Origin: Pseudomonadaceae bacterium
GTDB lineage: Bacteria; Pseudomonadota; Gammaproteobacteria; Pseudomonadales; Pseudomonadaceae
Assembly: GCA_019747075.1 (NCBI GenBank)
Contig: JAIERF010000009.1
Location: 1-64,000 of the forward strand
DNA length: 64,000 nucleotides
Direction of reading: 5' to 3'
Shown here: piece after piece, positions 1 through 64,000 of the stretch
How positions within the stretch are numbered: position 1 is the stretch's first letter
How the letters are laid out: each line of letters opens with the position of its first letter
The notes under the pieces: generated by a model
Databases searched by the model: none
What the model saw: only the letters and a program-made list of their open reading frames with translations
Told to the model about the DNA's origin: nothing
Translations under genes and position numbers: made by a program

Positions 1-873
1 TTCAACACCTTCCTGAGCAAGCTGCAGGTGATGATCAGCCAGGTGGTGACCTCGGTACAGAAGGTCAGCGACTCCTCAGAGCACACCGCCGACATCGCCA
101 TTCGTACCGACCAGGGCATGCAGAAGCAGATGCAGGAGATCGAGTTGGTCGCCACTGCCGTGCATGAAATGACCGCCACCGCTCAGGATGTAGCGCGCAA
201 CGCGACCCATGCCGCCGAAGCCGCCAACCATGCCGACCAGGCCGCCAACAACGGCAAGAGCATCGTGCACAGCACCTCGCAGGCGATTGCCGCCCTGGCC
301 AGTGAAATCGGCCGTGCGGTGACCGTGGTGCAAACCCTGGCCAAAGACAGCGAAAACATCAACGCCATCCTGGTGGCCATCCGCGGGATTGCCGAGCAAA
401 CCAACCTGCTGGCCCTCAACGCGGCCATCGAGGCGGCACGCGCTGGCGAACAGGGCCGAGGCTTTGCCGTGGTCGCCGACGAGGTGCGCAACCTGGCGCA
501 GAAAACCCAGCAAGCCACCGAAGAAATCCAGGCCATGATCCAGCAGCTGCAACACGGTACCCGTGAAGTGGTGAAGGTGATGGAAGACAGCCAGGCGAAA
601 ACCGACGACAGCGTCAAACATGCGGCCGAAGCGGCTCAGGCTCTGGAGTCCATCACCCAGGCGGTATCGGTGATCAACGACATGAACACCCAGATCGCCA
701 GTGCCGCCGAGGAGCAAAGCGCGGTGGCCGAAGACATCAACCGCAACGTCACCAATATCGGCCAAGTGGCCAATGAAGTGGCCAGCGGTGCCGACGAAGC
801 CAGCCAGGCCAGCGCCGAGCTGACCAAACTGGCCGAGCAACAACGGCGCCTGATCAACCAGTTCCGCGTCTGA
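1..873 (+). CDS. Methyl-accepting chemotaxis protein, C-terminal part (cut by window edge)
   Basis: This is the cytoplasmic signalling half of a chemoreceptor that would control the CheA kinase at the membrane. The reading frame is open from base 1 and continues upstream, so the sensor domain, membrane segments and start are outside the window; 290 residues are visible. The conserved hairpin tip is clear ([16 protein letters not shown], then [15 protein letters not shown]), flanked by long Ala/Glu/Gln-rich coiled-coil arms. The C-terminus ends NQFRV with no CheR-tethering pentapeptide of the NWETF type. An intrinsic terminator follows within 20 bases. The family is certain; the ligand cannot be deduced. 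Confidence 0.95.
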
Positions 874-891
874 TCGAGCGCAGCGCAAAGC

Positions 892-923
892 AAAAAAAGG
901 AGCCCAACTGGGCTCCTTTTTTT
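892..923 (+). terminator. Intrinsic terminator after the chemoreceptor gene
   Basis: The palindrome GAGCCCAACTGGGCTC is flanked by an A-run and a T-run of seven, so it can work in both directions between the chemoreceptor gene and the convergent SRAP-family gene. Confidence 0.85.
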
Positions 924-949
924 ATCTGGGCAACGCTGTCAGCACCCCA

Positions 950-1567
950 TCACGCCGGGGTCAGGCACTCCGGCGCATCCAGCTTGGGGTCGTTGACCAG
1001 GTTGGCCAGCACCCGCTCGCGCATTGCCAGTGGCGGCTTGGCCAGCAACGCCTGCAGCTCAGCAGGTGACGTGTCGGCGGCCAACCAGGCCTCCTGCCCA
1101 GCCTCATCCAGCAACAGCGGACGCCGCTGATCGGCGGCCGCCTGGGTCACCACGGCCACGCTCAGGTAGGTATGCCCCTCCACTGGATACGCTTCCCAGA
1201 TCGCGGCGAAATACAGCGGCGACGTCTCATGGGTCAGCCAATAAGGGCGCTTGCGCACCGCTCCGCGCCACTCATAAAAACCGTTGGCAGGCAGCAGACA
1301 ACGGCGCTGGTGGAAGGCTTCACGAAACATCGGTTGTTCGGCCAGGGTTTCCGCCCGTGCCTGGGCCGGGGTGCGCGACCAATCAGTCAGCCAGGGCGGC
1401 GTCAGCCCCCAGCGAGCCGAAGCGGCATGACGCTGGCCGGCCTCATGGCGAACCATCAGCACATGAGCGCCGGGGGCGATATTCCAGTGCGGCTGCTGGT
1501 CGGCCGGAAAGCCGGGCAAGGCGGTCAGCGCTGGCGGCCAGCGAAACAGGGCATAGCGTCCACACAT
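950..1567 (-). CDS. SOS response-associated peptidase (SRAP/HMCES/YedK family)
   Basis: 205 residues, the usual size for the family. SRAP proteins crosslink to abasic sites in single-stranded DNA through Cys2. I start at the ATG giving MCGRYALF, because this exposes Cys2 after Met removal; a start five codons upstream would destroy that chemistry. Also visible are the RWGLTPPW block and GFYEWR with the family's glutamate. Two usually conserved positions differ. The NARxET motif reads QARAET, and the late HxRMP motif is replaced by DQRRP, so the Asn and His used by E. coli YedK appear absent. It may be a divergent paralog with altered chemistry. It lies 32 bases downstream of two small same-strand genes. 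Confidence 0.9.
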   Translation of the reverse strand: MCGRYALFRWPPALTALPGFPADQQPHWNIAPGAHVLMVRHEAGQRHAASARWGLTPPWLTDWSRTPAQARAETLAEQPMFREAFHQRRCLLPANGFYEWRGAVRKRPYWLTHETSPLYFAAIWEAYPVEGHTYLSVAVVTQAAADQRRPLLLDEAGQEAWLAADTSPAELQALLAKPPLAMRERVLANLVNDPKLDAPECLTPA

Positions 1568-1599
1568 AAGGGGTGACAACACTCAACAAGCAAGAAGAT

Positions 1600-1860
1600 T
1601 CAGCAGAGCAGGACGCCGGTAACCTCGACCGATTCATCAGCGTCCAGCGGTTGCGCGGCATTGTACGCAGTGATCAGCAGCCGCGCGCGCTCGGCCTGCT
1701 CATTGTCTACTTGCAGACCGAGCAAGCCACTGACCGGCAACTCACCCATGGCACCCAGCAGGTGGCGGCCACTGAGGTGGGCAGTGACCCCTTCGCTGGC
1801 GAGCATGGCCAGCAACAGCTCAGCTTCGAGCAAGTCGGCCGGCTCGTAGACCCGCTGCAT
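1600..1860 (-). CDS. DUF2007-type small protein (putative signal-transducing protein)
   Basis: 86 residues beginning MQRVYEPADLLEAELLLAMLASEGV, the typical opening of DUF2007 proteins, a small alpha/beta fold resembling the PII or ACT arrangement. No signal peptide or membrane segment. The start overlaps the stop of the upstream CPXCG gene by one base (TGATG), so the two are probably translationally coupled. The function of the family is not established. Confidence is high that this is a gene and moderate for the family name. Confidence 0.85.
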   Translation of the reverse strand: MQRVYEPADLLEAELLLAMLASEGVTAHLSGRHLLGAMGELPVSGLLGLQVDNEQAERARLLITAYNAAQPLDADESVEVTGVLLC

Positions 1861-2042
1861 CAGTCATCCTCCCGGCGTACCTGCAGGTCCCAACTGTCGC
1901 CATCAGTCTGCAACTCAAACTGGATCGGCCGGCAACAGACCGGGCAATCCTCGATGTACTGCTGATCGCCGCCCGACAGATCCAGCAACGCCTCCACTGG
2001 CTCGCCGCAATAAGGGCACTGATAGTCCTGAGATTCCAGCAT
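1860..2042 (-). CDS. CPXCG-motif cysteine-rich small protein
   Basis: 60 residues with two metal-binding knuckles, CPYCGEP near the N-terminus and CPVCCRP about 20 residues later, forming a likely zinc ribbon. The tail is acidic (QTDGDSW, REDD). It is the first gene of a short minus-strand set with the DUF2007 gene and probably the SRAP gene. This pairing of CPXCG and DUF2007 proteins is common in gammaproteobacteria, but I know of no assigned role. Confidence 0.85.
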   Translation of the reverse strand: MLESQDYQCPYCGEPVEALLDLSGGDQQYIEDCPVCCRPIQFELQTDGDSWDLQVRREDD

Positions 2043-2193
2043 CGCAGCCTCCGTGTGACTTGCGGGTATACTTCGTGGTCTATGTGCAGCCTTAACAGCA
2101 GATCAAACTGCTGAAGACTTGTTCGAGATCATCGCCAACCTAAGCGTTCACGAACACACTCTCCCCCTGTCGACACCACAACAAGAGAACATG

Positions 2194-3357
2194 ATGGGCG
2201 AATTCGATGCCATCCGACCTTACGCCGACGCCGAAGTCCCGGCGGTGCTGGAACGCCTGCTGGGCGACTCCGCATTTCTATCGATCCTCACCCACTTTCG
2301 CTTTCCGCGCCTGGCCAACTCCTTCGGCTGGCTGCTCAGACCTCTTATAGCCTATCGGCTGCGCCATGAGTTGCGCGGCATCCACTCGGTGGCGCAATTA
2401 CAGGACCGGGTCGAGCCCTATGTCGACCGCACCATCGAGCGCGCCACCGACGGCGTGACCTACAGCGGCGTGGAGCGCCTGCAGAAAGGCAGTGCCTACC
2501 TGCTGCTGGCCAACCACCGCGACATCGTCATGGACCCGGCATTCGTCAACTACGCGGTCTACCACGCGGGCATCCCGACACCACGCATCGCGATTGGCGA
2601 CAACCTGCTGCAAAAACCCTTTGTCAGCGACCTAATGCGCCTGAACAAAAGCTTTATCGTGCACCGCTCCCTGAGTGGCCGGCGGGAGAAGCTGGCGGCG
2701 TTCCAGTTGCTGTCGGCCTATATCAACCACTCGATTCGCCATGATTGCCAATCGATCTGGATCGCCCAGGCCGAGGGCCGTGCCAAGGACGGTAATGACC
2801 GTACCGATTCGGCGATCCTCAAGATGTTCCACATGAGCCGCAAAGACGAGCCGTTCGCCGAGGTGATCCGCAGCCTCAAGCTGACGCCGGTGTCGATCAG
2901 CTACGAATACGACCCCTGCGACCAGGCCAAGGCCCGCGAGCTGTATATCCGCGCCAGCAGCGGCAGCTACGAGAAGAGCCAGGGCGAAGACGACCTCAGC
3001 ATTGCCCAGGGCATCACCGGCTACAAAGGCCGCGTGCATATCAACTTTGCCGAGCACATCAGTCAGGACTTTGCCGACACCAAGCAATTGGCGGCGGAGA
3101 TGGACCGGCAGATCCTCGCTGGCTATCGCCTGTTCCCCGTGCATTACCTGGCCTACGCCATGTGGCAGGAACGCGATCAGCAGTTGCAGGTGCCGACCGC
3201 CGCCGAGCTGTTTGCCCCGGCCGAACTGGCCAAGGCCGAGGCCGAATGGCAGAAACGCCTGAACGCCTGCCCGCCCGAGCAGCAGCCTTACCTGGTGATG
3301 CAGTACGCCAACCCGGTGCGCAACCAGTACCGCATCAAGGCCGGCCTGGCGCTGTAA
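2194..3357 (+). CDS. PlsC-like 1-acyl-glycerol-3-phosphate acyltransferase family protein
   Basis: 387 residues. The acyltransferase signature is LLLANHRDIVMDPAFV at about residues 105-120; the His-to-Asp spacing is one residue longer than the classical HX4D box. A later EGRAKDGNDRT segment corresponds to the substrate-phosphate motif. I chose the ATG giving MGEFDAIRP because AAGAGA sits five bases upstream. Another in-frame ATG lies one codon earlier and a TTG 75 bases earlier. It likely acts at the inner face of the cytoplasmic membrane in phospholipid or acyl-chain metabolism. It is followed by a strong terminator. The exact substrate is not inferable. Confidence 0.85.
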   Translation: MGEFDAIRPYADAEVPAVLERLLGDSAFLSILTHFRFPRLANSFGWLLRPLIAYRLRHELRGIHSVAQLQDRVEPYVDRTIERATDGVTYSGVERLQKGSAYLLLANHRDIVMDPAFVNYAVYHAGIPTPRIAIGDNLLQKPFVSDLMRLNKSFIVHRSLSGRREKLAAFQLLSAYINHSIRHDCQSIWIAQAEGRAKDGNDRTDSAILKMFHMSRKDEPFAEVIRSLKLTPVSISYEYDPCDQAKARELYIRASSGSYEKSQGEDDLSIAQGITGYKGRVHINFAEHISQDFADTKQLAAEMDRQILAGYRLFPVHYLAYAMWQERDQQLQVPTAAELFAPAELAKAEAEWQKRLNACPPEQQPYLVMQYANPVRNQYRIKAGLAL

Positions 3358-3374
3358 GTAGGCCCGCAGACACG

Positions 3375-3407
3375 ACAACGGCGACCCTAGGGTCGCCGTT
3401 GTTTTTT
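3375..3407 (+). terminator. Bidirectional intrinsic terminator
   Basis: A near-perfect palindrome (ACAACGGCGACCC/GGGTCGCCGTTGT) followed by six T residues. It separates the acyltransferase gene from the convergent small membrane-protein gene. Confidence 0.9.
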
Positions 3408-3420
3408 CAAGCCTGGAGGT

Positions 3421-3699
3421 TTACAGCCGGGTGCTGTCCCAGGACAACAGCAGGGCAATGGCCAGGCAAGCAAAACCAAACTGATAGAAGAATCGATTCA
3501 GGCGCAGGGTCGGCTCGGTGCCCAGCACGGCTTCGCCATGGCCAGCGCTCGGGCCATGCACCTGCGCCTCGGCGCGCAACTCACGCTGACGGGTGGCCAG
3601 CAGCAGCCAGGCGCCCGCACAGGCAAAAAACAGCGCCAGCAGATTCAGACAACGCCCTGGGTGGGCGGTAATTACCGCGTAAAGCGCCTGCAACGACAT
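3421..3699 (-). CDS. Small two-TM membrane protein, unknown function
   Basis: 92 residues from the ATG giving MSLQALYAV, with GGAG about seven bases upstream. There are two hydrophobic segments: residues 18-37 (LNLLALFFACAGAWLLLA) and about residues 70-86 (FGFACLAIALLLSW), separated by a polar loop. The arrangement suggests a small inner-membrane protein with a hydrophilic loop. I do not recognise a family. The gene is isolated between a terminator and a 264-base non-coding stretch. Confidence 0.7.
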   Translation of the reverse strand: MSLQALYAVITAHPGRCLNLLALFFACAGAWLLLATRQRELRAEAQVHGPSAGHGEAVLGTEPTLRLNRFFYQFGFACLAIALLLSWDSTRL

Positions 3700-3963
3700 G
3701 CTTGATCTCCGCCTCAGTGGCCACGCCCAGCGGGCGTTGCCCCTACACCACAGTCTAGTGCCCAGCCCAGGGAACGGGCGGGTCAATACGGCGGCGGAGT
3801 CTACCTAAGGCCTGCGCTTATGACGCTTGTTTCCGACGAGTTGTCGCCCTATCACCAATCCGTCTGAATACTGTCAACTTCATGACCTAGAGTTGAAAAC
3901 TCGTCGCGATAGCTTGAGTCGTATATCGAGACGGCTACTCATCACTCATGGAGGAACCACTAC

Positions 3964-4170
3964 ATGCTGCATGCGCAACCGCAAGACCGCGACTACCTGA
4001 TTGACTCGCTCGATGATGTGGAAACAGTGGTCGATGAACTGTCCATCAATGTTCAGGATCATCATTGGCTGGTGTACTGCGCCATGGGCGGCCACGAGCA
4101 CTACGACCTACCGGATATCGACCCACACACCGGTTTCAGCATTCCCGAGTTGTATATGGCTGCGGCCTGA
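3964..4170 (+). CDS. Small acidic conserved protein, unknown function
   Basis: 68 residues, strongly acidic (DYLIDSLDDVETVVDEL), no signal peptide and no membrane segment. A strong GGAGG lies nine bases before the ATG and a terminator follows within 12 bases, so this is a real monocistronic gene. Codon use matches its neighbours. I recall similar small hypothetical proteins in pseudomonads but no function. Confidence 0.75.
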   Translation: MLHAQPQDRDYLIDSLDDVETVVDELSINVQDHHWLVYCAMGGHEHYDLPDIDPHTGFSIPELYMAAA

Positions 4171-4181
4171 ATTTCCCGCAT

Positions 4182-4213
4182 AAAAAAGCCCCGACCTTGG
4201 CCGGGGCTTTTTT
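4182..4213 (+). terminator. Bidirectional intrinsic terminator
   Basis: The stem AAGCCCCG/CGGGGCTT has A6 before it and T6 after it. It serves the small acidic gene and the convergent YajG-like lipoprotein gene. Confidence 0.9.
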
Positions 4214-4224
4214 GTGTGCGGGCT

Positions 4225-4809
4225 TTACTGACCGAGCACTTGGCCGATGGTCGGGTCCTTGAAGACCCGGCTCAGGGCATCACTCAACACCTCGGTCACC
4301 AACTTGGTGTTGGTCTGCTGGTTGGGTGCCATGCCAAAACGCTGATCCATGGACGCCCCGTAGCGACCGTTGTAACGGCGCCCGCCATTTTGCGCATCGA
4401 CCCGGAAGGTGGCGCTGATGGTGGCTTCAGTCACGTACAGCCCTTCTTTGGGCGATTGATACTTGAGTTCGCTGAGGGTCAGGGTCAATTGCGGCGCGTT
4501 GTAGGCATTCGCCGTCGGGGTGAAGCCCAACAGGCGAACGGCCGCTTCTGCCTGAGTCTGCAGCTGTGGCAGCAATTGCGCGCCGGCAACCGTGATGGTG
4601 CTGGTTTCCGGGTACATGCCACCACGGGTGCCGAGCACCGGCGACGGACGACCATCCACCACCCGCACTACCACCGGCTGACCACGACCAACGGCCGCCA
4701 GCTGGGTATTGAGAACGGGTTGCGGGCTGAGCTGTTGCGGGCTGTGGACACAACCGGCAAGGGTCAAACTGGCCATGGCCAGCAAACCGAGTAACAAGCG
4801 ATGCAGCAT
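4225..4809 (-). CDS. YajG-family lipoprotein
   Basis: 194 residues with a lipoprotein signal peptide (MLHRLLLGLLAMASLTLAGC) and lipobox LAGC. The mature part resembles the YajG family of envelope lipoproteins (QPVVVRVVDGRPSPVLGTRGG; ALSRVFKDPTIGQVLGQ at the end). Three closely spaced in-frame ATGs exist (4818, 4815, 4809); GGAG is best placed, about nine bases away, for the last. The protein likely faces the periplasm from one of the two membranes. YajG has no well-defined biochemical role. Confidence 0.85.
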   Translation of the reverse strand: MLHRLLLGLLAMASLTLAGCVHSPQQLSPQPVLNTQLAAVGRGQPVVVRVVDGRPSPVLGTRGGMYPETSTITVAGAQLLPQLQTQAEAAVRLLGFTPTANAYNAPQLTLTLSELKYQSPKEGLYVTEATISATFRVDAQNGGRRYNGRYGASMDQRFGMAPNQQTNTKLVTEVLSDALSRVFKDPTIGQVLGQ

Positions 4810-4945
4810 GTTCATCATCTCCAAGGGTGGGCACGCGATGGCCGGCAGTATAACCATGGCGGTTGCAGGCTTACAGCCGCGCAGTGCTGTGACCCGCGCA
4901 AACTCCCGGGGTTCCGCCCAGCGCCTGGGCAGAAAACGACAGGAA

Positions 4946-4974
4946 TAAAAAAACCGCCCCGGAGGGCGGCTTTT
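4946..4974 (-). terminator. Intrinsic terminator after mqo
   Basis: On the minus strand the stem CCGCCC/GGGCGG is followed by a run of eight T residues, directly downstream of the mqo stop codon. Confidence 0.85.
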
Positions 4975-4991
4975 GCTCATGCACTAAGCGA

Positions 4992-6488
4992 TCAAACGTC
5001 GCTAACCAGCCCCAGCAGCTCGTTGGAGCGGGCCTGCACGCTGCGATACAGCTCGGCATCGGTTTCCAGCACCTTGCCGGTGGCCTTGAAGATCGCCTGC
5101 AAGCGGCTCTGCCATTGCTCCGAGCGCACTTGCTCGGGGAAGCAGCGCTGGATCAGATCGAGCATGATCGAGACCGTCACCGAGGCGCCTGGCGAAGCAC
5201 CCAACAAAGCAGCCAGGGAACCATCAGCGGAAGACACCAGCTCGGTACCGAACTGCAGGATACCGCCGGACTTGGCGTCCTTCTTGATGATCTGCACGCG
5301 CTGGCCGGCTGTTTCCAGGCGCCAGTCTTCGGCCTTGGCTTCCGGGTAAAACTTGCGCAGGGCTTCCAGGCGCTGTTCCTGGGACTGCATAACCTCGCCA
5401 ACCAAATACTTGGTCAGGTCGAAGTTGTCCCGTGCCACGGCCAGCATCGGCAGGATGTTGCTCGGGCGAATCGACAGCGGCAGGTCGAGGAACGAACCGT
5501 GCTTGAGGAACTTGGTGGTGAAGCCGGCATAAGGTCCGAACAACAGGGACTTCTTGCCTTCTACTACGCGAGTGTCGAGGTGCGGCACGGACATCGGCGG
5601 TGCGCCGACATCGGCCTGGCTGTAGACCTTGGCCTGGTGCTGACTGACCACTTCAGGATTGTCGCAGCGCAGCCACTGGCCGCTGACCGGGAAGCCGCCG
5701 AAGCCCTTGCCTTCCGGAATACCGGACATCTGCAGCAACGGCAAAGCCGCGCCGCCGGCGCCGAGGAAGACAAAGCGCGAGGTGACCTTGCGGGTCTCGC
5801 CACTGAGCATGTCCTTGATGCTGACACACCAGCCGGCGTCGCTACGCTCCAGACCCACCACACGCTGGTTGTACTGAACGTCGGTGTGATCCTGCTCGGC
5901 CAGGAAGCGCAGCAGCTGGTTGGTCAGGGCGCCGAAGTTGACGTCACTGCCGCCGACGGCACGGGTCGCCGCGACGCGCTCATCAGCCTCACGGCCGGGC
6001 ATCATCAGCGGCATCCAGTCGGCCAGGGTGGCCTTGTCTTCGGAGTACTGCATGCCGGCGAAGCAGTGATGCTTGCTCAGCTGGGCAAAGCGGGTTTGCA
6101 GGAAGCCGATGTCTTTCTCGCCACGCACAAAGCTCAGGTGCGGCACGGGATTGATGAAGCTCTGCGCGGAACCGAAGGTGCCCTTTTCGATCAGGTGGGC
6201 CCAGAACTGCTTGGACACCTCGAACATGGCATTGATGCTGACGGCCTTCTTGATATCGACCGAACCATCGGCGGCTTGCGGGGTGTAGTTCAGCTCACAC
6301 AACCCGGCATGGCCGGTGCCTGCGTTGTTCCAGGGGTTGGAACTTTCGATAGCACCTGCATCCATCAACTCAACGACTTCCAGCTTAATCGCCGGATCCA
6401 GCTCTTTGAGCAGCACGGCGAGCGTTGCGCTCATGATGCCGGCCCCAACCAACACCACATCCACTGCTTCGTTTTCGTTTCGCGCCAT
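4992..6488 (-). CDS. mqo: Malate:quinone oxidoreductase (membrane-associated, FAD)
   Basis: 498 residues, normal for Mqo. It oxidises malate to oxaloacetate and passes electrons to quinone at the inner membrane, which is the main malate-oxidising route in pseudomonads. The N-terminal FAD-binding fold reads [17 protein letters not shown], followed by [22 protein letters not shown], a family hallmark. I start at MARNENEAV because GGAG lies eight bases upstream; an upstream in-frame start would add twelve atypical residues. It is monogenic with its own terminator. The 464 bases upstream are non-coding and probably hold its promoter. Confidence 0.97.
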
Positions 6489-6952
6489 TACCGCATCTCC
6501 ACAATCAAAATCTGCAGCACCCAACTGCTGTCACTCGGCCTCATGAGCAAACACCAATTGCTTATTACTGTCCGCCAGATGGCCTTGGAGCCAGGAAGAG
6601 GTAACTTCCAGATTACTAATGGCTCCCTGTATGCACCTTGACCACTCTCAACCGGAGATAAACAGGAGAGGATCTCAGCTCAACAGTTCATTGGCACACA
6701 TCAGGATATCTCCCGACGCCGCCAGCTCTGCACAGGACAGGCCCCTATAAGGGCGTTATTTTTTCGGCGCGAACAATACCATTAATGACGCATTGCTTAA
6801 CGCAAAAAAATGCACAGGCCGTGGCCACTGATCTTTTTTTCGCCAAGCAGGGCCCGCAAAGCGCGCCAACCCCAGTGTTTACGCTGGCCACAGGGGCAAC
6901 CGCGGGGCAGTAACCGGGGCCTAGACGTTGGTAGGCTTGACCCCGCTCGCGG
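6489..6952. other. Non-coding gap upstream of mqo (464 bases)
   Basis: No convincing reading frame with a ribosome-binding site is present. The part next to mqo is less GC-rich than the neighbouring genes. It must hold the mqo promoter and the 3' end of the transglycosylase-like transcript. I see no clear operator or hairpin worth naming. Confidence 0.5.
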
Positions 6953-7570
6953 CTAGAGCCAACCACTGTCCAGCTGCGCCTTGCAACTGCGGTACTGCAT
7001 GGCGTAACGCTTGGCGCGGGCATCGACCTTGGCGGCCACAGGCAGTAACCAGGCCTTCTGCAGATGGCTGCCGCGACTGAAGCCGCCCCAGCCCTCGTGG
7101 TAGTTGAGGTACTGGTTGTAGGCATCCCATTTGGAAATGCCATTCACCTTCTGGCTTTTGCTGGTGTACCAGCCCATGAAGTCCAAGGCATCGGCAAAAT
7201 CATCGCGACTGGCCCAGCTGTTGCCGGTTTCGCGCTGATAATCGGCCCAAGTTTCGTCTTTGACCTGAGCGTAGCCGTAGGCCGTGCTGGGCCGACCGTA
7301 GGGGATGACGCCAAGGAAATAGCGCATCGGCGGCCGCGCATCTTCTCGAAAGCTCGATTCCTGATACATCATCGCCATGGTCACGAACGACGGCGTGCCC
7401 CAGCGCTGGGTCATGCCTTGCGCCGCCTGGTGCCAGGCCGATTTTTCCGCAAAGATCTGGCACAGGTCTTCCGGCTGTGCCGGCGGGCGGGTGCTGCAGG
7501 CGCCAAGCAGATAAATGCTCAGCAGCAAGGTCGCCCGGCACAGCACCGGCGATTCAAGCACGGGCGGCAT
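6953..7570 (-). CDS. Lytic transglycosylase-like (SLT) lipoprotein
   Basis: 205 residues with a lipoprotein signal (LLLSIYLLGACSTR, lipobox LGAC). The mature domain has the SLT-type catalytic region: MMYQESSFR, where the Glu would be the catalytic acid, then AYGYAQVKDETW and a downstream NYHEGWGG block. It would cleave peptidoglycan glycan strands while anchored in the envelope. The start overlaps the preceding PA4642-like gene by 17 bases, suggesting coupled translation; a second ATG exists three codons upstream. It lies downstream of that gene and upstream of mqo, as I remember for P. aeruginosa. Confidence 0.85.
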   Translation of the reverse strand: MPPVLESPVLCRATLLLSIYLLGACSTRPPAQPEDLCQIFAEKSAWHQAAQGMTQRWGTPSFVTMAMMYQESSFREDARPPMRYFLGVIPYGRPSTAYGYAQVKDETWADYQRETGNSWASRDDFADALDFMGWYTSKSQKVNGISKWDAYNQYLNYHEGWGGFSRGSHLQKAWLLPVAAKVDARAKRYAMQYRSCKAQLDSGWL

Positions 7571-7841
7571 GGATGACATCGATATAGGGCGCAGCCTGAC
7601 GCTGGTCCTGAATCAGGGCGACAAAGTCATGGCCCTGGGCATCGGTGGCACTCAGGTCGTAACCAGCAGCCTGGAAGAAGCCGACAAAACGGGCGAAATC
7701 ATCCACCCGCAGCCCGCGATAGGCCTTGACCAGCTTGTGCAGCGACGGCGAAGTGCCATCGACCGGCTCGAAAGCGAGGAACAGCTTGATCGGATCGTCA
7801 CCGATTTCATCGCCAATCACCTGTTTCTTGTCTTTACGCAT
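7554..7841 (-). CDS. PA4642-family small protein, unknown function
   Basis: 95 residues, soluble, starting MRKDKKQVIGDEIGDDPIKLF with GGAG six bases upstream; a TTG four codons earlier is less likely. It resembles a conserved pseudomonad protein named after its P. aeruginosa locus. No catalytic motif is seen. Its 3' end overlaps the SLT lipoprotein gene in the same direction, so the two likely form an operon divergent from the SulP transporter gene. Confidence 0.75.
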   Translation of the reverse strand: MRKDKKQVIGDEIGDDPIKLFLAFEPVDGTSPSLHKLVKAYRGLRVDDFARFVGFFQAAGYDLSATDAQGHDFVALIQDQRQAAPYIDVIHAARA

Positions 7842-8075
7842 GATCCACTCCAACGGGCCGGTTTTTCAGGGCCGGCAGTTTACCCCAGGGGCCGACGCCC
7901 AGGCGACCACCTACCGCGAAGACCGCACAAGCCTGGGCAGCCAACCGCAGTTGGCCCCGCAAGAGGGCGACCGAGCCTTTAAACAGGGCGTTTTCACCGC
8001 CAAATACAACTATCGGAGGCCTGCGCCGACACGCCTGCGGCCCTTATACTCAGGGCATTGCCGAAGGAATCCGCC

Positions 8076-9812
8076 ATGTCGCTGCCCTTGCTTCCCGTGT
8101 TCGCCGCCTGGCGCCAGACCCTCAAGGCAGGGTATTCATTCAAGGCCCTGCGTGGCGACCTGGCGGCGGGCCTGACGGTAGGCATCATCGCCATTCCCTT
8201 GGCCATGGCCCTGGCCATTGCCGTCGGCGTCGCCCCGCAATACGGCCTGTACACGGTGCTGGTGGCTGCGCCGCTGATCGCCCTCACCGGCGGCTCGCGC
8301 TTCAACGTGTCTGGGCCGACCGCCGCCTTTGTGGTGATCCTGTTGCCGATCACCCAGCAATTCGGCCTCGGCGGTCTGCTGCTATGCACCATGCTTGCCG
8401 GCCTGATCATGATCGCCATGGGCCTGGGCCGCGCCGGCCGCCTGATCGAATTCGTGCCCTACCCGGTAACCCTGGGCTTCACCGCCGGCATAGGCATCGT
8501 GATTGCCACTCTGCAGCTCAAGGATTTGTTCGGCCTCAGCCTAAGCAGCCAGCCCCTGCACTACCTGGAGCAAGTACAGGTCCTGCTGCTAGCCCTGCCC
8601 AGCGCCCATCTCGGCGATGCCCTGGTGGCGGCACTGAGCCTGGCGGTGCTGATTCTCTGGCCGCGCTGGGTGCCGAAAGTACCCGGCCACCTGGCGGCCT
8701 TGGCCGTGGGCACGCTTGCCGGCCTGGCCCTGGAAGCGTTGGGCATCCCCCTGGCAACCCTGGGCGAGCGTTTCAGCTACAGCCTCGACGGTGTGCTGCA
8801 TGCCGGGATTCCACCCTTTCTGCCGGATTTCACCTGGCCCTGGCAATTGCCGGCGGCCAATGGCCAGCCCCTGGGCCTGTCGTTTGAGCTGATTCGCCAA
8901 TTGCTGGCGCCCGCGTTTGCCATCGCCATGCTCGGCGCCATCGAGTCGCTGCTCTGCGCTGTGGTGGCCGACGGCATGACCGGCAGCAAGCACGACCCTA
9001 ATGCCGAGCTGGTCGGCCAGGGCCTGGGCAACCTGATTGCACCGCTGTTTGGTGGCATCACCGCCACCGCCGCCATCGCCCGCAGCGCCGCCAACGTGCG
9101 CGCCGGTGCCTTCTCGCCGCTGGCGGCGATCATCCATGCCGGCGTGGTGCTGGTGGCGATTCTGCTGCTGGCGCCGCTGTTCAGTTACCTGCCGATGGCG
9201 GCCCTGGCGGCCTTGCTGCTGATGGTGGCGTGGAACATGAGTGAGGCCGGCCATGTGCTGCACACCCTGCGCATCGCCCCGCGCAGTGACGTGCTGGTGC
9301 TGCTGACCTGCCTGATCCTGACCGTGCTGTTCGACATGGTGCTGGCCGTCGGCGTCGGCCTGCTGCTGGCTGCCGGCCTGTTTATCAAGCGCATGAGCGA
9401 CCTCACCGACACCGCCGCCCTGCCCCGGCACTTCCATCAGGCCCTCAAGGATTTACCCGAGCACGTGCTGGTGTACGCCATTCGCGGGCCGCTGTTCTTC
9501 GGCGCGGCGGAAAAAGCCCTGAGCGTGCTGCGCCGCTTCAATAACGACGTCAAGGTGGTGATTGTCGATATCAGCGCCGTGCCGCTGCTGGACATGACCG
9601 CCCTGGCGGCGCTGGACAACGTGCTGCGCGACTATCGCAAGCAACACGTCGGCCTGGTGCTGGTCGGCACCTCATCGCGGGTACGCTTGAAACTGCGCCG
9701 CGCCGGCATCCTGCGTGAAGAAGGCCACCTGGCCTATGTGCAAAACCTCGAACAAGCCAGGGCCAAGGCCCTGAGCTGGCTCGAACCGGCAGTGGCCTGC
9801 GCAAACAACTAA
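8076..9812 (+). CDS. SulP-family inorganic anion transporter with STAS domain
   Basis: 578 residues. The N-terminal two thirds form a SulP membrane domain with many hydrophobic segments and the family opening (KALRGDLAAGLTVGIIAIPLAMALAIAVG). The last ~110 residues form a cytoplasmic STAS domain (VVIVDISAVPLLDMTALAALDN). Substrates in the family include sulfate, bicarbonate and dicarboxylates; none can be chosen here. Start at MSLPLLPVF with AAGGAA upstream. The stop codon overlaps the convergent WbuC gene by three bases, so no terminator fits between them. Confidence 0.93.
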   Translation: MSLPLLPVFAAWRQTLKAGYSFKALRGDLAAGLTVGIIAIPLAMALAIAVGVAPQYGLYTVLVAAPLIALTGGSRFNVSGPTAAFVVILLPITQQFGLGGLLLCTMLAGLIMIAMGLGRAGRLIEFVPYPVTLGFTAGIGIVIATLQLKDLFGLSLSSQPLHYLEQVQVLLLALPSAHLGDALVAALSLAVLILWPRWVPKVPGHLAALAVGTLAGLALEALGIPLATLGERFSYSLDGVLHAGIPPFLPDFTWPWQLPAANGQPLGLSFELIRQLLAPAFAIAMLGAIESLLCAVVADGMTGSKHDPNAELVGQGLGNLIAPLFGGITATAAIARSAANVRAGAFSPLAAIIHAGVVLVAILLLAPLFSYLPMAALAALLLMVAWNMSEAGHVLHTLRIAPRSDVLVLLTCLILTVLFDMVLAVGVGLLLAAGLFIKRMSDLTDTAALPRHFHQALKDLPEHVLVYAIRGPLFFGAAEKALSVLRRFNNDVKVVIVDISAVPLLDMTALAALDNVLRDYRKQHVGLVLVGTSSRVRLKLRRAGILREEGHLAYVQNLEQARAKALSWLEPAVACANN

Positions 9813-10279
9813 AACTGCGCGACCATCCAGGCCTGATAGGCCTCGACCTCAGCGTCACCTTCGCGCGGCGCCCAGGGGGCCAGCTCGCCGTCGCCAATCG
9901 GCCGGTAAGGTCCGGCCTTGCACTCGAACAGCACGCTGTCGGCCTCCAGCACCACCAGGGCGTGAAACACCCCAGGCGGCAAGTCGACACCGACACAGTC
10001 ACTGCCCGCCACCAGCAACCGCTGCGCCAGCACCTCACCACTGTCGCTGAAAATCAGCAGGCCCAGACGGCCCTTAAGCACCAGCAGCGTCTCAGCCTTG
10101 TCGGCGGCCAGGTGCCGGTGCGGTGGGATATAGGTGCCCGGCTGCAGGCCCACTGCCATGCGATGACAGGACTCATCCATCTGATGGAAATTATGGTGCT
10201 GACGCAGGCGCGGGCTGGCCGACGCCTGCGCGCTCAACTGGGCAAACAGTGCCTGATCGAGAAAGCGCGGCTCAGCCAT
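9809..10279 (-). CDS. WbuC-family cupin metalloprotein
   Basis: 156 residues. The single cupin domain has the metal-binding pattern PHRHLAADKAETLLVLKG (two His and a Glu), then a later PGVFHALVVLE His. WbuC proteins are often near O-antigen genes, but this one lies just five bases downstream of hpt and is probably cotranscribed with it. Start chosen at MAEPRFLDQ; the longer frame runs into hpt. The biochemical role is unknown. Confidence 0.85.
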   Translation of the reverse strand: MAEPRFLDQALFAQLSAQASASPRLRQHHNFHQMDESCHRMAVGLQPGTYIPPHRHLAADKAETLLVLKGRLGLLIFSDSGEVLAQRLLVAGSDCVGVDLPPGVFHALVVLEADSVLFECKAGPYRPIGDGELAPWAPREGDAEVEAYQAWMVAQF

Positions 10280-10284
10280 GGCCG

Positions 10285-10842
10285 TTACAGGCCTTTGACC
10301 GCGTAGATGCCCGGCGCATTGCGCCAGTAACCCTTGTAGTCCATGCCATAACCGAAGATGAAACGGTCGATGCACGGCAGGCCAACGTAATCGGCTTTCA
10401 GGTCCGGGCGCGCCTTGCGATCGTGGTCCTTGTCGATCAGCACGGCGGTGTGCACCGCGCTGGCACCGGCATGCCGGCAGAAATCGATGATCGCGCCCAG
10501 GGTGTGCCCCTCGTCGAGGATGTCATCGATGATCAGCACATCGCGGTCCATAAAGGAGATTTCCGGCTTGGCCTTCCAGAACAGCTCGCCGCCGCTGGTT
10601 TCGCTGCGGTAGCGGGTGGCGTGCAGGTAGGACAATTCCAGCGGGAAATTCAGCTTGGGCAGCAGCTTGCCGGAGAAGATCAGGCCGCCATTCATCACGC
10701 AGAACACCACCGGGTTGCGCTCGGCCAGCTCGCTGTTGATCACCACGGCCATTCTCTCGATGGCCGCTTCCACCTCGGCTTCGTGGTACAGGCAATCGGC
10801 TTCCTGCATGACTTGGCGGATATGGGCGAGATCGACAGACAT
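10285..10842 (-). CDS. hpt: Hypoxanthine-guanine phosphoribosyltransferase
   Basis: 185 residues. It converts hypoxanthine or guanine plus PRPP to IMP or GMP in purine salvage. The PRPP-binding loop VLIIDDILDEGHT is intact and the flexible-loop region is present. Start at MSVDLAHIR with GAGGAA nine bases upstream. The gene diverges from upp across 224 bases, so purine and pyrimidine salvage genes share one intergenic control region. The WbuC gene follows immediately. Confidence 0.95.
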   Translation of the reverse strand: MSVDLAHIRQVMQEADCLYHEAEVEAAIERMAVVINSELAERNPVVFCVMNGGLIFSGKLLPKLNFPLELSYLHATRYRSETSGGELFWKAKPEISFMDRDVLIIDDILDEGHTLGAIIDFCRHAGASAVHTAVLIDKDHDRKARPDLKADYVGLPCIDRFIFGYGMDYKGYWRNAPGIYAVKGL

Positions 10843-11066
10843 GGCATTTCCTCGAAGTAGACAGGCTCTGCGCGCAGACAACCTGATCAATGTGTCAAAA
10901 TAAAAGCCGGCAAAGGTACTCACCTGCTGATCTGCGGGCAAGCCCTGGCAGACCAACGCAGAGCCACAGGATAAACGCTAAGCCCGCAAAACACCCAGCC
11001 GCCGCCTGCCCGGCGAATGCTTTACTCTAACCTTGTTAATCGCCCGCCCCGCCGGAGAGCCCCGTC

Positions 11067-11705
11067 ATGCCTACCTTCGAGATCCGCCATCCGCTGATCC
11101 GCCATAAACTCGGCCTGCTGCGCCGCGCCGATATCAGCACGAAAAACTTCCGCGAACTGGCCCAGGAAGTTGGCGCCCTGCTGACCTATGAAGCGACCAA
11201 GGACCTGCCCCTGGAAAATATCCAGATCGACGGCTGGTGCGGTCCGGTGCAGGTGGAAAAAATCTCCGGCAAGAAGATCACCGTGGTACCAATCCTGCGC
11301 GCCGGCATCGGCATGCTCGACGGCGTACTCAGCCTGATCCCCGGCGCCAAGGTCAGCGCCGTCGGCGTTGCGCGCAATGAGCAAACCCTGGAAGCGCACA
11401 CCTACCTGGAAAAACTGGTGCCGGAAATCGACGAGCGCCTGGCCCTGATCATCGACCCGATGCTGGCCACCGGCGGTTCCATGGTCGCCACCATCGACCT
11501 GCTGAAAAAAGCCGGCTGCAAGGAAATCCGCGCCATGGTGCTGGTGGCTGCTCCCGAAGGCATCCAGGCGGTCGAAGCGGCGCACCCGGACGTGGTGATC
11601 TTCACCGCCTCCATCGACCAGTGCCTGAACGAACACGGCTACATCATTCCGGGCCTGGGCGATGCCGGCGACAAGATCTTCGGCACCAAGCAAAAGGACG
11701 CCTAA
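11067..11705 (+). CDS. upp: Uracil phosphoribosyltransferase
   Basis: 212 residues, full length. It makes UMP from uracil and PRPP in pyrimidine salvage. The PRPP motif [13 protein letters not shown] and the uracil-binding C-terminus ([17 protein letters not shown]) are intact. GGAG precedes the ATG. Its TAA is followed with no spacer by the ATG of the uracil permease gene, a typical upp-uraA operon. Confidence 0.97.
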
Positions 11706-12983
11706 ATGCAGGATGAATTCAACGATCCACTCTGGCGCACGGTGCTGTCCGGCGCGCAGATGCTCTTCGTGGCCTTCGGCGCCCTGGTGCTGATGCCGCT
11801 GATTACCGGCCTGGACCCTAACGTCGCGCTGTTTACTGCAGGCCTTGGCACCCTCCTGTTTCAGGTGGTCACCGGCCGCCAGGTGCCGGTATTCCTGGCC
11901 TCCAGCTTTGCGTTTATCACCCCGATTATTCTCGCCAAAGGCCAGTTCGGCCTGGCCGCGACCATGGGCGGGGTGATGGCCGCCGGCTTCGTGTACACCT
12001 TCCTCGGCCTGGCAGTGAAGATCAAAGGCACCGGTTTTATCGACCGCATGCTGCCGCCAGTGGTCATCGGCCCGGTGATCATTTCCATCGGCCTGGCCAT
12101 GGCACCGATTGCCGCCAATATGGCCATGGGCAAGAGTGGCGACGGCGCGGAACTGATCCCTTACCGCACCGCCATGCTGATTTCCATGCCAGCGCTGCTC
12201 ACCACCCTGATCGTCGCAGTGTTCGGCAAAGGCATCTTCCGCCTGGTGCCGATCATCTCCGGGGTGCTGGTGGGCTTTGCTCTGTAGTTCTATTTCGGCG
12301 TGGTCGACACGGCCAAGATTGCCGCCGCACCCTGGCTGGCACTGCCGAACTTCACCGCCCCGGAATTCAACTGGCAAGCGATCCTGTTTATCGTGCCCGT
12401 GGCCCTGGCACCGGCCATCGAACACATCGGCGGAGTGATCGCGGTAGGCAGCGTCACCGGCCGTGACTACCTGAAGAAACCCGGCCTACACCGCACCCTG
12501 CTCGGTGACGGCATCGCCACCACCGCCGCCGGCCTGTTTGGCGGCCCGCCCAACACCACCTACGCCGAAGTCACCGGCGCGGTGATGCTGACCAAGAACT
12601 ACAACCCGAAGATCATGACCTGGGCGGCGATTTTCGCCATCAGCCTGGCCTTTATCGGCAAGTTCGGCGCCCTGCTGCAGAGCATTCCAGTGCCGGTCAT
12701 GGGCGGCATCCTGTGCCTGCTGTTCGGCTCGATTGCCGCCGTGGGGATGAACACCCTGATCCGCCACAAAGTCGATCTGGCCGAAGCACGCAACCTGGTG
12801 ATCGTCTCCGTGACCCTGGTGTTCGGTATCGGTGGCGTGCTGGTCGGCACCGGCACCGGCCCGGACGATGTCGGCCTGAAGGGCATTGCCCTGTGCGCCA
12901 TCGTCGCCATCGCCCTCAACCTGCTGTTGCCGGGCAATGACAGCTGGAAGAACAAAGCCCTGGACGACCACCCAGACATCTAA
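11706..12983 (+). pseudogene. uraA: Uracil permease interrupted by one in-frame amber codon
   Basis: The frame from the ATG to base 12983 would encode a 425-residue NCS2 uracil:proton symporter, the usual length for UraA. It is broken only by TAG at 12285-12287, after residue 193 (GVLVGFAL-stop-FYFGVV). Relatives carry Ser at this point (GFALSFYFG), so one change TCG to TAG explains it. Frame and codon use are identical on both sides, and the second half keeps key regions (APAIEHIGGV, FGGPPNTTYAEVTG). A GTG at 12300 could allow reinitiation but would give only the C-terminal half of a membrane protein. Possible causes are a real null allele, amber suppression or a base-calling error. Confidence 0.9.
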
Positions 12984-13015
12984 CCCAGATGCCCTGTGGG
13001 TCAATTTGAGAGAAT

Positions 13016-13042
13016 AAAAAAAGCCCCGCGAGGGGCTTTTTT
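13016..13042 (+). terminator. Bidirectional terminator between uraA and an MFS gene
   Basis: The stem GCCCC/GGGGC has A-runs before it and T6 after it, placed between two convergent genes. Confidence 0.88.
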
Positions 13043-13060
13043 GCGTCTGCGCTTAACCGC

Positions 13061-14404
13061 TCAACTGCGTCCCGGCTGCGCTGCCCACTGCTGCAAATGC
13101 AGCACGCTCTCGCGATAGGGCTGCAAGCCTTTAGCCAGCAGAAACAGCGAACTCGCTACCGCCAGGGTGCTGACGATCAGCAGCGAATAGCGCAGCGCTT
13201 GGTCATCGGCAAACAGGTAGTCGGTCACCAGCGCCACCGCCGTCGGGCCGATACCCAGGCCGATCAGGGTAATCACAAACAGGTAGATGGCCGACGCCTG
13301 GCCCCGCATGGCGCTGGGCATGATTTCCTGAATCGCCGCCGGGGCCACGCCAAACGGCATGCTCAGGCAGAACACCGTGGGCGCCATCAGCACCGCCGCC
13401 CACAGGGCATTGTCCATCAGCGGAAAACTCGCCACACACGGCAACGCAGCCATCGCCGCATACAGGCCGACACGCATATTGGCGTCCGTGCGCCCGCGCT
13501 TGGCCATCCAGTCCGCCAGGCGCCCGCCAAAGACGATACCCAGACAGCCAAAGACCGCCACGATGCTGCCATACACCACGCCCACATGACCGGCATCCCA
13601 GCCATAGGTGCGAATAAAAAAGGTCGGAATCCACGCCGCACTGCCGTAGCCAGCAAAGGCCAGGCCGGCAAAGCCGAAGTTGTGGTACAGCACCGTGCGC
13701 CGATTGGCACGCAGGTAGCGCCCAACCTCAATCAACGGCACCGCCACCCCGGCCCCCACACCACGCCGCGCTGGCTCCCGCACGGCCAGCAGCAACAGGG
13801 TAAACAACACGCCGGCGGCACCGAGAATGAGGAAGATCAACTGCCACGGGCGCACCTCGCCCAGCACCGGCAGCAACACATCGCCCTGGGCCGAGGCGAA
13901 CTTGATCACCAAGCCACCCAGCAGGAACGCCAGCCCGGAGCCCAGGTACACGCCCATGGAATAGACACTGATGGCCGTGGCCCGGCGTTCGGCCGGGAAG
14001 CTGTCGGCAATCAGCGAATAGGCGGCCGGCGACAAGGCCGCCTCGCCGACGCCGACACCAATCCGACAAAGCAGAAATTGCCAGTACAGCCGCGCCATAC
14101 CGCAGGCTGCGGTCATCGCACTCCAGAACAGCACGCCGATGGCAATCAAGCCGCGCCGGCTCTTGGTATCAGCCAGACGCCCCAGCGGAATGCCGCACAC
14201 GGTATAGAACAGCGCGAAGGACAAGCCCATCAACAGGCTCATCTGGGTATCGCTGATCACCAGGTCACGACGGATAGGCCCAACCAGCAGATTGAGAATC
14301 TGCCGGTCAATAAACGACAGCACATAGGCCAGCATGAGGATGGCCACGGTGCTCCAGGCACGCAGGCTGGAGGGGTAAGCAGAATTATTATTGTTGTTCG
14401 CCAC
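13061..14404 (-). CDS. Major facilitator superfamily transporter (Spns-like)
   Basis: 447 residues with about twelve hydrophobic segments. The N-terminal half carries the MFS loop GRLADTKSRRG after TM2 and SFIDRQILNLL in TM1, both typical of the Spinster-like branch. I start at GTG (MANNNNNSAY, five Asn in a row) because AGGAG lies seven bases upstream. The substrate is unknown. It is a single gene converging on upp-uraA, with a terminator between them. Confidence 0.88.
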   Translation of the reverse strand: MANNNNNSAYPSSLRAWSTVAILMLAYVLSFIDRQILNLLVGPIRRDLVISDTQMSLLMGLSFALFYTVCGIPLGRLADTKSRRGLIAIGVLFWSAMTAACGMARLYWQFLLCRIGVGVGEAALSPAAYSLIADSFPAERRATAISVYSMGVYLGSGLAFLLGGLVIKFASAQGDVLLPVLGEVRPWQLIFLILGAAGVLFTLLLLAVREPARRGVGAGVAVPLIEVGRYLRANRRTVLYHNFGFAGLAFAGYGSAAWIPTFFIRTYGWDAGHVGVVYGSIVAVFGCLGIVFGGRLADWMAKRGRTDANMRVGLYAAMAALPCVASFPLMDNALWAAVLMAPTVFCLSMPFGVAPAAIQEIMPSAMRGQASAIYLFVITLIGLGIGPTAVALVTDYLFADDQALRYSLLIVSTLAVASSLFLLAKGLQPYRESVLHLQQWAAQPGRS

Positions 14405-14549
14405 GCACGTTCTCCTGGGCCACGTTGCACGCGACCCGACGGTTGAAAGTGCGCCCAGCTTAGCCGTAGCGAACGCGGCGCTAATACCGTTCGCCGGCCT
14501 TATCCAGCCGGCGAATACAGCACGCGCCCTTGCGCGAATGACTCGCAGG

Positions 14550-15575
14550 TCACAAGGCTTGCGGCGCGCGCTCGCAGAGGCTGTTAAGCGCCGGGCCCCA
14601 GGCCGGGTGATCGTTCAGGCAGGGCACCAGCAGCAGCTCTTCACCGCCGGCGGCGAGGAACTCTTCACGGCCGCGAATACCGATTTCCTCCAGGGTTTCG
14701 ATGCAATCGGCGACAAACGCCGGGCACATCACCAGCAGTTTTTTCACCCCCTGGCCGGCCAGCTCGTGCAAACGTGCCTCGGTGTAGGGCTCGATCCACT
14801 TGGCCCGGCCCAGGCGTGACTGGAAGGACACCGACCATTGCTCAGGCTTGAGCCCTAGTTGCGCGGCAAACAGCTCGGCGCTGCGCAGGCACTGGGCGCG
14901 GTAACACACAGCGAGCAGCTCAGGCGTTGCATTACGGCAGCAGTCTGGGCCTTTCAAACATTGCCCACCCGTGGGGTCGAGCTTGTGCAGGTGACGCTCG
15001 GGCAAGCCGTGAAAGCTCAGCAGCAGGTGATCGAAGCCCTCCTGCAGATGGGGCTTGGCGCTCTCGGCCAGGGCGGCAATGTATTCCGGCTGCTGGTAGA
15101 ACGGCTGGAGAATGGCAAATTGCATCGCCAGTTGGTGCTCGCGCACCACCCGCTTGGCCTCTTCAATCACCGTGGTCACGGTGCTGTCGGCAAACTGCGG
15201 ATACAGCGGTGCTAGCGTGACCTGGCGGATGCCCTGACTGGCCAGGCGCAGCAGTACGCTCTCGATCGACGGCTCGCCGTAACGCATCGCCAGCTCCACC
15301 GGACCATGGCGCCACTGCCCCTGCATCTGGGTTTGCAGGCGGCGGCTGAGGGCCACCAGCGGCGAGCCTTCATCCCACCAGATCGAGGCATAGGCATGGG
15401 CCGACGCCGCAGGACGCTTCCACAGGATCAGCGACACCAGCAACCGGCGCACCGGCCATGGCAGGTCGATGACATAGGGGTCCATGAGAAACTGATTGAG
15501 GTAGCGACGCACATCCGCCACCTCAGTCGAGGCCGGCGAACCCAGGTTGACCAGCAACAGCGCGTGATCGGTCAT
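14550..15575 (-). CDS. hemH: Ferrochelatase
   Basis: 341 residues. It inserts Fe(II) into protoporphyrin IX, the last step of protoheme synthesis. Characteristic blocks are [11 protein letters not shown] at the N-terminus, the active-site [12 protein letters not shown] and the C-terminal [15 protein letters not shown]. The start overlaps the stop of the upstream TIGR01777-type oxidoreductase by four bases (ATGA), so the two are translationally coupled. Confidence 0.97.
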
Positions 15576-16483
15576 GCAGCATCCTTATGGCCAAGAAGAT
15601 CGTTCAAGGCCTCATCCAAGTCGGTAAAACGGAAAGTGAAACCGGCCGCCGTCAGTCGTTCCGGCAATGCTCGCTGGCCGCCGAGCAACAGGCCACTTAA
15701 TTCGCCCAGGCCCAGGCGCAACACCCAGGCCGGCATCGGCAGCAGCGCCGGACGATGCCAGGCGCGGCCCAAGGCCCGCGAAAAATCCAGATTGCGGGCC
15801 GGTGCCGGCGCGCAGGCATTATAAGGACCGCGAGCAGCGTCGTGCTGCAAGAGAAAATCGATCAGGGCAATTTGGTCCTGCAAGTGAATCCACGGCATCC
15901 ATTGCCGACCATCGCCCAGCGGCCCACCCAGGCCCAGCTTGAACGGCAGGCGCAAACGGCCGAGAAAACCACCCTCGGCCGCCAATACCAGCCCCGTGCG
16001 CAGCAACACCACGCGCATGCCCAGGGCCTCACCCGCCAACGCCGCCGCCTCCCAAGCCGCACACAGCTGGCTGGCGAAGTCATTGCCGACCGGCGCCATC
16101 GTCTCGTTCAAGGTTTGCTCGCCGCCATCGCCGTACCAGCCCACTGCCGAGCCGGAGAGCAACACTCGCGGCCGATCGGCGCGAGTGCCGAGCCAAGCCA
16201 GCAACTGCTCCGTCAGGGCCACGCGACTGGCCAGCAGAACGGCCTTGCGCTTGTTCGTCCAGGGCCGATCGGCAATCGGCGCGCCGGCCAGATTAACCAC
16301 CGCATCCAGGTGTTCGTCGGCCAACTCCTCAAGCCGGGCAATGGCCCGCACCCCGGCGCCGCACAGACGCGCGACCTGCTCGGGCTGACGACTCCACACC
16401 ACCAGCTGATGGCCCTGGGCATGCCAGTGACGGCACAGCGCGCGACCAATCAGGCCCGTACCACCGGTCAGCAATATCTGCAT
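15572..16483 (-). CDS. TIGR01777-family NAD(P)-dependent epimerase-like protein
   Basis: 303 residues of the extended SDR/epimerase fold, with the nucleotide-binding motif [13 protein letters not shown] at the N-terminus, a VNLAGAPI block, and the C-terminal DUF1731-like tail ([23 protein letters not shown]). Start at MQILLTGG, eight bases after GGAGGAA. It heads an operon with hemH and is divergent from the renalase-like gene. The substrate of this family is not defined. Confidence 0.88.
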
Positions 16484-16552
16484 GGCATCTTCCTCCCACA
16501 AGCTAAAGCACTGACTAGTCTGATGAGTAGACAGGTAAGCGCAGCGCACATA

Positions 16553-16580
16553 CTTATACAAAAATAGCAGATTGTATAAT
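16553..16580. promoter_or_regulatory. Palindromic operator/promoter with divergent -10 elements
   Basis: An exact 8-base inverted repeat, TTATACAA (16554-16561) and TTGTATAA (16572-16579), with a 10-base spacer. The right arm contains a perfect TATAAT (16575-16580) reading toward the renalase-like gene. The left arm read on the minus strand gives TATAAG (16553-16558) reading toward the epimerase-hemH operon. No consensus -35 is visible for either. The pattern suggests a dimeric regulator, possibly of the MerR type, but that identity is inference. Confidence 0.6.
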
Positions 16581-16621
16581 TACCGTCCAAGACTTAACCT
16601 GCAGCTACAGCTACGAGGTAA

Positions 16622-17607
<986 letters not shown>

Positions 17608-17608
<1 letters not shown>

Positions 17609-17823
17609 TGCGGCGCCTGAATCCCAACAAGCTGATGCTATCGAAATGGACGGCAGCCCGCCCGCAGAACCGCGAAAAACACTTTCTGGTCAACGAACTG
17701 TTATGCGATGAAGCCGGCACCGTGCTGCAGGTCGAACTGCAGGCGGTGCTGACCCGGCGCAGCGAACAGATCGACTGGCGTCAACTGCAAGACGACGAGG
17801 TCTGGTTAAGCGGCTGGCAGTAA
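17608..17823 (+). CDS. TIGR02450-type Trp-rich small protein
   Basis: 71 residues with the pattern NPNKLMLSKWTA...KHFLVNEL and a C-terminal WRQLQDDEVWLSGWQ, matching the small Trp-rich TIGR02450 family. The start overlaps the upstream flavoprotein stop by one base. In many genomes this family sits near photolyase or flavoprotein genes, but its function is not established. Confidence 0.8.
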
Positions 17824-17840
17824 CGCCAGCCGCTCAGCTG

Positions 17841-19319
17841 CTAGCGGCGCTTGCCGCCCAGCAACGACCCCAGCAAGCCACGCACCAGCTCGCGACCGAC
17901 CTGATTGGCCACCTGCCGCACGGCCGTCTTCAGGGCCTGGCTGGCGAGACTGCCGAGCATGCCGCCGGCCATTTCGGTCAGGCTGTCACCGGCCTCGGCC
18001 GGTTTGGCGGGTGGCGCCGTTGGGGTTTGCGCCGCCCGCTCCAGCAGCAACTCATAGGCCGACTCGCGATCAATCGCCCGATCATAACGACCGGCTTGCG
18101 GCGACTGACGGACCAATTGCGCACGCTCGGCCTCGCTCAACGGACCGATGCGCGACTGCGGCGGCGCAATGGCCACGCGCTGAACCATGGCCGGCGTACC
18201 TTTGTCTTCCAGGGTGCCAACCAAGGCTTCACCGATACCCAGCTCAGTCAGCACCGCCAGAGTGTCGAAGGCAGGATTGGGGCGAAACCCATCGGCCACC
18301 GCGCGCAAGGATTTCTGCTCCTTGGCGGTAAAGGCGCGCAAGCCATGCTGGATGCGCAAGCCCAGCTGGGCCAGCACTTCATCGGGCAAATCGGCCGGTG
18401 ACTGGGTGACGAAAAACACCCCCACGCCCTTGGAGCGAATCAACCGCACCACCTGCTGCAAACGCTCCTGCAAGACCTTGGGCGTGTCGGCAAAGAGCAG
18501 GTGAGCCTCATCAAAAAACAGCGCCAGCAGCGGCTTGTCAGCATCGCCGCGCTCGGGCAACTGCTCGAACAGCTCGGCCAGCAGCCACAACAGGAAGGTC
18601 GCATAAACCTTCGGCGCCTCATGCACCAGGCGACTGGCGTCGAGCAAGTGAATGCGTCCACGGCCATCGGCCTCGGTGCGCAGAATGTCTTCCAGCTGCA
18701 ACGCCGGCTCGCCAAACAACGCTTCCACGCCCTGCTGCTCCAGGGTCGCCAGACGCCGTAGCAAGGCCTGGCCGGATGCGCCGGTAAACAGCGGTTTGTC
18801 CTCGCCGAGCATTTCAGGGTGGGTCGCCAGGTGATTGAGCAGCGCCTTCAAATCCTTCAGGTCGAGCAACAACAGGCCTTCGCGATCCGCCACCTTGAAA
18901 GTTGCATACAGTGCCGCCTGCTGGCTGTCGCTCAGCTCCAACAAGTTGCCCAACAACAGCGGGCCCAGCTCGCTCAGGGTGGTGCGCAGGGGATGACCAC
19001 TCTCGCCATTGACGTCCCACAAGGTCACCGGATAACCGTGAGGCTGGTGCTTCAGCCAGGGCATGCTGGCAATCCGCTCGGCGATCTTGCCTTGCGGGTT
19101 GCCGCTGGCGCCCAGCCCACACAAGTCGCCTTTGACGTCGGCGGCAAACACTGCCACGCCGGCGTCGCTGAACGCCTCGGCGAGGCGCTGTAGGGTCACG
19201 GTCTTGCCGGTGCCGGTGGCACCGGCAATCAGACCATGGCGGTTGCACAAGCGCAGGGACTGAGCCACCGGCTGCCCCGCCAGATCGCCACCGAGTACAA
19301 ATGCGACATTTTCAGTCAT
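17841..19319 (-). CDS. HerA-like/YjgR-family ATPase (DUF853)
   Basis: 492 residues. The Walker A motif GATGTGKTVTLQ lies near residue 35 and the Walker B region reads LLALFFDEAHLLF. A C-terminal glycine-rich tail (RGLLGSLLGGKRR) is typical of the YjgR group. HerA-like ATPases form hexameric DNA or protein-translocating motors; the YjgR cellular role is unresolved. There is no signal peptide or membrane segment. It converges with the Trp-rich gene and is divergent from a chemoreceptor. Confidence 0.88.
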   Translation of the reverse strand: MTENVAFVLGGDLAGQPVAQSLRLCNRHGLIAGATGTGKTVTLQRLAEAFSDAGVAVFAADVKGDLCGLGASGNPQGKIAERIASMPWLKHQPHGYPVTLWDVNGESGHPLRTTLSELGPLLLGNLLELSDSQQAALYATFKVADREGLLLLDLKDLKALLNHLATHPEMLGEDKPLFTGASGQALLRRLATLEQQGVEALFGEPALQLEDILRTEADGRGRIHLLDASRLVHEAPKVYATFLLWLLAELFEQLPERGDADKPLLALFFDEAHLLFADTPKVLQERLQQVVRLIRSKGVGVFFVTQSPADLPDEVLAQLGLRIQHGLRAFTAKEQKSLRAVADGFRPNPAFDTLAVLTELGIGEALVGTLEDKGTPAMVQRVAIAPPQSRIGPLSEAERAQLVRQSPQAGRYDRAIDRESAYELLLERAAQTPTAPPAKPAEAGDSLTEMAGGMLGSLASQALKTAVRQVANQVGRELVRGLLGSLLGGKRR

Positions 19320-19435
19320 CTTGCCTTCCCTTGGGTTAAAGCTTTACTGGATATATGCCGAGACATACAGCATAGCCGTAGTGCCTGCCCGCCTGAACAG
19401 GCCGTCTTCTAACAAACATAACCGCGGTCATTGCC

Positions 19436-21307
19436 ATGAACCTGAAATTTCGCCAGAAAATCTTGCTTGCAGCCTCCCTGGTGGTCGCTGCTGCCTTCTC
19501 GCTGTTCACCTTGTTCGGCGACTATCAACAACGCAACGCCATCAGCAGTGACCTGGACAGCTACATGACGGAAATGGGTACGGTGACTGCCCACAACATT
19601 GAAAGCTGGTTGTCGGGACGCATCCTCCTGGTGGAAAGTGCCTCGCAAACCATCGCCGGCAACCCGGCGGCGGATGCTGTTGGCCGCCTGCTGGAACAAA
19701 AAGCCCTGGCCTCGACCTTTATCTACAGCTACCTGGGCAGCGCCGACGGCAGCTTCACCATGCGCCCCAACGACGACATGCCGGCCGACTACGACCCGCG
19801 CACCCGCCCTTGGTACAAGGACGCCATGACCGCCGGCGGCACCACCCTGACCGAACCCTATATCGATGCCGCCACCAAGCAACTGATCATCACCATTGCC
19901 ACCCCTGCCCAGGCGACAGGCGTGGTCGGCGGTGACCTGAGCCTGCAGACCCTGGTGCAGATCATCAATTCCCTGGACTTCGACGGCATGGGCTATGCCT
20001 TCCTAGTCAGCTCCGACGGCAAGATTCTGGTGCACCCGAACCAGGATCTGGTGATGAAAAGCCTGCGTGATGTGTTCCCCAAAGACACCCCGCGCATCAC
20101 CCAGGAGCTCAGCGAAGTCGAACTGGACGGCGTGACCCGCCTGCTGACCTTCGCCCCGGTCAAAGGCCTGCCAGGCGTGACCTGGCATGTCGGCCTGAGC
20201 ATCGACAAGGCCAAGGCCTACGCCATGCTCAGCACCTTCCGCACCTCGGCCATCATCGCCATGGTCATCGCAGTGGTCAGCATCATCTTCCTGCTGAGCC
20301 TGTTGATTCAGGTGCTGATGCGTCCCTTGCGCATCATGGGTAAAGCCATGCAGGACATCGCCCAGGGCGAAGGCGATCTGACCAAGCGCCTGGAGATTCA
20401 TTCGCAAGATGAGTTCGGCCAGATGGCCGGCTCCTTCAACCAGTTCGTCGAGCGGATTCACAGCTCGATCCGCGAAGTGTCCTCGACCACCGGCCGCCTC
20501 AACGAAGTGGCCAAACTGGTGGTCAACGCCTCGACGTCATCGATGGCCAACTCCGATGAGCAGGCCAACCGCACCCACAGCGTGGCCGCCGCCATCAATG
20601 AGCTGGGCGCTGCCGCCCAGGAGATCGCCCGCAACGCGGCGCAAGCCTCGAACCAGGCCTCCGATGCCCGCCATCTGGCCGAAGATGGCCGTCAGGTGGT
20701 GCAGAAGACCATCGTCGCCATGAGCGAACTGTCGAGCAAGATCAGCGCCTCGTGCAGCAACATCGAGACCCTCAACGGTAAGACGGTGAATATCGGTCAG
20801 ATCCTCGAAGTGATCAAAAGCATTTCCCAGCAAACCAACCTGCTGGCCCTCAACGCCGCCATCGAGGCAGCCCGCGCCGGCGAAGCCGGCCGTGGTTTTG
20901 CCGTGGTTGCCGACGAAGTGCGCAACCTCGCCCACCGCACCCAGGAATCGGCACAAGAAATCCAGCAGATGATCGAAGAGCTGCAGGTTGGCTCGCGCGA
21001 CTCGGTCATCACCATGACCGAAAGCCAGCGCTACAGCGAAGAGAGTGTGGAGATCGCCAACCAGGCCGGCGAACGCCTGAGCAGCGTCACCGAGCGGATC
21101 GGCGAAATCGATGGGATGAACCAGTCGGTGGCCACCGCCACCGAAGAACAGACCTCGGTGGTGGAATCGCTGAACGTCGATATCACCGAGATCAACACCC
21201 TCAACCAGCATGGGGTGGAAAACCTGCAAGCCACCCTGCGCGCCTGTGATGACCTGCAACAGCAGGCCACTCGCCTCAAGCAGCTGGTGGACAGCTTCCG
21301 GATCTGA
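19436..21307 (+). CDS. Methyl-accepting chemotaxis protein with dCACHE sensor (amino-acid type)
   Basis: 623 residues: TM1 at about 9-30, periplasmic dCACHE domain at about 40-265, TM2 at about 272-295, a HAMP domain, then the signalling hairpin ([16 protein letters not shown]). The ligand pocket shows [12 protein letters not shown] around residues 118-130, then PYIDAATKQ and GVVGGDLSL. This closely follows the amino-acid-binding dCACHE_1AA signature (Tyr...Arg-x-Trp-Tyr...Tyr...Asp) known from PctA-type receptors. I therefore infer amino-acid chemotaxis. The C-terminus (LVDSFRI) lacks a CheR pentapeptide. Confidence 0.93.
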
Positions 21308-21315
21308 CTCCGGCC

Positions 21316-21519
21316 TCAGCCCGCCTCGCCCGTATCGGGTGTGGCGGGCGGCGGCACCGGCAGTCCGGGCGGCTGCTGCAATTGCTGCCACAGCGCCGCC
21401 GCCTCGGCGAACTCGGCGCCATCTTCCTCAGTCAACGCATCCGGATCGTAGCGACGCGTACAGCCCTCGCCAATCATTTGCGGTGCATGTGCCGCACCGC
21501 GGGCCAATGGATCGCTCAT
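21316..21519 (-). CDS. Small conserved protein, unknown function
   Basis: 67 residues from MSDPLARGAAHAPQMIGEGC, with a Pro-rich C-terminus (PPGLPVPPPATPDTGE). No membrane segment. Its stop lies eight bases beyond the convergent chemoreceptor stop. GGAG lies about eleven bases before the ATG. No family is recognised. It may be cotranscribed with the CBS-domain gene upstream (35 bases away). Confidence 0.6.
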   Translation of the reverse strand: MSDPLARGAAHAPQMIGEGCTRRYDPDALTEEDGAEFAEAAALWQQLQQPPGLPVPPPATPDTGEAG

Positions 21520-21554
21520 CAAGCGCTACTCCGCGTCAGCCAAACAACCCAACC

Positions 21555-21965
21555 CTAACGCCCATCGCGCTGGGCGAAAGCCTTGATTGCGCGCAGCACA
21601 TCATTGCGGCTGACCAGCCCCAGCAAACGGCCATCCTCGACCACCGGCAGTCGATGTCGACCGCCGTCGATAAAGCGTTCCGCCACTTCGATGATATCCG
21701 CTTCCGGACCGACGCTTTCTACGGCAGTGTCCATATAGGCTGCCACGGTGCCGCCCACGGAATCGTAATAAGACCCCGAGAGCATACCGCGCAGGCAGTC
21801 GCCTTCAGACAGCAGACCGATCAGCACGCCGTGTTCATCAACCACCGCTGCCGCCGACAAGCGATGCTCCAGCAACAGCTCTATCGCACGCATAAGATCC
21901 GTATCGGCACGGAAACTCAGCGGATGGCGCGGCATGCAATCGCGCACCTTGATTGACTTCAGCAT
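21555..21965 (-). CDS. CBS-pair domain protein
   Basis: 136 residues, essentially two CBS motifs (RDCMPRHPLSFRADTDLMRAIELLLEHRLSAAAVVDEHGVLIGLLSEGD and a second ending LPVVEDGRLLGLVSRNDVLRAI, described here in parts). CBS pairs bind adenosyl ligands such as AMP, ATP or SAM and act as energy sensors. Start at MLKSIKV with AAGGAA upstream; the TTG two codons earlier is less likely. It lies just downstream of purU on the same strand. Confidence 0.88.
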   Translation of the reverse strand: MLKSIKVRDCMPRHPLSFRADTDLMRAIELLLEHRLSAAAVVDEHGVLIGLLSEGDCLRGMLSGSYYDSVGGTVAAYMDTAVESVGPEADIIEVAERFIDGGRHRLPVVEDGRLLGLVSRNDVLRAIKAFAQRDGR

Positions 21966-21998
21966 TGCCAATTCCTTGAACTACAGCCCGGTTGTCGA

Positions 21999-22850
21999 TC
22001 AGTCGAACAACACGGTCTTGTTGTTATGGACCAATACCCGATCTTCCAAGTGGAAGCGTAGACCACGGGCCAACACCCTTTTTTCCACATCCTTGCCCAG
22101 GCGCACCATGTCTTCGATGCTGTCGCGGTGCGTTACCCGCGCCACGTCCTGCTCGATGATCGGACCGGCATCCAGCTCTTCGGTGACGTAGTGGCAGGTG
22201 GCACCGATCAGCTTGACCCCGCGCAAGGAGGCCTGATGGTAAGGCTTGGCGCCGACAAATGAGGGCAAGAAGCTGTGGTGGATATTGATCACCCGGTGGG
22301 CGAACGCCTGGCACAGCTGCGGCGGAAGGATTTGCATGTAGCGCGCCAGCACCACGGCATCGGCCTCGCAGGCCTCAACCAGGCGCGACACTTCGGCAAA
22401 CGCCGGCTGCTTGTCCTGCGGATCGACCGGCACATGGTGAAACGGAATGCCGTGCCACTCGACCATGCTGCGCAAATCATCGTGATTGGAAATCACGCAG
22501 GGAATCTCGCAGTCCAGCTCGCCACTGTGCCAACGGTGCAGCAGGTCCGCCAGGCAGTGCGACTCACGGCTGGCCATCAGCACCACGCGCTTCTTCTGCG
22601 CCGAATCGGTGACCCGCCAATCCATCGAGAACTCACGGGCAATCGGGGCAAAGGCCTGACGAAACGCGGGCAAATCAAATGGCAGAGAGTCGGCGCGAAT
22701 TTCATGGCGCATAAAGAACCAGCCACTGTGGCTGTCTGAATGATGGCTCGCCTCGGTAATCCAGCCGTTATAGGTGGCCAGAAAGTTACTGACCTTGGCG
22801 ACGATACCTACGCCGTCCGGGCAGGCTATAACCAGGCGAAAAGTGCGCAT
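21999..22850 (-). CDS. purU: Formyltetrahydrofolate deformylase
   Basis: 283 residues. It hydrolyses 10-formyl-THF to formate and THF, balancing one-carbon pools. An N-terminal ACT-like domain (RLVIACPDGVGIVAKVSNFLA) is followed by the formyltransferase-type catalytic domain with NIHHSFLPSFVGAKPYHQA and the catalytic Asp region. It is divergent from mvaT, the order I remember in P. aeruginosa. Confidence 0.95.
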   Translation of the reverse strand: MRTFRLVIACPDGVGIVAKVSNFLATYNGWITEASHHSDSHSGWFFMRHEIRADSLPFDLPAFRQAFAPIAREFSMDWRVTDSAQKKRVVLMASRESHCLADLLHRWHSGELDCEIPCVISNHDDLRSMVEWHGIPFHHVPVDPQDKQPAFAEVSRLVEACEADAVVLARYMQILPPQLCQAFAHRVINIHHSFLPSFVGAKPYHQASLRGVKLIGATCHYVTEELDAGPIIEQDVARVTHRDSIEDMVRLGKDVEKRVLARGLRFHLEDRVLVHNNKTVLFD

Positions 22851-23281
22851 GCAGAAAACTCCGGAACGTGTGCAAAGGGGGGCATTCTAGCCAGAGCAGC
22901 AGAAAACTGCAGTATTACTGAACGCCACATAACCCAGGGAAAACCCACACTCATTGGTAGTTTGGCAATCACCACAGGCGCCTCGAAGCAACTCGCCAAA
23001 CCCCATCTCCGGCATATTTGAAGTTTTACTGGCAGGGCTATCGCGAGCAATAAGTAGCCCCCCAGGCGCCGAACAACTTAGTTTGAGCAACTACCTCACT
23101 GCTGCCTGCGGTCATATTGGCTTGCCACAATGTTGCTTTACGGCGTCATTTGTATTTTTTGACATACATTTAACCGCGCCAATTGCATATAAAAATCAGC
23201 AACTATGTTTACTTGCCCAACATGCCTGTCTACTATTGCCCAACGAGCACTGCTCCCCACCCGGAATTTTAGGAAAGCCCA
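22851..23281. other. AT-richer non-coding region upstream of mvaT
   Basis: 431 bases without a credible gene, clearly more A/T-rich than its surroundings, especially 23130-23230. A TTGACA occurs at 23159-23164 and TATAAA at 23188-23193, but their spacing is too long for one standard promoter. MvaT-type proteins bind AT-rich DNA and often autoregulate, which would fit. Confidence 0.5.
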
Positions 23282-23656
23282 ATGTCCCTGATTAACGAAT
23301 ACCGCGCCACAGAAGAAGCCATCAAAGAACTTCAAGCTCGCCTGCAAAGCCTGTCGGCTGACGACAAACTGCAGAAAGAACTGGAATTCGAAGGCAAACT
23401 GCGCGCACTGATGGCGGAATATCAAAAATCCCTGCCGAGCATCATTGCCATTCTCGACCCGGAAGCAAAAAGCGGCAAAATCACCCGTGCCAGCAAAACC
23501 ACTGGCACCAAGCGCGCTCGTAAGATCAAGCAATACAAGAACCCTAACAGCGGCGAAGTGATTGAAACCAAAGGCGGCAATCACAAGGTGCTGAAAGAGT
23601 GGAAAGCCAAGTGGGGCTCCGATGTAGTTGAAAGCTGGGTTACCCTGCTCGACTAA
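23282..23656 (+). CDS. mvaT: MvaT-family H-NS-like nucleoid protein
   Basis: 124 residues. The N-terminal part is a coiled-coil oligomerisation domain (YRATEEAIKELQARLQSL). The C-terminal DNA-binding part includes RARKIKQYKNPNSGEVIETKGGNHKVLKEWK, mentioned here as the Arg/Lys-rich AT-hook-like and KGGNHK regions. MvaT silences AT-rich and horizontally acquired DNA in pseudomonads. It is a single gene with a strong terminator, convergent with sbcB. Identity is highly secure; whether it is MvaT or a paralog such as MvaU rests on synteny with purU and sbcB. Confidence 0.95.
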   Translation: MSLINEYRATEEAIKELQARLQSLSADDKLQKELEFEGKLRALMAEYQKSLPSIIAILDPEAKSGKITRASKTTGTKRARKIKQYKNPNSGEVIETKGGNHKVLKEWKAKWGSDVVESWVTLLD

Positions 23657-23674
23657 TCGCACCACCCGCACAAT

Positions 23675-23702
23675 AAAAAACGCCAGCTTGCTGGCGTTTT
23701 TT
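23675..23702 (+). terminator. Bidirectional terminator between mvaT and sbcB
   Basis: A perfect stem AAAAAACGCCAGC/GCTGGCGTTTTTT with a two-base loop. Confidence 0.93.
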
Positions 23703-23724
23703 ATTGCCTGAAGAATGACCCTAT

Positions 23725-25155
23725 CTACAGCTGCAAGCGTTGCTGCAATTGCTGCCCATAGGCTTGCCAAGCCAACAGAATGGTTTGCTCACTGGCAGAC
23801 GCATTGATCAGTGCATCACTCAAGGCGCTATTGAAGTCCGCCAGGGTATTGGGCGCCCCGTACTGAGGATCAGCCAAACGCTGCTGGCAAAACTGTAACC
23901 ATTGCTGTGCTTCAGCATTTGACAGGGTGTCGGCAAAGTTGCGCGCACGGTAACGAAACAGTAATTCACTCAGGCGCTGATCATCAAACGGCCACACCGC
24001 CCGCGCCAATTCTTGCGGATCGGCCCGGCGAACTTGCTCGCATAAACGCCGGTCACGCTCACCGAAAAAGCCGTCATACAGTTGCTGCTCCGGGTCTTGA
24101 CTGGGAACAAATGCCTCTTCGGCATAAACCGCCGGCAGCTTGTCGCGCCAGAGTGTTTGACTATCGCGCAGCACTGTCGCGCGTTGTTGCATCAGTGGCA
24201 TATCCAGTTGCAAACGCTGTTTATCTTCCTCGCGTAATACGCTTAACGGCGCCAATACCGGGCAGCGATTAACGTGCAATAACTTCAGGGGAATTGGCAG
24301 TTCATCGGCAGCCAACTCGTCGCGCCGGGTGTACAAGCGCTGGCGCAGGGTTTCGCTGTCCAGATCGAGCAATACCGCCGGATCGAGGTGCAAATCACAG
24401 ACGATCAGGGCATTGCGATTGCGCGGGTGCCAGGCCAGTGGCAGCACCACCGCCAGATAATGCCGCGCCCCAGCAAAGCGCCCGGACACATGCAGCAGCG
24501 GTTTGAGCAATTCGATCTGCTCCAACACCCGCGGCTTACTGCGCTGTTTATAAAGAAACTCGTAGAGCTTCGGCTGCTGGCTGCGCACCAACCGCGCTAG
24601 AGCAATGGTTGCCCGCACATCCGCCAGCGCATCGTGGGCCTGGCCATGGTCGATGCCATTGGCGGCGGTCAGGCGCTCCAGCTTGAGGCTGACGCGCCCG
24701 TCTTCTTGCGGCCAGTTGATGCCTTCGGGGCGCAAGGCGTAGGCGGTACGCAGCAGATCAATCAGATCCCAGCGGGTGTTGCCGCCCTGCCACTCGCGAC
24801 CATAGGGGTCGAAGAAGTTGCGATACAGGCTGTAGCGGGTCACTTCGTCATCGAAGCGCAAACTGTTGTAACCCGCGCCACAGGTGCCAGGCACACTCAT
24901 CTCGGCATGCAGGCGGGTCATAAACTCGCCCTCAGACAACCCCCGCTCAGCCAGGCGCTGCGGGGTGATGCCAGTAATCAGGCAAGCCATGGGATGGGGC
25001 AGGATATCGTCGCTGGGCTGGCAATACAGATTGAGCGGTTCGCCGATTTCATTCAGCGCCTCGTCGGTGCGAATGCCGGCCACCTGTAACGGCCGATCAC
25101 AGCGCGGGTTGATGCCGGTGGTTTCGTAGTCATACCAGAAGATGCTGGGCGTCAC
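23725..25155 (-). CDS. sbcB: Exodeoxyribonuclease I
   Basis: 476 residues, matching E. coli ExoI. It digests single-stranded DNA 3' to 5' in recombination and mismatch repair. The DEDD catalytic residues begin in IFWYDYETTG, with NSLRFDDEVTRY and DALADVRAT further on. I start at GTG (VTPSIFWYDYETTG) because AGGA lies eight bases upstream and this matches the family N-terminus; the longer frame would add fifteen unrelated residues. Confidence 0.95.
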   Translation of the reverse strand: MTPSIFWYDYETTGINPRCDRPLQVAGIRTDEALNEIGEPLNLYCQPSDDILPHPMACLITGITPQRLAERGLSEGEFMTRLHAEMSVPGTCGAGYNSLRFDDEVTRYSLYRNFFDPYGREWQGGNTRWDLIDLLRTAYALRPEGINWPQEDGRVSLKLERLTAANGIDHGQAHDALADVRATIALARLVRSQQPKLYEFLYKQRSKPRVLEQIELLKPLLHVSGRFAGARHYLAVVLPLAWHPRNRNALIVCDLHLDPAVLLDLDSETLRQRLYTRRDELAADELPIPLKLLHVNRCPVLAPLSVLREEDKQRLQLDMPLMQQRATVLRDSQTLWRDKLPAVYAEEAFVPSQDPEQQLYDGFFGERDRRLCEQVRRADPQELARAVWPFDDQRLSELLFRYRARNFADTLSNAEAQQWLQFCQQRLADPQYGAPNTLADFNSALSDALINASASEQTILLAWQAYGQQLQQRLQL

Positions 25156-25290
25156 GGCGAAGTCCTGAAGAGATGAACCGCGCCAGTCTAGCAGGCGCAA
25201 AAGCCTTGCAAACGCACAGTCCAGAGCACGCGGCTTGCCGGCGTGTTGCCGATACCGCTAGCATCGCGGTTTATCTGACGCAGTCTGCCG

Positions 25291-26025
25291 ATGCCCTCCA
25301 CAGCCACCCCCTCCCGATTCCAGGCCAGCCCCGCGCCCAGCGAGCTGCTGGACACCCGCTATAAAGTGGAAACCCCGGAAGGCATCGACCTGATTTTGCG
25401 CCCCGCCAGCCTGCTGCCACGCGCGCTAGCGTTTGCCGTCGACCTGGCCATTCGCGGCCTGCTGCTGGGCCTACTGTTTGTCGCCTTTGCCCTGCTCGGC
25501 AAGCTGGGCATGGGCCTGGGTGCGATCGTCACCTTTCTGCTGACCTGGTGGTACATGGTGTTGTTCGAGGTACTCAACCAGGGCCGCTCGCCAGGCAAAC
25601 AACTGCTGGGCCTGCGCGTGGTGCATGACGACGGCACGCCCGTCGGCTGGGCCGCTTCCCTGACTCGTAACCTGCTGCGTTTTGTCGACTTTTTACCGTT
25701 CGCCTATGGCCTGGGCATTCTCAGCTGCCTCAATCACCCAGCCTTCAAGCGCCTCGGCGATCTGGCCGCCGGCACCCTGGTGGTTTACCAGGAAACGCCG
25801 AGCCCGCGCCCACCGCTGCCGCCAGCCGAGCCACTGCCTGCACCTTTCGCCCTGAGCCTGGATGAGCAACGGGCGATCCTGGCCTTTGCCGAGCGCCAAG
25901 GCAGCTTGTCCGATGAGCGTCGCCAGGAAGTCGCCGTGCTGCTGGCTGAGCCGTTGCAGGTCGCACCCGAGCAGGCGCAAGCCCGGCTCAACGGTATCGC
26001 CCGCGGCCTATTGGGGCCGACATGA
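25291..26025 (+). CDS. RDD-domain membrane protein
   Basis: 244 residues. The RDD domain with three hydrophobic segments spans about residues 40-155; the conserved Arg and Asp residues lie in LLPRALAFAVDLAIRG and KRLGDLAAGTLVVY. A Pro-rich linker and a soluble C-terminal tail follow. It is the first gene of a six-gene operon with overlapping stops and starts. RDD proteins can be transporters or membrane partners; here context suggests a partner of the MoxR system. Confidence 0.88.
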   Translation: MPSTATPSRFQASPAPSELLDTRYKVETPEGIDLILRPASLLPRALAFAVDLAIRGLLLGLLFVAFALLGKLGMGLGAIVTFLLTWWYMVLFEVLNQGRSPGKQLLGLRVVHDDGTPVGWAASLTRNLLRFVDFLPFAYGLGILSCLNHPAFKRLGDLAAGTLVVYQETPSPRPPLPPAEPLPAPFALSLDEQRAILAFAERQGSLSDERRQEVAVLLAEPLQVAPEQAQARLNGIARGLLGPT

Positions 26026-27002
26026 AGCAGAGCCAGTTTGAAAACCGCCATCAAAGCGACTGGCACGTATTTGCCCAGCAGCTGCAAGCCCTGGAACGGG
26101 GCAAAAGCAAACCCCAACACGTGGACGAATTTGCCGGCCGTTATCGCCACCTCTGCCAACACCTAGCCCTGGCCGAAGCACGCGGTTACAGCAGCCTGTT
26201 GGTGGAGCAACTGCAGCAACTGGTGATGCGCGGCCATCAGCAGCTGTACCGCCATCGCAGTCCCTTGGGCGCCAACCTGATTCGCTTCGTGCTCGGCGGC
26301 TTTGCCCAGTTGGTCCGCCGCGAATGGCGCAGCCTGCTGACCGCCAGCCTGTTGTTCTACGGCAGCCTGCTGGGCATGGGCTTGTTGGTCTACCTGTTCC
26401 CCGAGCTGGTCTACAGCGTGGTCGACCCCGAGCAGGTCAACCAGATGGAAGCCATGTACGACCGCGACGCCTCACGCCTGGGGCGCTTTGGCGAACGGGA
26501 CTCCGGCGATGACTGGGTGATGTTCGGCTACTACATCATGAACAACATCGGCATCGCCTTTCAGACCTTTGCCAGCGGCCTGCTGTTTGGCCTGGGCAGC
26601 CTGTTCTTCCTGTTTTTCAACGGCCTGATGATCGGCGCAGTGGCCGGCCACCTGACCCAGATCGGCTCGGGACAGACGTTCTGGTCGTTCGTCATCGGCC
26701 ACGGTGCCTTCGAGCTGACCGCCATTACCCTGGCCGGTGCAGCCGGTCTCAAACTCGGCTGGGCGCTGCTCGCCCCCGGTCGCTGGCCACGCAGCGAAGC
26801 CTTGCGCCTGGCCGCACGGCAAAGCGTGCAGCTGGTGGCCGGGGCCATTCTGTTACTGCTGCTGGCCGCGTTTGTCGAAGCCTACTGGTCGTCAATGACC
26901 AGCATCGGCAGCAACATCAAATTTGCCGTTGGCGGCGGCCTGTGGCTGCTGTTGGCGAGTTACTTTGCCCTCGCCGGACGAGGTCGTCATGCGCCTGACT
27001 GA
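26022..27002 (+). CDS. Stage II sporulation protein M-like membrane protein
   Basis: 326 residues. A soluble N-terminus of about 90 residues is followed by several membrane helices. The SpoIIM-like region includes YYIMNNIGIAFQTFASGLLFG and GHGAFELTAITLAGAAGL. In non-sporulating bacteria, members are linked to MoxR/DUF58 operons. The start overlaps the RDD gene stop (ATGA). Confidence 0.88.
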   Translation: MKQSQFENRHQSDWHVFAQQLQALERGKSKPQHVDEFAGRYRHLCQHLALAEARGYSSLLVEQLQQLVMRGHQQLYRHRSPLGANLIRFVLGGFAQLVRREWRSLLTASLLFYGSLLGMGLLVYLFPELVYSVVDPEQVNQMEAMYDRDASRLGRFGERDSGDDWVMFGYYIMNNIGIAFQTFASGLLFGLGSLFFLFFNGLMIGAVAGHLTQIGSGQTFWSFVIGHGAFELTAITLAGAAGLKLGWALLAPGRWPRSEALRLAARQSVQLVAGAILLLLLAAFVEAYWSSMTSIGSNIKFAVGGGLWLLLASYFALAGRGRHAPD

Positions 27003-28578
27003 CGCCAGCGTAACCATCCGTCCGCGCAGCGCCTGGGAGGCCTGCGACCTCGGCGTGCTGCTGGCGCGCCGGCATGCCGGGCTGCTGACCGCCAGTTGGG
27101 CGCTGCTGACCCTGCCGGTGTTTGTCCTCTGCAGCGCGCTGCTCTGGCAACAACCGAGCCTGGCCATGCTGCTGTTCTGGTGGCTCAAGCCGTTGTACGA
27201 ACGCCTGCCGTTGCACATTCTCTCGCGTGCCCTGTTTGGCGCCACCCCCACCCTCAAGCAGGCATTCCAGGCCTTGCCCGGCCTGCTCAAGCCGCAACTG
27301 CTGGCCAGCCTGACATGGCGACGGCTGAGCCTGACCCGCAGCTTCGACCTGCCGGTGCTGCAGCTCGAAGGCCTCAACGGCCAGGCCCGCAGCCAACGCT
27401 TGATCGTCCTCAGCCAGCGCGACGCGCGCCCGGCCACCTGGCTGACCATCATCGGTAGCCATGTGGAAATGGCCCTGTGGCTGGGCATGCTCAGCCTGCT
27501 GTACCTGTTGTTGCCGCAACAGTGGGAGCTGGACTGGAGCTGGAGCAACCTGATCGAACCGGACAGCGGCAGCTGGCTGTGGCTGGAGCACCTGTCCAAC
27601 CTGCTGTACGCCCTGCTGCTGATCATCTGGGAGCCGGTTTATGTGGCCTGTGGTTTCAGCCTCTACCTGAACCGCCGCAGTGCCCTCGAAGCCTGGGACA
27701 TCGAACTGGCCTTCCGTCGTCTGCGCCAGCGCCTGAGTGGCATTGCGACAGTCGCACTGCTGGTCTGCGGCCTGTTTCTGCTGCCACCGGCACCCTCAGC
27801 CTGGGCCGCCAGCGACGAGGTCAGCGTCAGTTGCCCGCTGCCCCTGCCTGAGGCACCCGGCCCCGAGACCCCACGCCTGCTCCAGCAACCCCTGAACAGC
27901 CAAGCCGCGCAGAGCGCGATCAAACAACTGCTTGAGCAACCGCCCTTCGAACACAGCGAAAGCGTGACCCGCTGGCGCTTTGCCGAGGAAGCCAGCGACA
28001 AGCCGGACGACGCGGCCAACGCCAGCAGCCTGGGCGAAGCGCTTAAGAAGCTGCTCGAACTGATGGGCCTGATGGACGGCTTCAAAACGCTGGCCCTGGC
28101 CCTCGAAGTGCTGCTGTGGACCGCCTTGTTCAGCCTGCTGCTAACCCTTATCTGGCGTTACCGCGACTGGTTGCGCACCTTCGGCGCCCGCCTGCAACGC
28201 CCGGTCAAAACCCCAGCGCCCGCACCCACTCAACTGTTTGGCCTGCAACTGGCGCCACAGAGCCTACCCGACGACATCGCTGGCAGCGTCGAAGCGCTGT
28301 GGGCCGAACAACCGCGCGAAGCCCTCGGCCTGCTTTACCGCGCCCTGCTCAGCCGCCTGCTGCATGACCACCAGTTACCGCTGAAGAGCTCCCACACCGA
28401 GGCCGAGGTCTTGCAGCTCACCCTGCAATTGCAACACGCCGAGCTCAGCCGCTTCGCCCAAGTGTTGACCCGCCACTGGCAGAACCTGGCCTACGGTCAC
28501 CAACTGCCACCGGACAACCTCAAGCGCGGCCTCTGCGAAGCCTGGCGCCGGCTGTGCACTCAACAGGTGCCGACATGA
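26989..28578 (+). CDS. DUF4129-type membrane protein of the MoxR operon
   Basis: 529 residues. The N-terminal region has several hydrophobic segments (for example LLTASWALLTLPVFVLCSAL). A predicted periplasmic stretch follows, then a TM near residues 370-385 and a cytoplasmic C-terminal domain like DUF4129 (SVEALWAEQPREALGLLYRALLSRL; HTEAEVLQL). The start overlaps the SpoIIM-like gene by 14 bases. A longer frame starts earlier but only as out-of-frame overlap. The family is inferred from position and the C-terminal motif. Confidence 0.8.
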   Translation: MRLTDASVTIRPRSAWEACDLGVLLARRHAGLLTASWALLTLPVFVLCSALLWQQPSLAMLLFWWLKPLYERLPLHILSRALFGATPTLKQAFQALPGLLKPQLLASLTWRRLSLTRSFDLPVLQLEGLNGQARSQRLIVLSQRDARPATWLTIIGSHVEMALWLGMLSLLYLLLPQQWELDWSWSNLIEPDSGSWLWLEHLSNLLYALLLIIWEPVYVACGFSLYLNRRSALEAWDIELAFRRLRQRLSGIATVALLVCGLFLLPPAPSAWAASDEVSVSCPLPLPEAPGPETPRLLQQPLNSQAAQSAIKQLLEQPPFEHSESVTRWRFAEEASDKPDDAANASSLGEALKKLLELMGLMDGFKTLALALEVLLWTALFSLLLTLIWRYRDWLRTFGARLQRPVKTPAPAPTQLFGLQLAPQSLPDDIAGSVEALWAEQPREALGLLYRALLSRLLHDHQLPLKSSHTEAEVLQLTLQLQHAELSRFAQVLTRHWQNLAYGHQLPPDNLKRGLCEAWRRLCTQQVPT

Positions 28579-29840
28579 ACCGGCGCCTGGGCTTCTTTCT
28601 CTGCGCCGGCCTGGTGCTGCTGCTCGGCTTGCTCGCCAGCTATGTGCTGTCACAAGCCACGCCCTATCAGGAGGTGGTCAAACACGGCCCAGCGCCCGAG
28701 GCGCGCGCTAATCCGTATTTGGCTGCCGAACACTTTCTGCGTAATCAGGGCCGTAAAGTGCAGCGCGCCGACAGCCTGCAAAGCCTGGCGCAACTGCCCG
28801 CCGCCGGACAGGTCCTGCTGATCCTGGGCTCACGGGAGCAGATGACACCCAAGCAGAGCGAACGTTTGCTGGCCTGGACGCGCCGCGGCGGACACCTGCT
28901 GGTGGTGGCCGAAACCCTCTGGGACGAAGACAAAAACAGCAGCGGTGACCTGCTGCTCGACCCACTGGGCATTCAGCAATATATGAGTGACGAACTGGAC
29001 GAGGACAGCGAGTCGAAGTCGGAGGCAAACGCCGACACCGACGAGAACGACAAGGCGGCCGAGACTGCGCCCAGCGACCAACCGGCTGCCGCTGCCAGTC
29101 CAAAAAAAGACACCAAGCAAGAGCCAACCCCTGCCGTCGACCTGACCCAGCTGTACCTGGAAAACGAAGACGCCCCGGCCTATATCGACTTCGATACCGA
29201 CTACCACCTGTTCGACTCCAAAGACCTGGCCCACGCCTGGGCCAACTCCGCCGACACCACCCATATGCTGCAACTCAGCCAGGGCGACGGCCTACTGACC
29301 GTGGTCACCGACAGCTGGATCTGGCAGAACGCGCATATCGGCGATTATGACCACGCCTGGCTGCTCTGGTACCTGACCCAGGACCGCGAAGTCACCCTGC
29401 TCTACCGCGCCGACCGCGATGACCTGTTCAGCCTGCTGCTGCGGCATTTCCCCGAAGCCTTGCTGGCCTTGAGCCTGCTGCTGGCGGCCGGCCTGTGGGC
29501 CGCTGGCATGCGCCAGGGCCCGCTGCAACCGGTGCCTGAGCGCCAGCGCCGGCAGTTGCAGGAACACCTGCGCAGCAGTGCCGATTTCCTCCTCCGTCAT
29601 GCCGGCCAGCGCCATCTGCTGCAAGCCCTGCAGCGCGATATCCAGCGCCGCGCCCGCCTGCGCCACCCCGGCTTCGACCGCCTCGGCGTGGCCGAACAGT
29701 GGCAAGTACTCGGCCGCATGACTCGCCTGACGCCCAGCGCGATCAGCCAGGCCATGCGCCCCATCACCGACAGACGTCTGTCGGCCAGCGAATTCACCCG
29801 TCAGGTCGCCCACCTGCAAACCCTCAGGAATGTCCTATGA
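28575..29840 (+). CDS. DUF4350-type membrane protein of the MoxR operon
   Basis: 421 residues: an N-terminal TM (FLCAGLVLLLGLLASYVL), a periplasmic domain with NPYLAAEHFLRNQGRKV typical of DUF4350, a second TM at about residues 290-310 (ALLALSLLLAAGLWAAG) and a cytoplasmic tail. Between residues ~135 and ~190 is a strongly acidic low-complexity insert rich in Asp, Glu, Ala and Lys (DELDEDSESKSEANAD). ATGA overlap with the upstream gene. The family's biochemical role is unknown. Confidence 0.82.
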   Translation: MNRRLGFFLCAGLVLLLGLLASYVLSQATPYQEVVKHGPAPEARANPYLAAEHFLRNQGRKVQRADSLQSLAQLPAAGQVLLILGSREQMTPKQSERLLAWTRRGGHLLVVAETLWDEDKNSSGDLLLDPLGIQQYMSDELDEDSESKSEANADTDENDKAAETAPSDQPAAAASPKKDTKQEPTPAVDLTQLYLENEDAPAYIDFDTDYHLFDSKDLAHAWANSADTTHMLQLSQGDGLLTVVTDSWIWQNAHIGDYDHAWLLWYLTQDREVTLLYRADRDDLFSLLLRHFPEALLALSLLLAAGLWAAGMRQGPLQPVPERQRRQLQEHLRSSADFLLRHAGQRHLLQALQRDIQRRARLRHPGFDRLGVAEQWQVLGRMTRLTPSAISQAMRPITDRRLSASEFTRQVAHLQTLRNVL

Positions 29841-30883
29841 GCGAAGACCGCATCGAGCAACCGAGCGACGCCAGTGCAGCCATCCCGGTAGCGCCAGCAG
29901 CGCCCGCCGCCAGCCCTGCCAACGTCCAGCGCCAGCGCGCCAGCCAGTTGGCCCAGGCCCTGCGCCAGGAACTGCAACGGGCGGTGCTCGGCCAGGACGC
30001 GGTGATCGACGATCTGCTCACCGCCCTGCTCGCCGGCGGCCACGTGCTGGTCGAAGGCGTACCAGGTTTGGGCAAGACCCTGCTGGTACGCGCCCTGGCC
30101 AGCTGCTTTGGCGGCGAATTCTCGCGCATCCAGTTCACCCCCGACCTAATGCCCAGCGATGTCACCGGCCATGCGGTCTACGACCTACAGTCCGAGCAAT
30201 TCAAGCTGCGCAAGGGCCCGGTGTTCACCAACTTGCTGCTGGCCGACGAGATCAACCGCGCGCCGGCAAAAACCCAGGCGGCCCTGCTGGAAGTCATGCA
30301 GGAACGCCAGGTGACCCTGGAAGGCCGCGCCCTGCCGGTGCCACAACCGTTCCTGGTGCTGGCCACCCAGAACCCGATCGAGCAGGAAGGCACTTACCCG
30401 CTGCCGGAAGCTGAACTCGACCGTTTTATGCTCAAGCTGCGCATGGATTACCCCCAGGCCGCCGAGGAAATCAACCTGGTGCGCCAGGTAACCCGCTCAG
30501 CCAAGGCCGACATGCTCGAAGTGACGCCGCTGCGCACCTTGCTGCAGGCCAAGGACATCCTCGCCCTACAGAAAATCGCCAGCGACCTGGCCCTCGACGA
30601 GCAAGTACTCGACTACGCCGTGCGCATCGCCCGCGCCACCCGCAACTGGCCAGGCCTGAGCATCGGCGCCGGGCCGCGTGCCTCAATTGCCCTGGTGCGC
30701 TGCGGCCGCGCCCGCGCCCTGCTGCGCGGCGGCGACTTCGTCCTCCCGGATGACATCAAGGGTTGCGCCCTGGCAGTGCTGCGTCACCGCGTACGCCTGG
30801 CCCCGGAGCTGGATATCGAAGGCATCAGCGTCGACCAGCTGCTCCAGCAGTTGCTCGATCAGGTGCCTGCACCGCGCCTATGA
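29837..30883 (+). CDS. MoxR-family AAA+ ATPase
   Basis: 348 residues. An Ala/Pro-rich N-terminal tail of about 30 residues precedes the AAA core: Walker A GVPGLGKT, Walker B LLADEINRAPAKTQ, sensor region ATQNPIEQEGTYPLPEAELDRF. MoxR ATPases act as chaperones with VWA or DUF58 partners to activate or assemble envelope complexes. ATGA overlap with genes on both sides gives tightly coupled translation. No gene symbol is assigned because several MoxR subfamilies exist. Confidence 0.94.
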   Translation: MSEDRIEQPSDASAAIPVAPAAPAASPANVQRQRASQLAQALRQELQRAVLGQDAVIDDLLTALLAGGHVLVEGVPGLGKTLLVRALASCFGGEFSRIQFTPDLMPSDVTGHAVYDLQSEQFKLRKGPVFTNLLLADEINRAPAKTQAALLEVMQERQVTLEGRALPVPQPFLVLATQNPIEQEGTYPLPEAELDRFMLKLRMDYPQAAEEINLVRQVTRSAKADMLEVTPLRTLLQAKDILALQKIASDLALDEQVLDYAVRIARATRNWPGLSIGAGPRASIALVRCGRARALLRGGDFVLPDDIKGCALAVLRHRVRLAPELDIEGISVDQLLQQLLDQVPAPRL

Positions 30884-32211
30884 AACCGTCCCGTGCGCTG
30901 CTCGCCCTCCTGGCCGCGCTGCTGAGCGCAGCCATTCTGCTCGGCGCCTTGCCGGCCCTGGGCCTGCCGCTGCCTGCGAGCCTGACGCCACTGTGGTGGG
31001 GCCTGCTGCTGACCCTGCTGCTGGTCGCCGGTTGCGATGCCCTGTGGCTGCACCGCCTGCCATCGCCACGCCTGCAACGCAGTCTGCCGGGCAACCTGCC
31101 GCTGGGACGCTGGAGCGACGTGCAGCTGCATATCGAGCACGATTACTCACAGGCCATGCATCTGGAGCTGTTCGATCACCTGCCGGCGGCCATGGCCTGC
31201 GAGCAGTTGCCCCTGCACATCGAGCTACAGCCGCAGCGTCACACCGAATGCAGCTACCGGGTGCGTCCGTTGCAACGCGGGCACTTCCACTTCCCCCGCT
31301 GCGAACTGCTGCTACCCAGCCCCCTGGGCCTGTGGTGCGGTCGGCGGCTACTCGAATTACCCGGCGAAACCCGCGTCTACCCCGACTTCGCCCGTCTGCA
31401 AGGCGGGCAGATGATGGCCGTCGATAACTGGCTCAGCCAGCTCGGCGTGCGCCAGCACCAACGCCGCGGCCTGGGTATGGAGTTTCACCAGCTGCGCGAT
31501 TTTCGCGATGGCGACACCCTGCGCCAAATCGACTGGAAAGCCACCGCGCGCAAGCGCACGCCGATTGCCCGCGAGTACCAGGACGAACGCGACCAGCAGA
31601 TTGTTTTCCTGCTCGATTGCGGCCGGCGCATGCGCAGCCAGGACGGCGAACTGGCGCACTTCGACCACGCCCTCAACGCCTGCCTGCTGCTCAGTTATGT
31701 GGCCCTGCGCCAGGGCGATGCCGTGGGCCTGGCGACCTTTGCCAGCGCGCAGCAACGCTTCCTCGCGCCGGTCAAAGGTCAGGCTCAGCTCAGTGCCCTG
31801 CTCAACAGCGTTTACGATTTGCAGAGCAGCCAGCAACCGGCGGACTACAGCGCCGCCATCAACCAGCTGCTGGCACGCCAGCGCCGCCGCGCCCTGGTGG
31901 TACTGGTGACCAACCTGCGCGATGAAGATGACGAAGAGCTGCTCGGTGCGCTCAAGCGCCTCGGGCGCCAGCACCGCGTCCTGCTGGTCAGCCTGCGCGA
32001 GGAGGTGCTGGACAGCCTGCGCCAGGCACCGGTGCAGGATTACGAATCGGCCTTGGCCTATTGCGGCAGCGTGGCCTACCTGAATGCCCGCGCCAGCCTG
32101 CACGAACGCCTGGCGGCCCACGGCGTGCCAGTGCTGGATGCCCGGCCAAGCGAACTGGGGCCGGAGTTGGTCGGCCAATATCTGGCCTGGAAGAAGGCTG
32201 GGGTGCTGTAA
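30880..32211 (+). CDS. DUF58-domain protein, partner of MoxR
   Basis: 443 residues. Two N-terminal hydrophobic segments (residues ~5-25 and ~33-50) anchor it. The DUF58 signature is FRDGDTLRQIDWKATARKRTPI near residue 210, followed by a VWA-like fold (QIVFLLDCGRRMRSQDG) that could hold a metal ion. It is the last gene of the operon; a dispersed repeat starts 36 bases downstream. Confidence 0.92.
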   Translation: MKPSRALLALLAALLSAAILLGALPALGLPLPASLTPLWWGLLLTLLLVAGCDALWLHRLPSPRLQRSLPGNLPLGRWSDVQLHIEHDYSQAMHLELFDHLPAAMACEQLPLHIELQPQRHTECSYRVRPLQRGHFHFPRCELLLPSPLGLWCGRRLLELPGETRVYPDFARLQGGQMMAVDNWLSQLGVRQHQRRGLGMEFHQLRDFRDGDTLRQIDWKATARKRTPIAREYQDERDQQIVFLLDCGRRMRSQDGELAHFDHALNACLLLSYVALRQGDAVGLATFASAQQRFLAPVKGQAQLSALLNSVYDLQSSQQPADYSAAINQLLARQRRRALVVLVTNLRDEDDEELLGALKRLGRQHRVLLVSLREEVLDSLRQAPVQDYESALAYCGSVAYLNARASLHERLAAHGVPVLDARPSELGPELVGQYLAWKKAGVL

Positions 32212-32247
32212 CAAGTCGCAGAAAAGGGTCATGCGTAGATTAAGTAC

Positions 32248-32549
32248 TGCGCACCTGGCCACTACCGGTTTCGCCTTTACGGCGAGTCACTTTCTCTTTG
32301 CTTGCGCGAAAGAGAAAGTAACCAAAGAGAAAGCGCACCCGGCATCCGGGTTTCGCTGCGCGAAACTCCCCTCGCTCCGGCACTGCTCCGAGGGTCGTCA
32401 CGGTGGGCCATCCCTGGCCCATCGTTCCTCGTTTGGCATCCATGCCAAACGCCCCTCTACACAGCACCTCCACTCGGCCTCCTGACGGGACCGGGGGACC
32501 GAGGCGCCTGCATAATTTGTGGGAGCGGTTTTAACCGCGAAGCTTTTAA
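32248..32549 (+). repeat. Dispersed ~300-bp structured repeat, copy A
   Basis: A second copy lies in inverted orientation at 52680-52979, with very high identity and nearly the same length. The element is a chain of stem-loops: 32271-32285, 32289-32319 (11-base arms), 32350-32366 (GTTTCGC/GCGAAAC), 32369-32394, 32404-32421, 32430-32451 (10-base arms) and 32525-32538. Several stems differ between the copies by compensating changes. It ends with the pseudomonad REP-like GTGGGAGCGG motif. A 75-codon frame exists in both copies, but the structure is the better explanation. Confidence 0.85.
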
Positions 32550-32620
32550 GTCGTAGCCAGGCGCTAGGACAAATACTTCATATCAGTAAGTAGGCACATA
32601 ACCTAAAAGAACAGCCCGCC

Positions 32621-32980
32621 TCAGGCCGAAGCGGCGTGGGTGCGAAAGCTGAAGTAATAACGCAACGCGTCGATCATCTCGACAAACTCGCCGGGCGGCG
32701 CCACCAGGGCGAAGCCCGAGTCGAAGCTGCCGGGGGTGACGTCTTCGCGGCACCACTGGCAGGTGGCGAAGAAGTCGATGCAATGTACCTGGCCATCCTT
32801 GCCGGGGATTTTCAGGCGCATGTCAAAACGCGCATTGACCAGCATCGGCAGCTGGCTGATCAGCATCAGGCCGTCCACGGATACGTTGCCGATGTAGCCC
32901 ATCGGTTTGTCGGTGATGCGATTGAACACCTTCAGGTAATACGGCAACTGATGGCGCTCAATGCGGCGTTGAATGCGCAT
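32621..32980 (-). CDS. PilZ-domain protein
   Basis: 119 residues, a single PilZ domain. The c-di-GMP-binding elements appear as RRIERHQLP near the N-terminus (an RxxxR-like pair) and GNVSVDGLML (D/NxSxxG). It likely senses c-di-GMP in the cytoplasm. It is a single gene on the minus strand beside repeat copy A, with its start facing the DUF4124 gene. Confidence 0.88.
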   Translation of the reverse strand: MRIQRRIERHQLPYYLKVFNRITDKPMGYIGNVSVDGLMLISQLPMLVNARFDMRLKIPGKDGQVHCIDFFATCQWCREDVTPGSFDSGFALVAPPGEFVEMIDALRYYFSFRTHAASA

Positions 32981-33042
32981 GCTGGCAGATCGCTATACAG
33001 GGGGAGCTGAGTATGGTCACACAATTGACCGATACGCCAGTT

Positions 33043-33465
33043 TCAGCGACACCGTTCGGCCACTTGCGCGCTGAGCCGGCGACGAGCGGCGTCAATTTCC
33101 TCGTCGCTGTAATAGCTGCGCCCGCCTTTGCCATCATCCTTGTAAAAGGTTCCGCCTTGGCCCAACTGCGCCTGGCTGTCGCGCAGACGCTGGCAGTCCT
33201 GAGCTTGCTTGGCCTGCTCTTGGCGATTGACGGCGGCGGCCTGTTGTTGCTCTTCGCGGCGCGCGGCAAAGAAGCGTTCGGTGCGCGCTTCACGCTCCAC
33301 GGTAGCCGCATCGCGCTGGATCACCTGGGGCTTGACCTCGACCTGCACCGCCCCGGCCTGCGGCGTTTCGCCAAAATGCACGCGGCCATTGGCGTCGGTC
33401 CAGCGGTACACCTCGGCCAACGCCAGGCTTGGTAATAACAGGGTGCATAACCACAATTGCCGCAT
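33043..33465 (-). CDS. DUF4124-domain periplasmic protein
   Basis: 140 residues with a signal peptide (LWLCTLLLPSLALA) cut before EVYRWTD. The DUF4124 motif is VYRWTDANGRVHFGETP. The middle is a Gln/Glu/Arg/Ala-rich helix. GGAGAG lies seven bases upstream of the chosen ATG; another ATG five codons upstream also has a possible ribosome-binding site. DUF4124 proteins are exported; their role is unknown. Confidence 0.82.
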   Translation of the reverse strand: MRQLWLCTLLLPSLALAEVYRWTDANGRVHFGETPQAGAVQVEVKPQVIQRDAATVEREARTERFFAARREEQQQAAAVNRQEQAKQAQDCQRLRDSQAQLGQGGTFYKDDGKGGRSYYSDEEIDAARRRLSAQVAERCR

Positions 33466-33490
33466 GCTGTCGCTCTCCATGACTGCTTCC

Positions 33491-33759
33491 CAGGGTCTGT
33501 TCCCGCTTCATTCGCGGCCGCGCCGGAGCCGGTTTTTGCGCGAGGCAAGGCGCGAGGAGCGCGATTTGGTTATTCCAAATAAGCGACGAGTAACGCCGCC
33601 TCGCACAAAAACAGGCCCGGCCCTTCGGGTTGCGCGAGAAATGGCCCCCGCTGTTGTTGCAGGGCTTGATAAGGGAATGACCATTATCTGCGCCCTGCGC
33701 CTAACCGGGGACCATTTCTCGCAACAACGCGGCTCGCAATGAAACGGGAACAGCCCCTG
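33491..33759. repeat. MITE-like palindromic element, 269 bp
   Basis: Terminal inverted repeats of 32 bases (33491-33522 and 33728-33759) match at 27 positions. Inside are two nested stem-loops: 33528-33546 with 33598-33616 (17 of 19), and 33634-33650 with 33706-33722 (16 of 17). No protein is encoded. It shares CAAAAACAGGC with the element at 58137-58282. It lies between two genes whose 5' ends and 3' ends are intact. The class is inferred from structure only. Confidence 0.75.
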
Positions 33760-33812
33760 GCTTATCCCTGACACTGGCGCCACGTCGCCAGTACGACCAA
33801 CGGCCTGTGGTT

Positions 33813-34184
33813 TTACAGCGCCCGCGACACCTTGGCCGGCTCCGCATCACGCAGTTGCCCCAACTGCTCAAGGGTACTCAGGCGCGCCTTGGCCCGGTAG
33901 GCATACTCGGTCTGCGGGTAATGCGAAACAATAAACTGGTAGGTCTGCTGGGCGTCGACAAAAAAGTGCTCACGCTCCAGGCATTGCCCGCGCAACAGGG
34001 AAATTTCCGGCTGCAGGTAGGGCCGCGAACGAATCTGCCGCTGCGCCTGGGACAACTCCAGGGCCACGGCCGCACAGTCGCCGGCGGCGTATTGGCGGTA
34101 GGCATTGTCCAGATGGAAATCTGCCGACATACGGGTACAGGCGCCCAGTACCAGCATCAGGCTTATGACTAACAGGCTGCGCAT
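33813..34184 (-). CDS. TPR-like lipoprotein, unknown function
   Basis: 123 residues with a lipoprotein signal (MRSLLVISLMLVLGACTR, lipobox LGAC). The mature part resembles a single helical-repeat region (AYRQYAAGDCAAVALELSQAQRQI; YRAKARLSTLEQLGQL). GAGGAGG precedes the ATG. It is divergent from another TPR-like lipoprotein gene, and the two may act together in the envelope. No family is named with confidence. Confidence 0.8.
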   Translation of the reverse strand: MRSLLVISLMLVLGACTRMSADFHLDNAYRQYAAGDCAAVALELSQAQRQIRSRPYLQPEISLLRGQCLEREHFFVDAQQTYQFIVSHYPQTEYAYRAKARLSTLEQLGQLRDAEPAKVSRAL

Positions 34185-34360
34185 AACGGTGTCCTCCTCG
34201 GCTCTGCAGTGTATCGACCGCCCGCAGCAAATCTCCAGCCCCGTCAGCCGCGCACTTGCGCCCCGAGCATAACCTCCGTTGGGTCGTGGGGCCTGGGGCG
34301 CCTGCCGGCACGGGTGCGCTGCTAGACTGGCGGGCATCGTCGTCTGGCTCTGGAGTTCTC

Positions 34361-35161
34361 ATGCGTTCACTGTGTCTTGGCCTGTTGGGCCTGAGCCTGC
34401 TGGCGGGCTGCTCGCCCACCACCCCGCTGTTTATCGCCCAGATCGGCACCCAGGAAGTGGTCGAATACAAGACCCTGAAGACCAACCGCATGACCGCCGC
34501 CATCGAAGAAGACGGCGATCTGCTGACCTACAGCGCCCAGGCCATCCGCGACAACAAGAGCGCCCAAGCCGAAACCCTGTACCTCAGCGGCTACCAGGAC
34601 AAGAAGCTCGGCGACCAGGTACGCGCCATCGCCCTGTACCAGATCGGCCTGATCTACATGTGCCGCTATAACGATGATCGCGACGACAACAAGGCACTCA
34701 ACTATTTCTATCAGGTGCACAACGAGTTCCCCGCCACCCTCGCCGCCCAGCGCGCCGAGGCACGCATCCAGATGATCCGCCAGCGTGCCCAGGAACCGGT
34801 GCAGCAGAACGCCCGCGAACTGCTCAAGCACTGGAAGCCCAACGACAACCTCGACCTCAACAAATCCAGCCTGGACCCGGACCTGACCCTGCTGTCGCGC
34901 CGCGCCATCCTCAAGGACCGCGTCAGCGAAGCGGAAACCCTCTACAGCCTGGCCCTGGCCGACAGCGGCGTGGCCGCCGACATCAAGGCCAAGGCCCTGT
35001 ACCAGATGGCCCTGATGCACATGGCCGCCGACAACCCCCAGCCTGATCGCGCCAAGGCCATCGACTACCTGCGCCAACTGCTGGCCCAGTACCCGCACAA
35101 TGAGCTGGCCGGCAAGGCCGCCCGCCACCTGGATGCGGCGCTGAACAACGGCATGCCTTAA
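34361..35161 (+). CDS. TPR-repeat lipoprotein
   Basis: 266 residues with a lipobox (LLGLSLLAGC). Several helix-turn-helix repeats follow (AETLYLSGYQDKKLGDQVRAIALYQIGLIYM; ALYQMALMHMAADNPQPDRAKAIDYLRQLL), described here in part, as in TPR or Sel1-like proteins. GGAG lies eight bases before the ATG. It probably scaffolds envelope complexes. It lies upstream of the Usp and pyk genes. Confidence 0.82.
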   Translation: MRSLCLGLLGLSLLAGCSPTTPLFIAQIGTQEVVEYKTLKTNRMTAAIEEDGDLLTYSAQAIRDNKSAQAETLYLSGYQDKKLGDQVRAIALYQIGLIYMCRYNDDRDDNKALNYFYQVHNEFPATLAAQRAEARIQMIRQRAQEPVQQNARELLKHWKPNDNLDLNKSSLDPDLTLLSRRAILKDRVSEAETLYSLALADSGVAADIKAKALYQMALMHMAADNPQPDRAKAIDYLRQLLAQYPHNELAGKAARHLDAALNNGMP

Positions 35162-35255
35162 CCAGGCCAGTCCCTTACACTAGGCTGATGCACATCAAGC
35201 GCCGTCTGTGGCGTTTGCGGTGCAATAGCGCATCAGCCAAGTCAAGGTGAGCCCC

Positions 35256-36170
35256 ATGCAACTGCGCCAGCTTCTGGTCGTGATCGACCCGTCCCAACCC
35301 AGCCAACCCGCACTGCAACGCGCCCACTGGCTGGCCCGCGCGACCTCGGCCAAGGTCGAGCTGCTGCTCTGCGAATACAACTCGGCCCTTAGCCACAGCC
35401 TGATTTTCGACAGCGACACCCTGACCAGTGCCCGCGAAGCGCTGCTCGCCAGCCTGCACGCCGAATTGGAAGCCATGGCCGCACCGCTGCGCGAGGAAGG
35501 CCTGCAGGTCAGCGTGCAAGTGCGCTGGGGCAAACCGCTGGAACAGGTGATTCTGCAACTGGTAGCGGAACTGCAGCCCGACCTGCTGCTCAAGTCGACC
35601 CATCACCATCACTCGCTCAAACAGCGGCTATTGGGCAACAGCTGCTGGCAACTGCTGCGTCACTGCCCGGTGCCGCTGTGGCTGGTGCAGCACGGCGAGT
35701 GGCAATGCCGCCAGTTGTGCGCCGCCCTCGACCCGCTGCACGCCGACGACAAACCGGCGGCCCTCGACCAGCAACTGATCGCCGCCGCCCAACTGCTCAG
35801 CGACACCCTCGGCATCCAGCCGCACTACCTGCACAGCTACGCCCCGGTGCCGCAATCGCTGCTGTTCGATAGCGCCCTGGTCAACGACTACGAGCACTAC
35901 CGCCAGCTCTGCGCCACCCAACACCGCGAGGCGTTCGAGCAACTGCTGGCGGATGCCGGCGTGCCGCGCAACCAGGCCCAGCTGCGCGAAGGCTTTGCCG
36001 AAGAGGAAATTGCCCGCTTCGTCCACGAAGAGAAAATCGACCTGCTGCTGATTGGCGCCATCGCCCGCGGCCATCTGGCCAACGCCCTGATCGGCAACAC
36101 CGCCGAGCGCGTGCTGGAGAGTGTCGAGTGCGATTTGCTGATCCTCAAGACGGCCACCGCCAACGTCTGA
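35256..36170 (+). CDS. Tandem universal stress protein (UspE-like)
   Basis: 304 residues made of two Usp domains. The first begins LRQLLVVIDPSQPSQPALQ; the second ends with IDLLLIGAIARGHLANALIGNTAERVL, where the G-rich loop of ATP-binding Usps is recognisable. I start at ATG 35256 (MQLRQLL) with AAGGTGA just upstream; GTG three codons earlier is the alternative. It lies directly upstream of pykA on the same strand, the order I recall in P. aeruginosa. Confidence 0.88.
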   Translation: MQLRQLLVVIDPSQPSQPALQRAHWLARATSAKVELLLCEYNSALSHSLIFDSDTLTSAREALLASLHAELEAMAAPLREEGLQVSVQVRWGKPLEQVILQLVAELQPDLLLKSTHHHHSLKQRLLGNSCWQLLRHCPVPLWLVQHGEWQCRQLCAALDPLHADDKPAALDQQLIAAAQLLSDTLGIQPHYLHSYAPVPQSLLFDSALVNDYEHYRQLCATQHREAFEQLLADAGVPRNQAQLREGFAEEEIARFVHEEKIDLLLIGAIARGHLANALIGNTAERVLESVECDLLILKTATANV

Positions 36171-36260
36171 ACAATGCCCAGGAAAGTAGTGCCGCGGAAA
36201 AATGACTACAGGGTTGCGGCATAGTAGCCTCGTGCTCTGTCTGAGAAATGGAGCCTTTGC

Positions 36261-37712
36261 ATGACCCTTCGCCGTACCAAAATCGTCGCCACCCTGGGCC
36301 CGGCCAGCAACTCGCCGGAAGTGCTGGAGCAACTGATTCTTGCCGGCCTGGATGTGGCCCGTCTGAACTTCTCCCACGGCAGCCCCGACGAACACAAAGC
36401 CCGCGCCAAGCTGGTACGTGAGATCGCCGCCAAGCACGGCCGCTTTGTCGCCCTGCTCGGCGACCTGCAAGGGCCGAAGATTCGCATCGCCAAGTTCGCC
36501 AACAAGCGTATTGAGCTGAAAGTTGGTGACCCCTTCCGCTTCTCCATCAGCCACCCGCGCGACGCCGGCAACCAAGACGTGGTGTGCATCGACTACCCGG
36601 ACCTGATCACCGACTGCAAGGCCGGCGACGAGCTGCTGCTCGACGATGGCCGGGTGGAAATGCGCGTCGACTCGGTGGGCAGCGATGAGCTGCGTTGCAC
36701 CGTGCTGATCGGCGGCCCGCTGTCCGACCACAAGGGCATCAACCGCCGTGGCGGCGGCCTGACTGCGCCGGCCCTGACCGACAAGGATCGCGCCGACATC
36801 AAACTGGCGGCCGAGATGGAGCTGGACTACCTGGCCGTGTCCTTCCCCCGTGATGCTGCCGATATGCACGAAGCCCGCCGCCTGCGCGACGAAGCCGGCG
36901 GCACGGCCTGGCTGATCGCCAAGGTCGAGCGCGCCGAAGCGGTGGCCGACGACGAAACCCTCGACGGCCTGATCCGCGCCAGCGACGGCGTGATGGTCGC
37001 CCGTGGTGACCTGGCGGTGGAAATCGGCGATGCCGAGCTGGTCGGCATCCAGAAGAAGATCATTGCCCACGCCCGCCACCTGAACAAAGTGGTGATCACC
37101 GCCACCCAGATGATGGAGTCGATGATCAGCAGCCCGATGCCGACCCGCGCCGAAGTCTCGGACGTGGCCAACGCCGCCTTTGACTACACCGACGCCGTGA
37201 TGCTCTCGGCCGAAAGCGCCGCCGGCGCCTACCCGGTAGAAGCGGTCAAGGCCATGGCCCGCGTGTGCCTGGGCGCGGAAAAGCACCCGATCAACAAGGT
37301 TTCGCGTCACCGCCTGGAAGAAAGTTTTGAGCGCTGCGACGAAAGCATCGCCCTGGCCGCTATGTACACCGCTAACCACTTCCCCGGCGTCAAGGCGATC
37401 ATCTGCCTGACCGAAAGTGGCTACACCCCGCTGATCATGTCGCGCATCCGCTCCTCGATGCCGATCTTCGCCTTCTCCCCGCACCGCGAAACCCAGGCCC
37501 GCGTGGCCCTGTTCCGCGGCGTGCAGACGGTGCCGTTCGATGCCGCCGCCCTGCCGGCCGACAAGGTCAGCCAGGCGGCCATCGACGAACTGCTCAAGCG
37601 CGGCGTGGTGCAACAAGGTGACTGGGTGATCCTGACCAAGGGCGACAGCTACCACACCATCGGTGGCACCAACACCATGAAGATCCTCCACGTCGGCGAC
37701 GTCATGGTTTAA
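36261..37712 (+). CDS. pykA: Pyruvate kinase
   Basis: 483 residues, full length. It makes ATP and pyruvate from phosphoenolpyruvate and ADP. The N-terminus RRTKIVATLGPAS, ARLNFSHGSPDEH, GDLQGPKIRI and the active-site block ITATQMMESMI are intact, and the C-terminal domain ends in a GGTNTMKIL segment. GGAG precedes the ATG. Assignment to the PykA type is from sequence feel and synteny. Confidence 0.95.
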   Translation: MTLRRTKIVATLGPASNSPEVLEQLILAGLDVARLNFSHGSPDEHKARAKLVREIAAKHGRFVALLGDLQGPKIRIAKFANKRIELKVGDPFRFSISHPRDAGNQDVVCIDYPDLITDCKAGDELLLDDGRVEMRVDSVGSDELRCTVLIGGPLSDHKGINRRGGGLTAPALTDKDRADIKLAAEMELDYLAVSFPRDAADMHEARRLRDEAGGTAWLIAKVERAEAVADDETLDGLIRASDGVMVARGDLAVEIGDAELVGIQKKIIAHARHLNKVVITATQMMESMISSPMPTRAEVSDVANAAFDYTDAVMLSAESAAGAYPVEAVKAMARVCLGAEKHPINKVSRHRLEESFERCDESIALAAMYTANHFPGVKAIICLTESGYTPLIMSRIRSSMPIFAFSPHRETQARVALFRGVQTVPFDAAALPADKVSQAAIDELLKRGVVQQGDWVILTKGDSYHTIGGTNTMKILHVGDVMV

Positions 37713-37728
37713 GCCTGTGGGTTAAACC

Positions 37729-37755
37729 AAAAGGCCGCTCATTGAGCGGCCTTTT
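37729..37755 (+). terminator. Bidirectional terminator after pykA
   Basis: The stem AAAAGGCCGCTC/GAGCGGCCTTTT with a three-base loop, between pykA and the convergent metal operon. Confidence 0.9.
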
Positions 37756-37794
37756 GCGTTGCGGGCGCGTCCCGTCAGCCCATGCAAGTCACGG

Positions 37795-38229
37795 CTACTT
37801 CGGTTGCGCCAGCATGGCCGCGTGCTGATCCAGCATTTTCATCATCATGTCCATCATCGGCATGCCCATGTCCGCACCGTGCATGGCGCCGGGCATGGCC
37901 ATGCCCGCGCCCATGCCGGAACCCGAGCCCATCATGCCCATGCAGCCGCCACCCGGCTGGCTGTGCATCATGGTCATGCTGGCTTTCATCGTCTGCAGGC
38001 TTTCCTGCATGGCCACCTGGCGCTCGGCCGGGGTTTTCGCCGCGGCCAGCTTGTCGTGGGCGGCCTGCATCTTGTGCATCTGTTCCTGCATGGCCTGGGA
38101 ATGCATCGGTTTAGCCGCGACCGGCGCCTGGGCCGGGCTGCCGAGCGGATGGTGTTCATTGACCGCGCAGGCGCTCAGGCTACTGGCCAACAGCACAGCG
38201 GTGAGAAGGGTTTTTACTGAAGTGTGCAT
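37795..38229 (-). CDS. Met-rich lipoprotein of the metal-efflux operon
   Basis: 144 residues. The signal peptide ends at lipobox LSAC (VLLASSLSACAVN). The C-terminal half is exceptionally rich in Met and Gly (GGGCMGMMGSGSGMGAGMAM; GMPMMDMMMKMLDQHAAM), with several MxxM and MMxM clusters and some His. Such clusters bind Cu(I) or Ag(I). It is the last gene of the RND operon. AGGAG precedes the ATG. I infer a periplasmic metal chaperone or sink. Confidence 0.8.
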   Translation of the reverse strand: MHTSVKTLLTAVLLASSLSACAVNEHHPLGSPAQAPVAAKPMHSQAMQEQMHKMQAAHDKLAAAKTPAERQVAMQESLQTMKASMTMMHSQPGGGCMGMMGSGSGMGAGMAMPGAMHGADMGMPMMDMMMKMLDQHAAMLAQPK

Positions 38230-38242
38230 GGCAATCTCCTGG

Positions 38243-39253
38243 TTACGGGGGGGTGACGCTTTGGTAGCTGATGCCATTCGGGCCTGCGCCCACCGGATAG
38301 GTGGCGATCACGCGACGAGTGGCGGTGTCGATCACAGCAACGCTGTCGGCCTGCATATTGCTGACGAACACATAGGCGCCGTCATTGCTGATGGCCACCC
38401 CATGGGCGCCCTTGCCGGTGACCAGGCTGGCAAGCACCTGGCGACTGTGCGGATCGACCACCGAAACACGCTCATCCGGCGCCGTGGCGCTGCCCTGATT
38501 GGCCACGTAGACCTCACGACCATCGGCGCTGGCATACAACTGCACCGGCGTGCGACCCACCGCGACTTTGGCGCTGAGCGTGCGGCTGGCGGTATCGATG
38601 ATGCCCAGGGCATTCTCGCCACTCAGCGAGACATAGGCCTGGCGCCCGTCCGCAGCGAAACCCACCTGCACCGGCGCCTTGCCGACGACGATCTGTGCGG
38701 TTTGTGCAAGCGTAGCCGTGTCGATCAGCGACACACTGTCGCCGCCCATATTGGCCACATACAGGCTGCGGCCATCCGGGCTCAGACGCAGGCCATGGGG
38801 GAAAGTGCCGGTCGCCACCGTGGCGATCTGCTTGCGCTGAGCCAGGTCGAACACCCGCAGCAGATTGGCGGCCGAATCACTGACAAACGCCCGCTGCCCG
38901 CTCAGATCAGTGACCACATGGGCCGGATGCTCACCCGCAGGCAGGCTGAACGCCGCGTGCGCCAGCGTCGCCGTGCTGAACACCAGCAGCTGCCCGGCCG
39001 CCGCACTGCCCGCCTGATGGTCGGCGTGCGCCGGCATGCCGACCACCAGCAACCAGCGCCCATCGGGGCTGACCTGCACATTGTGCGGGGCCAGATCGAG
39101 CGCAAAAGTCTTGACCACACCGCTGGCCAGGTCGATCTGGCTGAGCGAGTGGCCCTGCTCATTGGCGGTATACAGCGTGCCGCTGGGAGCCGCCTGGGCC
39201 AGGTTCAAGGTCAGCGCCAGCGCGCTGGCCAACAGCCATTGCATAGGGTTCAT
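38243..39253 (-). CDS. YncE-like beta-propeller periplasmic protein
   Basis: 336 residues with a signal peptide ending NLAQA. Seven-fold repeats of the YVTN type are clear (LSPDGRSLYVANMGGDSVSL; SADGREVYVANQGS; SNDGAYVFVSNMQADSVAV). Such propellers bind proteins, DNA or metals. GGAGGA lies nine bases before the ATG. It is cotranscribed with the metal operon, with 22 bases to the upstream gene. Confidence 0.88.
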   Translation of the reverse strand: MNPMQWLLASALALTLNLAQAAPSGTLYTANEQGHSLSQIDLASGVVKTFALDLAPHNVQVSPDGRWLLVVGMPAHADHQAGSAAAGQLLVFSTATLAHAAFSLPAGEHPAHVVTDLSGQRAFVSDSAANLLRVFDLAQRKQIATVATGTFPHGLRLSPDGRSLYVANMGGDSVSLIDTATLAQTAQIVVGKAPVQVGFAADGRQAYVSLSGENALGIIDTASRTLSAKVAVGRTPVQLYASADGREVYVANQGSATAPDERVSVVDPHSRQVLASLVTGKGAHGVAISNDGAYVFVSNMQADSVAVIDTATRRVIATYPVGAGPNGISYQSVTPP

Positions 39254-39275
39254 GCTGATCGATCCTCCAGGCCGC

Positions 39276-39656
39276 TCACGGCAAGACAAACCGGTAGTGT
39301 TCGGCGTTCTGCCCCGGCAGCGTCAGCTTGAGCATCGCCTTGCTGCCCGCCACGGCACTGAAGGCCTCGGCCGCCATCAGCGAGTTGCCGCCGGAAGGCT
39401 GCAGGGCCAGCACCTGCTTCTTGCCGCCGCTGAGCACGGTCACTTCCGCCGTCGCCCCCTGGCTGGCAATGTCCACGCCGTCATGGTTGCGCAGGTAGAC
39501 CATCAGCATGCCGCCCGCTGCACTCAGCTCGGCATTATTGCCGGAGGCTGCCTCCGTCACCACACCAGCATGCTGGGCCGGCATCGGCGCATCCTCATGG
39601 GCACTCGCCAGCCCCGCCACCACGCTGAGCGTGGCAATCCATAGCAACTTGATCAT
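39276..39656 (-). CDS. Small periplasmic protein of the metal operon
   Basis: 126 residues with a signal peptide (LLWIATLSVVAGLASA) and a mature start HEDAPMPAQHAG, again His and acid-rich. The rest looks like a compact beta-rich domain (MLMVYLRNHDGVDIASQGATAEV). No family recognised. GAGGAA precedes the ATG. Its place between the pump and the propeller suggests a periplasmic accessory role. Confidence 0.75.
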   Translation of the reverse strand: MIKLLWIATLSVVAGLASAHEDAPMPAQHAGVVTEAASGNNAELSAAGGMLMVYLRNHDGVDIASQGATAEVTVLSGGKKQVLALQPSGGNSLMAAEAFSAVAGSKAMLKLTLPGQNAEHYRFVLP

Positions 39657-39683
39657 GTCTGTTCCTCTGTAAGGGTATGAACG

Positions 39684-42600
39684 TTAAAAGGCGTTTTCAC
39701 TCTGTTGCTCCAGCAAGCGCTGCAAAGGCGCCCGGCCAAACAGCCAGAACAGCAACGGCGTCAGCAGGCTGTCCATCAGGGTCGAGCTGACCAGCCCGCC
39801 GAAGATCACCACCGCCACCGGATGAAGGATTTCCTTACCGGCGGCATCGGCGGCAAACAGCAACGGCAGCAGCGCCAGGGCGGCGGTCAGGGCGGTCATC
39901 AGCACCGGCGTCAGGCGTTCCAGCGAGCCGCGCACAATCAGCGCCTGGCCGAAGCATTCGCCCTCGAATTTGCACAGGTTGATGTAGTGGCTGACCTTGA
40001 GAATGCCGTTGCGGGTGGCAATGCCGGTGAGGGTAATAAAGCCCACCAGGGAGGCCACCGACAGCGAGACGCCCGCCAGCCACATGGCGATCACGCTACC
40101 GATCAGCGCCATGGGGATATTGCCCATGATCAGCAGCGCCAGCCGCGCCGACTGGTAGCGGCTGTAGAGCACCATAAAGATCAGCGCCAGAGACACCAGC
40201 GCCAACCCGGCAATCAGCCGACTGGCCGCCTCCTGAGCCTGGAACTGGCCCTCCAGGCTGACAAAGTAACCCTCCGGCAGGGACTGCGCGGCCAGCAGCG
40301 TGCGGATCTGCGCGATGATCGTGGCCATGTCCGAGCCATCGCTGTTGGCGGCAATCACCAGGCGCCGGCGGCTGTTTTCCCGGCCGACCTGATTGGGTCC
40401 ATCGGCCTCCTCGATGCTCGCCACTTGCGCCAGCGGCACCTTGCCGTGGGGCGTATCGATAAGGATATTGCCCAGGCCCATGGGGTCACGGGCCGAGTCC
40501 GGCAGGCGCACCACCAGGTCGAAGCGTTTGTTGTTGTCGATAATCTGCGTCAGCGTATCGCCTTCGGCCAGGGTCTCCAGGGTTTGCAACAGAGTGCCCG
40601 GCGCCACGCCCAACTGGGCGGCGCGGTCATAGTCGAGGCGCACCTTGATCTGTGGGATCAGCACCTGCTTCTCCACCTGCAGGTCAGTCAGGCCGGGGAT
40701 CTGCGCCAGCTGCGCGTGCAGCCCGGCGGCCGTGGCGCGCAGGGTATCGAGGTCATCACCATAGATTTTCAGGGCGATCTGCGCGCGTACCCCGGACAGC
40801 AGATGGTCCAGGCGATGGGAGATCGGCTGGCCCACCGTCACCGTGGCCGGCAGCAACGCCAGACGCTGGCGGATGTCGGCCATGATCGCCTCGCGCGAGC
40901 GCGCGGACGCCCGCAGGTCGACGTCGATCTCGCTGGAATGCACCCCTTCGGCATGCTCGTCCAGCTCGGCGCGGCCAGTGCGGCGACCCACGCTTTTGAC
41001 CTCGGGCACTTGCAGCAGCAGGTTCTCCGCCAGGCTGCCGATGCGGTTGGACTCACTCAACGAGGTGCCGGGGTTAAGCAGCACACCGATGGTCAGGGTG
41101 CCTTCGTTGAACGCCGGCAAAAAAGCCCTGGGCAAAGACCCCACGCTGGCCACCGCCGCGAGCAGCAACAGCACGGCCGCGATCAGGATGCTGTGGGCAT
41201 GGGCAAACGCGGCCAGCAGAATCCGCCGCTGCGCACGCTTGAGCCAGGTCACCAACGGCGAGTCGCCGTGAGCGATCTGCTGCATCCGTGGCAGCAGGTA
41301 ATAACAGAGCACCGGCGTCACTGTCAGGGCCACCGCCAGGCTGGCCAGAATCGAGGTGATATAGGCCACGCCCAACGGCGCGAACAGCCGCCCTTCGATC
41401 CCCGGCAAGGCAAACAGCGGGACAAACACCAGCACCACCACCAGAGTCGCGACGACCACCCCAGAACGCACCTCGTTGCAGGCTGCGGCGATCACCTTGA
41501 GGATGCTGAGCGCATTGCTCGGGCGCTGTTCCTTGAGGCGGCGCAGGACGTTTTCGACATCCACCAACGCATCGTCCACCAGCTCGCCAATGGCAATCGC
41601 CAGGCCGCCGAGGGTCATCACATTGACCGACAAGCCCAGGGCCTTGAACACCAGGAAGGTGATCGCCAGCGAGAGCGGGATGGCGGTCAGGGAGATCAGC
41701 GTGGTGCGCACGTTGAGCAGGAACAGCAGCAGGATGATCGCCACCATGATCGCCCCGTCGCGCAGGGCCTCCTGCACGTTGGCGATCGAGGCATCGATAA
41801 AATCGGCCTGGCGAAAGGACACCTGCGGCGTGCTGATGCCCGGCGGCAAGCGCGTGGCCAGGCTGTCCAGGGCCTGCTCGATCTGCCGGGTCAGGGCGAT
41901 CGAGTCGGCGTTCGGCTGCTTCTGCACGCTGACGATCACCGCCGGTTTACCGGCAAAGCCGCCATCGCCACGTTTGAACGCCGGGGCGAACTTCACCACT
42001 GCCACCTGTTTAAGCAGGATCGGCTGGCCGTTGACCACCTTCACCGCCAGGCTCTGCAAATCCGCCAGGCGGGTGGTGCGGCCCATATGGCGAATCAGGT
42101 ACTCGCGCGCATTCTGCTCCAGGTAGCCGCCGCTGGTGTTGCTGGAAAAGCCCTGCAGCGCGCTGCTCAGTTCGGCATAGCTGACGTCCAGCTGGGCCAT
42201 CATGGCCGAGTCCGGCTCGACCCGGAATTGGCGCACTTCGCCGCCGATGGGGATCACCTGGGCCACGCCCGGAATCGACAGCAAGCGCGGGCGCAGGACG
42301 AAATCCACATACTCGCGCACGGCCATCGGGCTGACCTGGGCCGGGTCGGCCGGCAAGGCGATCAGCATGATCTCGCCCATCACCGAGGAGATCGGCCCCA
42401 TCGCCGGTTTGACCCCCTCCGGCAACTGCTCGCGGACCTCGGCCAGGCGTTCGGCGATCAACTGGCGGTTGCGGTAGATATCCGAACCCCAGGCAAATTC
42501 GGCGTAGACAATCGACAAACCGATACCGGACACCGAGCGCACGCGGGTGACGCCGGGCATGCCGTTGAGGGCAGTTTCCAGCGGGAAGCTGACCAGCTGC

Positions 42601-42785
42601 TCGACCTCTTCCGGGGCCATGCCGCCGGCTTCGCTCATGATCGTGACGGTGGGCTTGTTCAGGTCCGGGAACACATCCACCGGCATCTGCTGCGCCGTCA
42701 GGCCGCCATAGAGCAGGACGATCACCGCAAACGCCAGGACAAACAGGCGGTTGTGCAGGCTGTGCGTGACGATCCAGTTAAACAT
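39684..42785 (-). CDS. Heavy-metal efflux RND pump (CusA/CzcA family)
   Basis: 1033 residues with the RND layout of twelve TM helices and two large periplasmic loops. It drives proton-coupled export of a metal ion from the periplasm. TM4 has [15 protein letters not shown], matching the AIGx3Dx6E pattern I associate with monovalent-metal (Cu/Ag) pumps, but the Met positions used by CusA appear to be absent, and the periplasmic loops show [13 protein letters not shown] and HRLDHLLSG instead. I start at MFNWIVTHS with GGAGAGGG upstream. Metal specificity is unresolved. Confidence 0.93.
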
Positions 42786-42839
42786 TCGCCCTCTCCAGGC
42801 AGGCCGCGCGGGCAGTGATGGGGTCAAAATGGTGCATGG

Positions 42840-43934
42840 CTAGCGAATCTGATTGAGCAGGCTGGCGCCGTCGCTGACCACCCGGCTGCCGGCGGGCAAC
42901 TGACGGACCAGCACCCGCGCACCGTCCAGCGCCTGGGGCTGCACGGTGACCGCGCGAAACACCAGGGCCTGTTCGTGCAGCCAGACCACCGACTCATTGG
43001 CGCTATTCTTCACCACGCTGCTGACCGGCAGCGCCACCCCGCTGAGCGGCTCACCGGTTTGCGCCAGCACCCGCACCGTCTGCCCAAGGGCCAGGGCCAT
43101 GGGTTGCTCGGGGGCAAAGCGCAGGGGCAAGGCGCCATCGCGCAGCACCAGCGCACCGCCCAGGTAACGCAGCTTGACCCCGTGCAAGGAGGCGCCGCGC
43201 AAGCTGCCCACCAGCGCCGGGTCATAGGCCAGGGCTTCGATCTGCAAACCCGCGGGGTCGATGATGCTGAACAGCACATCGCGGGGCTCGACCACCTGGC
43301 CATTGAGCACATTGCTGGCGGCCACCACCCCGGCCACCGGCGCACGCAACGCCTCGCCCTGGCTCACCGCCGCCAACGCCGCACTGCGACCGCGCAGCGC
43401 GGCCAGCTCCGCCGCGGCCGCCTGCAGGTCTTTGCGCGGCACGCTGTTGGCCAGGGCCTGCAAGCGCTGCAGGTTTTGCCCGGCCAGGGTCAACTGGCTG
43501 CGCGTGGCTGCCAGCTCGGCCTGCTGCTGGGCCTGCTCATAGGCACTCACCGTGGGCACCAGCCAGGCCAGCAACTGGCCCTGACTAACGCGGCTGCCGA
43601 GGCTCGGCAAACCACTGGCCGGCGCGCGGATACGGCCGGCGCTGCTGGCTTGCAGCTGGCCGCCACGATTGGGGTCCATGACCACATGGCCATTCAACTC
43701 GATCACCCGCGATTGACTCGTGGCCTGCGCCACCAGGGTACGAATCCCCAGCCGGCGCTGGGCTTCCTTGGGCAGCAGCACGCGGCCATCGGCCAGGCGC
43801 TGCGGGCTGTTGCCCGGGCTGACCACGCTGGCTGCCTCGGCATGCACCTCATCGCCATGGGCCAGGACCGCCGGACTGGCCAGTGCCGCGAGCACCAGCA
43901 ACAACAGGCCGCCAGGCCGCACTTTGTGGCTCAT
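42840..43934 (-). CDS. RND efflux periplasmic adaptor (membrane-fusion protein)
   Basis: 364 residues. The signal peptide ends AVLA, and the mature N-terminus is HGDEVHAEAA, a likely metal-binding tag. Next come a lipoyl/barrel-sandwich region (RIRAPASGLPSLGSRVSQGQ; VAGVVAASNVLNGQVVEP) and a helical hairpin. It links the inner-membrane pump to the outer-membrane factor. Overlaps the upstream gene by ATGA. Confidence 0.92.
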   Translation of the reverse strand: MSHKVRPGGLLLLVLAALASPAVLAHGDEVHAEAASVVSPGNSPQRLADGRVLLPKEAQRRLGIRTLVAQATSQSRVIELNGHVVMDPNRGGQLQASSAGRIRAPASGLPSLGSRVSQGQLLAWLVPTVSAYEQAQQQAELAATRSQLTLAGQNLQRLQALANSVPRKDLQAAAAELAALRGRSAALAAVSQGEALRAPVAGVVAASNVLNGQVVEPRDVLFSIIDPAGLQIEALAYDPALVGSLRGASLHGVKLRYLGGALVLRDGALPLRFAPEQPMALALGQTVRVLAQTGEPLSGVALPVSSVVKNSANESVVWLHEQALVFRAVTVQPQALDGARVLVRQLPAGSRVVSDGASLLNQIR

Positions 43935-44458
43935 GCTCGTACTCCTTGTGGCTGCCGGCGCCAGGCCAACCAGCCGCACAGCGGTACGGCCAGCAGCGCC
44001 ACGGCGGCGCCCAGCCAGCCGCTGCTGAGCTTGCCGGTCAGCGGCTCGGCCGCCGGCGCCGGGCTGACGCTGAGCCGGGCATCGAGCAAGTCGGACTGCT
44101 CGCCCGCCAGCACAGTGAACAGCAGCTCGTGCTGGCCCGGATGATTCAACGGCGCCGCGCTGGCCTGATAGGTACCAGGCGCAACGGCGGCGAGGGTGGC
44201 ACTGAACGCAGCGCTTGCCACCTCGATGCTGGCCTCGGTCACCGGCTGGTTGTCGCTGTAGCGATCGAGGTACACCGTCAGGGTGTCGCCCTGCAGTTGC
44301 GCGACCAGCTCAAAATCCAGCGAGTGCGCCTCGGCACTGGGCAGGCTGTGGCTGCTGGCCGGCAACGGCGGCGCCTCGCCATGCACTTCGTCGCCATGGG
44401 CCAGGACCAGGCCGGGCAGCAGGCCCAGCAGCGCCAGGAAAGTTTGTGGGGCATTCAT
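43931..44458 (-). CDS. Periplasmic protein with C-terminal TM, metal operon
   Basis: 175 residues. A signal peptide ending LVLA precedes mature HGDEVHGEAP, almost the same as the adaptor's N-terminus. A beta-rich middle domain (DTLTVYLDRYSDNQPV; ATLAAVAPGTYQASAAP) follows, then a C-terminal TM (LGAAVALLAVPLCGWLAW). It is coupled by ATGA to the genes on either side. I infer an accessory adaptor or metal-delivery protein; the domain resembles N-terminal parts of some CzcB-like proteins. Confidence 0.78.
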   Translation of the reverse strand: MNAPQTFLALLGLLPGLVLAHGDEVHGEAPPLPASSHSLPSAEAHSLDFELVAQLQGDTLTVYLDRYSDNQPVTEASIEVASAAFSATLAAVAPGTYQASAAPLNHPGQHELLFTVLAGEQSDLLDARLSVSPAPAAEPLTGKLSSGWLGAAVALLAVPLCGWLAWRRQPQGVRA

Positions 44459-45663
44459 GGCAACACTCCGGCGGCCTGATTGAAACGGGAAATGGCGCGC
44501 CCAAGCCCATGCTCGGCGCGCTGCACCTGGGCCTCGGCGTCCAGCTGCTCCTGCTGGCTACGCAGTTGCGCCAGCAGGTCGAACTGGCCAAGCCGAAAAC
44601 CCTTGTCGATCCAGGCGCTGCGCTGTGTAACCAGGGCCAGCTCGGCACTGGCCAGGGTGCGCTGCTCGCGGCTCTGGCGCAGTTCAAGCTCGGCACCCGC
44701 CAGCTCGGTGGCGATCCGCTCACGCTCCAGCTGGCGGCGGCTTTGCGCCTCAATCCAGTCGGCATTGGCGGCGCTGATGCGCGCCTGATTGCGCGACTCG
44801 GTGCCAAACGGAATGCTGATGCCGAGCTTGACCCGGTCGCGGTAGGCGGCGCCCTGCTCATCGCGCTCCGAGCTGTAGGTCAGGGCCAGTTCCGGCGCCG
44901 TATCGCTGGCGCTGCTGGCCTGTTCCAGACGCGCCTGAGCGCTGTGGCTGCGCGCCTGCAAACTGTTTAACAGCGGGTGCTGCTCCAGGGCCACGGGCGC
45001 CGTCAGCACTTCATCCTGATCCGGCACGGCGGCGCCACGCGCAAGCAAGGCAAAGCCCTGGTCGGCCCGCTGCCAGGCCAGCGTCGCCAGGCTCTGCTGG
45101 CGCTTGGCGCGCTGCACGCCGATGCTCGCCTGGTTGCCATCCAGGGCGGCCAACTCACCGGCCGCCACCCGCCGCTCGACCTCCTCCGCCAGTTGCTGGG
45201 CCGCCGCCAGCTGGCGCCGGGCCGTGGCCAGGTCCACCTCGGCCAAGCGCAGCGCCCACCAGCTTTCGCGCAGTTGCCCGGCCAGTTGCAGACGCTGCAG
45301 GCTGCTGTTGCCATTGAATGCCGTGCGCTGCGCCTCGGCCACCGCCACCGCCTTGGCGCGCTGCCCCGGCAACCAGATCGGCGCAGCCAGCTCGACCTCC
45401 CATTCGCGATGGCCGAGGTCGTCATTCAACTGATCAGTGCTATTGGACAGGCCGATGGTCGGCGGTTGCGGCGTCCAGGCCTGACTGGCAACCAACTGCG
45501 CGCTGTATTGCGCCTGCCGCGCCGTCAGCGGCTCGGCCTGCGCCGCCCAGGCCTGCTCCAGCGCCTCGCGCAAAGTAGCCGCCTGAGCATTGCCGAACAG
45601 GCAAACACTGCAGAGCAGGCCAACAGGCAACACCTGGAAAACGTTCACCACAGACAACCCCAT
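44455..45663 (-). CDS. TolC-family outer-membrane factor (CzcC/CusC-like)
   Basis: 402 residues with a signal peptide ending GNAQA. Long helical repeats rich in Ala, Gln and Glu are typical of the alpha-barrel tunnel of outer-membrane factors. It provides the outer-membrane exit for the RND pump. It is the first gene of the operon, divergent from the regulator pair. The ATG at 45663 follows a G-rich stretch; a GTG four codons in is an alternative start. Confidence 0.9.
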   Translation of the reverse strand: MGLSVVNVFQVLPVGLLCSVCLFGNAQAATLREALEQAWAAQAEPLTARQAQYSAQLVASQAWTPQPPTIGLSNSTDQLNDDLGHREWEVELAAPIWLPGQRAKAVAVAEAQRTAFNGNSSLQRLQLAGQLRESWWALRLAEVDLATARRQLAAAQQLAEEVERRVAAGELAALDGNQASIGVQRAKRQQSLATLAWQRADQGFALLARGAAVPDQDEVLTAPVALEQHPLLNSLQARSHSAQARLEQASSASDTAPELALTYSSERDEQGAAYRDRVKLGISIPFGTESRNQARISAANADWIEAQSRRQLERERIATELAGAELELRQSREQRTLASAELALVTQRSAWIDKGFRLGQFDLLAQLRSQQEQLDAEAQVQRAEHGLGRAISRFNQAAGVLP

Positions 45664-45746
45664 CCCCTCAGCGCTTGGCGTTGATCGCCCGGGCCACGCA
45701 CAGGGCCCACTGAGGCGTACGGTGGCATATCGGCCGGCGCCGGGTG

Positions 45747-45762
45747 ATTACATTTCTGTCAG
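45747..45762. promoter_or_regulatory. Heavy-metal response-regulator box
   Basis: ATTACATTTCTGTCAG; on the minus strand CTGACAGAAATGTAAT. It closely matches the CTGACA-N4-TGTAAT boxes I remember for CopR/CusR/CzcR-type regulators. It sits between the divergent efflux operon and the regulator gene, about 84 and 62 bases from their starts. Confidence 0.75.
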
Positions 45763-45823
45763 CTGCTGGCTGGCCCAAGGGATTAGCGGCACACTGCGCC
45801 CACCCTCCCCATGAGTAGCGCGG

Positions 45824-46510
45824 ATGACGATTCTGGTGGTCGAAGACGAGCCGAAAACCGGCGTCTTCCTGCAGCAAGGCCTGAGCGAAGCCGGCTTTGC
45901 GGTCGAGCGCGTAACCGACGGCACGGCAGCCCTGCAACGGGCCCTGACGACGCCCTATGAATTGCTGATTCTCGACATCATGCTGCCCGGCCTGGATGGC
46001 TGGCAGGTGCTTAGCCAGATGCGCGCGGCCGGCCAGCAAACCCCGGTGCTGTTCCTCAGCGCCCGTGACCGCATCGAGGACCGGGTTCGCGGCTTGGAGC
46101 TGGGCGCCGACGACTACCTGATCAAGCCCTTCGCCTTCGCCGAACTGCTCGCTCGGGTCAGAACCCTGCTGCGCCGCGGCAGCAGCAACACCGCCACGCT
46201 GCTGCAGATTGCCGACCTGGAAGTCGACCTGCTGTCACGCCGTGCGGTGCGCGCCGGCCAGCGCATCGAGCTGACCAGCAAGGAGTTTGCCCTGCTGGAG
46301 CTGCTGCTGCGCCGGCGCGGCGAAGTGCTGCCCAAGGCGCTGATCGCCGCCGAGGTCTGGGACATGCATTTCGACAGCGACACCAATGTGATCGAAGTGG
46401 CCATCCGCCGCCTGCGCGCCAAGATCGACGACGATTTCAGCCCCAAGCTGATCCACACCGCCCGCGGCATGGGCTATCGCCTGGACCTGCTGGAGCTGGC
46501 CTCAACATGA
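45824..46510 (+). CDS. Heavy-metal OmpR-family response regulator
   Basis: 228 residues. The receiver domain begins [13 protein letters not shown], with the phosphoacceptor in [12 protein letters not shown] and [10 protein letters not shown]. The C-terminal winged helix includes [14 protein letters not shown] and RGMGYRLD. The closest types are CzcR, CopR and CusR. It would bind the box upstream and activate the efflux operon. The stop overlaps the kinase ATG (ATGA). Confidence 0.93.
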
Positions 46511-47886
46511 TGCGGATTTCCCTGACGGCGCGCCTGAGCCTGCTCTTCATGCTCGCGGTGACCGCCGTGCTGGTGCTGGCCGGGCTGAGCTTCAACCACC
46601 TCAGCCAGCACCACTTCCTGCAGCTCGACCGCCAGACCCTGGCCGAAAAACTCAGCGCCACCCGCAACATTCTCGGCCAGCTAGACGACCTCCAGCAGTT
46701 CGACCGCCTGCGCCCGCAACTGCGCGCCCTGCTCGGGGCGCACCGCGACATTACCGCACTGATCCTCGACACGGCCGGCCAGCCGCTGTTTGCCGAACCG
46801 GGCCAGCTGCCGGTGCCGGCCGCCTTGGCCAACAGCACTAGCACCGAGGTCTGGCAATGGCAGCACCACGACCACTACTTTCGCGGCCTCAGTGCGGCGG
46901 TCACGGTGCCCGCAGACAACGCACCGCTGCGGGTGATCCTGCTGCTGGACAGCACCCCGCACATGCACTTTTTCAGCGCCGTGCAACGCTGGTTCTGGAT
47001 GGCCCTGGTGCTGAGCGCCCTGTTCAGCGCCGGGCTCGGCTGGCTGGTGGCGCGCCGCGGCTTGCTGCCCCTGCGCCAGGTCACGGCGGTGGCCGCGTCG
47101 ATCTCCGCCGCCTCGCTGCAAGAGCGCATCCCGTTGGCTGCCGTGCCCTTGGAGCTGCAGCAACTGGCGGCCTCGTTCAACGCCATGCTGGCGCGCCTGG
47201 ACGACGCCTTTATGCGCCTGTCGAACTTCTCCGCCGACATTGCCCACGAACTGCGCACGCCGCTAAGCAACCTGATGACGCAAACCGAGGTGGTGCTGGC
47301 GCAACCACGGGACAGCGAGGCCTATCAGGAAACCCTGTACGCCAACCTGGATGACTGCAAGCGCATGGCGCGGATGATCGATGACATGCTGTTCCTGGCC
47401 AAAGCCGATAACGGCCTGATCGTCCCCGAACAACAGCCGGTGGCCCTCGACGTCGAGGTGGAAAAGCTCTTCGAGTATTACCGCCTGCTGGCCGATGAGC
47501 GCGGCATCCGCTTGCAGCTGCGCGGCCACGCCGTGGTGCGTGGCGACGTGCTGATGCTGCACCGGGCGCTTTCCAATCTGCTCTCCAATGCCCTGCGCTA
47601 CACCCCGGCCGGCGCCAGCATCCAGGTCGAACTGGAGCAAAACGCCAACGGCAGCGAGCTGCGCCTGAGTAATCCGGGGCCGACCATTGCCGGCGAACAC
47701 CTGGAGCGGCTGTTCGACCGTTTCTACCGTGCCGATCCGGCCCGCCGCGAAGGCAGCCCGCACAACGCCGGCCTGGGCCTGGCGATCACCCGCTCGATCA
47801 TCCACGCCCACCAGGGGCAGATCCACTGCACCTCGGTCGCCGGGAAAACCACCTTCTGTGTGCAGTTTCCAGCCGCAGCGCAGTGA
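46507..47886 (+). CDS. Heavy-metal sensor histidine kinase
   Basis: 459 residues: TM1 at about 8-28, a periplasmic sensor, TM2 at about 160-180, HAMP, phosphoacceptor [16 protein letters not shown] near residue 247, and a HATPase with [13 protein letters not shown] and [10 protein letters not shown]. The periplasmic domain has HTxHMHFFS-like His and Met residues near TM2 ([12 protein letters not shown]) and WQHHDHYF, possible metal ligands. It is paired with the regulator upstream. The stop abuts the convergent enoyl-CoA hydratase gene. Confidence 0.93.
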
Positions 47887-48660
47887 TCAGAGAAACTTGG
47901 AGAAGTCCGGCTGACGGCGCTGCATAAAGGCCGACAGGGCTTCGATGGCCTCCGGCGAGCGCAGGCGCTGGCCGAACAGCTCGCCTTCGGCAGTGATCAC
48001 CTGGCGCAACTCTTCACGCCCCGGCGCTTGCATCAGTTGTTTGCTCACCGCCACCGCTGACGGTGCCAGTTGCTGGAAGCGCCGGGCCATGGCCGCGGCT
48101 TTTTCCAGGGTGGCCACGCCATCGTCGAGCACGCCGTTGGCAATGCCCCAACTGGCGGCCTGCTCACCGGTGAAGGACTCGCCCAGCAGCAACAGCTCGG
48201 CCGCCTTGGCATGGCCGAGCAGGCGCGGCAGGATCAGGCTGGAGCCGAACTCCGGGCACAGGCCGAGGCTGACAAAGGGCATCTTCAACTTGGCGCAGCG
48301 GCTGACGTAGACCAGATCGCAATGCAGCAACAGGGTGGTGCCAATCCCCACGGCAGCACCGGCCACGGCGGCGACAATCGGTTTTTTTAGTTCGAACAGC
48401 GCGCGCATAAAGTGGAACACCGGGCTGTCCTGGCTGACCGGCGGCGCCTGGAGAAAATCCGCCACATCGTTGCCGCTGGTAAAGCACTCGGCGCCACCGG
48501 TGATCAGCACCGCGCGCACCTCGGGCTCGGCATCCGCGGCCAGCAAGGCCTCGGCCATGGCGCTGTACATGGCGCGGGTCAGGGCATTCTTCTTCTCGGG
48601 GCGATTGATGCGCAAGGTCAACAGACCGTCGGCGCGCGTCACAACTACATGCTCACTCAT
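47887..48660 (-). CDS. Enoyl-CoA hydratase/isomerase family protein
   Basis: 257 residues of the crotonase fold. The oxyanion-hole motifs are INRPEKKNALT...ITGGAECFTSGNDVADF, described in part, and AAVAGAAVGIGTTLLLHCD. The catalytic-Glu region reads LGLCPEFGSSLILPRLLG. It may act in fatty-acid or aromatic-acid catabolism. It is followed upstream on the same strand by a ferredoxin-reductase gene, as I remember in P. aeruginosa between pykA and fumarase. Confidence 0.9.
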   Translation of the reverse strand: MSEHVVVTRADGLLTLRINRPEKKNALTRAMYSAMAEALLAADAEPEVRAVLITGGAECFTSGNDVADFLQAPPVSQDSPVFHFMRALFELKKPIVAAVAGAAVGIGTTLLLHCDLVYVSRCAKLKMPFVSLGLCPEFGSSLILPRLLGHAKAAELLLLGESFTGEQAASWGIANGVLDDGVATLEKAAAMARRFQQLAPSAVAVSKQLMQAPGREELRQVITAEGELFGQRLRSPEAIEALSAFMQRRQPDFSKFL

Positions 48661-48690
48661 GACCTTCCTCGCGGCGCGGGCGCCTGCAAG

Positions 48691-49629
48691 TCAGGCGCGC
48701 GGCAAAAACACGTCGGCCAACACTTGATTGCGCGGCAGACCTAACAGATAGAGCCGGCGCGCGAATGCTTCGACGCTGGCGGGGCCGCCGCAGAGTAAGG
48801 CCTGGGTTTGCCGGGAAACAAGGCGCAGTTCGGCCAAAGCAGCCGGCAACTCGGCCGCCGTCACCAGGCGGATGTGCAGCTGCGGATGCTGCGCCGCCAA
48901 CGCGTGCAGCGGCGCAGCCAGGTAATGCGCGGCAGGCTCGCTGGCCAGGTGCAGCAGCTGAATCGGCCCGCGGTGCCCCTGGCGCAAAGCCTCGCGCAGG
49001 ATGCCCCAGAGCGGCGCCAGGCCCGTGCCGGCCGCCAGCAAGCACAGCGGCCGTGCCTGCCAGTCTGGGTCGTAATGCAGGGCACCGCCGCGCAACTCGC
49101 CCAGGCGCAGGCTCTGGCCGAGCTGAAAACGGCGCGCCGCGGTGCTAAAGGCGCCGGGCTTGGCGCAATCGATGTGCAACTCCAGCCAGTCGTCGGCATC
49201 TGGCAGGCTGGCAAGGGAGTATGGCCGGGCAATACTCGCGTCGGCCCACAGCAGCAGATGCTGGCCGGCCTGATAGGCCAGGCGCCGCTCTGGTTGCAGG
49301 CGCAAGCGCAGTACGTCGCTGGTCAGCCAGTCGCAACCGACGATGCTCGCCGCGCGGCCGTCGCGCAGGGGATCGAAGACTTGCACAGTTAAATCGTCGG
49401 CCACCCGGCACTGGCAGGCCAGGCGCCAGCCTTGTTGGCGCTGCGCCGCACTCAAGGCGTCGGGCTGGGCATCCTCAGGTTCGCCCTGCAGACAACGCAC
49501 CAGGCAGGCGTGACAACTGCCGGCGCGGCAGCTGTTGGGCACGGCAATACCGGCAGCGAGCAAGGCGTCGAGCAGGTTGCTGGCTTGCGCTACCTGGATA
49601 TTCTTATCGCCGACCTTGAGCTCAGGCAT
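48691..49629 (-). CDS. [2Fe-2S] ferredoxin-NAD(P)H reductase fusion
   Basis: 312 residues. The N-terminal plant-type ferredoxin has the cluster pattern VPNSCRAGSCHACLVRC and a fourth Cys in WRLACQCRV. The FAD domain contains RPYSLAS, and the NAD domain LLAAGTGLAPLWGIL. This layout is that of phenol-hydroxylase-type or CDP-glucoseen reductase-like electron-transfer proteins. It overlaps the GGDEF gene by eight bases. The oxygenase partner is unknown. Confidence 0.9.
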   Translation of the reverse strand: MPELKVGDKNIQVAQASNLLDALLAAGIAVPNSCRAGSCHACLVRCLQGEPEDAQPDALSAAQRQQGWRLACQCRVADDLTVQVFDPLRDGRAASIVGCDWLTSDVLRLRLQPERRLAYQAGQHLLLWADASIARPYSLASLPDADDWLELHIDCAKPGAFSTAARRFQLGQSLRLGELRGGALHYDPDWQARPLCLLAAGTGLAPLWGILREALRQGHRGPIQLLHLASEPAAHYLAAPLHALAAQHPQLHIRLVTAAELPAALAELRLVSRQTQALLCGGPASVEAFARRLYLLGLPRNQVLADVFLPRA

Positions 49630-50749
49630 CGCTGGCCTGCCAGGCGGCGGCACAGCGATTGCGCCCATCGCGCTTGGCCCGGTACAGGGCCTGATCGGCA
49701 CGCTGCAAGGCATCGTCCAGCTCATCGTCGCAGTGCAGCAACGTCATGCCTGCCGACAGGCTGATGCCCTTGACGTGCACGCCCACCGGCTCGGCCGCCG
49801 CAAACGCCTCGCGCAGGCGTTCACAACAGGCACTGAACTGGTCAATGCTGGTGTCCGGCAACAGCAGCACGAACTCCTCACCACCGTAACGGGCGAGGAT
49901 ATCGCCATCCCGCAGGCAGGCTCGCGCCACCGCGGCAAAGGTCTGCAGCACCCGGTCACCGACGGCATGGCCGTAGCTGTCGTTGACCTGCTTGAAATGG
50001 TCGAGGTCGATCAAGGCCAAGCCATGCACCTGCCCTGGCGCCAGCATGGCCAACTCATTGGCCGCCAGGGCCAGAAAGTGGCGGCGATTGAACAGCCCGG
50101 TCAGCTCATCGGTGGCGGCCAGGCTTTCCAGCTGGCGCATCATCCCGCGCAGGGTGTCCTGGTGCGCCTGCAGGGCGAAGCGGCGCTTGCGCATGCGCTG
50201 GCTCAGGGCCTGCAGGTAGCTAGCGAATAGGTACAGCCAGCAGAGTACGAAGAACAACGCCGCCACCTGCAGCAAGACCAGCGCTGGATCTTGCAACTTC
50301 TGCTGCGAGGCTTCCCACAGGTTGAGGCCGAGAAAACTGCAGAAGGCAAAGGCCGCGCAACGGGCGAAGACCCGCGGCGGCAACTGGAACACGCCGAACA
50401 ACAGGATCAGCACATAGAACATCAGCAGGGTGCCACGGCCGCTGTCGAGCAGAGCCAGCAGATAGGTCAGCCAGCTACAGCCGACCAATACCTGTGCTTC
50501 AGTCATGCTCGGATCACGAAAGCGCAGGTTGTAGTCGCTGCGCAGCAAGGCAAAGAACAGCAGCTGACTGAGCACCACCAGCACGCTACTGACCAGCGCC
50601 ACGTTCAGCGGCGCCGGCAGCAGGTCGAAACTCACGGCCAGCCAGAACAGCGTCATGGCAATGCCGTAAGTGGCCACAGCCATGGCAAAACGGCGTAACA
50701 GCAAGTGCTGTAACGAACGCCTGTTCACTGGTTGCTTGCTGGCACTCAT
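49622..50749 (-). CDS. Membrane diguanylate cyclase (GGDEF), SadC-like by position
   Basis: 375 residues. About five hydrophobic segments occupy residues 20-180, followed by a GGDEF domain with the active site RYGGEEFVLL. Five residues before it is RDGD, a product-inhibition I-site. It should make c-di-GMP at the membrane. The neighbourhood with fumarase and the ferredoxin reductase matches the sadC locus as I recall it, but the protein is shorter than I remember for SadC. Start at MSASKQPVN; the ribosome-binding site is weak. Confidence 0.88.
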   Translation of the reverse strand: MSASKQPVNRRSLQHLLLRRFAMAVATYGIAMTLFWLAVSFDLLPAPLNVALVSSVLVVLSQLLFFALLRSDYNLRFRDPSMTEAQVLVGCSWLTYLLALLDSGRGTLLMFYVLILLFGVFQLPPRVFARCAAFAFCSFLGLNLWEASQQKLQDPALVLLQVAALFFVLCWLYLFASYLQALSQRMRKRRFALQAHQDTLRGMMRQLESLAATDELTGLFNRRHFLALAANELAMLAPGQVHGLALIDLDHFKQVNDSYGHAVGDRVLQTFAAVARACLRDGDILARYGGEEFVLLLPDTSIDQFSACCERLREAFAAAEPVGVHVKGISLSAGMTLLHCDDELDDALQRADQALYRAKRDGRNRCAAAWQASDA

Positions 50750-50970
50750 GGGGATCCGTCCCGTGGGGGCAATTAGCCAGCACTGTACCCTGGCGCCTGG
50801 AGAAAACCCAGCATCGGCAGCAGCAACCGCAGAGACTGACCAGTCTACTTTTGCACGCTGTGCCAGCCCTCTGCTGCAGGTTATACTGCGCCGCCATTTT
50901 TGCTCTAACGCGCGCCGGGTCGTGGCCCTGCGCCCCTCCAAGTTCCTGCCCAAATAAAGGAGCGCGCCCC

Positions 50971-52494
50971 ATGACCGTGATCAAACAGGACGACCTGATT
51001 CAGAGCGTCGCCGACGCCCTGCAGTTCATCTCCTACTACCACCCCGTGGACTTTATCCAGGCCATGCACGAGGCCTACCTGCGTGAAGAGTCGCCCGCCG
51101 CACGCGACTCCATGGCGCAGATCCTGATCAACTCGCGCATGTGCGCCACCGGCCACCGGCCGATCTGCCAGGACACCGGCATCGTCACCGTGTTCGTCCG
51201 CGTCGGCATGGATGTGCGCTGGGATGGCGCGACCATGAGCGTCGACGACATGATCAACGAAGGCGTACGCCGCGCTTACAACCTGCCGGAAAACGTCCTG
51301 CGCGCCTCGATCCTCGCCGACCCAGCGGGCGCACGGAAAAACACCAAGGACAACACCCCGGCCGTTATTCACTACTCCGTGGTGCCCGGTGACAAGCTGG
51401 AAGTGGACGTCGCAGCCAAAGGCGGCGGCTCGGAAAACAAATCCAAGATGGCGATGCTCAACCCGTCCGACTCGATCGTCGACTGGGTACTGAAAACCGT
51501 GCCGGAAATGGGCGCTGGCTGGTGCCCACCGGGCATGCTCGGCATCGGCATCGGCGGCACCGCCGAAAAAGCGGCGGTAATGGCCAAGGAAGTGTTGATG
51601 GACTCCATCGACATCCATGAGCTGAAAGCCCGCGGCCCGCAGAACAAGCTGGAAGAAATGCGTCTGGAGCTGTTCGACAAGGTCAACCAGCTGGGCATCG
51701 GCGCCCAAGGCCTCGGCGGTCTGACCACCGTGCTCGACGTCAAGATCATGGACTACCCGACCCACGCCGCCAGCCTGCCGGTGTGCATGATCCCCAACTG
51801 CGCCGCCACCCGTCACGCTCACTTCGTGCTGGATGGCTCAGGCCCGGCCGAGCTGGAAGCACCGGATCTGGACGCCTACCCGGAAATCGTCTGGGAAGCC
51901 GGCCCGAGCGCCCGCCGCGTCAACCTCGACACCCTCACCCCGGAAGACGTGCAGAGCTGGAAGCCGGGCGAGACTGTACTGCTCAACGGCAAGATGCTCA
52001 CCGGCCGGGATGCTGCGCACAAGCGCATGGTCGACATGCTGAACAAGGGCGAAACCCTGCCGTTCGACCTCAAGGGCCGCTTTATCTACTACGTTGGCCC
52101 GGTCGATCCGGTGCGTGACGAAGTGGTTGGCCCAGCCGGCCCGACCACCGCTACGCGGATGGACAAGTTCACCCGGCAGATCCTGGAAAGCACCGGTCTC
52201 TTGGGCATGATCGGCAAGTCCGAGCGCGGCCCGATCGCCATCGAAGCAATCAAGGACAACAAGGCCGTGTACCTGATGGCTGTCGGCGGCGCCGCTTACC
52301 TGGTCGCCCAGGCGATCAAAAAATCGCGCGTGGTGGCCTTTGCCGAACTGGGCATGGAAGCCATCTACGAGTTCGAGGTCAAAGACATGCCAGTGACCGT
52401 GGCCGTCGACACCAAGGGCGAGTCGGTACACATCACCGGCCCGGCCATCTGGCAGAAAAAGATTCACGACAGCCTGGCCGTCGAAATCAAGTAA
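50971..52494 (+). CDS. Fumarate hydratase, class I (iron-sulfur)
   Basis: 507 residues. It interconverts fumarate and malate in the TCA cycle using a [4Fe-4S] cluster. Conserved parts include HRPICQDTGIVTVFV, CMIPNCAATRHAHF and the C-terminal beta-domain KSRVVAFAELGMEAIYEFEV. The ATG lies nine bases after AAAGGAG. It is divergent from the GGDEF gene. A strong terminator follows. Confidence 0.95.
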   Translation: MTVIKQDDLIQSVADALQFISYYHPVDFIQAMHEAYLREESPAARDSMAQILINSRMCATGHRPICQDTGIVTVFVRVGMDVRWDGATMSVDDMINEGVRRAYNLPENVLRASILADPAGARKNTKDNTPAVIHYSVVPGDKLEVDVAAKGGGSENKSKMAMLNPSDSIVDWVLKTVPEMGAGWCPPGMLGIGIGGTAEKAAVMAKEVLMDSIDIHELKARGPQNKLEEMRLELFDKVNQLGIGAQGLGGLTTVLDVKIMDYPTHAASLPVCMIPNCAATRHAHFVLDGSGPAELEAPDLDAYPEIVWEAGPSARRVNLDTLTPEDVQSWKPGETVLLNGKMLTGRDAAHKRMVDMLNKGETLPFDLKGRFIYYVGPVDPVRDEVVGPAGPTTATRMDKFTRQILESTGLLGMIGKSERGPIAIEAIKDNKAVYLMAVGGAAYLVAQAIKKSRVVAFAELGMEAIYEFEVKDMPVTVAVDTKGESVHITGPAIWQKKIHDSLAVEIK

Positions 52495-52532
52495 GTCGTG
52501 TAGCCGTGCCCGCGGTCTGCATGGACCGCCCA

Positions 52533-52566
52533 GACAATCCCCGCCACGTGCGGGGATTGTCGTTTC
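52533..52566 (+). terminator. Terminator after fumarase
   Basis: 12-base arms GACAATCCCCGC/GCGGGGATTGTC with a five-base loop followed by GTTTC; the T-tract is short. Confidence 0.8.
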
Positions 52567-52679
52567 TGCAGCAGCCAATCGCACCAACCCGCGGCCGGCA
52601 AGGCAATAAGGCTATGTACCCGTTACGTGTTGCAAGGTATTCGTCCAGTTGCGTTTGACACAGCAGTGAGCTGGCGCGG

Positions 52680-52979
52680 TTAAAAGCTTCGCGGTCAAGA
52701 CCGCTCCCACGGATTTGCAGACGCCTCTGTCCCTGGTCCCGTCAGGAGGCCGAGTGCAGGTGCTGTGCAGAGGGGCATTTGGCCGGGATGCCAAATGAGG
52801 AACGATGGGCCATGGATGGCCCACCGTGACGACCCTCGGAGCAGTGCCGGAGCGAGGGAAGTTTCGCGCAGCGAAACCCGGATGCCGGGTGCGCTTTCTC
52901 TTTGGTTACTTTCTCTTTCGCGCAAGCAAAGAGAAAGTGACTCGGCGTAAAGCCGAAACCGGTAGTGGCCAAGCGCGCA
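52680..52979 (-). repeat. Dispersed ~300-bp structured repeat, copy B
   Basis: Inverted relative to copy A at 32248-32549. Compensatory differences to copy A occur in the stems at 52942-52956 (TCGGC/GCCGA against TCGCC/GGCGA), 52776-52797 (CATTTGGC/GCCAAATG against CGTTTGGC/GCCAAACG) and 52691-52704 (GCGGTC/GACCGC against GCGGTT/AACCGC). It is between the fumarase terminator and the peroxiredoxin terminator, so it interrupts no gene. Confidence 0.85.
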
Positions 52980-53000
52980 ATACATAACTGATACAGCACC

Positions 53001-53043
53001 AAAACAAAAACGCCAACGCCCCATCACTGGGGCGTTGGCGTTT
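53001..53043 (-). terminator. Terminator after peroxiredoxin
   Basis: 12-base perfect arms CGCCAACGCCCC/GGGGCGTTGGCG; the minus strand has a T-rich tail. Confidence 0.88.
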
Positions 53044-53095
53044 GTTCTGCCGTGCTCAGGCCATGGCGCTGTGCCAGGCCTGCGGCACATCAGGC

Positions 53096-53698
53096 TTACA
53101 GGCTGCTGGCGTTCTCGCTCAGGTAAGCCGCAACACCTTCCGGCGAAGCGGTCATGCCTTTGTCGCCCTTCTTCCAGTTGGCCGGGCAGACTTCACCGTG
53201 CTCTTCGGTGAACTGCAGGGCATCCACCAGACGCAGCAGTTCGTCCATGCTGCGACCCAGCGGCAGGTCGTTGACGATCTGCGCCCGCACCACGCCATTC
53301 AGGTCGATCAGGAACGCACCGCGGTAAGCCACGCCGCCTGCAGCTTCAACGTCGTAAGCCTTGCAGATTTCGTGGGTGATGTCGGCCGCCAGAGTGTATT
53401 TGACCTGGCCGATACCGCCGGCATTGATCGGGGTGTTGCGCCAGGCGTTGTGGGTGAAGTGCGAGTCGATCGACACGCCGATCACTTCCACGTTGCGCGC
53501 CTGGAAGTCAGGAATGCGGTGATCCAACGCGATCAGCTCGGACGGGCAGACAAAGGTGAAGTCCAGCGGGTAGAAGAACACCAAGCCGTATTTGCCCTTG
53601 ATCGCCGACGCCAGGTTGAAGTCTTCAACGATTTCGCCATTGCCCAGCACGGCCGCAACGGTGAAATCCGGGGCTTGTTTACCGACGAGTACGCTCAT
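53096..53698 (-). CDS. Typical 2-Cys peroxiredoxin (AhpC/TSA family)
   Basis: 200 residues. The peroxidatic Cys lies in YPLDFTFVCPSEL and the resolving Cys in EVCPANW. It reduces peroxides in the cytoplasm using a thioredoxin-like donor. It has its own terminator and faces the bfd promoter. The ribosome-binding site AAGGAG overlaps the region before ATG. No ahpF is adjacent. Confidence 0.95.
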   Translation of the reverse strand: MSVLVGKQAPDFTVAAVLGNGEIVEDFNLASAIKGKYGLVFFYPLDFTFVCPSELIALDHRIPDFQARNVEVIGVSIDSHFTHNAWRNTPINAGGIGQVKYTLAADITHEICKAYDVEAAGGVAYRGAFLIDLNGVVRAQIVNDLPLGRSMDELLRLVDALQFTEEHGEVCPANWKKGDKGMTASPEGVAAYLSENASSL

Positions 53699-53894
53699 TT
53701 ATATCTCCTTGAAAAATGGGGGGATGTGGCCCTGTTCAGGCACGCCAACGGCAGGCACCTGCTCCACAAGACAAGTCATCATACACCGCGTTTTTCACCC
53801 TCGCCCATCGCTTTTTAGCCGCGGCGAAATGAGCCTAAGCGATTGTAATTATTGGCTATTTACAGTCTGTAGAAAGAATCGGAATCCAGATCAT

Positions 53895-53923
53895 TTGACA
53901 ATCATTATCATTACTATTACGAT
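53895..53923 (+). promoter_or_regulatory. bfd promoter with Fur-like box
   Basis: TTGACA (53895-53900), a 17-base spacer and TACGAT (53918-53923). The spacer carries AATCATTATCATTACTAT, resembling three Fur hexamers. A Fur-iron complex bound here would block RNA polymerase, so bfd would be iron-repressed. Confidence 0.7.
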
Positions 53924-53962
53924 CCATTCCAGCTAATCACAACCTGCAGCGAAGCCCAGCCC

Positions 53963-54178
53963 ATGTATGTCTGCCTCTGCCAAGGTGTCACCGACAGCCA
54001 CATCCGCGACGCCATCTACGAAGGGTGCTGCAGCTACCGCGACGTGCGCGAAAGCCTCGGCGTCGGCAGCCAGTGCGGCAAGTGCGCCTGCCTGGCCAAG
54101 CAGGTGGTGCGTGAAACCCTGAGTGACCTGCAAGGCGCGCAAGCCAGTCAGGCGGCGCAGTTGTTTAGCCCAGCCTAA
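53963..54178 (+). CDS. bfd: Bacterioferritin-associated ferredoxin
   Basis: 71 residues with four cluster Cys in MYVCLCQG and CGKCACLAKQ. Bfd reduces the ferric core of bacterioferritin so that stored iron is released. It lies just upstream of bfr, with a Fur-like promoter. A terminator separates the two, so they can be controlled oppositely. Confidence 0.95.
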   Translation: MYVCLCQGVTDSHIRDAIYEGCCSYRDVRESLGVGSQCGKCACLAKQVVRETLSDLQGAQASQAAQLFSPA

Positions 54179-54204
54179 ATAGCGCACGCAGCCGCGGCCA
54201 AACG

Positions 54205-54229
54205 AAACCGGACCTTGTCCGGTTTTTTT
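54205..54229 (+). terminator. Terminator after bfd
   Basis: Stem AAACCGGAC/GTCCGGTTT with a three-base loop and T7. Confidence 0.9.
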
Positions 54230-54384
54230 GTGCCTGCAAATCAACAGCTTGGCACTGGCATGCACGTCAATGCGTCCAGAGGCGCAAACAATATCCTTTT
54301 GCATCAATGGCTTGAGTTTGACAGTCAGGAGCCCTGAAGCCAGACTCGATGATCTCTCAACACCCCACGCGGACGAGGCGACTT

Positions 54385-54855
54385 ATGAAAGGCGACAAGA
54401 AAGTCATCCAGCACCTGAACAAGATCCTCGGCAATGAACTGGTCGCGATCAACCAGTACTTTTTGCATGCACGGATGTATGAAGACTGGGGTCTGAAAAA
54501 GCTCGGCGAGCACGAATATCACGAGTCGATCGACGAGATGAAGCACGCCGACAAACTGATCAAGCGCATCCTGTTTCTCGAAGGCCTGCCCAACGTGCAG
54601 GACCTGGGCAAGCTGCATATCGGCGAAAACACCGCAGAAATGCTCGCCTGCGACCTGAAGATCGAACACAAGGCCCACGTCGACCTGAAAGAAGCCATCG
54701 CCTATTGCGAGAGCATCGCCGACTACGCCTCGCGGGATTTGCTGCGCGAAATCCTCTGCTCCGAAGAAGAGCATATCGACTGGTTGGAAACCCAGCTGGG
54801 CCTGATCGACAAGGTCGGCCTACAGAACTACCTGCAATCGCAGATGGACGAATAA
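54385..54855 (+). CDS. bfrB: Bacterioferritin
   Basis: 156 residues. The ferroxidase ligands are visible as Glu18 (NELVAINQ), Glu51 and His54 (IDEMKHAD), Glu94, and Glu127/His130 (SEEEHIDW). Met52 in DEMKHAD is the heme ligand. It stores iron in 24-mers. I start at MKGDKKVIQ, ten bases after GAGG. The name bfrB rests on likeness and synteny with P. aeruginosa. Confidence 0.93.
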
Positions 54856-54872
54856 GGCCTCACCGGCGCAAT

Positions 54873-54899
54873 AAAAAACCCGCACTCGGCGGGTTTTTT
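54873..54899 (+). terminator. Bidirectional terminator between bfr and grxD
   Basis: CCCGC/GCGGG stem with A6 before and T6 after, between convergent genes. Confidence 0.9.
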
Positions 54900-54916
54900 A
54901 TTGCAGGTACGACGAC

Positions 54917-55243
54917 TCAGGCGTTGGCCTTGCTGGTCGCGTCCTTGATCATGGTTTGCAGCTCGCCGCTTTCATACAGCTCAACCATGATGTCGCTGCC
55001 GCCAACCAGCTCACCGGCTACCCACAGCTGCGGGAAGGTCGGCCAGTTGGCGTACTTCGGCAGGTTGGCGCGGATTTCCGGGTTTTGCAGGATGTCGACG
55101 AAGGCAAACTTCTCGCCGCAGCCCATCACTACCTGCGCGGCCTTAGCCGAGAAACCGCACTGCGGCGCGTTCGGCGAACCCTTCATGTACAGCAGAACGG
55201 TGTTCTTGCTGATCTGGTCTTTGATCGTTTCGATGATATCCAT
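54917..55243 (-). CDS. grxD: Monothiol glutaredoxin Grx4
   Basis: 108 residues with the CGFS active site (APQCGFSAKAA), a cis-Pro in NWPTFPQLW and GGSDI for glutathione. Grx4 proteins carry [2Fe-2S] clusters and help iron sensing and Fe-S delivery. This is consistent with the neighbouring bfd/bfr iron genes. Confidence 0.96.
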   Translation of the reverse strand: MDIIETIKDQISKNTVLLYMKGSPNAPQCGFSAKAAQVVMGCGEKFAFVDILQNPEIRANLPKYANWPTFPQLWVAGELVGGSDIMVELYESGELQTMIKDATSKANA

Positions 55244-55347
55244 GGAGCACCTCGCTTGAGCTTTCCCGGACTCTCACCGGGCACGATGGCGGCGATTCTA
55301 ACCCAAACCCGAGCATATTTCTCGGTCATTGGGCGGGCAAAAAACCC

Positions 55348-55980
55348 TTAAAAAGTCTGTCCAAGGGCGGCCTTGGTCGTGCCTATCCACACCAGCGCCT
55401 GCAACTTGAACAACGCCCAACGGTCACCACTTTGCAGTTCTGGCTCGCCACAGCGGGGGTCGGAGCGCTGCAGGGCGCCGGTCATTTGCCGACTGACGGG
55501 GATGGCCTCGCAGCCATGGCTGTCTTCGCAGACGAAGTCCCAGGGCTGACGCGCCGGCGCATGGCAGGCAAAGCAATTGCCGCCAAAACGGTTGTTAACC
55601 TCGGCAAAACCACGGGCGCGGATGGTGGTTTGCTTGCCATCGACCGCCAACTCAAAGAATTCCCAATCACCCGTGGCCGGGCTGAAGCCGGCCTCGCGCT
55701 TGACCATCGCCTCGGTGGGCACCAACTGGATCACCGAACCCGGCGGGTACACCGCGCCGCCCGGCGCATTCGCCGCCGCCAGGGTGGCGGGCAAATTGCC
55801 GAGGACGTTGTCGACGTAAAAGTGCCGAACTGGGGTCATCTCACGGATGCAGCGAAAGCTCTGCGCATCGATGGCCAACGCACCTGACGGCACCTCGGCA
55901 GCGGTCAACACACCGGGCAACGCAGCCGGTAACAACAGCGCCGACAGGACGAGGGCTTTGGGCAGATGAGAAATACGCAT
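55348..55980 (-). CDS. Cytochrome P460-like periplasmic heme protein
   Basis: 210 residues with a signal peptide (ALVLSALLLPAALPGVLTAA) and one c-type heme motif, CFACH. The surrounding layout (PPGSVIQLVPTE, WEFFELAVDGK) resembles the cytochrome P460 family. It begins 24 bases downstream of the molybdoenzyme and is likely cotranscribed. A TTG two codons earlier has better ribosome-binding-site spacing than the chosen ATG. The substrate is unknown. Confidence 0.75.
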   Translation of the reverse strand: MRISHLPKALVLSALLLPAALPGVLTAAEVPSGALAIDAQSFRCIREMTPVRHFYVDNVLGNLPATLAAANAPGGAVYPPGSVIQLVPTEAMVKREAGFSPATGDWEFFELAVDGKQTTIRARGFAEVNNRFGGNCFACHAPARQPWDFVCEDSHGCEAIPVSRQMTGALQRSDPRCGEPELQSGDRWALFKLQALVWIGTTKAALGQTF

Positions 55981-56004
55981 TGGCAACCACTACTCCAGGA
56001 ACAA

Positions 56005-58113
56005 TTAAGCAGAAAGGACTTCAACCGGCACACCATTGAGCGCCGCATTGCCGGACAGCGCGTCCAGCAGGCGTTCATCAGTCAGGTCGTTGGCACTGGC
56101 GCCGGGCTGGGCGCGGGCAATGGCCAGCTGCACCCCCTGGCGACCATGGCCCCAACCGTGGGGCAGGCTGACGACGCCGGGCATCATATCGCTGCTGCTG
56201 GCGACCTCCACCTTAAGGCTGCCGACGCGCGAGCGCACGCGTACCCGCTGACCATCGGCCAGGCCACGGGCGACCAGGTCATCCGGGTGCATCAGCAACT
56301 GGTGACGCGGCTTGCCCTTCACCAGGCGGTGGTAGTTGTGCATCCAGGAATTGTTGCTGCGCACATGGCGGCGGCCGATCAGCAACAGCTGCTCGGGGTT
56401 GCCCACCGGCGCGTCGGCCAAACGCTGCAGGTCGGCCAACAACAAGGCCGGCGCCGCCTCGATGGTTTTACTCGCGGTCTTCAGGCGTGCCGCCAAGTTG
56501 GCCTTGAGCGGCCCCAGGTCCAGGCCATGGGGCTGCTCGCGCAGGGCGGCCAGGGAGAGTTTGTGCGCAGATTTGTCGCCATAGGGGCCAAAACGCAGGC
56601 CCATGTCGATCATCTGCTCCGGGGCTATGGTCGACTTCAGCTCAGCACCGGTGTGCGCGGCAAACGCCTTGGCCAAGCCGACAAAAATCTCCCAGTCGTG
56701 CAGCGTACCCTCGGGTTTGGCCAACACCGCCTCGTTGAAGCGGGTGACGTTGCGCACCGCGAAGGCATTAAAAGTGGTGTCGTAGTGATCGTGTTCCAGG
56801 GGCCCGGTGGGCGGCAGGATCAGGTCGGCGAAGCGGCTGGTCTCGTTGATGTAAAAATCCAAGCTGAGCATAAACTCCAGACCGCCCAACGCCTGCTCCA
56901 ACTGCCGACCATTGGGCGTCGACAGCACCGGGTTGCCGGCCACGGTGACTAGGGCGCGAATCTGCCCCTCACCCGGAGTGAGCATTTCTTCCGCGAGGGC
57001 CGCCACCGGCAGTTCGCCGCTGTATTCCGGCAGGCCGGACACACGGCTTTGCCAACGGTTGAAATGGCCGCCCGAGGTGGCCGCGACGATATCCACCGCC
57101 GGCTCGGTGCAGAGCACGCCACCCACCCGATCGAGGTTGCCGCTGACCAGGTTGATCAGCTGCACCAGCCACTGGCACAAGGTACCGAAGGCCTGGGTGG
57201 AAACCCCCATACGGCCGTAGCACACCGCCTTATCGGCGCTGGCGAAATCCCGCGCCAGTTGGCGAATGGTCGCCGCTGGCACGCCACAGCGGGCGCTCAT
57301 GGCCTCGGCGGTAAAGCCGGCAATGGCGCTGCGTACGGCGTCCAGATCACTGACCGGCAAATGGCTGGCGCGGGTCAGGCCCTCGTCAAACAGGGTATTG
57401 AGCAACCCGCAGAGCAGCGCAGCATCTTCGCCGGGGCGGACAAACACGTGCTGGTCGGCAATAGCCGCCGTCTCGCTGCGCCGCGGATCGACCACCACCA
57501 GCTTGCCACCGCGCTTCTGGATGGCCTTCAGGCGTTTCTCCACGTCCGGCACGGTCATGATGCTGCCGTTGGAAGCCAGCGGGTTGCCGCCGAGAATCAG
57601 CATGAAATCGGTGTGATCGATATCGGGGATCGGGATCAGCAAGCCGTGGCCGTACATCAGGTGGCTGGTCAGGTGGTGAGGCAGCTGGTCCACCGAGGTG
57701 GCGGAAAAACGGTTGCGGGTTTTCAACAAGCCAAGGAAGTAGTTGCTATGGGTCATCAGCCCATAGTTGTGCACGCTGGGGTTGCCCTGATACACCGCCA
57801 CCGCGTTCTGCCCGTGGCGCGCCTGAATATCGGCCAGGCGCTCGGCCACCAGATTGAACGCCTCGTCCCAGCCTAGCGCCTGCCACTCGCTGCCGATCCG
57901 ACGCATCGGTTGGCGCAAGCGGTCGGGGTCACTCTGGATATCCTGCAGGGCCACGGCCTTGGGGCAGATATGGCCACGACTGAAGCTGTCTTCAGCGTCG
58001 CCCTTAATCGACACGATCTGCACCTGGCCAGCAGCGTCGGCCTCGGTCTGGATGGTCAGGCCACAGATGGCCTCGCACAGGTGGCAGGCGCGGTGATGCA
58101 GGGTTGTGCTCAT
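56005..58113 (-). CDS. Molybdopterin oxidoreductase (DMSO reductase family)
   Basis: 702 residues. The N-terminal [4Fe-4S] ligands are CHLCEAICGL and CPKA. No twin-arginine signal is present, so it should be cytoplasmic. The Mo-bis-MGD fold is seen in NPSVHNYGLMTHSNYF, LILGGNPLASNG and PLEHDHYDTTFNAFAVRN. The Mo ligand cannot be assigned securely (SATSVDQ lies in the relevant region). Start at MSTTLHHRACHLC with GAGG upstream. It may oxidise or reduce a small nitrogen or carbon compound. Confidence 0.85.
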   Translation of the reverse strand: MSTTLHHRACHLCEAICGLTIQTEADAAGQVQIVSIKGDAEDSFSRGHICPKAVALQDIQSDPDRLRQPMRRIGSEWQALGWDEAFNLVAERLADIQARHGQNAVAVYQGNPSVHNYGLMTHSNYFLGLLKTRNRFSATSVDQLPHHLTSHLMYGHGLLIPIPDIDHTDFMLILGGNPLASNGSIMTVPDVEKRLKAIQKRGGKLVVVDPRRSETAAIADQHVFVRPGEDAALLCGLLNTLFDEGLTRASHLPVSDLDAVRSAIAGFTAEAMSARCGVPAATIRQLARDFASADKAVCYGRMGVSTQAFGTLCQWLVQLINLVSGNLDRVGGVLCTEPAVDIVAATSGGHFNRWQSRVSGLPEYSGELPVAALAEEMLTPGEGQIRALVTVAGNPVLSTPNGRQLEQALGGLEFMLSLDFYINETSRFADLILPPTGPLEHDHYDTTFNAFAVRNVTRFNEAVLAKPEGTLHDWEIFVGLAKAFAAHTGAELKSTIAPEQMIDMGLRFGPYGDKSAHKLSLAALREQPHGLDLGPLKANLAARLKTASKTIEAAPALLLADLQRLADAPVGNPEQLLLIGRRHVRSNNSWMHNYHRLVKGKPRHQLLMHPDDLVARGLADGQRVRVRSRVGSLKVEVASSSDMMPGVVSLPHGWGHGRQGVQLAIARAQPGASANDLTDERLLDALSGNAALNGVPVEVLSA

Positions 58114-58136
58114 GGCGAACCTCGGGATTATTGTTT

Positions 58137-58282
58137 TAGCAGGCCGTTGAAAAACGTAGGCGAGGCAGGCAAGACAAGGCAAAAACAGGCGAGGAAGCGG
58201 AGTTTACGAGCGGTAAATGAGCATTCCGAGCCTGTTTTTAACGCCGTATTGCCAACGCAGGTAGTTTTTAAACAGCCTGCTA
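58137..58282. repeat. MITE-like palindromic element, 146 bp
   Basis: Terminal inverted repeats TAGCAGGC.. (58137-58158 and 58261-58282) match at most positions. Inner arms are AAAAACAGGC/GCCTGTTTTT (58181-58190, 58230-58239), around a small hairpin TTTAC/GTAAA (58203-58217). No coding capacity. It lies between the molybdoenzyme start and the argF promoter region. Confidence 0.8.
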
Positions 58283-58540
58283 GTCGACCGGTCAGGTCGC
58301 ACCACTATGGCGACTGCCGGGCACCGGCGCCAGCAGCCTTAGTGCCATGAATCAGGCATCATCAGCGTCAAGCACAGGCGCCCTCGCCCCCTGGCAATTT
58401 GCGCCTATGCGTAACTTCCTTATAAGATCGCGCCTCCCCTATTCGTCGCACTGAGCGGCCCACGCCGCTGGTTACCTAGGCTTTTCCCTGAAAAACCTGC
58501 TTCAAGGTCCAGCGTGTTGTTGTAACTAAGGTAGTTAATG
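58283..58540. other. argF upstream region
   Basis: Part of the 424-base gap between the molybdoenzyme gene and argF, after the MITE-like element. No gene is seen. It should hold the argF promoter and any ArgR sites; none is clear enough to name. AAGG lies before the argF start. Confidence 0.4.
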
Positions 58541-59461
58541 ATGAGCGCAAGGCACTTTCTCTCCCTGTTGGACTGTACGCCCGCAGAGTTGAGCAGCCTG
58601 ATCCGCCGAGGTGTCGAACTGAAAGCCCTGCGCAACCGCGGCGGCCTGTTCGAACCGCTGAAAAACCGCGTGCTCGGCATGATTTTCGAAAAAGCCTCGA
58701 CCCGCACCCGCCTGTCCTTCGAAGCCGGGATGATTCAACTGGGCGGCCAGGCGATTTTTCTTTCGCCGCGCGACACCCAGCTGGGCCGTGGCGAGCCGAT
58801 CGGCGACTGCGCGATTGTCATGTCGCGCATGCTCGACGCGGTGATGATCCGCACCTTCGCCCACAGCACCCTGACCGAATTTGCCGCCCATTCGCGCGTC
58901 CCAGTGATCAACGGCCTGTCCGATGACCTGCACCCGTGCCAGTTGCTGGCCGACATGCAGACCTTCCTCGAACACCGCGGCGCCATTCAGGGCAAGACCG
59001 TGGCCTGGATCGGCGACGGCAACAACATGTGCAACAGCTATATCGAAGCCGCGCTGCAGTTCGACTTCCAGCTGCGCGTGGCCTGCCCCGAGGGTTACGA
59101 GCCCGACCAACGCTTCCTGGCCCTGGCCGGCGAGCGTGTACAGATCGTCCGCGACCCGCGCGAAGCCGTGGCCGGCGCCCACCTGGTGAGCACCGACGTA
59201 TGGACCTCCATGGGCCAGGAAGAAGAAACCGCCCAGCGCCTCAAGCTGTTCGCGCCCTATCAGGTGACCCGCGAACTGCTCGACCTGGCCGCCAGCGACG
59301 TGCTGTTTATGCACTGCCTGCCGGCCCACCGCGGCGAGGAAATCAGCCTCGACCTGCTCGACGACCCACGTTCTGTAGCCTGGGATCAGGCCGAGAACCG
59401 TCTGCACGCGCAAAAAGCGCTGCTGGAAATGCTCGTCGAGCCGGCTTACCACCACGCATGA
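58541..59461 (+). CDS. argF: Ornithine carbamoyltransferase, anabolic
   Basis: 306 residues. It makes citrulline from ornithine and carbamoyl phosphate. The carbamoyl-phosphate motif [11 protein letters not shown] and the [11 protein letters not shown] and [12 protein letters not shown] blocks are intact. The start is given as the second of two ATGs (58538 or 58541). The stop overlaps the ABC ATPase start (ATGA). Confidence 0.97.
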
Positions 59462-60504
59462 GCCAACCCCTGCTGCTCAGCCTGCGCAATCTGGGTTGCG
59501 GCTACCGCGGCCAGGCGGTGGTCAGCGACCTCAACCTGCACCTCAATGCCGGTGATATCGGTTGCCTGCTCGGCCCTTCCGGCTGTGGCAAGACCACCAC
59601 CCTGCGCGCGATTGCCGGCTTCGAGTCGGTGCAGCAAGGCGAGATCAGCCTGGCCGGTGAGGTCATCTCCCGCGCCGGTTTCACCCTGGCGCCGGAGAAA
59701 CGTCGGGTCGGCATGGTGTTTCAGGATTACGCCCTGTTCCCGCACCTGACTGTGGCGCAGAACGTGGCCTTTGCCATCCGCCAGCATCCGCAACGGGAGC
59801 AGATCACCCGTGAGCTGCTGGAGCTGGTCAAGCTGGAAACCCTCGGCCAGCGCTACCCCCACGAGTTGTCTGGCGGCCAGCAGCAGCGCGTGGCCCTGGC
59901 CCGCGCCCTGGCGCCAGACCCGCGCTTATTGCTACTGGACGAGCCGTTTTCCAACCTCGATGGCGAACTGCGCCGCAAGCTCAGCCAGGAGGTTCGCGAG
60001 ATCCTCAAGGCCCGCGGCATCAGCGCCATCCTGGTCACCCACGACCAGCAGGAAGCCTTTGCCGTCAGCGATCACGTCGGCGTGTTCAACGAAGGTCGCC
60101 TGCAGCAGTGGGACACGCCCTACAACCTATACCACGAACCGCTGACGCCCTTTGTCGCCAGCTTTATCGGCCAGGGGTATTTCATTCGCGGCCAGTTGCT
60201 GTCACCCGACACGGTGCAGACCGAACTCGGCGTGATCCGCGGCAACCGCGCGTATCAATGGCCCACCGGCAGCGCCGTGGATGTGCTGCTGCGTCCGGAT
60301 GACATCGTCTACGCCCCCGGCAGCGAGCTGCAGGCACGCATCGTCGGCAAGACCTTCCTCGGTGCCGCCACCCTCTATCGCCTGCAACTGGCGACCGGCA
60401 GCCTGCTGGAATCAATCTTCCCCAGCCATGCCGACCTCGAACCCGGCAGCCACGTCGGCATCCGCATCGCTGCCGACCATCTGGTGGTCTTTCCCGCCCA
60501 CTGA
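59458..60504 (+). CDS. ABC transporter ATP-binding protein (FbpC/PotA-like)
   Basis: 348 residues. Walker [10 protein letters not shown], signature [16 protein letters not shown], Walker [13 protein letters not shown] and H-loop VTHDQQEAF are intact, with a C-terminal TOBE-like domain. The closest types import ferric iron or polyamines. No permease or binding protein is next to it. It is coupled to argF by ATGA overlap. Confidence 0.9.
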
Positions 60505-60523
60505 CATCGCCCGCCGACGCGGC

Positions 60524-61312
60524 TCAGGCCGTGCCTAGCCACAGCCGGCCGCTGGCCACCAGCCGGGCATGCCCACCAATTTTCACCCGCTCGCCCTCCA
60601 GCCGGCAGTGCAGCTCGCCCCCGCGCCGGGAGCACTGGTAGGCGGACAGCATCGACTTGTTCAGGCGCTGCGCCCAATAAGGGATCAGGCTGCAATGGGC
60701 CGAACCGGTGACCGGGTCTTCGTTGATGCCGATGGCCGGGGCAAAAAAGCGCGAGACAAAATCATGGCTGTCACCGCGCGCGGTGATGATCACACCTTGC
60801 CAGGGCAAACGCGCCAGCGCGGCAAAGTCCGGACGGCAAGCGCGCACGCTGCGTTCGTTATCCAGCACCACCAGCAACTTGTCGGCCGCAAGGGCGGTAA
60901 CCACACTTACGCCCAGGGCCTGCTCCAGCTCCAGGCTAACCGCCACCGCTTGCGGCATCAGCGCCGGGAAATCCAACACCAACAGCCCCTCTTCACGGCT
61001 GACACTCAGGGCTCCGGACTTGCAGCTAAAAGCGATCCCCTCACCCGGCTCGCCGTACACCTCGAATAACACCTGGGCCGCCGCCAGCGTGGCATGACCA
61101 CACAAGGGCACCTCGGCCGCCGGCGTGAACCAGCGGATATGCCAGTGGCTGCCCTCTTTGACCATAAAAGCCGTCTCGGCCAGGTTGTGTTCCGCGGCGA
61201 TCTGCTGCATCAGCTCATCGCCCAGCCAAGTGTCCAGGCGATAGACCATCGCCGGATTACCGCGAAACGCGTGTTTGCTAAACGCATCGACCTGATGAAA
61301 ATCCAGTTGCAT
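60524..61312 (-). CDS. PhzF-family isomerase-like protein
   Basis: 262 residues. The catalytic Glu lies in HNLAETAFMV, and the second-lobe signature is DPVTGSAHCSLIPYW. This is the diaminopimelate-epimerase fold, not evidence of phenazine production. GAGGAGG precedes the ATG. It converges with the ABC ATPase gene. Confidence 0.9.
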   Translation of the reverse strand: MQLDFHQVDAFSKHAFRGNPAMVYRLDTWLGDELMQQIAAEHNLAETAFMVKEGSHWHIRWFTPAAEVPLCGHATLAAAQVLFEVYGEPGEGIAFSCKSGALSVSREEGLLVLDFPALMPQAVAVSLELEQALGVSVVTALAADKLLVVLDNERSVRACRPDFAALARLPWQGVIITARGDSHDFVSRFFAPAIGINEDPVTGSAHCSLIPYWAQRLNKSMLSAYQCSRRGGELHCRLEGERVKIGGHARLVASGRLWLGTA

Positions 61313-61523
61313 GAGCCTGCCTCCTCGCCATTGATGCCTGCAGTGTGGCCGCAGCGGTGCACGGCCGCCCGTTACAGCGGAAGCTTTTTCCACAATCACA
61401 GTTCGTCAACTGCACTGCCCTGGGTCCACCCTGCACACACGGGCGCCACGGCAGTGCAGCCCGCGTCATAAAAACCACGCAAAACTGTAACAATTTCATT
61501 GAAAATCAACACACTAGGAAAAA

Positions 61524-61540
61524 TGGCACGCTCCCTGCTA
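61524..61540 (+). promoter_or_regulatory. Sigma-54 promoter
   Basis: TGGCACGCTCCCTGCT: GG at 61525-61526 and GC at 61537-61538 with exactly ten bases between, matching TGGCACR-N4-TTGCW at all but one core base. Transcription should begin near 61550, so an enhancer-binding protein such as NtrC is needed. Confidence 0.85.
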
Positions 61541-61554
61541 AGACCCATCCCGGT

Positions 61555-61592
61555 CAGCACAAAGGCGTGTCTGCCAACCCGACAACGACGTC
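61555..61592 (+). promoter_or_regulatory. Candidate ANTAR-target hairpins (P1 and P2)
   Basis: P1 (61555-61573): CAGCAC, hexaloop AAAGGC, GTGTCTG with a bulged C. P2 (61581-61592): GAC, hexaloop AACGAC, GTC. Both hexaloops have A at position 1 and G at position 4, the pattern recognised by ANTAR RNA-binding regulators. P2 shares bases 61588-61592 with the terminator, so the two are exclusive. P2 is short (three pairs plus possible extension). Confidence 0.65.
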
Positions 61593-61640
61593 ACGAAGCC
61601 TCGCATCTAACGGATGCAGCGGCTCGTGACGTTTTTTTTT
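61588..61640 (+). terminator. Leader terminator (attenuator) before the porin
   Basis: ACGTCACGAAGCC pairs with GGCTCGTGACGT (one bulged A). An inner GCATC/GATGC hairpin caps it, and nine T residues follow. It lies between the sigma-54 promoter and the ribosome-binding site, 25 bases before the start codon. Confidence 0.9.
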
Positions 61641-61665
61641 GCGTTTTGGCACAAGGAATACCGAC

Positions 61666-62949
61666 ATGCGTATCCACACTCTTTCTGTTCTTTCTCTGGC
61701 CGTTTGCGGCGCCTTTAGCAGCATTACCATGGCCGCCGAGGACCTCGCCAACCTGGTCGACTACGGCAAGGTCAGCGTCGATGCCCGCTACCGCTACGAG
61801 AACGTCGACCAAGACAACACCCTCAACAATGCCAACGCCCAGACCCTGCGCACCCGTATCGGCGTGCAGAGCGGCAAGTGGTATGGCCTTTCCGGCCTGG
61901 TTGAGGTCGACAATGTCAGTCGTATCGGTGATGCCTCTTACAACAACACCCGCGACGGTCAGAAGGACTTCTCCGTGGTCGCCGACCCGGATGGCACCGA
62001 GTTCAACCAGGCCCTGCTGCGCTATGACTACAAATACGGCAACGCCGTGGCCGGCCGTCAGCGCATCAACCTCGACAACCAGCGCTTCGTCGGTGGCGTG
62101 GCCTGGCGCCAAAATGAACAGACCTATGACGGTGTACTCGGCCAGATCAAGCCGATCACCGGCATGACCCTGACCTACAGCTACCTCGACAACATCAACA
62201 CCATCTTCGGTCCAGACAACGGCCGCTACGACAATAAGACCAACCCGGCCAACATCGAAGGCCACAGCCACCTGTTCAATGCCCAGTACATTCTCCTGCG
62301 TGATCGCCGTGGCGCACCGCAACTGACCCTGACCGGCTACAGCTACCAACTCGGCCTGGACAACATCGCAGTAACCGCTGCCGCCCCGGTGGGCAGCCTT
62401 TCCAGCCGCACCAACGGCGTACGTGCCACTGGCGCCATCGGCGCCTTGAGCATCGTCGGTGAATACGCGCAACAGGAAGACTACGCCGATAACCCGCAGG
62501 AACTGGACAGCGACTACTACCTGGCCGAACTGGGCTACACCTGGCAGGGCATCGTGTTCAAGGGCGGCTACGAGGTACTCGGCGGTGACGACGGCGTCGG
62601 CAACCGCGCCTTCCAGACCCCGCTGGCGACCAAGCATGCTTTCCAGGGCTGGGCCGACGTGTTCCTTACCACCCCGGCCGATGGTATCGAGGATACCTAC
62701 GTCGGTGTCACCGCACCGCTATGGGGTGGCCAGTTGCAGGCCTGGTACCACGACTTCGACGCCGAGCAGAACAGCACCCGCTACGGCGACGAGATCGACC
62801 TTTCCTACGGCCACCCCATTCCAGCCGTTCCGGGCCTGACCGCGCTGGTGAAATACGCCAGCTACGATGCCGACACCGCAGTGCTGCGCGGCAACGTGGC
62901 CAACGTCGACACCGACAAGCTCTGGCTACAACTGCAGTACGTCTACTGA
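61666..62949 (+). CDS. Outer-membrane beta-barrel channel-like protein
   Basis: 427 residues. A signal peptide (LSLAVCGAFSSITMA) is followed by alternating beta-strand pattern throughout (ARYRYENVDQDNTL; RTRIGVQSGKWYGLSGLVEV; LTLTYSYLDNINTIF) and the C-terminus LQLQYVY ends in an aromatic, as expected for BAM substrates. It looks like alginate-export or OprD-like porins but no single family fits cleanly. Context predicts a nitrogen-compound channel. Confidence 0.8.
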   Translation: MRIHTLSVLSLAVCGAFSSITMAAEDLANLVDYGKVSVDARYRYENVDQDNTLNNANAQTLRTRIGVQSGKWYGLSGLVEVDNVSRIGDASYNNTRDGQKDFSVVADPDGTEFNQALLRYDYKYGNAVAGRQRINLDNQRFVGGVAWRQNEQTYDGVLGQIKPITGMTLTYSYLDNINTIFGPDNGRYDNKTNPANIEGHSHLFNAQYILLRDRRGAPQLTLTGYSYQLGLDNIAVTAAAPVGSLSSRTNGVRATGAIGALSIVGEYAQQEDYADNPQELDSDYYLAELGYTWQGIVFKGGYEVLGGDDGVGNRAFQTPLATKHAFQGWADVFLTTPADGIEDTYVGVTAPLWGGQLQAWYHDFDAEQNSTRYGDEIDLSYGHPIPAVPGLTALVKYASYDADTAVLRGNVANVDTDKLWLQLQYVY

Positions 62950-62991
62950 CCAAGCGTGCCCCGGCGCGCCCGCGCCCAGGGGCACCACATC

Positions 62992-63021
62992 CGCGCCGCC
63001 GGTAGCCCTGCCGGCGGCGCG
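62992..63021 (+). other. Strong intercistronic hairpin
   Basis: 11-base arms CGCGCCGCCGG/CCGGCGGCGCG with an eight-base loop and no T-run. It may stabilise or partly block the transcript between the porin and sensor genes. Confidence 0.6.
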
Positions 63022-63072
63022 CACTCAGCCGGGATGCCTAACCGTCCCGCCGCTTGCCCAAGGAGATGCCCC

Positions 63073-63858
63073 ATGCGTCTATCCCTGCGCCACCTGTTTC
63101 TCACTACCCTGCTCAGCCTAACCAGTCAGCCCAGTTGGGCTGTCATCAGTGATGCCGAAGCGATGAACCTGTCCGGCATGCAACGCATGCTCAGCCAGCG
63201 CCTGGCCAAGACTTATCTGATGATCGGCTCCGGCGTGCGCGCCGAGGTCGCCAATGAGCAATTCGATCAGAGCCTGGCCAAGTTCGAGAGCAACTACCAA
63301 GCCCTCAATGACTATGCCCCCAACGATGCCATTCGCCAGGAACTGGCGCACGCCGGCGACCTCTGGCACACCTACCGGCAATTGCTGCTCACCAGCCCCA
63401 GCCGCCAAACTGCACCGCAGGTGCTGCTGGTCAGCGACCAGTTACTGGCGCCGTGCGAGAAAGTCGTGCAATTGATTCAACAACACACCGGCAGCACCTC
63501 AGCGCTGCTGGTCAATCGCAGCGGCCGCCAGCGCATGCTCAGCCAGCGGATTGCCAAGCTCTACCTGGCACAGAGCTGGCACCTACCGGTCGCGGGGCTG
63601 GACCAGCAGTTCCAGCAGGCCGTCGAGGAGTTCGACAAGGCCCTGGGCGAACTGCAAAACGCCGAGCAGAACACCCCGGCCATCAAGCAGGCACTGCAGA
63701 AAGCCGAAGCACAATGGAGTTTCTCCCGCGCGGGCTTTCGCCTGTCCGGCGACGCGCGTTATGTGCCGACCCTGATCACCACCACCACCGAAACCCTGCT
63801 GCGGCAAATGCAAGACCTCACCAGCGCCTATGAAGGGGTGATGCTGGCCGGCTCTTAA
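63073..63858 (+). CDS. Periplasmic PilJ/NarX N-terminal-like sensor protein (tandem)
   Basis: 261 residues with a signal peptide ending QPSWA. Two copies of the PilJ-type helix are seen: MNLSGMQRMLSQRLAKTY at residues 34-43 and NRSGRQRMLSQRIAKLY at residues 150-159. In nitrate sensors of the NarX type this helix (the P-box) binds nitrate. No second TM or output domain exists, so it would be a free periplasmic sensor or binding protein. AAGGAG precedes the ATG. Confidence 0.8.
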   Translation: MRLSLRHLFLTTLLSLTSQPSWAVISDAEAMNLSGMQRMLSQRLAKTYLMIGSGVRAEVANEQFDQSLAKFESNYQALNDYAPNDAIRQELAHAGDLWHTYRQLLLTSPSRQTAPQVLLVSDQLLAPCEKVVQLIQQHTGSTSALLVNRSGRQRMLSQRIAKLYLAQSWHLPVAGLDQQFQQAVEEFDKALGELQNAEQNTPAIKQALQKAEAQWSFSRAGFRLSGDARYVPTLITTTTETLLRQMQDLTSAYEGVMLAGS

Positions 63859-63870
63859 GACCGGGCCACC

Positions 63871-64000
63871 TCAGCCTTCGCTGCGCACTCGTTTGACCGC
63901 ATCCAGCCAGCCGGCATACAGCTTGCTGCGGTGCTCACCTGCCATGCGCGGGGTGAAGCGCCGCTGCAGGTGCCAGTGACTGGCCACCTCTTCCAGGCTG
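63871..64000 (-). CDS. C-terminal end of a glycerol kinase-like protein (cut by window edge)
   Basis: Only the last 43 residues are visible (ending LYAGWLDAVKRVRSEG). RRFTPRM followed by LYAGWxxAVKR resembles the C-terminus of FGGY glycerol kinases. The rest lies beyond the window. It converges on the sensor gene with only 12 bases between. Confidence 0.7.
   Translation of the reverse strand, partial: SLEEVASHWHLQRRFTPRMAGEHRSKLYAGWLDAVKRVRSEG

Follow-up and report, generated by a model that had tools for sequence, protein, structure and literature searches.

A leader RNA of the NasT (ANTAR) type, standing behind a sigma-54 promoter, very probably controls two genes of a Pseudomonadaceae bacterium (assembly GCA_019747075.1), one for an outer-membrane porin and one for a secreted tandem-PilJ protein, and the two would form a nitrate-uptake module answering to nitrogen supply through sigma-54 and to nitrate through NasS/NasT. 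Switches of this kind are known; its output, a porin together with a secreted PilJ protein, is what is new. Coordinates below refer to the window, the whole stretch of 64,000 nucleotides of contig JAIERF010000009.1 that was analyzed. The features of the locus are the following, each with the evidence on which it is based:

61410-61459, + strand: inverted repeat CTGCACTGCC / GGCAGTGCAG, at the place of a conserved upstream TGCAC...GTGCA element (sequence, alignment).
61524-61539, + strand: sigma-54 (-24/-12) promoter element TGGCACGCTCCCTGCT, TGGCACG-N4-CTGCT (sequence, motif scan, conserved spacing to P1).
61552-61575, + strand: ANTAR hairpin P1, 8 bp with two one-base bulges, loop AAAGGC at 61561-61566 (sequence, alignment, folding).
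61581-61592, + strand: ANTAR hairpin P2, 3 bp, loop AACGAC at 61584-61589 (sequence, alignment, folding).
61588-61640, + strand: intrinsic terminator, stem about 61588-61632, T9 tract 61632-61640 (sequence, folding).
61653-61657, + strand: ribosome-binding site AAGGA (read from the sequence).
61666-62949, + strand: outer-membrane porin, 427 aa, start codon ATG at 61666, signal peptide, predicted OprD/Occ/AlgE-like barrel (translation, profile, predicted model).
62957-63025, + strand: GC-rich hairpins between the porin and PilJ genes, without a long T tract (sequence); possibly an attenuator or an mRNA stabiliser.
63073-63858, + strand: secreted tandem-PilJ protein, 261 aa, N-boxes at residues 31-42 and 147-158 (profile, sequence, predicted model).

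An earlier note on this DNA described a sigma-54 element followed by two hairpins with A1/G4 hexaloops (AAAGGC and AACGAC), the second sharing bases with a terminator ahead of the porin ribosome-binding site. Both points are confirmed in the sequence (61524-61640): the 5' arm of the terminator reuses the 3' strand of P2, the common bases being 61590-61592. The hairpin stems are both present, but less regular than that description would suggest: P2 has only 3 bp, its next pair being a C-A mismatch, and two single-base bulges interrupt the stem of P1. Folded alone, the P1-P2 stretch has exactly hairpins P1 and P2 as its minimum-energy structure; when the full leader is folded, the terminator wins and takes in the 3' strand of P2, so that through the shared bases P2 and the terminator are mutually exclusive. 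Taken singly, the elements are unimpressive. By itself, the sigma-54 motif, whose -24 GG and -12 GC are correctly spaced, is no commoner than expected by chance (14 matches with at most one mismatch in the window vs 19.6 expected), and the folding energy of P1-P2 is average when compared with shuffles (z 0.10); that of the terminator stands out modestly (z -2.19), and that of the whole leader reaches z -3.79, with 0 of 200 shuffles as good. An Rfam scan of the window gave no match at gathering thresholds. A simple terminator scan of the window did not report the leader terminator, perhaps because of its bulged stem, and the three matches that it did return are at chance level.

If no single element stands out, what places the leader above chance? 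It is its conservation in homologous leaders. A search of 298 Pseudomonas genomes yielded 25 porin matches in 18 genomes. This arrangement of sigma-54 element, P1, P2 and terminator is found upstream of 17 of these matches, in 17 of the 18 porin-bearing genomes; six matches have no such leader, and the other two are contig-edge fragments at which its presence cannot be judged. One of the 17 leaders (L041) is decayed, with a damaged promoter and T tract, and precedes a porin fragment. Together with those from additional loci, the leaders from this search make up 20 distinct sequences. The earlier note had staked its reading on the conservation of the P1 and P2 loops among such leaders, and the loops are indeed kept: A1 and G4 of the P1 loop are present in all 20, as is A1 of the P2 loop, and G4 of the P2 loop is present in 19 (in L034, position 4 is A). 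P2 is 3 bp long in the porin leaders, which by themselves vary hardly at all. Farther upstream, a GTGC half-site is invariant in 18 of 18 aligned regions. Judged by its sequence, the conserved TGCAC...GTGCA element is a possible site for an activator of the NtrC type; the NtrC-consensus score is not above shuffles in the window and is suggestive only in L021 and L029.

The same type of leader recurs ahead of other nitrate genes. R1, a covariance model that was trained solely on porin leaders, was run on 199 Pseudomonas genomes; among the 57 matches listed, 12 are porin leaders. Of the remaining 45, all of which were inspected in their gene neighborhoods, 29 lie just upstream of nasA, which encodes an MFS nitrate transporter, and 16 lie inside or beside unrelated genes and look like chance matches. 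The nasA leaders present a sigma-54 element, P1, P2 and a terminator in the same order. In 15 of 17 porin leaders, 24 nt separate the -12 GC from the P1 loop, a spacing shared by 16 of 24 nasA leaders. Direct reading adds leaders ahead of nrtA (G014, G286), ahead of a gene for a nitrite-reductase-like flavoprotein (L123) and ahead of nasS-nasT itself (L236-L238 and L240; weaker in L234); the gene order nasS-nasT-nrtA occurs in the genus, with leaders ahead of both nrtA and nasS. The P1 stems of porin, nasA and nrtA leaders are wholly different, while the loops stay A..G..; at levels 2-4 of P1, porin and nasA leaders differ in sequence and retain the pairing. Among 27 non-porin leaders, 6 of 11 pairs are changed on both sides, a covariation that 0 of 500 shuffles matched. 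By sequence, the window leader and those of nasA, nrtABC and nasST belong to one type. Could it nonetheless be no more than a sigma-54 promoter with an unregulated attenuator behind it, the hexaloops having arisen by coincidence? The sigma-54 motif and the P1-P2 energy, neither above chance when taken alone, would fit this; against it speak the persistence of the loops in 20 leaders, the retrieval of nasA leaders by a model that had seen porin leaders only, and the covariation in the sister leaders, and we give this explanation next to no credence.

The reciprocal model (R2) was trained without any porin leader. In the window, it places the leader (61555-61597) first of 54 matches, with 17.5 bits and E 0.0004, the next match reaching 13.0 bits; over the whole of the window's own genome, the leader has an E value of only 0.018, which puts it behind two other matches and near background. 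When R2 was run over 21 genomes, 16 of the 17 porin leaders were among the matches listed, mostly at 16-24 bits (the leader of G090 was not among them); many other matches of 16-20 bits in this search were set aside as background. Furthermore, G003, a genome that has neither an ANTAR gene nor the porin nor any R1 match, still gives an R2 match of 20.6 bits. A match to R2 alone would not prove that the window leader belongs to the ANTAR targets. Both models can be reused for mapping NasT regulons in Pseudomonas.

A NasT target calls for a NasT, and the earlier note had made its reading depend on an ANTAR regulator in the genome. The window's own assembly, 78% complete, gives no match to Pfam ANTAR (PF03861); nasA was not found in it either, only NarK-like proteins. 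The expectation holds in relatives: all 17 other porin-bearing genomes have an ANTAR gene. In the nearest relative (the genome of L009, whose PilJ protein is 94% identical), an ANTAR gene is likewise present; it adjoins nasS, upstream of an nrtA with its own leader. The absence of the gene from the window's assembly is most simply explained by a missing contig. Fourteen control genomes also lack an ANTAR match, and are uninformative as controls. Three of the 17 genomes carry a second ANTAR gene, which would leave room for the hairpins to be read by another regulator of this class, AmiR- or EutV-like, in response to a signal other than nitrate; the other 14, however, have exactly one, and the leader matches those ahead of nasA, nrtA and nasST, making such a regulator highly improbable.

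The neighborhoods of the porin gene point to nitrate as well. The porin is encoded in 95 of 244 genomes across the order. Of nine genomes from outside Pseudomonas in which a search located an ANTAR gene, seven also have the porin; in four of the seven, porin and ANTAR genes are 0.5-5 kb apart. These four loci are nasT-nrtABC clusters in which the porin is a neighbor or the last gene. Three of them (L196, L197 and L198) have a sigma-54 element, A/G hexaloops and a T tract ahead of nrtA, with different stems (GAGC/GCTC); they were found by a hairpin rule under which the fourth, L195, was not counted, as it has no T tract, and R2 finds no complete leader in L195-L198, with one partial P1 match in L198. 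Within Pseudomonas, L045 has its porin gene after nrtABC, both on one strand. The reading of the leader as an ANTAR-type antitermination signal is supported by the conserved loops, the ANTAR gene of the relatives, the leader type common to nasA, nrtABC and nasST, and the presence of the porin in nasST-nrtABC clusters elsewhere. Leaderless porin copies, accompanied by a PilJ partner, occur in respiratory nitrate clusters with narK, narX and narL (L049, L050, L199), and the window's genome has a second, leaderless porin-PilJ pair on contig C333; apparently the pair comes in two versions, one respiratory and one assimilatory. A second exact sigma-54-like site, on the minus strand of the window (58332-58347) and ahead of a gene for a molybdopterin oxidoreductase, was weighed as a further target and rejected, since no ANTAR leader was seen there; the motif is not found at the corresponding place in L043, L044 or L046.

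What would the porin carry? Its model is of moderate confidence (mean pLDDT 67.7), and its best fold matches are the Occ/OprD porins and AlgE: from the model, it may form an 18-strand barrel as they do (TM about 0.6-0.7), with an identity to them of 10-17%. The Pfam Alginate_exp profile gives the window porin 18.1 bits, below the cut-off of 25.2, and the similarity is weak in all 19 members of the porin family that were compared (best E 3.6e-9). These likenesses would suit a porin for another substrate, for example an oligosaccharide or an organic acid, that has merely been co-opted into the nitrogen response; however, the porin is linked to nrtABC and nasT outside the genus, and its paralogs are linked to nar genes, so that we consider a different cargo unlikely.

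The second gene encodes a protein with a signal peptide, in whose sequence no lipobox, no later membrane segment, no membrane anchor and no output domain are visible. The Pfam PilJ profile matches it in two stretches with 79.5 bits vs a cut-off of 26.6, whereas no NIT family is listed at E values up to 1. The two N-boxes read MNLSGMQRMLSQ and VNRSGRQRMLSQ. Compared with the published pattern, [IVL]-[ND]-x-A-G-x-Q-R-M-L-[ST]-Q (PMC6381276), the first half agrees at 10 of 12 positions (Met at position 1, Ser at position 4) and the second at 11 of 12 (Ser at position 4). The N-box arginine is invariant in both halves of 20 of 20 homologs and corresponds, in the alignment, to R61 of McpN, whose role has been reported (PMC6381276). 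The AlphaFold model (pLDDT 90) matches NasR best (VIA Z 20.4 over 231 residues, rmsd 3.0), followed by McpN (Z 16.4); values of 11-13, which helical bundles reach in the same list, are uninformative. The likeness to the McpN PilJ domain (PDB 6GCV; PMC6381276) lies in the N-box with its QRM arginine, in the profile match (E 2.3e-8) and in the fold of the first half, to which the VIA Z of 16.4 refers; the window protein differs in having two PilJ domains in one chain, in being secreted without a membrane segment or signaling domain, and in having Ser rather than Ala at N-box position 4. With the NIT domain of NasR (PDB 4AKK) it shares, in its predicted fold, two four-helix bundles side by side in one chain; unlike NasR, it is exported rather than cytoplasmic and has no ANTAR domain. 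In NasR, nitrate is reported to be bound between two conserved arginines (PMC5424462), which suggests a possible nitrate site within the single chain of the tandem-PilJ protein.

Is this protein a sensor, as the earlier note proposed? That it is a secreted, tandem-PilJ protein holds; the word sensor goes beyond the evidence, given that there is no membrane anchor or output domain. From its sequence, it may instead be a nitrate-binding accessory of uptake. The pair could also be imagined as a NasT target that serves nitrate sensing or chemotaxis rather than uptake, with the PilJ protein acting as a soluble co-receptor of a chemoreceptor or kinase: PilJ domains with an N-box occur mostly in signaling proteins (PMC6381276), and L050 has narX/narL and a PilJ-type receptor close to its paralogous pair. 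Yet the missing anchor and output domain, the position of the L045 porin after nrtABC, and the porin homolog in nrtABC clusters of other families, in which four regions no N-box protein was flagged, make a sensing role improbable. In favor of uptake, a bolder version of the proposal can be sketched, which we regard as possible though doubtful: the tandem-PilJ protein, a signaling fold reused for transport, would carry or buffer nitrate while free in the periplasm, with one intrachain site between its two N-boxes and a dedicated nitrate porin as its partner; NasT would then coordinate every stage of the nitrate route, the porin at the outer membrane, the PilJ protein in the periplasm and NasA/NrtABC at the inner membrane, its own nasST operon included.

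The switch may be pictured as follows. Upon nitrogen limitation, sigma-54 RNA polymerase, presumably activated by NtrC, would start about 12 nt past the -12 element, making P1 almost the first RNA to be transcribed. When nitrate is absent, NasS would hold NasT, and the terminator, which consumes the 3' strand of P2, would halt transcription before the porin gene. When nitrate is present, NasT freed from NasS would hold the A1/G4 loops of P1 and P2 and block the terminator, by analogy with EutV and NasT/NasR, for which antitermination of this kind is described (PMC3369931, PMC6759348, PMC5424462). Read-through would lead to the porin and the tandem-PilJ protein, presumably from one transcript, being produced together with NasA/NrtABC; the porin would let more nitrate across the outer membrane, and the PilJ protein, a putative single-chain copy of the two-bundle nitrate site known from the NarX and McpN dimers and from NasR, would bind nitrate in the periplasm. 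Nitrate would thus be signal and cargo at once. Deletion of nasT in P. putida is reported to abolish growth on nitrate (PMC7261876), and NtrC is reported to control nasST and nasA in P. stutzeri (PMC8443478); the passages in which these two accounts say so mention no porin target.

How does the leader compare with known systems? The NasS-NasT and NasR leaders of nitrate assimilation operons in Paracoccus, Bradyrhizobium and Klebsiella have the same two short A1/G4 hexaloop hairpins, the second overlapping an intrinsic terminator, as well as nitrogen-controlled promoters and nitrate genes downstream. Azotobacter, too, has a NasS-NasT antitermination leader of nitrate assimilation. The leader described here differs from them in the shortness of P2, only 3 bp, and in its output, which is an outer-membrane porin and a secreted PilJ protein rather than an inner-membrane transporter or a reductase. 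The EutV dual-hairpin RNA (Ramesh et al. 2012, PMC3369931) also has dual hairpins, A1 and G4 in the hexaloop and an overlap between P2 and the terminator; its class of regulator and its signal (ethanolamine) are different, and its gene content is unrelated. Literature searches, judged by titles and the beginnings of abstracts, turned up neither a porin under NasT control nor a porin-PilJ pair as an ANTAR target. The word porin is absent from the paper on the B. diazoefficiens NasT regulon (PMC6759348) and from the main text of Ramesh et al. (PMC3369931).

The porin and the PilJ protein also bear on how nitrate is thought to enter the cell. NasT regulons are usually described as consisting of transporters, reductases and denitrification genes, and nitrate, a small anion, is usually assumed to pass general porins freely. 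A porin and a secreted binding protein of the nitrate type under one switch with two inputs, nitrogen starvation at the promoter and nitrate at the terminator, suggest that the outer membrane acts as a barrier to nitrate, and a regulated one. The porin described here is a concrete candidate for such a nitrate channel, and with it the known control of inner nitrate uptake would extend to the cell surface in this relative of Pseudomonas.

At two homologous loci the porin leader departs from the usual form:

L034, near 2799-2853, minus strand: leader with variant P2 loop AACAAC
L041, 1790-1883, minus strand: decayed leader copy

The L034 loop, in which G4 is replaced by A while the rest of the leader is intact, is a natural loop variant. 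At L041 the leader is still present, with damage to both the -12 element and the T tract; the match to the porin there is limited to an 88-residue stretch. Paralogous porin-PilJ pairs that lack an ANTAR leader occur at L049, L050, L199 and, on contig C333 of the window's own genome, L047; the first three adjoin narK/narX/narL, and these leaderless pairs are probably the respiratory counterpart.

Three further elements lie in the window:

61410-61459: perfect 10-bp inverted repeat, CTGCACTGCC/GGCAGTGCAG, 5' of the promoter
62957-63025: strong GC-rich hairpins between the porin and PilJ genes
58332-58347, minus strand: exact sigma-54-like motif, 5' of a molybdopterin oxidoreductase gene

The repeat, whose half-sites TGCAC and GTGCA are kept at similar positions in relatives, may be an activator site. 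The hairpins, which have counterparts at the porin-PilJ intergenic position in several relatives, may lower PilJ expression relative to the porin or protect the porin mRNA. The sigma-54-like motif is missing from that place in L043, L044 and L046 and is probably a chance occurrence.

ANTAR-type leaders also precede other genes:

L123, 1880-1927, minus strand (genome G308): strong leader with sigma-54 element
L236, 514-556; L237, 4079-4124; L238, 4305-4350; L240, 7159-7201; L234, 3941-3987: leaders 5' of nasS-nasT

The gene downstream of the L123 leader encodes a long, nitrite-reductase-like flavoprotein. At the other five loci, nasS-nasT is preceded by a sigma-54 element (TGGCATATCGCTTGCT/A), a pair of A/G hexaloops and a T tract, an arrangement which suggests autoregulation of the operon by NasT through antitermination.
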